A DNA stretch of 36,513 nt, taken from a virus. Below are positions 1-36,513 of this stretch, in pieces. The notes under the pieces were generated by a model, which ran no database searches, had not been told where the DNA came from, and was given only the letters and a program-made list of their open reading frames with translations. The DNA lies in the IMG/VR virus record IMGVR_UViG_3300010885_037016, positions 1 through 36,513 of that record; one strand, written 5' to 3'. Both the position numbers and the translations under genes were made by a program. Position 1 is the stretch's first letter. Every line of letters starts with the position of its first letter.

Positions 1-187
1 GTCCAAACTAAACAGCAAGGCGTTTGAGGATAACTTTGACAGGATCTTCCGCAAGGTGAAAGAGGAAGCGCCTGAGCTGTGGACTGAGGAAGACGAAAAA
101 AGGGTCGACATTATTGGACAAAACGGTCCTGTCGGATATAGCATAGAAGAAATGTACGCAGAAGGGGAGAAAGACTATGGAGCTTGA
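1..187 (+). CDS. C-terminal end of an unknown protein (5' truncated by window edge)
   Basis: An open frame enters from the left edge (first full codon at base 2) and runs 61 codons to a TGA at 185-187. The visible part is short, charged and acidic, with a segment reading FEDNFDRIFRKVKEEAPELW near its beginning, and looks like a soluble helical protein. It overlaps the start of the next gene by 11 bases, so the two are probably translated from one message that continues towards the polymerase. I do not recognise a family, and the N-terminus is outside the window. The reading frame is supported by its continuity and the compact overlap only. Confidence 0.6.
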   Translation, partial: SKLNSKAFEDNFDRIFRKVKEEAPELWTEEDEKRVDIIGQNGPVGYSIEEMYAEGEKDYGA

Positions 188-416
188 TAGTTTAGACCCC
201 GAGGCTCTTTTGATGGAGCCTCGGGAGTATTATGACAAGTGCATCGTAGGGATGACCTACGATGGTTCTAAAGTAATCTATGACACACACTTAGTATTGC
301 AGTCTTTAATGGAAGACCAGGGAATGACAGACGAAGAAGCGCTTGACTGGTTTGAATATAACATGTTAGGATCTTACTTGGGTGAGGGAACACCCATATT
401 TATAGTAACAGAATAG
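177..416 (+). CDS. Hypothetical 79-residue phage protein
   Basis: This is a complete small frame starting at ATG 177, with a purine-rich GGGGAG stretch about eight bases upstream as ribosome binding site. The protein is acidic, with the segments DGSKVIYDTHLVLQSLMED and TDEEALDWFEYNMLGSYLG, consistent with a small alpha/beta fold; it has no signal peptide or membrane segment. It sits between the truncated upstream gene and a tRNA, just before the DNA polymerase, in the plus-strand (presumably early or replication) part of the genome. Small proteins of this style are common in the early regions of tailed phages, but I cannot assign a function. Confidence 0.75.
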   Translation: MELDSLDPEALLMEPREYYDKCIVGMTYDGSKVIYDTHLVLQSLMEDQGMTDEEALDWFEYNMLGSYLGEGTPIFIVTE

Positions 417-423
417 TAATACA

Positions 424-497
424 GCGGGATTAGTTTAATGGCAAAACAGCAGTTTTCCAAACTTCGGTCGCGGGTTCGATTCCCGCATCCCGCTCCA
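424..497 (+). tRNA. tRNA-Gly (anticodon UCC)
   Basis: This is a complete 74-base cloverleaf. The acceptor stem GCGGGAT (424-430) pairs perfectly with ATCCCGC (487-493), followed by discriminator T and an encoded CCA (495-497). The T arm is the canonical GCGGG-TTCGATT-CCCGC. The anticodon loop TTTCCAA gives anticodon TCC, reading GGA and probably GGG. The anticodon stem (GCAGT/ACTTC) has one C-T mismatch, a small deviation from a perfect stem. It lies alone between a small early gene and the DNA polymerase, on the same strand. The window's Gly-rich adhesin genes use many GGA and GGG codons, so it may support their translation (inference). Confidence 0.95.
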
Positions 498-532
498 ACA
501 GGGATACGTCCCATAGCCTTAGGAGCATTAAA

Positions 533-2443
533 ATGGTCTACTCAATTGACTTTGAAACACGTAGTTATATCGATCTAAAAGATCGTGGCTTAGATGTATA
601 TGCCAACGATCCATCCACAGAAGTTATCTGCATCGCTTACGGCACAGAACCAGAAAATGTTTTGGTTAACGAGCCAAACAGCGATACCCTCAAGTATCTA
701 TTAAAACATGTTGAAAAAGGTGGCAAGATCCAAGCATGGAATGCCATGTTTGAATACACCATTTGGAATTGCGTATGCGTTCCAAAATATGGGTGGCCTC
801 CACTTAAATTAGAACAATGTATCGACACGATGGGAATTGCTGCGGCCAATAATATTCCACAGAGTTTGGAAGATGCCGGTGCTGCAATTAATTCTGATTA
901 TCAAAAAGACCCGATCGGTAAGCAACTCATTCAAAAACTATGCAAACCATACAAAAATGGGTTTAATTATGATCCCGAGCTATTAAAACAGCTATTTGAG
1001 TACTGTAAAACCGACGTAAAGACTGAGATGGCCATAGGACGCAAGTTAAAGGACCTCTCGCCGCTTGAGTATAAGATCTGGACCCTTACTAACAGGATCA
1101 ATGTGATCGGCGTTCCTGTGTCGATTGTGGAGGTCGAAAATGCAGTGCGTGCCGTAAAAAATGCACAAAAGGCACTTGATGATGAATTATTTGCATTTAC
1201 TGGATGTAAACCATCGGAAAGACAAAAAATATTAAATTGGTTAAATTCTCACGGCGCCAATTTAGAAAACTTAACCGCTGAGACAGTGACCGAAAAATTA
1301 AAACGCGGTGGACTACATCCAAAAGTAAAACGTGCGTTAGAATTACGTCAAGAAGGAAGTCAAACTAGCGTGGCTAAGTACGCTAAAATATTGGAGATAC
1401 AACGAAATGGACGAATTAGAAATACGCTGGTCTATCATGGGGCGAGTACGGGCCGTTGGGCTTCTCGCGGCGGACTCAATTTACAAAATATCGCGCGGCC
1501 TACACTTAGTGATAGCGAGATTGAGGACGCGATCCCGCGAGTCTTTGGCCAAGGAATTGGCACCATGCAAGAATTGTCATCATTGGTTAGAAGTGCAATC
1601 AAAGCTCCTGACGGACAAACCTTCGTGGACGTCGATTTTAGCTCGATCGAAAATAGAGTGGGTGTCTATTTGGCAGGACAAACGGACAAAGTAGAAATGT
1701 TTAGGCAAGGACTAGACGAATATAAAATGTTTGCGTCTAGCGCACTTTATCGCATTCCGTATGAAGAAGTTACCAAAGAACAGCGACAAATTGCGAAATC
1801 CGCAGTTTTAGGCTGTATGTTTGGCCAAGGATCCAAGGGACTTGTGGATTACGCAAAAGGCATGGGGGTATCTATGTCAATCGGAGAATCAGAAAAAGCA
1901 GTAGAAAGTTATCGGCAATCGTATACCAAGGTTAAAGCTTTATGGTCTCAGTGCGAACAAGCGGCAATTGAAGCAATTGAACATCCGGGTCGAACGGTTA
2001 AAGCCGGTGATAAGCTTGTTATTCGTGCTGACAAATATGGTCTTAGCTTAAGGTTACCAAGTGGCAGGTCGATCTATTGGCAGAAGCCTGAGGTGGCAGA
2101 GGAAATGAAACCGTGGGGGCAATTGGGCAAAACTGTTAAGGTAATGAGTGTAAATACTTACACACGTAAGTGGGGACTTAATCCATTGATTGGCAGCTCG
2201 ATCTTTCAGAGTGCCACACAAGGGACGGCTCGAGACTTCTTAGCGTTCTCTATGTTGAGCCTAGATAAAGCAGGATACCAGATTGTCAACTCCATCCACG
2301 ATGAAGTGTTGTTGTTGGTTGACGAGGAGAGAAAAGATATTGCGCTAGAGGACGTGATCAACATCATGACGACGCCCCCTAGTTGGGCCCCAGAATTTCC
2401 CTTAGCTGCAGAGGGATGGGTTGGAACCCGTTACCGTAAATAG
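533..2443 (+). CDS. polA: Family A DNA polymerase with 3'-5' exonuclease domain
   Basis: This is the phage replicative polymerase. Exonuclease motifs are visible near the N-terminus: DFETRS with D6 and E8, the NAMFE block (N70-E74) and YCKTD (Y157, D161). The polymerase part shows TGRWASRGGLNLQN (template/primer contact), motif A DVDFSS (D366, D368), motif B RQIAKSAVLGCMFGQG (R418, K422, L426, F430) and motif C SIHDE (H589, D590, E591). There is no 5'-3' exonuclease domain. At 636 residues it fits the compact phage class. The position equivalent to E. coli Pol I Phe762 is Leu (L426), and Tyr766 is Phe (F430). An AGGAG seven bases before the ATG supports this start. The stop abuts the stop of the convergent late gene. 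Confidence in function is very high. Confidence 0.97.
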   Translation: MVYSIDFETRSYIDLKDRGLDVYANDPSTEVICIAYGTEPENVLVNEPNSDTLKYLLKHVEKGGKIQAWNAMFEYTIWNCVCVPKYGWPPLKLEQCIDTMGIAAANNIPQSLEDAGAAINSDYQKDPIGKQLIQKLCKPYKNGFNYDPELLKQLFEYCKTDVKTEMAIGRKLKDLSPLEYKIWTLTNRINVIGVPVSIVEVENAVRAVKNAQKALDDELFAFTGCKPSERQKILNWLNSHGANLENLTAETVTEKLKRGGLHPKVKRALELRQEGSQTSVAKYAKILEIQRNGRIRNTLVYHGASTGRWASRGGLNLQNIARPTLSDSEIEDAIPRVFGQGIGTMQELSSLVRSAIKAPDGQTFVDVDFSSIENRVGVYLAGQTDKVEMFRQGLDEYKMFASSALYRIPYEEVTKEQRQIAKSAVLGCMFGQGSKGLVDYAKGMGVSMSIGESEKAVESYRQSYTKVKALWSQCEQAAIEAIEHPGRTVKAGDKLVIRADKYGLSLRLPSGRSIYWQKPEVAEEMKPWGQLGKTVKVMSVNTYTRKWGLNPLIGSSIFQSATQGTARDFLAFSMLSLDKAGYQIVNSIHDEVLLLVDEERKDIALEDVINIMTTPPSWAPEFPLAAEGWVGTRYRK

Positions 2444-4900
2444 TTATCTATTGTTTGCAAACCCTGGCATTGTGTAATTTAAACCACCGCCCATTGGTAA
2501 AGACAGCACGGGACCGCCTTCGGCTTTTGACTCCGGTTCTTGACTACCTAAAGCTCCCAATCCAGCGGCGCCGGCACCATACATCGGTTTGTTACCTTCG
2601 ATAAAACCTTTTAATACTTCATCAGGAGTTTGGCCTGTCACTCGACTGGTGCGATGGATCATCTCATTGATCTCTTGCATCATTGGTTTACCTCCGTAAC
2701 CTTTACCACCAGCCCAAGCAACTTCTTGAAAGTTAACTGGAGATACGCCTCTTTGAGCAGCTAGATCATTAATAGTTTGCTCATTAACACCATACCATTC
2801 GGGGGCTTTTTTTCCTTTGGGGTCAAACAAAGCCATCATTTGCTCATCAATTGTTGGCCGATCTTGGTGCCCCATAAAATCAGCTGCAAAATTATATCGT
2901 TTTGGGTTATTAATCGGATCTATCCCACCTAGTTCATTTAGCTTTTTAGCTTGATCAATATTGGTTGCAATAAATCGACCTCCTACCGGAAAAGGTAAAT
3001 CGTAGGTATTTTCTGGCAATTCTTTACCAGTGTTTTTTACAAAGTTTGTGTATGCGGCAGTCATTAAGTTTGCGTTAGGATCTGCCCCACCGGTTGTCGC
3101 AGCCAATGGTTCAGCAAATCTTGATTTAAATGCAGCGCGACCTTCTTCAGGACCTAAATGTTTAATAAATTCGTCTTCTAATTGCTTCATTGCATAGAAG
3201 TCGTGAGCGTTTGGACTACCTTCAGCAGTATCGTATGCGGCATTTAAACGAGCAACAGATTCAGGACTACTAGCTTTTGCTTGATGGGTAGCCAATGTTT
3301 CTGCTTTTTTAGGAAGCGTTACATCAATTGTTCTGACAGGAAGCGGATAATTAGCTGGGTCTACATGAGAACGTTGACTAATATCAAAATGCGGAGTGTA
3401 CTGACCTTTGTCAATTTCCATTTGAGCAGCTTTACGCGCTTTTTGTACAGCTAAAGCTTCAGGAGACAAGTCTTTGCCTAAATACTCGTTACCTTTTTTT
3501 GGATCAATTTTTAAAACAGGCGGAGCAACATCTGGGTAATTTTTAGCTACTTTAGCCTCATCGTATCCAAATCGTTCACCTAATGGTCTTAATATTTCGC
3601 CAAGTTTTTTACCACCGGCTCCGGCGATAGAACCTACACCCATAGGGCCAAAATTCATCGCTAAGTCTTGAGCATATTTAGCATCCGCTTTTGGTAGATG
3701 TGTTAGCTCGTGTTTAGCTTGAGGTAAGAAATGACTAATGTCTGTATTGCCCGCTAATAAGTCTTCTAGAGCACCGGTTGATAGTTGAAACTTTTGAGCG
3801 TCTGTTTTTGCAAGGCCACCATCCGCATAGCCATCACGTCCAAGGTATTTATCAATCAAACCGTTAATTGCAGGGGCAGCCATTCCAGCTGCAGCACCTA
3901 CGCCTTTAGTAACGGGACTTGGAAGCACTGTTGCTGCTGAACCTAAAGCACCTAAACCACTAATTAAAGCTCTGCCATAATCTCCGTGTTGGTATCTGTT
4001 ATATGCATCCTGACCTTCACCTAGTGCGCCGGCTCCAGCCAAAGCATGTCCCACTACCGGAATATTCGATATTTTTGAAAGGACGTCAGTAACAGGTTTT
4101 GCTGCTTTAATAGCTTTTGTAACCGGGGATGCAAATCGTTTTGCTGCGTTTGTAGCATTTTCTACACGTCCAGCAATACTAGCATCGTGTGCAGCTTTAG
4201 CGGCTTTTTCAGCATTTAGTTTAGCAGACATTCTAGCTTCATGCTCTAAATGAGCATCTGCAAGGGCATTTTCAACTCGTGCAGCGTGGGCATCTTTTAA
4301 AGGATTTTTATATTGTTCTTTAATATAGGATTGAGTATCAAAAGTTTTAGGTGTTGCAATTTTCATATTTTCAGCAACTCCAAAATTGGGATCGCCAATA
4401 AAATTTTGATGTACTTCATTTCCTACAATTTGATCTACGTTATGTACAGCATTAGATACGGCACCTTCTCCAAAACCATATGGAGATCCTTTAGCAGCTC
4501 CAGCTTCTGAAACCGAAGGAATTTCAATAGGGGTAGGCTCAGAACTTGGAATAGAACTTGGTTCTGACATACCTTGTAAAGATTGAGGTTCGGAAGTCCC
4601 TGGTAATTTATCTGCAATTTTATGAGCAAGACTATACAAACCTTTTCCAGTTTTTCCGGAAACACTTAAAGCTCCTCCAGCCACTCCACCTGCTACTGCA
4701 GCATTTGTAGGGTCCCCTTCATAATCTCCAGAGGGTTGAGCTCCAGCAAAATGATTAGCAATATCAGAATATGAACTACCAGCTTTAATTGCGGCATCGA
4801 CAGATTTAGGATCTTCACCATGATGGGCTGCTAAAGTTCTAGCAATCTCTTCTTCCGAAAATCCAGCTTGTCTGGCCGCTGCAATATCAAAATCATCCAT
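2444..4900 (-). CDS. Putative internal virion / DNA ejection protein, 818 residues
   Basis: This is the last gene of the minus-strand late region. The N-terminus has two short helical motifs typical of podovirus ejection proteins (ARQAGFSEEEIARTLA at 9-24 and AAIKAGSSYSDIANHF at 36-51). An Ala/Gly-rich stretch follows (65-90), then a Ser/Pro linker (100-130), a long Ala/Lys-rich helical section (200-275) and Gly/Ala-rich, possibly membrane-active segments around 282-345. YADGGL (358-363) and KAEGGPV (about 792-798) are short Gly-Gly motifs shared with neighbouring virion proteins. A HELTH sequence at 397-401 matches the HExxH zinc-protease signature, but no third ligand is evident. The ATG overlaps the upstream gene's stop by eight bases, so translation is probably coupled. 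Position after the transglycosylase protein fits an ejectosome component. The exact role is inference. Confidence 0.75.
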   Translation of the reverse strand: MDDFDIAAARQAGFSEEEIARTLAAHHGEDPKSVDAAIKAGSSYSDIANHFAGAQPSGDYEGDPTNAAVAGGVAGGALSVSGKTGKGLYSLAHKIADKLPGTSEPQSLQGMSEPSSIPSSEPTPIEIPSVSEAGAAKGSPYGFGEGAVSNAVHNVDQIVGNEVHQNFIGDPNFGVAENMKIATPKTFDTQSYIKEQYKNPLKDAHAARVENALADAHLEHEARMSAKLNAEKAAKAAHDASIAGRVENATNAAKRFASPVTKAIKAAKPVTDVLSKISNIPVVGHALAGAGALGEGQDAYNRYQHGDYGRALISGLGALGSAATVLPSPVTKGVGAAAGMAAPAINGLIDKYLGRDGYADGGLAKTDAQKFQLSTGALEDLLAGNTDISHFLPQAKHELTHLPKADAKYAQDLAMNFGPMGVGSIAGAGGKKLGEILRPLGERFGYDEAKVAKNYPDVAPPVLKIDPKKGNEYLGKDLSPEALAVQKARKAAQMEIDKGQYTPHFDISQRSHVDPANYPLPVRTIDVTLPKKAETLATHQAKASSPESVARLNAAYDTAEGSPNAHDFYAMKQLEDEFIKHLGPEEGRAAFKSRFAEPLAATTGGADPNANLMTAAYTNFVKNTGKELPENTYDLPFPVGGRFIATNIDQAKKLNELGGIDPINNPKRYNFAADFMGHQDRPTIDEQMMALFDPKGKKAPEWYGVNEQTINDLAAQRGVSPVNFQEVAWAGGKGYGGKPMMQEINEMIHRTSRVTGQTPDEVLKGFIEGNKPMYGAGAAGLGALGSQEPESKAEGGPVLSLPMGGGLNYTMPGFANNR

Positions 4901-6983
4901 GGTTTTTCTTCTTAAAGAAAGAGTTAAGATCAGGTTTATTTTTATTTAATAAAGAATTATAATATGAGGGATCTTGTTGTTTTGCCGAATCAACCCAATT
5001 TTTAAACGATGGATCCCACTTAGCTTCAACAGCCAATGCTTGAGGAGTTTGCAAGAATGAATAATAATTTGCCTCACCAGACGGATCGGCTTTGCTATAT
5101 TTATCCCATAAAGGTGCTAAATCTTTAGCTTTTTGAGCGGCCAATTTAATTAATTTTGCATTCATGATATTGGTTGACGCTGGGAATTCAGTTCCTACAC
5201 CTTTAGCTTTTGCAGCCATTTGTTCAAGACCTAAACCTAAACGAGCACCGGAGCCAGCAAACATTTCTGCGGCATAATGCAATCCTAATTTTTGAGCATC
5301 TGAATTAGTAGTAGCCCTACGTTGAGATTGAGTAAGTCCTAACTTATCAGTTTTTGGGTTCATAGCGGACATTACAGATTCAGCAGCATTTTCTAGTGTA
5401 GGGGATATTGACAGTCCAGACAAGATCGGGGCCGCAATACCTTTTTGTTGCTTATAACCAAACTCATCTGGATGTCTAGTAGCATGGTCTGTTACGTTAT
5501 CTGCTGAAGCAATAACTTCTTTAGCCTGATCAGCCAATCCTAACATTTTAGCCGCAGCTTCTCCAGTTTTTGTACCTAAAGATTCTTTACCTTTTAAACT
5601 AGCTGCATGAGTGGCAACAGCCTCATCAATATCAGCTTTTTGAGCCGCTTCCAATTGAGATTTATGTTTAGCAAAATCTGCACTGTTTTGTTCTCCGCCT
5701 TTAGAAGCCCATTCAGCTTCAACCCTAGCTGCGTTCCGTCCTGTTGTTTGAACTGGCGCAGTCTCTACAGGAGAAGGTTGTTGAGTACTTGCAACATGAG
5801 CAAGATGTGCTTTAGCAACATAGTCTCTTACATCGGCAGGCATTTTGTTAATATTGGCACCTTCGGCAATCCATTTATCTACATTACCAGGACCCCAATT
5901 ATATGCAGCGGTTCCTAAAGAGTCATCACCATAATGTTTAACAAGCGCGGCATGGTAATCCGTACCTACGCGAACACGTTCAGCTTCGTCATGAGCTTTA
6001 TCGCCCGTCAATTGAGCTGGTTGAACACCAAAACCTGGATTTAATGATGTTTTATCCATCACTTGCATTTCACTTTTAGCGGATCCTTGACCCGGTACAT
6101 TAGGGCCAACGGCGTACGGACTATTACCAGACTCTACCTTAGCAATATCTTTTGGTGAGATGCCAGGAGTTGTTTGGATTGGCGCCGTAGGAGCTAATTG
6201 TCGTGGCGCAGTGAGGGCTGGTTGTTGTGGTGCCGTAGTGGCTGGTTGTGAAGATATTCCACTGTCAGCCATAATTGGCGTTCCGTTAGGGAGTTTACCG
6301 GAACGTTGAATTTTTTGCCATTGTTGCGCGTTAAAATCGCCTTGATGAACTTTTCCATCAAGCGTTTTATATGTATAAAGTTCTTGTTTAAGCGCAGGGG
6401 CACTATTTTGAAAATCTACATTTGATTTAGAAATATCTTCTGATACTTTAGATAAATATTTAATAGCATCTGCTTCACCCTCTGGGCCTTGAGATCTTAA
6501 AAATGCTGCGTACTTTAAAGCTTCTGGAGGTATCCCAGTTGTGGACATTCCTCCGGAATCGGTACCTGATCCAGTGTTTGATTTGTTAAATTGATCCCAA
6601 GATTTTGCCCTTTGAGCTTGCAAATCTTGGGACGCCTTAAATTGTGCAAGTTGTAATTGCATATCTAAAGTATTTTTAGATCGTTCATCTTGAAGTCTAC
6701 GACGATCTGTTTGAGCCTGTGGATTTCCTGCAAGACTAGCATCTTGAAGAGCGTTAGTAAATTTAGAAAAAGGTGTCTCTTGACGGTCGTTAATAAACTT
6801 TTGCATGTTAGCTAAAACGGCTTCTGAGTTAGAAGACGATAAAACACCTTTAGCCCCCTTAGGCCCTGGAACAGGGAAAAAACTTCCAAGTCCTGAAGGT
6901 GAACTATCAGCTGGAGACGTGGTAGGAATACCGCCAGACTCTCCTGGTAGAATGTTACTAGATAGTGCGTCTAATGCTGCCAT
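4893..6983 (-). CDS. Internal virion protein with lytic transglycosylase (SLT) domain
   Basis: A 696-residue protein with a family 23-like soluble lytic transglycosylase domain at about 275-400: catalytic Glu in KVESG (E284), the substrate-site block SEMQVMDKTSLNPGFGV (304-320) and the AAYNWGPGNVDKW block (359-371). Such domains in short-tailed phages (T7 gp16 is the known example) open peptidoglycan locally as DNA enters the cell. An N-terminal helical, Gln/Lys-rich region (60-135) and a Pro/Gln/Thr linker (247-273) precede it; the C-terminal half is Ala/Lys-rich and helical with no recognisable enzyme. An AGGA seven bases upstream of the ATG supports the start. It overlaps the 818-residue gene by eight bases. 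The usual SLT Gly before the MQ pair is replaced here (KSEMQ), a minor oddity. Confidence 0.9.
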   Translation of the reverse strand: MAALDALSSNILPGESGGIPTTSPADSSPSGLGSFFPVPGPKGAKGVLSSSNSEAVLANMQKFINDRQETPFSKFTNALQDASLAGNPQAQTDRRRLQDERSKNTLDMQLQLAQFKASQDLQAQRAKSWDQFNKSNTGSGTDSGGMSTTGIPPEALKYAAFLRSQGPEGEADAIKYLSKVSEDISKSNVDFQNSAPALKQELYTYKTLDGKVHQGDFNAQQWQKIQRSGKLPNGTPIMADSGISSQPATTAPQQPALTAPRQLAPTAPIQTTPGISPKDIAKVESGNSPYAVGPNVPGQGSAKSEMQVMDKTSLNPGFGVQPAQLTGDKAHDEAERVRVGTDYHAALVKHYGDDSLGTAAYNWGPGNVDKWIAEGANINKMPADVRDYVAKAHLAHVASTQQPSPVETAPVQTTGRNAARVEAEWASKGGEQNSADFAKHKSQLEAAQKADIDEAVATHAASLKGKESLGTKTGEAAAKMLGLADQAKEVIASADNVTDHATRHPDEFGYKQQKGIAAPILSGLSISPTLENAAESVMSAMNPKTDKLGLTQSQRRATTNSDAQKLGLHYAAEMFAGSGARLGLGLEQMAAKAKGVGTEFPASTNIMNAKLIKLAAQKAKDLAPLWDKYSKADPSGEANYYSFLQTPQALAVEAKWDPSFKNWVDSAKQQDPSYYNSLLNKNKPDLNSFFKKKNHG

Positions 6984-7011
6984 TTAAGAATCCTATATAA
7001 ATAAAGCGATG

Positions 7012-7968
7012 TTAAATTCCTAAAGCACCCATTAAAGTGGATCCGATTGTTGTATCGATAGGAGAGTAAACACTTGTATTAGTTGGGTCTGTTGGTCCAG
7101 ACCCTAAAATTGTTGGAAACGTTCCAGGGGTGGCTCCTGATGTATCAATATTAGGAATGCCTGAAATTGGGTTTGTTGAATTGGGTGTTGATCCCGATCC
7201 AAAGATAGCGTCTAATATACTTTGTCCAGCATTATTAATTGGGGTTGTTATAGATGGAGGTAGATTATTATAAATACCAGCGAGTTGTCCCGCTTGAGTT
7301 AATGGAGATGTTGCCTCAGTAGCCGTCACGGTTGCTGGTGGCTTAATGTTACCTAACAAAGCAGTTAATGCAGTAGCTTGTCTTGTTGGATCTGTTTGTT
7401 GGAGTTGACCTAAAGTACTTTCTGTTGAGGTACCTTGAGTACCTACGTTAGTTAATGCGTTAGCGGCGTTTACACCGGTTTGTTGGTTTGACAAAGCCTC
7501 TTGCATCTGTTTAGTAAACAAATCACCTTGGGCGTTTGTCAGTGCAGTATCTGCAGCAGTATCACCACGCAATGATCCAAAGTTTCCTCCAGCAATAGAC
7601 CCGGCATCCGATGGCGCTACAATTTGAGGAATTAAATTGTGCAGTTGATCGTTTTGAGCTTGGAACAAACCGCCCATTGCTGTGTTAGTATTTGGTTTTA
7701 CTGCGCCAGTTGTAGGGTCAGTGAGCCAAGGATTTGCAGCACCGGTCGCAATAGTATTTAAAGTGCCCTGAGCTTGTGTAAATGGGTTTGTTGCCGGGTT
7801 ACTCAAGTTGTTGATTGCAGTGCCCGCAACGGTATCATTAAGGGCAGGCATGTTATTGACACCCGTAGTTGACATATTAACCGCGTTTTGTTGGGCGGTA
7901 TCATACCATTTAGGTAATGTAGTTTGACTTACCGTTTGATTGGTTAGTAGTGAGCTAAGTCCTGACAT
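7012..7968 (-). CDS. Putative virion / ejection-associated protein, 318 residues
   Basis: No enzyme motif is visible. The protein is rich in Asn, Thr, Ala, Gln and Gly, poor in charged residues, and has no signal peptide or clear membrane helix. The first residues (SSLLTNQTVSQTTLPKWYDT) and repeated QAQ/NAQ helical stretches resemble small proteins placed beside the ejection proteins of short-tailed phages. Its ATG overlaps the stop of the 370-residue repeat protein in a TAATG arrangement, indicating translational coupling, and 28 bases separate it from the transglycosylase gene. By context I infer an internal or tail-tip virion protein injected or assembled with the transglycosylase protein. 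It could equally be an assembly chaperone. Confidence 0.6.
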   Translation of the reverse strand: MSGLSSLLTNQTVSQTTLPKWYDTAQQNAVNMSTTGVNNMPALNDTVAGTAINNLSNPATNPFTQAQGTLNTIATGAANPWLTDPTTGAVKPNTNTAMGGLFQAQNDQLHNLIPQIVAPSDAGSIAGGNFGSLRGDTAADTALTNAQGDLFTKQMQEALSNQQTGVNAANALTNVGTQGTSTESTLGQLQQTDPTRQATALTALLGNIKPPATVTATEATSPLTQAGQLAGIYNNLPPSITTPINNAGQSILDAIFGSGSTPNSTNPISGIPNIDTSGATPGTFPTILGSGPTDPTNTSVYSPIDTTIGSTLMGALGI

Positions 7969-9080
7969 TATGTATTCTCTTTCTTTTTGGCATGTTCTAA
8001 GTAAGCTAACGGACCTTTGCTATCCGGAGGGAGATCATCAGGTTCATGATCTTGTTTGTGTGCTCGAATAGTTGCTAAAAATTTATCTAATATTGAAGCA
8101 CCACTGTCGCTGCTACCGTTGCCAAGAGAGGAAACCACATCAGCAGGGATGACAAATTCTCCAGTAGCCAACATTGCAGGAACGCTATCGCTTGTGCCAT
8201 CGCCCTCTCCTTGAACATATCTGTGTTTAATTCCACCTTCGCTAAAAAACTCAGGGTGATGAGATCCTTCTTCACCTTCTGCGTATCCACCTTCAGCAAA
8301 TGTAGGTGCGGCTACGTTTACATTGGCAGGAGTCAATGCACCAAAAGTTGGGTTTAACATGCCTAGAGAAGGCGTAGATCCTCCTCCTAAAATATTTGCG
8401 GTTAAGTTTGTTATGTTTCCCGTACCAATCGAAGGGCTTATTCCTGTACCTCCACCTGTACCTCCACCTGTACCTGTACCTGTACCTGTACCTGTACCTG
8501 TGCCAGTCCCCGGTTTAGGTAATCCGCCTGTACCAGTTCCGGGTTTAGGAGTTCCACCTGTACCTGTTCCCGGTTTAGGAGTTCCACCTGTACCTGTTCC
8601 CGGTTTAGGAGTTCCACCTGTACCGCCACCACCGTTACCTAGTTGATTTGGGCCGCCGTTAGATTCATTAATACCTGGCGCAAAGTTATTACCTAAAAGG
8701 TTAGAGCCTCCATTACTCATATTGATACCTGGCGCAAAGTTATTACCTAAAAGGTTAGAGCCGCCATTACTCATATTGATACCTGGCGCAAAGTTATTAC
8801 CTAAAAGGTTAGAGCCGCCATTACTCATATTGATACCTGGCGCAAAGTTATTACCTAAAAGGTTAGAGCCGCCAAAAGATTCATTGATCCCAGGTGCAAA
8901 GTTATTACCTAAAAGGTTAGAGCCACCAAAAGATTCATTGATCCCAGGCGCAAAGTTACCACCAAGCAAGTTGCTACCAAGGAAGTTAGCACCACTGCCT
9001 AGCAAAAAGTTAGCTCCGGGCAAAATTTGGCCCATGATATAACCTTGTAAAAAATTACCGCCAGGTATAAAATCACTCAT
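7968..9080 (-). CDS. Repeat-rich virion protein with conserved GTSDSVPA/GEFVIPADV tail domain
   Basis: The N-terminal part (35-142) is six near-identical 18-residue repeats of the form GSNLLGNNFAPGINxSxG, preceded by related ANFL motifs. Next come four 10-residue GTGGTPKPGT units and a Gly-Thr dipeptide run. The C-terminal 90 residues hold the recognisable phage block GEGDGTSDSVPAMLATGEF (about 291-309) followed by VIPADVVSSLG, flanked by FAEGG and FSEGG motifs. Versions of this block occur in many phage tail and ejection proteins, probably as a folding or interaction module. The repeats resemble pentapeptide-type or low-complexity extended structure. The gene is coupled downstream to the 318-residue gene (TAATG) and starts two bases after the acetyltransferase stop. 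The biochemical role is unknown. Confidence 0.7.
   Translation of the reverse strand: MSDFIPGGNFLQGYIMGQILPGANFLLGSGANFLGSNLLGGNFAPGINESFGGSNLLGNNFAPGINESFGGSNLLGNNFAPGINMSNGGSNLLGNNFAPGINMSNGGSNLLGNNFAPGINMSNGGSNLLGNNFAPGINESNGGPNQLGNGGGGTGGTPKPGTGTGGTPKPGTGTGGTPKPGTGTGGLPKPGTGTGTGTGTGTGTGGGTGGGTGISPSIGTGNITNLTANILGGGSTPSLGMLNPTFGALTPANVNVAAPTFAEGGYAEGEEGSHHPEFFSEGGIKHRYVQGEGDGTSDSVPAMLATGEFVIPADVVSSLGNGSSDSGASILDKFLATIRAHKQDHEPDDLPPDSKGPLAYLEHAKKKENT
8440..8625 (-). repeat. Low-complexity repeats: 30-bp GTGGTPKPGT units and a 6-bp Gly-Thr run
   Basis: Four copies of a 30-bp unit encode GTGGTPKPGT-type residues (one with Leu for Thr). Next to it a CCTGTA-type hexamer (plus strand) repeats and encodes Gly-Thr dipeptides. 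Extended, flexible linker DNA; slippage would add or remove whole residue pairs. Confidence 0.9.
8655..8978 (-). repeat. Six tandem 54-bp repeats in the 370-residue gene
   Basis: Period 54 bp, encoding GSNLLGNNFAPGINMSNG and variants (ESFG or ESNG endings). The central three copies are nearly identical in DNA; outer copies differ by a few codons. The frame is kept throughout, so copy number can change without disrupting the gene. Confidence 0.95.
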
Positions 9081-9082
9081 GT

Positions 9083-9535
9083 TTAATCCAGTACTATCGA
9101 ATATATTTTTTCAAAATGTGAGGCGCCAAGTCGTTCTAGTATTTTACCAAAATCATGATGGGGTTTGATGCCAATCAAAATTCGTTTAACATTGCGCTTT
9201 TTAATTTGGTCAATTGACCATTTTATTAGTTTATATCCCAGTAACCCTTTTCGGTATTCTGGCAATACGTAAATCATGGTAGATGATGCGGTGATGCTAT
9301 TTTTGTAATGCATTGGATTAGTTAAAATCCAAGTGGTATATCCAATTAACCTACCATCATCTCTTACAGTAAATGTTTCTAATCGATTATTGGATTCTAA
9401 AATTAAATGTGCTTTAAAATTAATATCAAGCGGTATAATATCTAATCGATCTGATGATTCTTCCGAATGCTTTTTAAATAACTCTTGAGCTTCATTTATT
9501 AGAACCCTATAGGATTCTTTTTGGTAGGTTATCAT
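9083..9535 (-). CDS. GNAT-family N-acetyltransferase-like protein
   Basis: A 150-residue protein with GNAT architecture: a strand reading GRLIGYTTW (61-69), then the acetyl-CoA pyrophosphate-binding motif A region STMIYVLPEYRKGLLGYKLI (85-104), and a C-terminal part ending FGKILERLGASHFEKIYSIV, as in GNAT motif B (F-x-x-x-LGA-x-x-x-x). These enzymes transfer acetyl groups from acetyl-CoA to amines; the substrate here is unknown. It stands at the head of the ejection-protein unit. The conserved motif TGCATTAGTATAC lies directly before the ATG, leaving no visible ribosome binding site, so translation may be leaderless. GNAT genes amid structural genes recur in short-tailed phages and may modify virion or host proteins. 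Confidence 0.85.
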   Translation of the reverse strand: MITYQKESYRVLINEAQELFKKHSEESSDRLDIIPLDINFKAHLILESNNRLETFTVRDDGRLIGYTTWILTNPMHYKNSITASSTMIYVLPEYRKGLLGYKLIKWSIDQIKKRNVKRILIGIKPHHDFGKILERLGASHFEKIYSIVLD

Positions 9536-9539
9536 CTAA

Positions 9540-9552
9540 GTATACTAATGCA
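9540..9552 (-). promoter_or_regulatory. Conserved motif TGCATTAGTATAC, candidate late promoter (copy 3)
   Basis: In the 37-base gap between the 86-residue gene and the acetyltransferase, on the minus strand, ending four bases before the ATG. If it is a promoter, transcription would begin at or just inside the start codon, giving a leaderless message. A second GTATAC lies at 9564-9569. There is no clear terminator in this gap, so the promoter would add to read-through. Confidence 0.55.
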
Positions 9553-9572
9553 TAAAAACTACAGTATACGCC

Positions 9573-9833
9573 CTATTTATTAGGCTGTCCATTGATCAAT
9601 AGGATAAATTCTTTAGCCCAATCTTGCCAATTTTCAAACCCCTCTGGGTCTGGAATATTGTACTGAACAAACGAAGGTATTTGAGATACGTTTTTAGCAG
9701 TAATTGCCCAATCGTCTTCTGAAGAAATTGGTATGGGTTCTTGACCATAATACATAATCAAATTACCATTGAAAGCTTGCCAATCCGTATTTTCTACGCT
9801 AAACGGAAATACCCGTTGAAATAAATTAGTCAT
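9573..9833 (-). CDS. Hypothetical 86-residue protein following the nozzle-like gene
   Basis: A small acidic protein containing several aromatic residues (SVENTDWQAFNGNLIMYYGQ; FENWQDWAKEFILLING). It has no signal peptide or membrane span. Its ATG overlaps the stop of the 866-residue tail gene as TAATG, so it is almost certainly co-translated with it. It ends 37 bases before the acetyltransferase start, and the conserved promoter-like motif lies in that gap. Co-translation with a tail protein suggests a small virion component or assembly factor, but no family is recognised. Confidence 0.7.
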   Translation of the reverse strand: MTNLFQRVFPFSVENTDWQAFNGNLIMYYGQEPIPISSEDDWAITAKNVSQIPSFVQYNIPDPEGFENWQDWAKEFILLINGQPNK

Positions 9834-12433
9834 TACGGACGTTCGTCCCCAAGCTCGACGGTAATTAAAATACGGCCCATTTCATAGTTACCGTTAACTT
9901 CGTTTGATATAAAGGTTAAATCCATTTCTCGATACTCAACACGTAAATCAATTTTTTCTGTGTTTGAGTTAAAAGTAAATGGACCCGATATTTCACTAGT
10001 GCTTTGAGCAAACTTACGTCCTTGAATAGTAAGTGACATATCTCCGCTAATTACAAAATCTGGCTCAAGGCGACGTAAATGCATGCGTCTATTGACCGCT
10101 GGAGATGAGTCATTGGAAGGTGTGCCACCAACCCATGAAATATCACAAGTGGTAAAGCTGGAATAAATCGCCTCTTCTGTTTTTGTAGTAATCTTATTTA
10201 ATCCAGTTTCATGTTGCCAAATGCCATATCCTCCGGTCACTCCAAAAATTGGAGTGCCGTCAGCTGGAGGCCCTGGAAAAGGAGTAACTAAAGTGATTTG
10301 AGATGTTCCGGCGCCTGAAGGAATAATAGAAACCGTCGGCGCCCCTGTGGTAGACCCGCTGGTATTAATAGCAGAACCACCAACGGTGGCTGAAATATTG
10401 GATGTAGACCCCGAAGAGTTAATTACATAATATGTTGTTGCCGGATTAATTCCTGTAGGCAAAACACCTGCAGGTGTTATAAAATGATTGCCTGATTGGG
10501 TACCACTGGCAATAATTGCAGAACCACTTAAAGTTGCTGAAATATTAGAAGAGGTCGATGTTGTATTAATTATATAATATGTAGTTCCTGCAGTAATTCC
10601 TGTAGGTAACGCCCCATTGGTTGAAAATTTAATAGCCGTTCCGTTTGCCGGATTAGTTCCAAAGGCGTAATTAATAACCGCAGGGTTTCCACTAATAACA
10701 GTAATTGATACAGACTGCGTTGAGAAAATTACAGGGGTCCCATTGGTTGGAGCAACGCCAGAAGAGTATGTAATGACTGCCGGAGACGCCACAGAGATAG
10801 AAACATTCTCTACAAGATTAAAGATATATGATACTGAATTTATTTGGTATTTAGTTGATGTGGGTATTGTGGACAAAGTAATATAGCTGCCTGGTATAAT
10901 GGCTGTTGACACATCACCGGGAAGGTAAAATGTTGAACTGGTTGTTGCCGGTTCCCCTGAAGGAGCTGCAACGGTGTTATACCCTTCGGTAAACAACACA
11001 TCATAATCCCACCCAGCCCAAATTGGTGTAGGAAAAACTTCGGTAGTAAATCCACTTGAACGACGAGCTCCATCTGCTTGACCGGCATCATACCAAATCT
11101 TATCTTTTACGTTATAGATAATTGCATCGGTACACTCTGTGGATCCACCCCGTGGGTAGAAAAACCAAACCTCATTGTATCTTGGAACTTTAGTGGCCCA
11201 AACTTTTTGACGTTGTTGATAGTTAAGATTATCAAATAACCAATTTACATTTTTGTCATTTGGCAATACTGTTACGTATCCATTGTATACATAAAACCGG
11301 TCAACACCCATCCAGTAATATACACCATCCATTTCAACAACAGCACTAGACGACATAATAGAAATTTCACTTGAAACAATATCGTATTGCCAGTAAGTTG
11401 TCCCGTTGTTAATAAATGAGACACGAATTAAACTGTCTGTTGCCCAAAATAATCCGGAAGGTGACGCGGTACCGCCACGAACTGGCATACCTTTAACAAT
11501 TTTACCGGAGGCCACGTTGACTTGGTTAGCCAATGGGCCGTTCCAGTCTGTCAATTGTTGGTCAGCATAGATTGAACTAACGTTGTTATTGGCAATAAAT
11601 CCATTGGACCCATACACAAAGATAAATGGGTGAAGTACACAAACGCCGCCATCAACAGTGATTGGTCGATATGTGGGGTGAGATCCCCCGGTATCCGCTA
11701 AACCTGTAAACGTCCAGGTTTCATTGCTTGACGGTGCTGTAGATCCTATATACACTTGACTTTTAAGACCGTTATCAATATTAGATAAATTTAATCCAGG
11801 GTGAATAAGTAAGTTAAGTGTCGAGCCAACGGCAGAGTATTGAAAGTTAAATTGCCATAATAGGTTAGGATTTGGTTGAAAATACGTATCGGCTATCCAA
11901 ACATTTGTAGGGGTACCAACGATTGTTTCAAGCACAGTTACTGTAAGCGTGCCAGTGGCGTATACCGCAGTTGAGACGGTATAAATTACTGGGGTTGTTT
12001 GATTAAATATTATTTTAGTAGTTGCAGGAAACGCTGATGAAATATCTGTAGCACTTGTTATGGTAAATACATGTGGTAGAGATACAGACGCTACAGCAAA
12101 TTTAGAATACCCAGGAAGCATTATTCCTTGATACGGGCCGGATCCTACCCCAAGGGTTTGACCTGTAACAAAAATATCTAAGTTTTTGTTGTTACCGGCA
12201 AATACATAGTTAACTCCATTGTAGGAGTTCATAATCATACCACGAACGAGGCCATTAAATGTAGAGAAAATTTGTTGGTACCCACCTATCTTTTTAGGTA
12301 CCCCACGTTGGAACCTGCACCAAACCCCGTCACTACATTCTCGCGATTCAAAGGCAGTCCCGTCACGTTTGATTCCAGCTTCTAAGCCTAACGTGTAAAT
12401 TTCATTATATTGAGATTGTTGATCTTGAGCCAT
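9833..12433 (-). CDS. Tail nozzle / packaged-DNA-stabilisation-like protein, 866 residues
   Basis: The N-terminus carries a pattern familiar from phage proteins that close the portal channel: GLEAGIKRDGTAFESRECSD (17-36), then WCRFQRGVPKKIGGYQQI (38-55). These are beta-propeller-like tail hub proteins comparable in position to T7 gp12 or P22 gp10. The body is beta-rich with Trp/Tyr-dense segments (WATKVPRYNEVWFFYPRGG; DISWVGGTP). An insertion at about 545-700 consists of Ser/Thr/Gly-rich repeats, two of which read LPTGI-x-TTYYxIN followed by NISAT; such repeats are frequent in phage fibres and unusual inside a nozzle. The last 120 residues return to a conserved-looking domain (MHLRRLEPDFVISGDMSLTI). 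It is directly adjacent to the 419-residue gene. Role by motif and gene order; the homology is not tested. Confidence 0.75.
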   Translation of the reverse strand: MAQDQQSQYNEIYTLGLEAGIKRDGTAFESRECSDGVWCRFQRGVPKKIGGYQQIFSTFNGLVRGMIMNSYNGVNYVFAGNNKNLDIFVTGQTLGVGSGPYQGIMLPGYSKFAVASVSLPHVFTITSATDISSAFPATTKIIFNQTTPVIYTVSTAVYATGTLTVTVLETIVGTPTNVWIADTYFQPNPNLLWQFNFQYSAVGSTLNLLIHPGLNLSNIDNGLKSQVYIGSTAPSSNETWTFTGLADTGGSHPTYRPITVDGGVCVLHPFIFVYGSNGFIANNNVSSIYADQQLTDWNGPLANQVNVASGKIVKGMPVRGGTASPSGLFWATDSLIRVSFINNGTTYWQYDIVSSEISIMSSSAVVEMDGVYYWMGVDRFYVYNGYVTVLPNDKNVNWLFDNLNYQQRQKVWATKVPRYNEVWFFYPRGGSTECTDAIIYNVKDKIWYDAGQADGARRSSGFTTEVFPTPIWAGWDYDVLFTEGYNTVAAPSGEPATTSSTFYLPGDVSTAIIPGSYITLSTIPTSTKYQINSVSYIFNLVENVSISVASPAVITYSSGVAPTNGTPVIFSTQSVSITVISGNPAVINYAFGTNPANGTAIKFSTNGALPTGITAGTTYYIINTTSTSSNISATLSGSAIIASGTQSGNHFITPAGVLPTGINPATTYYVINSSGSTSNISATVGGSAINTSGSTTGAPTVSIIPSGAGTSQITLVTPFPGPPADGTPIFGVTGGYGIWQHETGLNKITTKTEEAIYSSFTTCDISWVGGTPSNDSSPAVNRRMHLRRLEPDFVISGDMSLTIQGRKFAQSTSEISGPFTFNSNTEKIDLRVEYREMDLTFISNEVNGNYEMGRILITVELGDERP

Positions 12434-13693
12434 TTAAAACGTACCGCCAGCAATTAACCCCGCCGTAAATGTTGCCGGAGTTGATACTTGAGGTGATAAA
12501 GTATTAGTATTGTCAATGTTGATCATACGGATACCGTTTGCTGTTAGTCCCAAAGCGTGAGACCCAATGAGATACATACCGGTTGTAATATCATTTAAAA
12601 AAGAAAACGATGGCAATGATGCTGATCCATTTGATGCATAGAAAAGATTAGTTGTGGTTTGAGAAATAACATATAGCGCTCCACCACTTGCAACAACTAC
12701 AGCCACTTGACCACCTGTTAATGTTACGGATGCTGAGGTACCAGAAATTGTAAATGAAATGGTATACGCCGTGGTTGTTGTGTCATTAATAAGAGCATAT
12801 AGTTGAGTAACGTTTGGTAAAGTTACTGTTAAGTTAGTTGTTCTTGTACCAGACAAAGCAACGTAGTTTTGAATATTAGGTGCAAAAGATACTAAGTTTA
12901 AACTACTTCCAATAACGCTATCTACGTCATAAGTAGCAGCAGACAACGTTGGATTTACTTCAGCAGCAAAACCTAAAGTAAAAAAGTTTCCTGTTGACTT
13001 TTGAAAATAAATAAACCCAGAATTATTAGGGTTAATTGCAATTGATCCCAATGTATTAATTGTAGAGGGATTTACTGGAGTAATATTTAAAACGCCAGAT
13101 CCCCCGTTGCGGAATCCAACCCACCATCCATCGGTTAATGTTGCCGGATTAGGTAAGTTGATAGTTCCCGTTCCGCCGGTCCACACATAACTGGCAGCTC
13201 TACTTGTGTCTGTTAAAGTTGGGGTTGTTGATATAGAAACAATATTGGCAGTAACCGCTAACTTACCTACTAAAGTAGTTAGTCCGGCGCCTTGAAGAGA
13301 TGCAGCATCTGCCGACGATGTTCCTGCCCCAAAGGTAACATTTTGCCATGTTCCGGCTTGTGATGTATTGTCAGATAAATAGAAGTATATAGAAATACCT
13401 GGGTTGACTGTAACACTTGAGCCACCGGCATAGTTAACAACTGAAAATGGTACAGATCCTAAATTTCTAAATAGAATATCGGTGCCAACGGAACCTAGAT
13501 CTGCTTCCGGTAAAGATATTTGAAGTAGTGTTGTTAGGGGAGTGCAGTCCATAATACGAGCTGCAGGAACCTGCGTTGGGTTTACAACGGCAGGCCAATA
13601 TAGTTGAGTATTAGTATTAAAGCTTAAAGCATAATACGAAACATCCGTTGGATCAACGATACTACCAGTAAATGGGGAGGTAAAAGTTGGCAT
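12434..13693 (-). CDS. Putative virion structural protein, 419 residues
   Basis: A beta-rich protein poor in charged residues, beginning MPTFTSPFTGSIVDPTDVSY and containing motifs such as LPNPATLTDGWWVGFRNGG and INPNNSGFIYFQKSTGNFF that recur in phage virion and fibre proteins. The C-terminal part (GSASLPSFSFLNDITTGMYL, then SHALGLTANGIRMINID) resembles a common fibre motif in which displayed features are listed. It lies between an adaptor-type gene and the nozzle-like gene with almost no spacing (three bases upstream, none downstream). A tail-appendage or fibre-anchor role is plausible from this position. No enzyme motif is seen. Confidence 0.65.
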   Translation of the reverse strand: MPTFTSPFTGSIVDPTDVSYYALSFNTNTQLYWPAVVNPTQVPAARIMDCTPLTTLLQISLPEADLGSVGTDILFRNLGSVPFSVVNYAGGSSVTVNPGISIYFYLSDNTSQAGTWQNVTFGAGTSSADAASLQGAGLTTLVGKLAVTANIVSISTTPTLTDTSRAASYVWTGGTGTINLPNPATLTDGWWVGFRNGGSGVLNITPVNPSTINTLGSIAINPNNSGFIYFQKSTGNFFTLGFAAEVNPTLSAATYDVDSVIGSSLNLVSFAPNIQNYVALSGTRTTNLTVTLPNVTQLYALINDTTTTAYTISFTISGTSASVTLTGGQVAVVVASGGALYVISQTTTNLFYASNGSASLPSFSFLNDITTGMYLIGSHALGLTANGIRMINIDNTNTLSPQVSTPATFTAGLIAGGTF

Positions 13694-13696
13694 ATA

Positions 13697-14317
13697 TTAA
13701 GGTTCCTGAATCGTTGTGTTGCGATCGATGCGGCGAGAGCTGTCTTCTTTTTTAAGAGCACCTAAAGCATCATCGTAATATTGTTTCCACACAGGTAGTT
13801 TATCAAGGGCTTTTAAGTACCCTTGCGCTTGTAATAGTGTGCCAAAAAGCATTGCTTGAGGGCACTCGCGTGTGAATAAGTTTTGTTGATTGGTAGTATC
13901 TAGCGGTTGAATTTCGCTATAGTAAATAATCTCGACAGGATATGTAGCATCTGGATTAGGGGCAAACGCCCAATTATCATAATCATATTCTGCATAGTAT
14001 AGCGGTTGCCCTGCAGAAGACTCAGACTGATACATTGATACATAGTCTTGCGAGCGCATTAAAATGGGTTGACCATTGACTTTCATAGAAACCGTTTTGC
14101 GCCATCTTGCAGGTTTTTGTAGCACCACCTGATCGGCTGCTAATGTTGTTTCCACAACGGTTAACTGTAAATACGTTTTAAGCTCGGCAGCAATAGCAGA
14201 CTCTGCTAAACCAATTAAGCTAGGAATTTGAGCAATAAAATCTACGTCATTACGTTCCATGTAATTGATTACGTCTTGCACTAAATTATTATACGTTTGT
14301 TGATAAGCGCTAGTCAT
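13697..14317 (-). CDS. Head-tail adaptor protein (SU10-adaptor-like)
   Basis: A 206-residue helical protein with the pattern of phage adaptor proteins that sit under the portal: an N-terminal helix pair (NNLVQDVINYMERNDVDFIA, then PSLIGLAESAIAAELKTYLQ), a middle beta section with GQPLYYAEYDYDNWAFAPNP and YPVEIIYYSEIQPLDTTNQQ, and a final helical part containing CPQAMLFGTLLQAQGYL and WKQYYDDALGALKKE. This string of Pxxx(Y)Y-P-P-YY-L-N is well known in podovirus and siphovirus adaptors. It is four bases from the upstream 359-residue gene and three from the downstream gene. Confidence in the adaptor family is good; the assignment was made by eye. Confidence 0.8.
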   Translation of the reverse strand: MTSAYQQTYNNLVQDVINYMERNDVDFIAQIPSLIGLAESAIAAELKTYLQLTVVETTLAADQVVLQKPARWRKTVSMKVNGQPILMRSQDYVSMYQSESSAGQPLYYAEYDYDNWAFAPNPDATYPVEIIYYSEIQPLDTTNQQNLFTRECPQAMLFGTLLQAQGYLKALDKLPVWKQYYDDALGALKKEDSSRRIDRNTTIQEP

Positions 14318-14321
14318 AATG

Positions 14322-15401
14322 CTACCTTGTGTACGGTGCTATATTAGGTTGGAAGTAAATTGGTGATTTATCACGATCTTCTTCTTCAGCTTCTGTTCTT
14401 AATTCTTGCGCAATCTTTTCTAAATACACAACACGATTCATATCTATACCAGGTATTTGTAATGCTAACTTGTGTGACAACGCTGATTGAATATATGGTA
14501 CAAAACGATTTGGTAAATATAACTCGTTAGTTAAACTACCCACATCTTGAGGTTGTAGTTCCAAGATCATTTGAAACATTTGATAATTGGTGTTTGGTAC
14601 GGGCCACAAATACATCTCCGGATCAATCTGACGATTGAACCAATATTGCAATGCTCGTGTCCCTGGAAATTGCTTATTAGGTAGGCTAAAGTAATCAGTA
14701 CGATTTAATCGAGCCAATGGAATAACTTGTTGACTTTGAGCAAATTGAATTGCGCGAATAGAAAACACACTACTTAAACGATTTTTTAATCGATAGTAAA
14801 AATATGGTTGAGTGACTGTAAGTGTTGTGTAAGACCACTCTTGATCTGCTAATGTAACAGAATCCAATGATTGGATTGTTGTCCATGTGGTACCATCGTT
14901 ACTTACTTGTAGATCAAGTTCATAAGTTGTAGTGGCTGCGTTTGGAGAGTACGCATTAAAACCCACATAGAAGATACGGGTTTGTTGTTGAAATTGAGCC
15001 CCAAAATAGTTTTCGGACAATGTTGATGTAGCATACAAAGACAGATTAGCATTGGACGATTGATCAAACAATACCGGAGAATTAACATTATCGTATGGCA
15101 ATGCTGTAGCAATTTCCGGATTAACTGTATAAACCCAATTGGCTTCCAAAACATCAACTACATTGGTCGGCATTTTTATAAATTGTTGAAATGCTCGAGG
15201 CCCCAACACTTCAGTCTTTTGAAGCCAAATGTTAATGCCGCGATTGACTGAGTTTTGTAAAATGTAGAATAGTGCTTGTTTAGCTGCTTGAACATACTCA
15301 GGCGTAATCTCTTCTGCCTGTTTACCAGCATCACGATAGGCGTATGAAATCATTTGATCGACCGTTATTACGGTTTGATCATAGGTACCTGAGTATGCCA
15401 T
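14322..15401 (-). CDS. Putative adaptor / head-completion protein with inserted discoidin-like domain
   Basis: The ends look like an adaptor: an N-terminal helical segment (TVDQMISYAYRDAGKQAEEI, 13-32, then QALFYILQNSVNRGINIW, 42-59) and a C-terminal part with PGTRALQYWFNRQIDPEMYL, then LWPVPNT, and a final helical tail (ALSHKLALQIPGIDMNRVVY). Between them, at about 115-222, is a beta domain with LDLQVSNDGTTWTTIQSLDS and PYFYYRLKNRLSSVFSIRAI. This is the look of an F5/8 (discoidin)-type carbohydrate-binding fold, in which a strand reading VSNDGTTW is typical. Location between the K/G-rich protein and the adaptor supports a neck role; P22 gp4-like function is possible. The inserted domain would decorate the neck and may bind glycans (inference). 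Confidence 0.7.
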   Translation of the reverse strand: MAYSGTYDQTVITVDQMISYAYRDAGKQAEEITPEYVQAAKQALFYILQNSVNRGINIWLQKTEVLGPRAFQQFIKMPTNVVDVLEANWVYTVNPEIATALPYDNVNSPVLFDQSSNANLSLYATSTLSENYFGAQFQQQTRIFYVGFNAYSPNAATTTYELDLQVSNDGTTWTTIQSLDSVTLADQEWSYTTLTVTQPYFYYRLKNRLSSVFSIRAIQFAQSQQVIPLARLNRTDYFSLPNKQFPGTRALQYWFNRQIDPEMYLWPVPNTNYQMFQMILELQPQDVGSLTNELYLPNRFVPYIQSALSHKLALQIPGIDMNRVVYLEKIAQELRTEAEEEDRDKSPIYFQPNIAPYTR

Positions 15402-15403
15402 TT

Positions 15404-16228
15404 TTAACGATCCGTAAAGTTACGGTTACTGTTTTGGAATTGTCTAGATTGTAATAACTTTTGGATATCTTGAGGTGACATTCCAGGTTTGGCATTTGGG
15501 TTTTGATTACGGAAGTTTTGGTATGCGTTAAATGGTTGAGCGGTACCAGGAGTTTCTTGTTGAGGCATTTGGCCTCCAACAACAGGGGCTCCTTGCATTC
15601 CGCCACCAACTACAGGGTTATCTACAGGCAAAGGGTTAGTTCCCATGACTGGAGGATTGGCTCCTTGCAATTGTGCGCCCCTAGCTGCCATCATTAATTG
15701 TGCCGCGATTGATGGAGGGATTGGGCCTTGTGATCCAATTCCACCTGCGCCAGTTGTTCCACCGGTAGCAAACTTTTTAACATCTTTAGATTTTACAGCT
15801 GCTTTGTTAGGAGCGTCAGCTTTTTTGTCACCTGTAGGTTTTACTTTTTTAATAAAGTCTTTTTCGCCCGCTGGTTTGCCTTTTTCTTTTTCTACATCGC
15901 TACCTTTTAGGTTAGGGCGTTTTGTAGCTTCGCTAGGAGCTTTAGCCACTCCGCCAGCTTTGTACTTAGATACTGTACCGGTTGCTTTTTTAGCACGGCC
16001 ACCAGATTTAAGTTTTAATTCTGTCTTTTCTTCTTTGTCTTCTTTTTTAGCAAACTTGCCTAATTCTTTTTTAATCAATACTTTGTCTTGGGCTGCATCG
16101 TCATGAACCTTGCCGCCTTCTTTATACTTACCACCTTTGCTCATACCACCTGAGCACATTTTTTCTTCTACTGCTTTAGACACGCTGCCGCCTGTCTTCA
16201 TTTTTATCATTGCTTTAAAGCCGTCCAT
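15404..16228 (-). CDS. Lys/Gly-rich basic virion-type protein, 274 residues
   Basis: Two-part protein. The first about 150 residues are highly basic, with Gly-Gly motifs spaced through them (KMKTGGSVSK, MSKGGKYKEGGKVHDD, LKLKSGGRAKKATG, YKAGGVAK, KKFATGG). The rest is Pro/Gly/Gln-rich (PPVMGTNPLPVDNPVVGGG; GMSPQDIQKLLQSRQFQ). No enzyme motif is seen. The basic, flexible N-terminus could bind packaged DNA; the same xGG motifs appear in the ejection-type proteins. It is first in its unit, about 47 bases after a conserved promoter-like motif, with GAGGAT as ribosome binding site before the ATG. Similar K/G-rich proteins occur in uncultured phage genomes without known function. A two-base gap separates it from the next gene. 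Confidence 0.7.
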   Translation of the reverse strand: MDGFKAMIKMKTGGSVSKAVEEKMCSGGMSKGGKYKEGGKVHDDAAQDKVLIKKELGKFAKKEDKEEKTELKLKSGGRAKKATGTVSKYKAGGVAKAPSEATKRPNLKGSDVEKEKGKPAGEKDFIKKVKPTGDKKADAPNKAAVKSKDVKKFATGGTTGAGGIGSQGPIPPSIAAQLMMAARGAQLQGANPPVMGTNPLPVDNPVVGGGMQGAPVVGGQMPQQETPGTAQPFNAYQNFRNQNPNAKPGMSPQDIQKLLQSRQFQNSNRNFTDR

Positions 16229-16277
16229 AATCTTATCCTCGAGGTTAATTGATAAATGGGCTGATCAGGCCCCTTAA

Positions 16278-16290
16278 GTATACTAATGCA
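16278..16290 (-). promoter_or_regulatory. Conserved motif TGCATTAGTATAC, candidate late promoter (copy 2)
   Basis: It lies directly at the end of the endolysin terminator's T run, on the minus strand, about 50 bases before the ATG of the 274-residue K/G-rich gene. TATACT within it resembles a -10 box. Identity with the copy at 9540-9552 across all 13 bases, and near identity with the copy at 36147-36159, makes chance unlikely. Confidence 0.65.
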
Positions 16291-16314
16291 AAAAAGAGCG
16301 GATTACCGCCCTTT
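16290..16314 (-). terminator. Intrinsic terminator after the endolysin
   Basis: On the minus strand GGGCGG-TAAT-CCGCTC forms a six-pair stem with one G-U pair and is followed by TTTTTT. It starts immediately after the endolysin stop. The A-rich bases before the stem can extend the pairing. It ends the fibre-lysis unit. Confidence 0.85.
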
Positions 16315-16315
16315 C

Positions 16316-16729
16316 TTAAATTGATTTACCGGCTTGAAAATCGGCTATAGTTAAACCGTTTGTATACTGCAGATGCGCCATTTCTTTGAACTTAACCCAT
16401 CGTCCTGCCCACTCAAGTCCTAAAGCTTCGCCAATCTCTCCGCATTTAGTAAACAAAGCCTCATCATTCCATTGTGCTTTGCCATTGACAATTGGACAAA
16501 AATCAAAAGCTACTTTCCAATTATGGTACGATTGCCCACCCTTGGCGTTAGTAACTTTTTTACCCGGAGTGGTTCGACCTTGTGCATATAATGCGTTTTG
16601 AGAAGCTGTGTCCCGATACGTAGATGTAATGATGACATCTATACCTTCTGTTTTACATCTAGAAATAAATTCACTACATAACGCCGAGACCTTTGGATTA
16701 AGATCTATTAAACTACGGCTGTTAATCAT
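16316..16729 (-). CDS. Endolysin, M15-family peptidase
   Basis: A 137-residue zinc peptidase of the VanY/L-alanyl-D-glutamate endopeptidase type that cuts peptide cross-links in the cell wall at lysis. Visible are the substrate-side block TSTYRDTASQNALYAQGRT (35-53) and the metal site SYHNWKVAFD with H69 and D76, completed by the EMAHLQY block (catalytic E116 and ligand H119). The length matches single-domain phage M15 endolysins; there is no signal peptide or binding domain. Its ATG overlaps the preceding stop (TAATG). A strong minus-strand terminator begins right after its stop codon, making it the last gene of the fibre-lysis unit. Confidence 0.93.
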   Translation of the reverse strand: MINSRSLIDLNPKVSALCSEFISRCKTEGIDVIITSTYRDTASQNALYAQGRTTPGKKVTNAKGGQSYHNWKVAFDFCPIVNGKAQWNDEALFTKCGEIGEALGLEWAGRWVKFKEMAHLQYTNGLTIADFQAGKSI

Positions 16730-17019
16730 TATACGATCGGTGCTACAATAACTGTTTGACCCATCTTAGTATTGATTTGTGCAACTGCTGTTTCAATACC
16801 TAAGTTTAAAGCCCATGTAGCTGTGCTGTTTGCTGCTGTAGCAATATCGCCTTGAGCTGCCTTTAAAGAAGCTTTTACTGCGGCTTGCTTTTCAGCGCCT
16901 GTCTTACCTGTGCTACCTAATTCAATCATTACCAAACGTTCAATCTCTTGAAACAAACCTGATCCAATAATTGCTTGTACTGCGTGTGTTAAAATTGTCA
17001 TTAAAAAAGCGTTAATCAT
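16729..17019 (-). CDS. Small lysis-cassette protein, 96 residues, function unknown
   Basis: The N-terminal helix (FLMTILTHAVQAIIGSGLFQ) is hydrophobic and could be a membrane or amphipathic segment. The remainder is Ala-rich and helical (AAVKASLKAAQGDIATAANS, then TATWALNLGIETAVAQI). A clear AGGAG ribosome binding site lies seven bases before the ATG. It is translationally coupled to the endolysin through TAATG and follows two membrane-protein genes, so it is probably part of the lysis function, for example a holin partner or antiholin. That is inference from position; I do not recognise the family. Confidence 0.7.
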   Translation of the reverse strand: MINAFLMTILTHAVQAIIGSGLFQEIERLVMIELGSTGKTGAEKQAAVKASLKAAQGDIATAANSTATWALNLGIETAVAQINTKMGQTVIVAPIV

Positions 17020-17077
17020 TTGTTACTCCTAAGATATACATGTTACGTTAAAAAATACACCGTCTAGCTTATTCCAC

Positions 17078-17392
17078 TCAGTGTCCTGGGATTGGTGAGT
17101 CCTGGTTGTCAACAGATACATCCCCGGCTGGCAAACCAACTTTTGGGGAGCTAACCACTGTGGCTGTAGGGTTAAGGAACAACCCTGCAACAGCAATAAC
17201 AGCGCCACCGATAGTAAGCAATTGATCGTCAGATAACGGTAGATCATAGCCAAACGCTTTAGCAAGAGCCACAAGAGCTCCAAGTAAACCCGCCAACACT
17301 GAAGCAGTAACTTGACCATTTTTCCAAGCCTCCGGATTTGCAACTGCGTTTCCTTTACGATATACCTGTAATGCCGCTAATAATTTGTTCAT
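17078..17392 (-). CDS. Putative holin, two transmembrane segments
   Basis: A 104-residue protein with a short basic N-terminus, a first hydrophobic helix at about 29-46 (TASVLAGLLGALVALAKAF), a charged turn LPLSDDQ, a second helix at 59-75 (LTIGGAVIAVAGLFLNP), and a polar C-terminal tail. Length and topology fit a class II-like holin that permeabilises the inner membrane. It overlaps the upstream 77-residue gene by four bases (ATGA) and lies 58 bases before the 96-residue gene, close to the endolysin. A different membrane role cannot be excluded, since holins are called mainly by context. Confidence 0.75.
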   Translation of the reverse strand: MNKLLAALQVYRKGNAVANPEAWKNGQVTASVLAGLLGALVALAKAFGYDLPLSDDQLLTIGGAVIAVAGLFLNPTATVVSSPKVGLPAGDVSVDNQDSPIPGH

Positions 17393-17622
17393 TTGTCCGC
17401 CTTATTGTCTAATCTGTCAAAAAGTTTATCTAACATAGCTTCTAATTTATCAAACCTAGCCTCCATGTCATCTTTACGAACATAATTGGTAGGTAAGTTA
17501 ACTTCTAAATCTTTCATATCTGATTTTAATTTCTGGACCGCGTCCCACAATTCACGTCCCAACCAACCAACTACAATCGATAATACTCCACCAATAACAT
17601 TGATGAGATCTTGACTATTCAT
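17389..17622 (-). CDS. Membrane-anchored coiled-coil lysis protein (XhlA-like or spanin-like)
   Basis: A 77-residue protein with an N-terminal hydrophobic helix (LINVIGGVLSIVVGWLG, 6-22) followed by a charged coiled coil ending RFDKLEAMLDKLFDRLDNKA (56-75). The one-helix-plus-coiled-coil layout and the KLEAMLDKLF pattern recall XhlA-type haemolysin proteins and other phage lysis accessories. There is no lipoprotein box, so a classic o-spanin is unlikely. It begins the lysis genes after the propeller gene (nine-base gap) and overlaps the holin candidate by ATGA. Confidence 0.7.
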   Translation of the reverse strand: MNSQDLINVIGGVLSIVVGWLGRELWDAVQKLKSDMKDLEVNLPTNYVRKDDMEARFDKLEAMLDKLFDRLDNKADK

Positions 17623-17631
17623 TTGTAAACC

Positions 17632-18507
17632 CTATGTAATAAATTTTAAATCGTTAATAAATTTTGTGTTTTCTAAAACTATTTTTTTGGATATTCCCGA
17701 TTCAAGATTTAGTTTTAACATAAAACATTCAGGATCTACTTCCAAGGTCTTTTTAAAATTAATTGATCCGCCGATGTACAACTCCCCATCTAAATATTCC
17801 AACCCACGTAAAAATGTGGTATCAGGATCAACTAACGGTGCTTTTGTTACTTTTAATGAAGTTAAATTAATACTAAGCAATTCGCCGGTCCCTGTAGACA
17901 GGCTTATTAGCTCGTTATTTATTATTTTGATACCATGACAGCACCGACCAACGCTAATGAATAATACGGGCTCTAGCGTGCGTTTATCGAAGTATCCAAA
18001 ATCTGACTCTGTTAAATCACGATTATGACGAATAAAATAGATCTTATCGCCGGCATCATGCATACAATTAATATGTCTGATATCTAATTGATCGGCAAAC
18101 GCAGGAACAATCACCTGATTAAATACCGACATGTAATTTAGATTAAGTTGTTTATTTTCGCCAGTATCTAAGTTATAAATACCAATTGAGTCAATTGCCG
18201 TATTGCAAATATATAATGTATTACCATCTTTTATAATTTGATGTGTGTTCATCCACAACGGGATGTCAATCAAATTTAAAAATTCATAAGTAAATTTATC
18301 AAATTTACCTAATCGATCGTTGGATGTGATATAGAGGCTATCATCATCTTCAGCTATCCCAAACGGTCTAAATGGGTTTCTGTGTTTATTGTGAAAGTGA
18401 TCGCATTGTAGCAGATCAGTTTTAGGTTTTTTAAATGTCATGGTTTCTGACTCTACGTCAAAAACAATAAAATCATATAGTTCTGATGTGATGATTAAGC
18501 GGTTCAT
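17632..18507 (-). CDS. Beta-propeller-like protein with one conserved-type His/Arg per repeat
   Basis: A 291-residue protein built of repeated strand units such as DDDSLYITSNDRLGKFD, DGNTLYICNTAIDSIGIYNL, AGDKIYFIRHN and YLDGELYIGGS, the look of a six-bladed NHL-type propeller. Each unit is preceded by a His or Arg: HRNPFRPFG (H42), NTHQI (H89), IRHINCMH (H145, H150), CCHGIK (H191), LRGLEY (R234). Residues so placed usually point into the central pore and may bind a metal or substrate. There is no signal peptide. The ATG overlaps the oxygenase stop by four bases, so the two are probably made together. Possible roles are a fibre-modifying enzyme, a partner of the oxygenase, or a virion protein. 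The exact family is not recognised. Confidence 0.7.
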   Translation of the reverse strand: MNRLIITSELYDFIVFDVESETMTFKKPKTDLLQCDHFHNKHRNPFRPFGIAEDDDSLYITSNDRLGKFDKFTYEFLNLIDIPLWMNTHQIIKDGNTLYICNTAIDSIGIYNLDTGENKQLNLNYMSVFNQVIVPAFADQLDIRHINCMHDAGDKIYFIRHNRDLTESDFGYFDKRTLEPVLFISVGRCCHGIKIINNELISLSTGTGELLSINLTSLKVTKAPLVDPDTTFLRGLEYLDGELYIGGSINFKKTLEVDPECFMLKLNLESGISKKIVLENTKFINDLKFIT

Positions 18508-19049
18508 TCTACCTCCAAGACAAAATTAATAACAACGCGTCTTTTGTTATGGATCGGAATATTGGACCGGTGCCAAACATTCTTTGCGTCAAAGTAAACG
18601 CAATTACCTTTAATCGGTGGTACAGATAGCTTAATAGTTTCTTTATCTGCCTCATAAACAACAGTGTCGCCATCTGAGTCAGCTACATAGTAAACCGCCG
18701 AGATGTAGTTCCCTACCGCGGCAGGTTCTAAGTCTGTGTGGTTCATGTTTATTAAAGACTGTTCATTATGCACAAGGTTTGGGATTAAATTTACTTTAAT
18801 CCTAGCAATACGCTTTAACTTATATTTAGTCTTTTGTAAAAAGTACCCTACGATACTATTTACTAATGCAAAATAATGGCTTCTTATGGCCCCACCATAG
18901 AAAATAACATGCGTAAATTGCGATGTATACGGATCCGGAGTGGTTGGAATAATCTGTTCAGAATTCCATTGCCATATAAACCCAGGGTTCATAATAAGTT
19001 TTTCAATCTTGTCCTCAACCTCTTGAGGTAATAGCTTTTCTATAATCAT
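18504..19049 (-). CDS. 2-oxoglutarate/Fe(II)-dependent oxygenase (prolyl-4-hydroxylase-like)
   Basis: The double-stranded beta-helix iron site is visible: NMNHTDLE gives the H-x-D pair (H104, D106 from the start chosen here), KNVWHRSN gives the distal His (H160), and NKRRVVINF gives the Arg (170 or 171) that holds 2-oxoglutarate. DAKNVWH and the preceding PPIKGNCVYF are standard for phage and P4H-type enzymes. I place the start at ATG 19047-19049 because AGGAG (19061-19065) precedes it and MIIEKLLPQEVEDKIEKLI is a typical family beginning; a TTG at 19091 in the same frame would give 195 residues and a 20-base overlap with the upstream adhesin. It follows four adhesin genes and is coupled to the propeller gene. 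Substrate unknown; prolines in the fibres are candidates. Confidence 0.88.
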   Translation of the reverse strand: MIIEKLLPQEVEDKIEKLIMNPGFIWQWNSEQIIPTTPDPYTSQFTHVIFYGGAIRSHYFALVNSIVGYFLQKTKYKLKRIARIKVNLIPNLVHNEQSLINMNHTDLEPAAVGNYISAVYYVADSDGDTVVYEADKETIKLSVPPIKGNCVYFDAKNVWHRSNIPIHNKRRVVINFVLEVE

Positions 19050-19071
19050 ACGATCATAAGCTCCTTTATAT

Positions 19072-19914
19072 TTAACTAAATTCTTGAACAATCACAATTC
19101 CTGATCCTCCAGCGGATCCTCCGTTAACTTGAAGATATGGAGCAGGAGGGGCATAGTCTGAAAGTCCTCCTAATCCTCCCGACCCTACCTGATAAGATAC
19201 TCCGCTAAAACCAGAAGTGATTTTTTTAATACAATACCCCCCTGATCCGCCTCCACCTCCACCTTCGACAACATTATTTAAAGCATAACTTGAAGCTCCC
19301 CCTCCCCCTCCGGTGTTATTTTTCCCGGGATTTCCTGCATGAAGTTCTCTTCCACCTTGACCAGCCCCTCCAAATACTGAAGACCCGCCTTTACCTCCGC
19401 GAAAATGAGTATAATATGGATAAGGGGAAGGAGCATAGAATGATACCGCACAATCTCCATCACTGCCAGATATATTTAAATCCCCTCCAGAAGCTGAACC
19501 CCCCAAACTAGAATTGGGATACGTAGAATAAATTCCACCTCCCCCAATTCCCCCGGTTCCTCCGTTGGCTATCATAAAAGATCCAAAGTATGAGGCGGAT
19601 CCATCCGTTCCCGTTGTTCTAGTCGACGGAACTACCCCGGAAGATCCTCCTCCACCTCCTCCGCCAATACAAGTTACTATAATATAACTAACTCCACTAT
19701 TTGGAGTATATGTGAAAATTCCGGGAGTTGTAAAATATCTTGTAGTTTTTAGAAATCCAGTTATTGGTAAAGACGCCCAATCTGTTCCTGTGGATGTTAG
19801 TACGTTACCGGAAGTCCCTGGAGATGTGGCGTTTGTTCCTCCTCCAGCGGCCTTAAGCACTCCAAGTGCAGTTATCCTATTACATTGTGTCGCTACATTA
19901 TTAGCTTGTGTCAT
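19072..19914 (-). CDS. Gly-rich tail adhesin, third of three short paralogues (280 residues)
   Basis: The N-terminus (TQANNVATQCNRITALGVLK) and the motif SPGTSGNVLTSTGTDWAS match the two genes upstream. A beta stretch FTTPGIFTYTPNSGVSYIIV leads into a seven-Gly run, then Gly-rich blocks alternate with variable loops rich in Tyr, Pro and Ser (YSTYPNSS; FYAPSPYPYYTHF). It ends GGSGIVIVQEFS. This is the layout of phage Gly-rich receptor-binding tips, which known structures show as packed polyglycine-II helices with variable loops at the end. Its ATG overlaps the preceding paralogue's stop (TAATG). It differs most in the loops, consistent with diversifying selection. Receptor unknown. Confidence 0.8.
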   Translation of the reverse strand: MTQANNVATQCNRITALGVLKAAGGGTNATSPGTSGNVLTSTGTDWASLPITGFLKTTRYFTTPGIFTYTPNSGVSYIIVTCIGGGGGGGSSGVVPSTRTTGTDGSASYFGSFMIANGGTGGIGGGGIYSTYPNSSLGGSASGGDLNISGSDGDCAVSFYAPSPYPYYTHFRGGKGGSSVFGGAGQGGRELHAGNPGKNNTGGGGGASSYALNNVVEGGGGGGSGGYCIKKITSGFSGVSYQVGSGGLGGLSDYAPPAPYLQVNGGSAGGSGIVIVQEFS

Positions 19915-20759
19915 TAGCTATATTCCTCAATGATTACCACTCCGGATCCGCCGGCGCCCCCAACGGAATCTACGGGGAAAAAGTTTATTCCTCCAGCTCC
20001 TCCGCCACCTACTCCCACTTGAAGTGTACTAAAGTTTACGTTAATTTGTTTATAACAGTATGCTCCGGAACCCCCGCCACCGCCTCCTTGATAACTTGGA
20101 GTAATGCTATAAGATCCCCCACCCCCACCTCCGCCGGAGTTTGGTTTTCCCGGGAGTCCGTCGTATGTCCCTCCAGAAGATCTTCCCGCACCCCCAAAAT
20201 ATGAAGACCCGCCGGAGCCACCACACATTAAAATTGATATTGTTCCCCCCGGCGCATTTGGAATACAAGTTAAAGCAGTTTGTCCTGCACCGCCGTTTAT
20301 ATTAAGGGTTCCTCCTGCAGCTGATCCTCCATTGCTTCCGGCCACGTTATAATAACCGGCTCCTAATCCGCCGTTTCCTCCTCCGGCAATCATAATGTAA
20401 GCAGAAAGTGTGGTATTATATAAATAAGAAGATGATCCGGAAGTCCCACTATATAGGTTTGAAGATCCTCCGCCGCCGCCGCCGCCCACCATTCTTACTA
20501 CAATATATCCAGTTCCCGTTGTTGGGATATAATCGTAAATTGTTGCGGACCCTGGGGTGGTATTAAAAAAATATTGAATATTTAATAATCTACCATTTAC
20601 CGGAGATCCTTGAGATGACCAAGCGGATCCCGTAGATGTTAAAACATTACCCGCAGCCCCTGGCGATCCTAATCCGGTTCCTCCCCCGGCTATTTTAAGT
20701 ACGCCTGAAGAATTTACTTGAGAGCTTTCATTTGCCGTGTTGTTTGCTTGGGTTGTCAT
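19914..20759 (-). CDS. Gly-rich tail adhesin, second short paralogue (281 residues)
   Basis: Closely related in layout to its neighbours: start TTQANNTANESSQVNSSGVL, linker AGGGTGLGSPGAAGNVLTST, a sheet IYDYIPTTGTGYIVVRMVGG, a Gly run, then Gly-rich blocks separated by variable loops (CIPNAPGGTISILM; YYNVAGSNGG), ending GGSGVVIIEEYS. The stop overlaps the next paralogue's start and its own ATG overlaps the previous stop, both as TAATG, so the three are translated in series. The Gly codons are largely GGA and GGG. By analogy to Gly-rich adhesins such as the S16/T2-type gp38 it probably binds a host surface receptor. No chaperone domain is visible. Confidence 0.8.
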   Translation of the reverse strand: MTTQANNTANESSQVNSSGVLKIAGGGTGLGSPGAAGNVLTSTGSAWSSQGSPVNGRLLNIQYFFNTTPGSATIYDYIPTTGTGYIVVRMVGGGGGGGSSNLYSGTSGSSSYLYNTTLSAYIMIAGGGNGGLGAGYYNVAGSNGGSAAGGTLNINGGAGQTALTCIPNAPGGTISILMCGGSGGSSYFGGAGRSSGGTYDGLPGKPNSGGGGGGGSYSITPSYQGGGGGGSGAYCYKQINVNFSTLQVGVGGGGAGGINFFPVDSVGGAGGSGVVIIEEYS

Positions 20760-21631
20760 TAACTGTATTCCTCAATAATTACCATTCCGGTTCCACCGGC
20801 TCCTCCAGCAGCTCCTCCATATGGGGCTGATCCTCCTGTACCCCCTCCCCCTACTTGAATAACTATTGAAGGGTATGATGCCAAAATAAGTTTTTTAACT
20901 GCGTAAGCTCCTGCTCCTCCTCCCATAGCTCCATTGTTAATTGTACTGTTATTTTGAGATCCTCCTGCACCACCACCACCAGAGGTTGGGGCCCCGGAAC
21001 CTCCCGCGATTGTGGTTACAGTATTGGTGGTATCTACAAAAGGTTTACCCGCTCCTCCAAAAAAAGATGATCCCCCAATTCCTCCACATGCCAATTGTCC
21101 CGTACGAGGAGTAGGTGAATAACTATAAGTCCAAAAACCTTCGCCATCTCCTCCTTGAATATTAAGATCTCCACCTATAGCTGTTCCCCCCAGCCCTCCA
21201 AATATATCTGTATAATTAGCTGCCCCGTCTCCTCCATTTCCACCGTTAGCTACAACAATCACAACTGCCGATAGCGGCACTATTAATTGTGAATAGTATC
21301 CGGCATATCCGGGTATGCCATCTGAGGATCCCCCTCCTCCGCCGCCACCTATTAACGTTGCAATAATATAATTAGTTCCTGTTGTAGGGGTATACGTATA
21401 TTGAGTATATGAGGTAGGTGATGCGGCACCTGTATAATAAAAATATTGAGTATTTAATAGTCTTCCAGTGGCTGGAGCTGCTTGAGAAGTCCACACTGTA
21501 CCGTCAGAAGTTAATAAATTACCTGCGGTGCCAGGGGATGTTAACCCGGTGCCTCCTCCCGCGGGTTGAAGTATACCGGATCCATTTATTTGTGAACTTT
21601 CAATTGCTGCGCTATTTGCTTGGGTTGTCAT
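20759..21631 (-). CDS. Gly-rich tail adhesin, first short paralogue (290 residues)
   Basis: First of three short tandem copies: start TTQANSAAIESSQINGSGIL, linker GGGTGLTSPGTAGNLLTSDG, then a beta sheet (YTQYTYTPTTGTNYIIATLI) leading to a seven-Gly run. The rest alternates Gly-rich segments with variable loops (GFWTYSYSPTPRTGQLA; DTTNTVTTIAGGSG) and ends GGTGMVIIEEYS. Six bases separate its ATG from the stop of the 567-residue relative. The conserved N-terminus is probably the attachment or trimerisation part and the loops the receptor-contacting part, as in known Gly-rich phage adhesins (inference). Confidence 0.8.
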   Translation of the reverse strand: MTTQANSAAIESSQINGSGILQPAGGGTGLTSPGTAGNLLTSDGTVWTSQAAPATGRLLNTQYFYYTGAASPTSYTQYTYTPTTGTNYIIATLIGGGGGGGSSDGIPGYAGYYSQLIVPLSAVVIVVANGGNGGDGAANYTDIFGGLGGTAIGGDLNIQGGDGEGFWTYSYSPTPRTGQLACGGIGGSSFFGGAGKPFVDTTNTVTTIAGGSGAPTSGGGGAGGSQNNSTINNGAMGGGAGAYAVKKLILASYPSIVIQVGGGGTGGSAPYGGAAGGAGGTGMVIIEEYS

Positions 21632-21637
21632 GATTAA

Positions 21638-23341
21638 TTACCATTCAAAGATAGCTATTGCAGCAGATGGTGCTGATCCACCCGAGGTGCCCGCCATCGT
21701 TGCATATCCTCCACCGCCGCCAGCACCATATCCTGTACCCACTCCTCCAGCGCTAGAATCTGAAATAGATCCTCCAGCACCACCTCCACCTAAGAGTGAT
21801 GCGGCCCCATTGCCTCCTGCTGCGGAGTATGTTGTAATCGCTACAGATCCTAAATTAATACCACTTGTTGTTTGGCCTGCATTCCCAGTAATATTAAAAT
21901 CTCCTCCAGATGCTGTCCCCCCAGCACCACCTTTTGATCCTAATGCGGTGCCAGCGTTTGTAGCAGCACTGCCTTGATTTGCTACAATACTGGACGAAAG
22001 AACTTGAGTTCCGGAAGAAATAGTAACTTGGTTACTAATATTAATTGTAATATTAAGTGTGTTACCTGGGGTTAACCCTGTTAAATATTTAATTGCGCAC
22101 CCACCAGCGCCCCCACCACCCCCCGGTGATATTATAGTTCCTGTGGTATATCCGCCAATGCCATATCCCCCACCCCCTTGAGCTATTACTTTAACTGCCG
22201 TTACGCCTGTAGGAATTGTGAATACTCCGGTGGCTGTAAATTGTTGAGAGAATATACCGGCAAGGCCCCCACCACCGCCACCAGATGCATTAATTGTTTG
22301 GTTTGGCCATGTACCTGATATAGTGACGTTTGTACCTGCAACAAGAGCCGGTGTTGTTGTTCCTGTTCCGCCGTTAGCAATTGGTATGGTGCCTGCTGCA
22401 GACAAAACTTGTGCAGTGCTTGCCACTGTGGCCGCGCCTGTTGCGTTAGCGTATAAAATACCTGTGAGCGTTCCCGCCACACCTGTGCCGCCGTTGGTTG
22501 CTGTTAATGCGCCAGATACGTTAGTGTTTGCTACACCTAAAGCAATCGACCCAAACGCTGGAGCTCCTGCGCCTGCCGAGATTAATGGTTGGCCAGAGGT
22601 GCCCACTGTAGTGTACGCATGCGCGGTTCCTGTGCCATACCCAATACCACCGGCAGTTGGAGTTGCTGTTGAATTGGTTCCACCGTTAGCGATCGCTAAC
22701 GTTCCGCCTAAAGTAACTGGACCTGTTGTCCCAGTGGCTGGTGTCAATCCTGTTGATCCACCACTAAATGATGTCACTGCAGTGCCATTGGTGATTGAGG
22801 TATATACCATACACTCAATAACGTCCCCACCAACTGTAGGCGATGCCAAAGTGACTGATGTGCCATTGGTTGCCGTAAAGTCGGTTTGAGCAAGTTTAAT
22901 ACCGTTACGGAAAACGTCAATGGTTCCTAGCGCATAGGTTACGGTAATTACTGTGGTTCCCGCAGAAGGAAAGAAGTCTGTGCGGTTAATTACTGTGCCA
23001 CCACTGCCTGATCCGCCACCACCAATGGATCCCCAGACAGCACCGTTAAATCCTTCAAACGTTGATGAAGAGGTATTAAATCGCAACATCCCCTGCACAC
23101 CGGTAGGTTGTTGTGCTGTGGTTCCTGCAGGAATAGTAATCGCTCCTGTGCCTAAAAATATCCCGGCGGTTGCGCTTTTGGTTGCTATTAATTGAACAGC
23201 ACCGGCGCTATCTTTATAAAATAGTTTGCCGTCAGCAATGTTAATTGCCAATTCGCCATTGGTCAAATTAGGTGCAATGGGAGTATTAGCTGTTGTTGAG
23301 CTATAGTATAATGATATTGGGGTAAATCCGGCTGCTGCCAT
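21638..23341 (-). CDS. Tail fibre with Gly-rich adhesin C-terminus (567 residues)
   Basis: A modular fibre. At 26-44 is LTNGELAINIADGKLFYKD, an N-terminal motif common in phage fibres. At about 120-185 is a beta domain (VTYALGTIDVFRNGIKLAQT; TNGTSVTLASPTVGGDVIE), which has a counterpart in the 1878-residue fibre. Then come repeats with IANGGTNSTATPTAGGIGYG and IPIANGGTGTT. The last about 210 residues match the Gly-rich adhesin domain of the three genes after it (FTIPTGVTAVKVIAQGGGGY; GGGGAGGCAIKY), ending IAIFEW. It is the longest member of the tandem family, and the short copies look like C-terminal duplicates with a new leader. Ten-plus GG runs make the region Gly-rich. Confidence 0.85.
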   Translation of the reverse strand: MAAAGFTPISLYYSSTTANTPIAPNLTNGELAINIADGKLFYKDSAGAVQLIATKSATAGIFLGTGAITIPAGTTAQQPTGVQGMLRFNTSSSTFEGFNGAVWGSIGGGGSGSGGTVINRTDFFPSAGTTVITVTYALGTIDVFRNGIKLAQTDFTATNGTSVTLASPTVGGDVIECMVYTSITNGTAVTSFSGGSTGLTPATGTTGPVTLGGTLAIANGGTNSTATPTAGGIGYGTGTAHAYTTVGTSGQPLISAGAGAPAFGSIALGVANTNVSGALTATNGGTGVAGTLTGILYANATGAATVASTAQVLSAAGTIPIANGGTGTTTPALVAGTNVTISGTWPNQTINASGGGGGGLAGIFSQQFTATGVFTIPTGVTAVKVIAQGGGGYGIGGYTTGTIISPGGGGGAGGCAIKYLTGLTPGNTLNITINISNQVTISSGTQVLSSSIVANQGSAATNAGTALGSKGGAGGTASGGDFNITGNAGQTTSGINLGSVAITTYSAAGGNGAASLLGGGGAGGSISDSSAGGVGTGYGAGGGGGYATMAGTSGGSAPSAAIAIFEW

Positions 23342-23361
23342 GTTAGTTCCTTTAAAGTTTA

Positions 23362-23628
23362 TTATGCATCTTGAGCATCGATGAAGTGCTTAGTTTTTAA
23401 TACAGGATACAACAACGCGCGAGTAGCATCCGCAACGTAATCATCTTCAGATAAAGTGATATTTTGCCAAGCTACAGGTTGTGCGTTTGCTAACCTAATT
23501 GCTTGCGATATGTATCCAAACAATACCACTTCAATTGTTTTATTTTTAAAATCTTCGTTAATCGACCCAATATTCCAATATGTTGAGTCAATTCCAAATT
23601 GTGTACTAATTGTTTTTGCTAAAGCCAT
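23362..23628 (-). CDS. Hypothetical 88-residue protein in the fibre cluster
   Basis: A small mixed alpha/beta protein (QFGIDSTYWNIGSINEDFKN; GYISQAIRLANAQPVAWQNI; DYVADATRALLYPVLKTKHF). It has no signal peptide, membrane helix or cysteine pattern. It lies between the cupin gene (15-base gap) and the 567-residue fibre (20-base gap), with a purine-rich AAGGAG before the ATG. Small proteins in this place are often structural or assembly factors for fibres, but I have no motif to support a function. Confidence 0.7.
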   Translation of the reverse strand: MALAKTISTQFGIDSTYWNIGSINEDFKNKTIEVVLFGYISQAIRLANAQPVAWQNITLSEDDYVADATRALLYPVLKTKHFIDAQDA

Positions 23629-23643
23629 TTTATTTCTCCTTGG

Positions 23644-24201
23644 TTAAAGTAAATCTGTTGGTACTAAATCTTTAGGGGCATGCGCAACTAATGGCATTAC
23701 TCCGTTTGGAATAGACGCTGGATCTATAATATCCCCAACTTGATCACTACCCCTCAATGGGTGAATACAATAAATAACTGACGCATCTTCTTTGGCAACC
23801 ATACCATGTTGAATTCCCGCTTTGATGTAAATAATGGTAGGTGCGGTAAACGTTGTTGTTAATCCATTTGCCCAAACTTCTACTGATCCTTTGGCTAATA
23901 ATGTTTGGTGGTCAAAAGGATGACTGTGCCCAGGATGTACATCTCCTGCATTTTGAAATATCATCTGTTTAACCCAAGTGTTTCCGACAACGCTTATAGC
24001 TGGAATTACATCATCATTTACGTAGGTAGTTGAGTATACTGGATTATCTCCAACTTGTACTTCTGCAACATTTAAAGGTGTTGTCCATCCTTCTATTTGA
24101 CTTCTACGTAATGCATAGTGCGCTTCTCTTTCTTCTGGTGTCATGCACCCAATTATTTTTTCGTATTTATAAACTTCTTCTGCTGGTATTGGTTCATTCA
24201 T
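23644..24201 (-). CDS. Cupin-domain protein (185 residues)
   Basis: The cupin metal motif is clear: GDVHPGHSHPFDHQTLLAKG (86-105) supplies H89, H92, H94 and H98, followed by GSVEVWANG, and the second motif has IYIKAGIQHGMVA with H132. The N-terminal 60 residues are helical and charged (TPEEREAHYALRRSQIEGW). Cupins bind a metal and can be oxygenases, isomerases or simple sugar or small-molecule binders. Its place between fibre genes suggests a modifying enzyme or a small virion protein. The ATG overlaps the stop of the 390-residue gene by one base (24201), so the two are co-translated. The substrate cannot be told from sequence. Confidence 0.85.
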   Translation of the reverse strand: MNEPIPAEEVYKYEKIIGCMTPEEREAHYALRRSQIEGWTTPLNVAEVQVGDNPVYSTTYVNDDVIPAISVVGNTWVKQMIFQNAGDVHPGHSHPFDHQTLLAKGSVEVWANGLTTTFTAPTIIYIKAGIQHGMVAKEDASVIYCIHPLRGSDQVGDIIDPASIPNGVMPLVAHAPKDLVPTDLL

Positions 24202-25373
24202 TATGCTAACTCCGATTGTAAAATATCTGATGATCCAGATACATAAAGATTAGGTTGGAATTGTAAAAACCCCCAAGTAGATGGGAACAATGCTGTATTT
24301 ACTCCCTTTCCTGTACCCCCGGTTTTGTTAATTATTGGTAGTGTTACAGGAGGGGAATATATTCCACTATAAATATGTAGATCTGTTAAATAATTACTTA
24401 AAGATTCAGTTGTATTATATATATTTATCGTACCTGAATAAACGTTAGTATCTGTTGTTGACCCATTTATACCGAAATATATATAAGATCCTTGCCATGT
24501 CCCTGGTTGACTTCCACGGGAATACATAGTTATATTTTTAGATGTACTAAATGTGGGTGTAATGCTAGGATTTTGAACTAACGCCCAACTTGGAACATTA
24601 ATATTAAAAGTTGCATTTGCTCTTAAAGAAGAAGTGCCCAGTATTAAATCTCCAGATTGACCAATTGTGCCTCCCCAAAAACCATAGTCTCTAATACCAG
24701 TAACAGAAGTATTAATATTACTATTTATAGTTCCGCCAAAGATTGCAAAGTTTGCTTGGAAAAAAAACGAATATGTTGCGGTAAAATTAATAGTTCCATT
24801 AAAAGTACCACCATATATAATTACGGCTGCTTGATATGAATTATCATAATAAGACGCATTGAAAGTTAAATTAGTATTAAAAGTTCCGTTTAATAATCTG
24901 ACACCTACGTTTGTTAAAGTACTGGGTAGTGTTGTAGTTCCGGACACATATATAGGAAAGTTAGTTCCAAACGTTGCTGTTGAAGCAGATACGTTAGTTA
25001 GTACTATTGCATACCCTCCTAAACTTCCAGTAACAGTACAATTTTGAAGATTACCTGATGAAATAGCTCCTCCCCAAGTAACCGCCAAAGCACAATTGCA
25101 ATTATTTACATTTCCAGAAAAACTTCCAGCAACCCATGATCCAGCTGGGTATGCTCCATTCCAATATCCTACATTACTTAATATATTTTGATAGGAAGAG
25201 TTTACAGTATCAGTGTTATATGGCAATCTTCCTAAAGGGGTTGCCGGAATCGCAGGGATTGATTTATAAGCAGGGGTACCTGGATCACTATACCATTGAG
25301 TTAAATCTTGCCAATTTCCGTTTGCTGATCTACCAGAAGGATACACATCTGCGCCAAAATATATAGTAGCCAT
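24201..25373 (-). CDS. Beta-helix-like putative tail spike or fibre (390 residues)
   Basis: After a short head (IYFGADVYPSGRSANGNWQD), the protein is a succession of turns rich in Asn, Thr, Ser and Gly, such as GGTFNGTINF, GGTINSNINTSV, GGTIGQSGDL and YSGTINIYNT, spaced like rungs of a right-handed beta-helix. Ladders of this type are common in phage spikes that bind or cleave surface polysaccharide; no catalytic carboxylate pair can be singled out by eye. It ends close to the 975-residue fibre start (two-base gap) and overlaps the cupin start. The Asn/Thr content is higher than in its neighbours. A passive binding role is as likely as an enzymatic one. Confidence 0.7.
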   Translation of the reverse strand: MATIYFGADVYPSGRSANGNWQDLTQWYSDPGTPAYKSIPAIPATPLGRLPYNTDTVNSSYQNILSNVGYWNGAYPAGSWVAGSFSGNVNNCNCALAVTWGGAISSGNLQNCTVTGSLGGYAIVLTNVSASTATFGTNFPIYVSGTTTLPSTLTNVGVRLLNGTFNTNLTFNASYYDNSYQAAVIIYGGTFNGTINFTATYSFFFQANFAIFGGTINSNINTSVTGIRDYGFWGGTIGQSGDLILGTSSLRANATFNINVPSWALVQNPSITPTFSTSKNITMYSRGSQPGTWQGSYIYFGINGSTTDTNVYSGTINIYNTTESLSNYLTDLHIYSGIYSPPVTLPIINKTGGTGKGVNTALFPSTWGFLQFQPNLYVSGSSDILQSELA

Positions 25374-25375
25374 AA

Positions 25376-28303
25376 TTAGTACCCGCTATATCCGTTAATC
25401 ATTGTGGCCAATTGCCAGGTATTGCTAGTTGCATCATATTGTATCGCAAGAACCATTTTAATGCCAACTGCCAAACTAATTGGACTTGTTGTTGATGACG
25501 ATGTTGGTATTTTAATACCTGCATTTAGTGTAATATTTACTGCCGTTCCTGCGCCGCCAGTTGTTGGGTTTATAATCCATAGTCTTACCATCGACCCATC
25601 TGCTGGAGTTCCTGATGGTGGATTAATAGTAAGTGTATAAGGAGAAGTAGTAAGGGATATTCTATAGTTATTATTAGCAACTAAAGTAGGAGTGCCGGCG
25701 CCATAAGCTAGTGTTGTATAAGGTGCGTTAGCTGGAGTAGGTAAAACAGCACTAACTAAGTTTTTACTTGCATCCGTAAATACAGCTTGAGAAGCAGTTA
25801 GCGCTGGGTAATTATTAATACCATTATGTGTTGTTGTACTTGTTCCTGCGGCAGAGCCTACAGTAATATTGGTTGTTGAACCTGTTAGTCCCCCTGTTCC
25901 AATACTGACCGTTTTTGTTGATACGGAATCAGTTGCTCCAGTTGCAATGTTAACTGTTTGTGCTTGGGTTGTTCGCCCCACAGTAATTGTACTTATTGCG
26001 CCAGCTGAACCAATATTTACTATTCCAGTTGATGACGCAATTCCGGCTGAACAAATATTAACTGTTTTAGTTGTACTTGCTGCGGTTGTACCACCAGCAA
26101 TTGTGACTGTTTGTCCGGCAGTAGAATTGCCTAATGTAATTGTGCCAGTTTGTGATGTGCCACCAATTGTTACGGTACCTGTGGTTTGACTTGTTCCTAC
26201 ATTAATTGTTAAACCATTTATTGAATTTGTTGAAACGCTATTTCCTACATTAATTAATCCACTAGCAATAAATGTTTGACTATGATTAACAGTAAATACT
26301 GCGCCATCACCTGTAGCGCCTATTGTAGTATTAGTGCCAGTTCCAGTTGTATTTAAATTTAAAGTACCAGCTGCTGTACCCAATGTAACATTATTAGGAA
26401 TAGCATTTATATCGCCATTTATATTTATGGTTGATGCAGTATTACCCAAAGTTAAAATATTACTAACCCCATAAGTTCCTGTTGCAATATTTACTGCACA
26501 AGAACCTACAGCAGAACCCGCATTTGCTATATTAACCGTAGTCGTATTACTACTAGTTACATTTGCACTAGCAATATCAATTGTTTGCGAAAGCGTACTT
26601 CTTCCTAATATAATCCCACCTGTAGCATTTGCGCCACCAAGGATTATAGAGGCAGACAGTTGGTTTGTAGCTAATGATTGTGTACCTGATATGCTACCAT
26701 AAAGATTTAATTGTCCTGATACGGTTAAAAATCCAGCTGTTGTAAATCCTGCAGGAATAGATACTGATCCATTAAGTGTAGTGGTGACTGATCCTGCCGT
26801 TGGTCCAATAACAATATTGGTTGATGAACCTGTTGCACTATTTGTACCAATATTAATTGTTTTAAGTGATGATGAATTAGTTACACCTGTACCAATGTTA
26901 ATCGTTTGCGATACAGTTGATCGCCCTAATGTAATTGTGCCAGTAGCACCTGTCCCACCAATTGTTAAAGCGCCTGTAGTTTGTGTTGTAGCAATATTTT
27001 GATTAGTTGTAGCATCGCCAGTTATTTGTAATGCGCCAGCAACATTTAACGAGCCTTTAAGCGTTGTTGCTATTGTAGATGAATTTCCAATAGTTACAGT
27101 ATTATCCCCGCCACCAACAGCATTTGCACCAATTACGATTTCATTGTTATAAGCACCTGCTGATCCTGTACCAACTACATTTGCTCCAATATAAACACAA
27201 TTATAAACTCCTGTTGCGCCAAAAGCGGATAAATTAGCATTATATCCAACAAAAGTGTTATAATCCCCGCTATTTAAATAGCTTCCAGAGACAGAACCTA
27301 TTGCAGTATTGTATGCCCCAGCATCTAGCGAAACTAATGATTGATAGCCAAAAGCAGAATTATCATTATCTAATCCGCCTCCACTTAACCCGCTATCTCT
27401 TAACGTATCTTTACCTACGGCAGTATTATTAATAGAATCTAAATTAATAGCAGCAGATCCAACAACAACATTTCTATTGCTATTAACACCTCCACCACGG
27501 CCAACAGGAACGCTATTTACTGTAATATTTGTTGCAAACACGGGGTTAGAAGTTAAAGCAACAGAACCTGTGCCACTTACACCATAAGAAGTTCCCCATG
27601 CACTGCCTGTTGAATTAGGAATACCAGCACCAGGGTAAACCATACCACTGCCCACTGATGCCCAGGTACCGTCTCCACGTAAGTAGGTAGATGATGATGG
27701 GGTGCCCGTCACCGGGTTGGCTGCCATATTGGTAACTGTGCTAATTACCGTACCGCTTGTTGGTAAGGTTAATGCCGTATTGGCGGTCGCAGTGAATGAT
27801 TGTAAATATGGCCCATTAAAAAATACGCTGTTTGCCATGTTCAATGTGGCTGATCCGTTATTGACTCCCGTGCCGCCATACGCTGGCGCAATAATACCGA
27901 GATCGCCGGATCCAAGTATCGTAGCCCCACTAACAGTTTTAATATTTGATCCACTAATTAACGCGGCTTGTTTTGCGTTAAATGCGATCCAATCAGTTGG
28001 TGACAAGGCCCCACGGTTTGCTGATGAGGCCGTCGGTACGTTTAATGTGATAACTGGTGTTGTTGTACTTGAGGATACGGTTGAGTTTAAATCAGATCCT
28101 GTTGTACCTAATGTCAATCCCGCAACCGATGTAACAGTACCCACATTGCTAGTATACCCACTAGGATTTGTATTAGAATATCCTCCTAAAGCTGTTAGCG
28201 CAGCAGATGCCGTAGTTGAGCCCGTACCACCATTTGAGATATTTAGTATCCCCGTCGTGGTTACGCCTTCCGCTAATATACTAAGATTACGTGATATTGT
28301 CAT
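25376..28303 (-). CDS. Giant tail fibre with YadA-like head repeats (975 residues)
   Basis: A modular trimeric-fibre-type protein. The first about 230 residues contain common fibre motifs (GGTGSTTASAALTALGGYS; LSPTDWIAFNAKQ; TPSSSTYLRGDGTWAS). From about 275 to 415 it has YadA/trimeric-autotransporter-style repeats (NNTAVGKDTL; NSAFGYQSL; YNTAIGS; DYNTFVGYNANL). A long series of about 20-residue solenoid units of the form TITLGxSTxxQTVNI follows to about 820, and then a distinct C-terminal domain (YAGAGTPTLVANN-like beta part). Units are shared with the 1878-residue fibre upstream, evidence of duplication or recombination between the two. It is separated from that gene by 17 bases. There is no self-cleaving chaperone domain. 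The receptor is unknown. Confidence 0.88.
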   Translation of the reverse strand: MTISRNLSILAEGVTTTGILNISNGGTGSTTASAALTALGGYSNTNPSGYTSNVGTVTSVAGLTLGTTGSDLNSTVSSSTTTPVITLNVPTASSANRGALSPTDWIAFNAKQAALISGSNIKTVSGATILGSGDLGIIAPAYGGTGVNNGSATLNMANSVFFNGPYLQSFTATANTALTLPTSGTVISTVTNMAANPVTGTPSSSTYLRGDGTWASVGSGMVYPGAGIPNSTGSAWGTSYGVSGTGSVALTSNPVFATNITVNSVPVGRGGGVNSNRNVVVGSAAINLDSINNTAVGKDTLRDSGLSGGGLDNDNSAFGYQSLVSLDAGAYNTAIGSVSGSYLNSGDYNTFVGYNANLSAFGATGVYNCVYIGANVVGTGSAGAYNNEIVIGANAVGGGDNTVTIGNSSTIATTLKGSLNVAGALQITGDATTNQNIATTQTTGALTIGGTGATGTITLGRSTVSQTINIGTGVTNSSSLKTINIGTNSATGSSTNIVIGPTAGSVTTTLNGSVSIPAGFTTAGFLTVSGQLNLYGSISGTQSLATNQLSASIILGGANATGGIILGRSTLSQTIDIASANVTSSNTTTVNIANAGSAVGSCAVNIATGTYGVSNILTLGNTASTININGDINAIPNNVTLGTAAGTLNLNTTGTGTNTTIGATGDGAVFTVNHSQTFIASGLINVGNSVSTNSINGLTINVGTSQTTGTVTIGGTSQTGTITLGNSTAGQTVTIAGGTTAASTTKTVNICSAGIASSTGIVNIGSAGAISTITVGRTTQAQTVNIATGATDSVSTKTVSIGTGGLTGSTTNITVGSAAGTSTTTHNGINNYPALTASQAVFTDASKNLVSAVLPTPANAPYTTLAYGAGTPTLVANNNYRISLTTSPYTLTINPPSGTPADGSMVRLWIINPTTGGAGTAVNITLNAGIKIPTSSSTTSPISLAVGIKMVLAIQYDATSNTWQLATMINGYSGY

Positions 28304-28320
28304 TACTTATCCTTATGCTA

Positions 28321-31300
28321 CTAAGACCAGTTACCTACAGTAGTCGTTGTACTTGTTGCGCTTATTGGTGATATTTTAAAGTAAGCACCTGTTTGCACCA
28401 CTGCGGCGGCGGCTACCGATAATGAAACTTGTGGAATAACAGTACCGGCAACAGTTACGCGAATAAATCCCTTAATCAATGCACTGCCGGTTGTGTTGGT
28501 GCTTGCCGCTGTAATTGCAGTATTTGCGGCAGTGTTATTTGTTTGATATGCCGCATTGGTTGAACCTGATGTAATTGTATTGGCTGCAGTTCCTGACCTA
28601 GATGCATGTGCCATCCATTGTTGTGTATATGTTGCAGTTCCAGCTAAAGCAAAGCCTAAAGTACCTGATGTTGCCGACATACCTGTTAACATAAATTGGC
28701 ATTCAAATTCATATAATCCGACTGCTAAAGTAACTGCGCCGTTGGTTGTTGCATTTAATAATTTTTGTGCGGCTATTTGTGATGTTAGCGTGTATGTTGA
28801 AGTCAACATTTGTATTTGTGAAGTTTGAACATATCCGCGGGATGTGCCAAATGGTGTCATATACAAAGCTGTGCCATCATATTCAACTGCGCCTGCTGTG
28901 GCAGAAGTTAAGTTAGTTCCACTTGTTAATAGGATAGGTGCAATAGATGCTGTACCAGCAGTTACTGTAACTCCAGTAAATCTACCTGTAGAAGCTGTTG
29001 TAGCTCCTACGCTTACTGCATTTAAAGCGCTGACTGTAGAGCCTAACGCTTGTGACGTTGCACCAAATGTAATTGCACTATTAGTCAAACCACCATTAGG
29101 AATACCTGTAAAGTTAGTACCTGTTAGTGTAGGGGTTGATGACCATGTAGCTGTAGCAGCGTTACCTGCTGATACTAATACTTGACCAGCAGTACCAAAG
29201 TTAGTTGTCCCTGATAGCGCTGGAGTTGTGCCTAAGTTAGTATTTAATCCAATCGCACCACTTGCGTTAATCACATGAGCAGACTGACCTACAGTTCCCC
29301 ATGCTAAATATGTCTTAAAGCCGTTGCCTGATCCTACAGTAATATCGCCATCATGGGCAGAGAAATAAACGCCATTGTTAATGCTAAAGTAGTCGGCAGG
29401 AGTAGATGCGCTGAATATAGATGAGTTCATACCAAACTCACCATAGAACGTGCTATCTGTACCTGAGTCGTTACTTAATACATAGTTAGTAGAAGCACCA
29501 GCAGTCGCTGACTTGTTCTGTAGCATGTGTTGCAAGTAACTACCAGAGATTGTTGCACCAGCAGCGTAGGGGCTGTTAGAAGCGTTAAATGACAACGTAG
29601 GGGTTGTGCTAGTAGAACTGCTAGTAGAGATGTAAGTAAATGCCCCTGTAGATGCTGCTGTACCACCAATAGCAGGAGGACTAGATAAATCTAATGTACC
29701 GCCAAGGGTTAAGTTGCCTGATGATGTAACTGTACCTGTAAGTGTTAATCCGTTAACCGTTCCTGTACCGCCAACACTTGTGACAGTCCCCTGTGGATTG
29801 GCTGCAGTTGTGATCCCTGTTACTCGGCCATAGGTATCTATAGTTACTACAGGAATTAAAGTTGCCGATCCGGTGGTACCTGCCGTAGCTATACCAGAGC
29901 TTAAATTTACCGTTGGAATGGCTGACGTACCAGCTATAGTTAATGTGGTTGAGGTAATAGACGTAACTGTGCCGCTACCTTTATTATTAAAAGTATTCCA
30001 ATCGGTTGATGTCAAATATCCGTTTGTTGTTGTATTAGCTTGACTAATAACTAAATGACTGCCTGATGTACCTGATCCGGATAATGGCGCATCTGCTGTA
30101 ACTGCAGTTAAATAACTGCCTGCTGGTTGTTTATTATTAAATGTATTCCAGTCAGTTGAGGTTAAATACCCTGACACACTAGTTGTTGCTGCAGCCATTG
30201 AAATAGCAGGTGTAGTTCCGCCGCTTGATACGACGGGGGCTGTACCAGTTACGCTTGTTACTCCGCCGCCGGACACAGTTGACCATGTGCCATCACCACG
30301 TAAGTATGTAGTTGATGAAGGTGTGCCTGTAGCAGAGATTCCACCAACAGGAAGTCCTGTACCATTAGCTAATGTAATTGTTGGGGCTGTGCCTAGCACA
30401 ACTGAACCTGTGCCTGTGGTTGCTACGCTAACAAGATTATTGGATATATCTGTAAAAACTGCTTGAGATGCTGTTAGGGTTGGATAATTATTAATACCAT
30501 TATGTGTGGTTGTACTTGTTCCTGTTGTTGAGCCAATTGCAATATTAGTTATAGAGGTAGCATTACCTGCTGTTCCAATATTAATTGCTTTAGTAGTAGA
30601 CGCAGCAGTTAGTCCAGTGGCTATATTGACAGTTTGTGCGCCTGTGCTTCTTCCAAGCGTAATAGTACCTGTTGATAAGTTTGCGCCACCAATAGTAATT
30701 ACTTGCGATGAACTAGAAGCATTACCAATACTTATTGTTTGTGCGCCTGTGCTTCTGCCTATTGTAATTGCGCCTGTTGATGAAGTACCACCTACAATTA
30801 TTGAATTTGTTAGTTGATTAGAACCAATAACTTGATTGACTGATGTACTACCAACTAATTGAAAATCAGAATTTGCTGTAAATGTTCCAGCTACTGTAAG
30901 ACCACTATTAACACCTGTGCTTCCGTTTGACGAGCCAATAATAATAGTAGTTGTTGAACCACCAACCCCATTATTTCCTATATTAATATTATTGGTAACC
31001 CCTGTACCTATTGCGCCAGTAGCTATATTTACTGTTTGTCCAGCAGTAGACTGCCCTAATGTAAGCGTTGCTGTATCAGATGCCCCGCCAATTGTTATTG
31101 CACCTGTTAAAGATGAGCTATCACTTAATACGACATTGCCTGTGCCTGTCGTACCGTAAGAAGTACCCCATGCACTACCTGTAGAGTTTGGAATACCGGC
31201 ACCAGGGTAAACCATAGAACCGCCACCAGCAGCCGACCATGTGCCGTCACCACGAAGATAAGTAGTTGATGATGGTGTGCCTGTTGCAGAGATTCCACCA

Positions 31301-33957
31301 ACAGGAAGTCCTGTACCGTTAGCTAATGTAATTGTTGGTGCTGTTGCTAATACAACTGATCCTGTGCCTGTAGTTGCTACACTGACAAGATTCTTACTTG
31401 CATCTGTAAAGACTGCCCTAGAAGCAGTAAGCGTTGGAAAATTATTAGTACCATTTAATGTTGTAGTGTTACTGCCAGTGCCTATAGCAATAGTAGGACT
31501 ATTAATACTTGTTAGATCATGATTAACAAATAAACCATCACCATTACCAGCAACCCCCACATAAGTTGAGTTGATAGTTCCAGAGGTAGTATTAATATTT
31601 ACACCGCCACCAGAGCCTGTAGTTCCACCTTGTATATTAAGTGCTGCACCAGCATTAATTGCTGTATTATTTCCTTGCATAGTTAAAGCATTACCATTAA
31701 TAATGGTTGTATGAATTGCTGTACTTGTAGAATATTTACCTATATTTACATTAGATACGCCTGATGATGTAGTTCCAGTTCCTATATTAATTGTTCTTGT
31801 TTGTGCAAGCCCTGTATTTCCAGAACCAATATTAAGTGTATAAGTTCCTGTGCTTCTACCTATATTAATAGCGCCTGTAGATAATCCTGTACCGCCAATA
31901 TTTACAATACTTGTAGTTGCTGCGCCATTAGCAATATTAATATTTTGTGCGCCAGTTGATTGCCCTAATGTAATTGTGCCTGTGGCACTAGCACCACCAA
32001 TTGTTAAATTTCCTGTAGTTTGATTTGTAGCTATTTCTTGGGCAGTTGTTGTACCATTACCGCCAACATTTAACTTCCCATAAAGATAGGTATTAGCTGT
32101 GCTTGAATTGCCAATTGTTGTTGTATTAGTACCCAATCCTGTAGAATTATAACCAATTGCAATTTCATTACTTCCGCTTGTAGCTGTTGCCCCTGATCCA
32201 ATTGCTGTTGATTGAATTCCGCATTGAGCATTATATCCAACGCCCACACTATCTGTAATTCCAAATGAGCCTAAAGCAAGACAGCCTAGTGCTGTATTAT
32301 TATTTCCTGTTAAATTTACACCTGCTTGATACCCAATAGCAGTAAGATTGCTTGCGCCATTAGTATTTGCTAAAGAGTTATATCCAATAGCTACATTTTG
32401 TGTGCCACTAAAATTATTACTAGCTAACGCGTTAGCCCCTAAAATAGTATTAAAAGAACCACCACCAAATAATGAAGTGCCATCACCTACTGTTACAGGA
32501 ATTCCTCCATTATCTACAACGATGTCTGAATTAAAAGTTGCAGTATTAGAGAATGTTGGGTTTGTGTTTAATACAACACTACCTGTTCCTGTAGTGCTAT
32601 AAGATGTCCCCCATGCACTACCTGTAGATTTTGGTATTCCTGCGGATGGATAAACCATCGATCCTCCGCCGCCGGAAGCCCAAGTAAACGCTGATCCTGT
32701 CCATTGCAATACCGTACTTGCTACGGTTGGTGCTGCAATAAATCCTGTAGTTCCCACCCCAGTTTGGTAAGGAATTTGATTAGTCGTTCCTCCGGCTAAA
32801 TTCATAACTGTTGCAACACCGCTAATGGTGTATGCAATAACTTCAACTATATCCCCTGCCGTTGCTGGATTTGATAATATAATAGAAGTTCCGGATGAAG
32901 CTGTATAATCTGAAGCATTTAACAATACTCCATTTAAAAATACTTCTGCATACCCCACTGGGTATGACACTGTAAAAGTTGTTTGTCCATTAGATGCGGT
33001 AAACGGTGTTCTAGTATAAAACGCTCCTCCAGCTGGCCCAGTTGGTCCCGTAGGTCCTGTGGGGCCAGTGGCGCCTTGTGGTATGGTAAAGTTAAATACT
33101 GCTGATGAAGACGATCCAGAATTTGTAACGGAGGCAGAAGATCCTGCGGCACCCGTAGTAGTTGAACCTACTGCAATTGTTGCGGCAGTTCCTGCTGCCC
33201 CTGTGGCTCCGGTAGCCCCTGTAGGCCCTAGAGGGCCCGTTGGTCCTGTTGGGCCGGTTGGTCCTGTGGCACCTTGAGGTATAGTGAAATCAAATACCGC
33301 TGTTGAGGATGTTCCTGAGTTATTAACTAATGCTGAAGATCCTGCGGCACCTGTTGTAGTGGATCCAATGGATATTGTAGCTGCCGATCCTGTAGCGCCT
33401 GTAGCGCCTGTAGCGCCTGTAGCGCCTGTAGCGCCTGTAGCGCCTCGTGGAATAGTAAAATTAAATACCGCGGCCGATGTTGAACCTGAGTTAGTTACCG
33501 TTGCTGAAGATCCTGCGGCTCCGGTGTTGGTGACGCCAATAGCTACCGTAGCTGCTGACCCAGTTGCTCCGGTGGCTCCGGTTGGGCCTGTGGGACCTGT
33601 GGGGCCAGTTAATCCAGTGGGCCCTTGCGGTCCTGTTGGGATACCAAAGTTAAATATAGCGTTTGATGTTGTGCCTGAATTAGTAACTGTAGCGCTACTA
33701 CCAGCTGGTAATGTTGTAGTTGATCCAATAGTAACAGATGCTGTTACCGGACCTAAAGTGGCTGTTGTGCCATCTGTGTAATTAAACACTAAATTACTGC
33801 TAGATAGCTGAACACTGGTAATCAGTTTACCAGGCGAAATGGCGTTTGCAAGTTGATTAACTTGCGTTTGTTTTGTAACTCCACCTTGCACAACTACCGT
33901 TAACTCATTGCCGGTGATCGTGTTAGCTACAGGTAACTGGGATATTGGACGATCCAT
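28321..33957 (-). CDS. Giant collagen-like tail fibre (1878 residues)
   Basis: The largest gene in the window. The N-terminal 70 residues include a likely attachment part. From 73 to 310 four copies of a beta module (TTTGAAGSSATVTNSG, then AVFNFTIPQG) alternate with collagen-like Gly-X-Y blocks (about 109-133, 172-190, 229-256, 295-310), mainly GPT and GAT triplets. A beta domain (315-377) matches one in the 567-residue fibre. YadA-style repeats (NVAIGYNSL; LTAIGYQAG; NTALGCLAL) and TITLGxSTGAQ solenoid units follow, then two LTSTDWNTFNNK modules, and a C-terminal beta domain ending VIPQVSLSVAAAAVVQTGAY. Internal direct repeats of about 225 bp occur. It probably forms a long homotrimer that carries the receptor-binding head. 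Confidence 0.9.
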   Translation of the reverse strand: MDRPISQLPVANTITGNELTVVVQGGVTKQTQVNQLANAISPGKLITSVQLSSSNLVFNYTDGTTATLGPVTASVTIGSTTTLPAGSSATVTNSGTTSNAIFNFGIPTGPQGPTGLTGPTGPTGPTGATGATGSAATVAIGVTNTGAAGSSATVTNSGSTSAAVFNFTIPRGATGATGATGATGATGATGSAATISIGSTTTGAAGSSALVNNSGTSSTAVFDFTIPQGATGPTGPTGPTGPLGPTGATGATGAAGTAATIAVGSTTTGAAGSSASVTNSGSSSSAVFNFTIPQGATGPTGPTGPTGPAGGAFYTRTPFTASNGQTTFTVSYPVGYAEVFLNGVLLNASDYTASSGTSIILSNPATAGDIVEVIAYTISGVATVMNLAGGTTNQIPYQTGVGTTGFIAAPTVASTVLQWTGSAFTWASGGGGSMVYPSAGIPKSTGSAWGTSYSTTGTGSVVLNTNPTFSNTATFNSDIVVDNGGIPVTVGDGTSLFGGGSFNTILGANALASNNFSGTQNVAIGYNSLANTNGASNLTAIGYQAGVNLTGNNNTALGCLALGSFGITDSVGVGYNAQCGIQSTAIGSGATATSGSNEIAIGYNSTGLGTNTTTIGNSSTANTYLYGKLNVGGNGTTTAQEIATNQTTGNLTIGGASATGTITLGQSTGAQNINIANGAATTSIVNIGGTGLSTGAINIGRSTGTYTLNIGSGNTGLAQTRTINIGTGTTSSGVSNVNIGKYSTSTAIHTTIINGNALTMQGNNTAINAGAALNIQGGTTGSGGGVNINTTSGTINSTYVGVAGNGDGLFVNHDLTSINSPTIAIGTGSNTTTLNGTNNFPTLTASRAVFTDASKNLVSVATTGTGSVVLATAPTITLANGTGLPVGGISATGTPSSTTYLRGDGTWSAAGGGSMVYPGAGIPNSTGSAWGTSYGTTGTGNVVLSDSSSLTGAITIGGASDTATLTLGQSTAGQTVNIATGAIGTGVTNNINIGNNGVGGSTTTIIIGSSNGSTGVNSGLTVAGTFTANSDFQLVGSTSVNQVIGSNQLTNSIIVGGTSSTGAITIGRSTGAQTISIGNASSSSQVITIGGANLSTGTITLGRSTGAQTVNIATGLTAASTTKAINIGTAGNATSITNIAIGSTTGTSTTTHNGINNYPTLTASQAVFTDISNNLVSVATTGTGSVVLGTAPTITLANGTGLPVGGISATGTPSSTTYLRGDGTWSTVSGGGVTSVTGTAPVVSSGGTTPAISMAAATTSVSGYLTSTDWNTFNNKQPAGSYLTAVTADAPLSGSGTSGSHLVISQANTTTNGYLTSTDWNTFNNKGSGTVTSITSTTLTIAGTSAIPTVNLSSGIATAGTTGSATLIPVVTIDTYGRVTGITTAANPQGTVTSVGGTGTVNGLTLTGTVTSSGNLTLGGTLDLSSPPAIGGTAASTGAFTYISTSSSTSTTPTLSFNASNSPYAAGATISGSYLQHMLQNKSATAGASTNYVLSNDSGTDSTFYGEFGMNSSIFSASTPADYFSINNGVYFSAHDGDITVGSGNGFKTYLAWGTVGQSAHVINASGAIGLNTNLGTTPALSGTTNFGTAGQVLVSAGNAATATWSSTPTLTGTNFTGIPNGGLTNSAITFGATSQALGSTVSALNAVSVGATTASTGRFTGVTVTAGTASIAPILLTSGTNLTSATAGAVEYDGTALYMTPFGTSRGYVQTSQIQMLTSTYTLTSQIAAQKLLNATTNGAVTLAVGLYEFECQFMLTGMSATSGTLGFALAGTATYTQQWMAHASRSGTAANTITSGSTNAAYQTNNTAANTAITAASTNTTGSALIKGFIRVTVAGTVIPQVSLSVAAAAVVQTGAYFKISPISATSTTTTVGNWS
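30281..30505 (-). repeat. Direct repeat within the 1878-residue fibre gene (copy A)
   Basis: This stretch matches 31235-31459 base for base at most positions, offset 954 bp with no gaps (318 codons), and includes the codons for GTPSSTTYLRGDGTWS and LPVGGISATG. A shorter relative lies in the 975-residue fibre near 25740-25850. Confidence 0.85.
31235..31459 (-). repeat. Direct repeat within the 1878-residue fibre gene (copy B)
   Basis: Second copy of the repeat at 30281-30505, in the same orientation and frame. Recombination between the copies would delete or duplicate exactly 318 codons without a frameshift. Confidence 0.85.
33028..33741 (-). repeat. Fourfold composite of beta module plus collagen-like block
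   Basis: Four units of about 60 residues: a module containing GAAGSSAxVTNSG and VFNFTIPQG, followed by Gly-X-Y triplets (GPT, GAT, GPQ, GLT, GAA). Modules differ by a few residues, and block lengths vary, consistent with repeat expansion and contraction. Confidence 0.9.
33391..33444 (-). repeat. Six perfect 9-bp repeats in a collagen-like block
   Basis: TGTAGCGCC occurs six times without a mismatch on the plus strand, encoding GAT triplets on the minus strand. Perfect identity across synonymous sites indicates recent slippage rather than selection on protein alone. Confidence 0.95.
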
Positions 33958-33972
33958 TGGTTTTTCTTTTAC

Positions 33973-34608
33973 CTATGAGTATGTGAACAGATGGGCACCG
34001 ATACCGATACCATAATTTGTTGTTACTGTAATATCGACTGCACCAGCGACATGTGGCGGAGTAGTTACAACAATGTTTCTATCATTTACGATAATAATAC
34101 TTGTTGCTGAAGATGTGCCAAAAGATACACCCGTAGTAGTTGATAAATATAGTCCTGTAATTGTTACAATAGTACCGCCAACATACGTTGCTGTATTTGG
34201 TGTTACGCCTAGTACAGTAGGAGGAATTCCCGTTGCTGGTGGAGGCGTTGGCACTGGAGGTACATATACGTTACCGTATTCTGCAATTGGTCCTGTGGCA
34301 AGATCGCCCTGTTGACCAGAATAAGGAGGAACCCCTTCAATAAAGATTGAATCGCTGCTTTGTGTTTGCACTTGTGCGGTATCCACTGCAATATTGGTAT
34401 CAGGTCTTGGAAACCTAAGTGATATGTTTTCTGTTTTAATTGCCGGAAGACGCCAAGGATCAAACTGATCTACGTCATCTTTACAGACACGTAATCCTGG
34501 AAAATTAGGATCTGGCATTAAATCGACATACGGGAACTTCCTACTGCAACGATCACAGATCGCTACAGATAGGACAGAATTACCCCGCGTGTCAAGATAA
34601 ATAGGCAT
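33973..34608 (-). CDS. Small virion protein: degenerate zinc-ribbon head plus IPT/TIG domain (211 residues)
   Basis: The N-terminal 70 residues have CDRCSRK (C18, C21), then PDPNFPGLRVCKDD (C42), then QFDPWRLPAIKTENISLRFP. This pattern recurs in phage minor virion proteins, where the second pair is usually C-x-x-C; here only C42 remains and the last ligand is Asp, so zinc binding may be lost or altered. A Pro-rich linker (116-130) follows, then an IPT/TIG immunoglobulin-like domain (130-211) with VTPNTATYVGGTIVTITGLY, the usual TIG opening. Its position after the giant fibre's start and before the small structural genes suggests a decoration or fibre-linker role. The ATG overlaps the upstream stop by one base. 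Confidence 0.75.
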   Translation of the reverse strand: MPIYLDTRGNSVLSVAICDRCSRKFPYVDLMPDPNFPGLRVCKDDVDQFDPWRLPAIKTENISLRFPRPDTNIAVDTAQVQTQSSDSIFIEGVPPYSGQQGDLATGPIAEYGNVYVPPVPTPPPATGIPPTVLGVTPNTATYVGGTIVTITGLYLSTTTGVSFGTSSATSIIIVNDRNIVVTTPPHVAGAVDITVTTNYGIGIGAHLFTYS

Positions 34609-35432
34609 TACGCAGTTTGACTATCGTTCTTAATTAATACAAATTGAATTTCGCCAGTAACGTTTACTACACCTGTAGTAGTTGCCCATGCGCGAAGTTC
34701 AATATCGTTCTTTTCAGAAATGGCAAATGGATAATCAAAATGTCGATCAAACGAACTGTTAGATGTCATACGAGCAGTTGATTGAATTTCTGAATATCCC
34801 TTACCAAACTCATAAATTATTAAAGCGGCAGATACGTTAACGTTTGCTGTTGTGGATTGACTTGTAATAGTATAGCTTGTAATGTACGCTGTGTATCCAG
34901 CTGGAACAGTATATCCAGCAAAACCAAAGTTATTATACGAAATTTCAGACTGCCAGTAAATAGTTGCCGGAACGCCTGTTGTTACTGCGCCTGTACCAAT
35001 ATAAATAGTACCAACTTGTCCTGCGCTAGATCCTACAGTAAGAATTTCAGTGTACAAAATACGTAAATAACTATTTAAAGTATTTACTGATGTTTGTCCA
35101 TTTAATGTTACAGTTTCGCTAATTGCGTTGTAATTGGCATCTAACCCAGCTACTAAAATAGTTCTAGCGCCTGTGCCTGCTGCTGCATCACTTGCTGATG
35201 AGCTAGATACTTTCATTACTGTAGCGGCTGATGGGTACGCGTATGCGGCCCCGGCAGCGACCGCTGGAGTGATAGTTTGTTGTGTTGTTCCAATAGCGTT
35301 AGCAAAGCCAAATCTAAAATACGGAGCGTGCCCCATAATTTGATTGCGACCCACTTGAAGTTCAAATGGCTCATAAGCTCCCTGAATCGTTACGGAATGC
35401 GGGGGAGATACTTGTTGTAAATTTGTAGCCAT
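34608..35432 (-). CDS. Virion structural protein (274 residues)
   Basis: A beta-rich protein beginning QQVSPPHSVTIQGAYEPFEL (6-25) and containing NQIMGHAPYFRFGFANAIGT (30-49) and ASDAAAGTGARTILVAGLDA (80-99), a motif seen in many phage fibre or decoration proteins. A C-terminal part reads SFDRHFDYPFAISEKNDIEL. No enzyme motif is seen. It lies in the three-gene block after the capsid gene, with AAGGAA before its ATG. A hairpin at 35459-35478 separates it from the preceding gene. The most likely role is a capsid decoration or head-fibre component; the assignment is by context and style. Confidence 0.7.
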   Translation of the reverse strand: MATNLQQVSPPHSVTIQGAYEPFELQVGRNQIMGHAPYFRFGFANAIGTTQQTITPAVAAGAAYAYPSAATVMKVSSSSASDAAAGTGARTILVAGLDANYNAISETVTLNGQTSVNTLNSYLRILYTEILTVGSSAGQVGTIYIGTGAVTTGVPATIYWQSEISYNNFGFAGYTVPAGYTAYITSYTITSQSTTANVNVSAALIIYEFGKGYSEIQSTARMTSNSSFDRHFDYPFAISEKNDIELRAWATTTGVVNVTGEIQFVLIKNDSQTA

Positions 35433-35458
35433 AATTAATTTTCCTTAATAGTTAGAAA

Positions 35459-35478
35459 GATGGGGGGTGACCCCCATC
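35459..35478 (-). terminator. Strong hairpin between two small virion genes; possible partial terminator
   Basis: GATGGGGG pairs perfectly with CCCCCATC around a four-base loop, directly after the 189-residue gene's stop. On the minus strand only CTTTC-type pyrimidines follow, so the T run is weak. It may attenuate transcription into the fibres, setting a higher dose for the first gene, or protect the message from 3' decay. Confidence 0.5.
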
Positions 35479-35484
35479 AATTAA

Positions 35485-36054
35485 TTATGAGTTAGTTAAG
35501 CCTGAACCATATGCAGAGATAGATCCATCTACGTTACGTGGCACGTAAGATACATCAAATGTGCCGCTTACTGATCCACTTGCAAGTGTTCCTAAAGCGT
35601 AAGTAAATGTCAATGTTGCATCTAACAAACCAATGTTGTTTAAGAGCACTGCTGCCGCTGCTGTTGCTGTAGAAACCCAAGAAATTACGCCTCCAGCTGC
35701 TGTTGGGGTAATAGTACCAACGGTGGTGGTTGTTAGTGTTCCGTCTGATGTGCTAGTTGTCACAAGTGACACAGTGATAACGCCGCCGGACAAAGAGGCT
35801 GCTGCTGTTGTTTGATAAAAACGCACGTTTGTGATCATAGATCCTGCAGGAACTACAAACGCTGTTGCAGTTGTTGATCCTACGTCAGCTGTTGTAAATG
35901 TACCTGCTGCAAATGATGTTGCAGTAATAGGATTAGTAATATAGCTTTGTTGTGATGCACTTGTTACGCCTGTGTTATCTGGGGCGATAGTGCCGTCGTT
36001 TGATGGATTGTTACGTTTAAAAATACGAATTGGTGAGGTAAAAGTTGATGACAT
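35485..36054 (-). CDS. Putative capsid decoration-type virion protein (189 residues)
   Basis: First gene after the capsid terminator and after the conserved promoter-like motif. The protein is almost all small and hydroxyl residues (Thr, Ser, Ala, Gly, Val) with beta character (PAGSMITNVRFYQTTAAASL; VISWVSTATAAAAVLLNNIG) and a slightly basic head (PIRIFKRNNP). Low charge and position next to the major capsid gene fit a small stabilising or decoration protein. AAGGAA lies upstream of the ATG. The leader of about 90 bases contains a short hairpin. No homology is recognised, so the role is inference. Confidence 0.7.
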   Translation of the reverse strand: MSSTFTSPIRIFKRNNPSNDGTIAPDNTGVTSASQQSYITNPITATSFAAGTFTTADVGSTTATAFVVPAGSMITNVRFYQTTAAASLSGGVITVSLVTTSTSDGTLTTTTVGTITPTAAGGVISWVSTATAAAAVLLNNIGLLDATLTFTYALGTLASGSVSGTFDVSYVPRNVDGSISAYGSGLTNS

Positions 36055-36103
36055 GTTAATTTCCTTATCTTAGTGGTTATCCCAAGCTGTCTCTAAGTCG
36101 TCT

Positions 36104-36120
36104 CACCAGGAAGTTTGGTG
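36104..36120 (-). other. Short hairpin in the leader of the 189-residue gene
   Basis: CACCA (36104-36108) and TGGTG (36116-36120) can pair around a seven-base loop in the leader between the candidate promoter and the first gene of the unit. The stem is only five base pairs, so it may be chance or may stabilise the message 5' end. Confidence 0.3.
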
Positions 36121-36146
36121 GTCAGAATGGGATTTAATCTTCCTAT

Positions 36147-36159
36147 GCATACTAATGCA
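36147..36159 (-). promoter_or_regulatory. Conserved motif TGCATTAGTATGC, candidate late promoter (copy 1)
   Basis: On the minus strand TGCATTAGTATGC lies between the capsid terminator and the 189-residue gene, about 90 bases before that gene's ATG. The same 13 bases with one change occur at 16278-16290 and 9540-9552. This copy is flanked by ATGCAT on both sides, making an inverted repeat. The start of the fibre-lysis unit here, directly after a terminator, supports promoter function; no conserved -35 box is evident. Confidence 0.6.
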
Positions 36160-36191
36160 TAATCTTCTTGTTTAGCGCCCTTAGAATGCAA

Positions 36192-36215
36192 AAAAGCCAC
36201 CCTAGGGTGGCTTTT
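36192..36215 (-). terminator. Intrinsic terminator after the capsid gene
   Basis: A perfect palindrome: stem GCCACCCT/AGGGTGGC flanked by AAAA and TTTT, centred on 36203/36204. Read on the minus strand it is followed by a run of six T, so it is a standard Rho-independent terminator for the capsid transcript, starting about 20 bases after the stop codon. Being symmetric, it could also work weakly in the plus direction. Confidence 0.9.
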
Positions 36216-36236
36216 CTGTCTATCGATGTTAGCTAA

Positions 36237-36513
36237 TTATAGACCAGCTGTACCGAAGATGTTACGAGCGTCATGCCAACCTGTAGCATAACGTTCTGTT
36301 GCTTTGTAACGCATTGAGTCAGTCTCAAAGTCACCTTCCATAGATTTTTCCATTGGACGGCGCATTACCAACATCAAACCGTTTTCAGCGTCAGTTTGTA
36401 CCCACCAAGCTTTGCTTGAGCTCAAACGTGTTACCACGTGTGTGCCTTTTGGCAACATGCCTGTTGATTTGATTGGGTTCAAATCGTTATCAGCTGTACC
36501 TGAACGCAACACA
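36237..36513 (-). CDS. Major capsid protein, C-terminal fragment (continues past the right edge)
   Basis: The open frame runs from the right edge to a TAA at 36237-36239, about 91 residues. It contains WWVQTDAENGLMLVMRRPME (36-55), then DFETDSMRYKATERYATGWH and ending ARNIFGTAGL. This tail is the well-known end of a widespread phage major capsid family, in which a Trp-Trp-x-x-T-D segment and a final R-Y-(S/A)-x-GW-x-D-x-R-x-(I/L) pattern recur. The N-terminus and true start are outside the window; the GTG at the edge is a codon inside the gene, not a start. A strong terminator follows the stop, ending the capsid transcript. Confidence 0.88.
   Translation of the reverse strand, partial: VLRSGTADNDLNPIKSTGMLPKGTHVVTRLSSSKAWWVQTDAENGLMLVMRRPMEKSMEGDFETDSMRYKATERYATGWHDARNIFGTAGL

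Follow-up and report, generated by a model that had tools for sequence, protein, structure and literature searches.

The window, a complete viral record of 36,513 bp, carries its structural genes on the minus strand, and these genes have their matches in a group of IMG/VR contigs. Among annotated phages, the closest counterparts of the 866-aa virion protein of the window are in a Manatee Spring (freshwater) phage and in Caulobacter phages such as RW, which makes a freshwater source for the virus likely. The fibre cassette holds, in this order, a TIG-domain protein (33973-34608), an 1878-aa fibre with a collagen repeat (28321-33957), a 975-aa protein (25376-28303), a 390-aa protein, a 185-aa cupin-like protein, an 88-aa protein (23362-23628, minus strand), the four genes g1 to g4 and a gene resembling 2OG-Fe(II) oxygenases (18504-19049, minus strand). 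In relatives the first 170 aa of the collagen-repeat fibre are conserved and the remainder is replaced, with lengths of 222 to 3228 aa across contigs, and the 88-aa gene, here located upstream of g1, is found between two fibres in G018 and G019 (59% identity). The oxygenase-like gene, 52-78% identical in 8 related contigs, forms the downstream edge of a variable slot. Its score for Pfam 2OG-FeII_Oxy_3 is slightly under the cut-off, and the names conflict, with Pfam pointing to a 2OG-Fe(II) oxygenase and the PHROG family to a DNA endonuclease V.

Four neighbouring minus-strand open reading frames are present at the positions and in the frames given by the first-pass annotation: g1 (567 aa, 21638-23341), g2 (290 aa, 20759-21631), g3 (281 aa, 19914-20759) and g4 (280 aa, 19072-19914). 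The last three each consist of a leader/linker (aa 1-58 in g2; 21458-21631, 20586-20759 and 19741-19914, respectively, all on the minus strand) followed by a Gly-rich head, and the leader of g4 is the most diverged of the three. The TAATG overlaps that were said to join the genes in series were found at the g2/g3 junction (GAGGAATACAGTTAATG, 20757-20773, minus strand) and the g3/g4 junction (GAGGAATATAGCTAATG, 19912-19928, minus strand), in both cases as a one-base overlap, but not between g1 and g2, which are separated by a 6-nt gap carrying a poor Shine-Dalgarno (SD)-like site. Both overlapping joints have the same design (GAGGAATAYAGYTAATG), in which the shared codons of the EEYS end provide an SD-like site 9 nt ahead of the next ATG (anti-SD pairing of -5.6 kcal/mol at g2/g3). 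The end of g4 (CAAGAATTTAG) has no SD-like site and no overlap with the next gene. Promoter and terminator scans gave results at about chance level, and a clear internal terminator was not found in the array.

The sharing of leader and linker by the three short copies was confirmed, g2, g3 and g4 being 49-53% identical in amino acids. Their heads are related as well: pairwise local alignment scores of 379-481 compare with means of 168-221 for shuffles in which every glycine position was held (z 10-12.5), and the likeness is therefore not due to composition. In the tree, g2-g4 form a single clade (support 99/100) with g1 outside. These alignments and this tree show the three genes to be homologous, with a single origin among the sampled sequences. 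Exact DNA matches between copies do not exceed 12-17 bp, synonymous divergence is close to saturation (pS 0.57-0.72), and pN (0.19-0.39) is below pS in all pairs, while all three open reading frames are intact and each has its own start. Judged from their sequences, the copies are old, intact and under constraint. Full-length relatives were not found when g2 and g3 were searched singly against viral contigs, nor when g2 was searched against annotated phages, and a search for the glycine pattern with alignment A3 gave at least two loci, both weak, among the matches listed. Variable segments alternate with conserved glycine blocks in g2-g4; retroelement diversification of the tips was considered and rejected, as no reverse transcriptase (RVT_1) was found in the 36.5-kb record, which may itself be incomplete.

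The first gene of the array is of a different kind. The N-terminus of g1 is 51-77% identical to that of the syntenic fibres of G001, G018, G038 and G043, and its conserved N-terminal domain (aa 1-60; 23162-23341, minus strand; alignment A5) presumably serves virion attachment. Among these relatives the N-terminus of this second fibre is constant and the C-terminus is swapped for unrelated ones, being Gly-rich in G001 and S74-like in G038 and G043. The leader of g2-g4 is absent from g1. The earlier claim that all four genes share a Gly-rich domain holds as far as the label Gly-rich is concerned and for the heads of g2-g4, but the Gly-rich C-terminus of g1 (21638-22276, minus strand) reaches z values of only 1.6-2.4 to g2-g4, compared with 6.4 to its G001 homologue. 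The latter ties g1 to g2-g4, with z values of 4.5-6.6 to these three under the same glycine-preserving shuffles. We rejected g1 as a further copy of the g2-g4 gene because of its weak z values and its placement in the tree; a distant clade of all four genes is not rejected by the AU test (p = 0.115). By its conserved N-terminus, g1 is the resident fibre ('fibre 2') of this phage group, and the array consists of three paralogues and one fibre rather than of four equal copies.

The leader of g2-g4 (MTQANNVAIESSQINSSGVLQPAGGGTG type; TQANNVAIESSQINSSGVLQPAGGGT) is also found at the start of standalone proteins from 16 other contigs (some of which may be one phage from different samples), mostly with unrelated heads and in differing gene surroundings. 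We defined these 'leader plus head' standalone fibre proteins as a group, with the module TQANNxAxESSQxNxSGVLxxAGGGT at the protein start, which is present in g2-g4. The leader HMM gave E values of 1e-28 to 1e-30 for g2-g4, from which it was built, and of 1e-11 to 1e-24 in the other contigs. Multiple leader genes were found in this window only, with a single one per locus elsewhere, although the flanks fetched were limited and more distant copies could be missed. Over 106 protein pairs with unrelated heads, the median identity of the leader was about 88% at the amino-acid level and 79% at the DNA level, so that the constraint is on the protein and not on the DNA, and this conservation points to a conserved protein contact. 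In six contigs (L096, L100, L101, L109, L118 and L119) the leader gene and the preceding S74-terminated fibre overlap by 4-17 nt; one and the same leader thus stands behind more than one type of fibre, depending on the phage. A search of annotated phages with the N-terminal 151 residues of the leader protein from L122 gave no match. The 975-aa protein of the window begins with another version of the leader (MTISRNLSILAEGVTTTGILNISNGGTG), which is present also in L098 and L130. The leader of g2-g4, which hardly varies although the heads behind it in many contigs are unrelated, is a candidate for a common plug between phages.

Family and structure comparisons support the earlier description of these genes as receptor-tip proteins, as does their position in the fibre cassette. 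The tail family phrog_863 was matched by g4 (1.3e-16), g2 (4.6e-12) and g3 (1.8e-7), with the best stretch covering leader, linker and first glycine block. None of the four passed the cut-off of 24.3 bits for Pfam Gly_rich_2 (PF21722), with 23.6 bits for g2, 19.6 for g4, 17.0 for g3 and no hit for g1; other phage tips reach 51-109 bits. AlphaFold gave a poor model of full-length g2 (pLDDT 58) and, for the g3 head as a monomer (19 sequences), a model with pLDDT 84 and pTM 0.83, a beta-sandwich of roughly twelve strands into which a long Gly-rich segment is inserted. For this model, the top Foldseek matches were the tail tip of Bxb1 and the fibre of Pam3, both of them weak (E 5e-4 and 2e-3; TM about 0.2) and partly carried by composition. 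Pam3 gp24 was also the best profile match in the PDB (E 0.03) and among the top three fold matches, both with marginal scores. The g3 head model is consistent with a phage tip rich in glycine but is no proof of polyglycine II.

We read the slot in related contigs between the TIG gene and the oxygenase-like gene as fixed markers. Between the fibre and the oxygenase-like gene the relatives differ: some lack anything similar, some carry a single protein bearing the leader of g2-g4, and others carry unrelated genes. For instance, fibre 2 is followed by nothing in G038, by a 109-aa gene in G043, by a 421-424-aa protein in G018 and G019, and in G001 by a 126-aa chaperone-like gene and then a single leader protein whose head is not Gly-rich. 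A chain of three was not found in the 34 cassettes examined, many of which are cut by contig ends, so that this absence is only indicative; nearest to it came L250, with a leader protein adjoining a Gly-rich one. Conservation across relatives of only one of the four genes had been named beforehand as refuting the adhesin reading, and this is in part what we see: g1 is the conserved fibre, and g2-g4 as a set lack such conservation.

The statement that phages usually carry one such adhesin understates the occurrence of multi-tip cassettes. Some environmental phages have two or three Gly-rich tip genes per cassette (L050, L098, L099, L193, L207 and L283, the last being the Manatee Spring podovirus MW202674). 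Unlike the array, the cassettes of L050, L193, L207, L098 and MW202674 have no common GGGTG leader and no TAATG chain of three, and a small gene of the MSHFAKV type, about 115 aa long, often lies between their tips. Synechococcus phage ACG-2014a has five adjacent tip-like genes with a common N-terminal region, annotated as hypothetical (Syn7803C53_32-36; L282, 6009-12088). These resemble the array in lying behind a putative short tail fibre and in including a Gly-rich head, but there is just one such head, the heads are mostly mutually unrelated and the leader is another one. The gp38 adhesins of S16/T2 type are encoded by one gene and cap the long gp37 fibre. In these polyglycine II adhesins, variable segments separate glycine-rich motifs at a fibre tip (PMC9608196), a pattern resembling that of g2-g4, and we found no sequence match between the two. 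In Pam3, gp24 forms a homotrimeric fibre that requires a chaperone; host binding has been proposed for its TNF-like and Gly-rich domains (PMC9608196). Like g2-g4 (280-290 aa), gp24 (PDB 7YFW, 7YPX) is a short protein; it has an N-terminal docking part and a beta-sandwich with a Gly-rich distal part, as proposed or modelled for g2-g4, but it is a single gene with a dedicated chaperone and has a long N-terminal helix instead of the GGGTG leader. In the branched tail spikes of Ackermannviridae, several receptor-binding proteins per virion broaden host recognition (PMC11414711), although these recognise polysaccharides and belong to other protein families. Tip-gene arrays are therefore a kind already known from genomes; the variant here is a TAATG-linked series of three paralogues whose heads are all Gly-rich and share a single type of leader, and our literature search found no published description of such a chain.

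We consider it reasonably probable that g2-g4 are duplicated, co-translated paralogous receptor-binding tips with a common docking leader, beside the resident fibre g1. The three would stem from duplication, probably in place, of a single 'leader plus head' gene adjacent to g1, and ribosomes reinitiating from gene to gene would yield comparable amounts of g2, g3 and g4. The leader would dock each protein, probably as a trimer, on a common fibre or tail site, with the Gly-rich heads facing outward and their variable segments binding host surface receptors, so that a virion or population may display several specificities at once. The location of the array between fibre and oxygenase-like gene, as in the cassettes of syntenic relatives, supports the tip reading; against it count the weakness of the structural matches, the failure to find this three-copy set in any relative among the contigs sampled, and that no obvious fibre-assembly chaperone was found in the array, unlike in G001 and for Pam3 gp24.

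Exactly three copies, translated serially and sharing leader and glycine frame, would also suit an obligate 1:1:1 heterotrimer, in which g2, g3 and g4 make up one asymmetric tail tip with three receptor-binding faces, docked by three leaders, and the baseplate of phage Mysterious, with its heterotrimer of gp35, gp36 and gp37, offers a precedent (PMC13252515). We regard this as unlikely: all other such leader proteins were found singly per locus, for which reason homomeric use is likely ancestral, complementary interfaces are not evident in the sequence, and the leader of g4 has diverged. The proposal of a reservoir or of alternative tips, in which one copy is used and the others store specificities exchanged by recombination, draws on the variable segments between conserved glycine blocks and on the modularity of fibre tips across relatives. 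It proved weakly supported and seems distinctly improbable, given exact matches of no more than 12-17 bp, the high pS, an own start and intact frame for each copy and, with no reverse transcriptase in the record, no diversity-generating retroelement within these 36.5 kb; old, intact and constrained copies favour use of all three. Decay after duplication, with one copy (g2 or g3) functional and g4 drifting, would fit the diverged leader of g4 and the lack of an EEYS-coded SD-like site at its end, but appears very unlikely, as the frame has stayed open despite near-saturated synonymous divergence and pN is below pS in all pairs.

As duplicated tips, g2-g4 offer a clean natural case of tip-gene duplication: an uncultured phage combines one docking leader with three heads that have diverged, where related viruses have one such gene or none, and the shared leader makes the assignment of heads to receptors testable with recombinant proteins. 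The window also encodes a separate Gly-rich protein of 370 aa (7968-9080), which lies distant from the array and varies in length in relatives.
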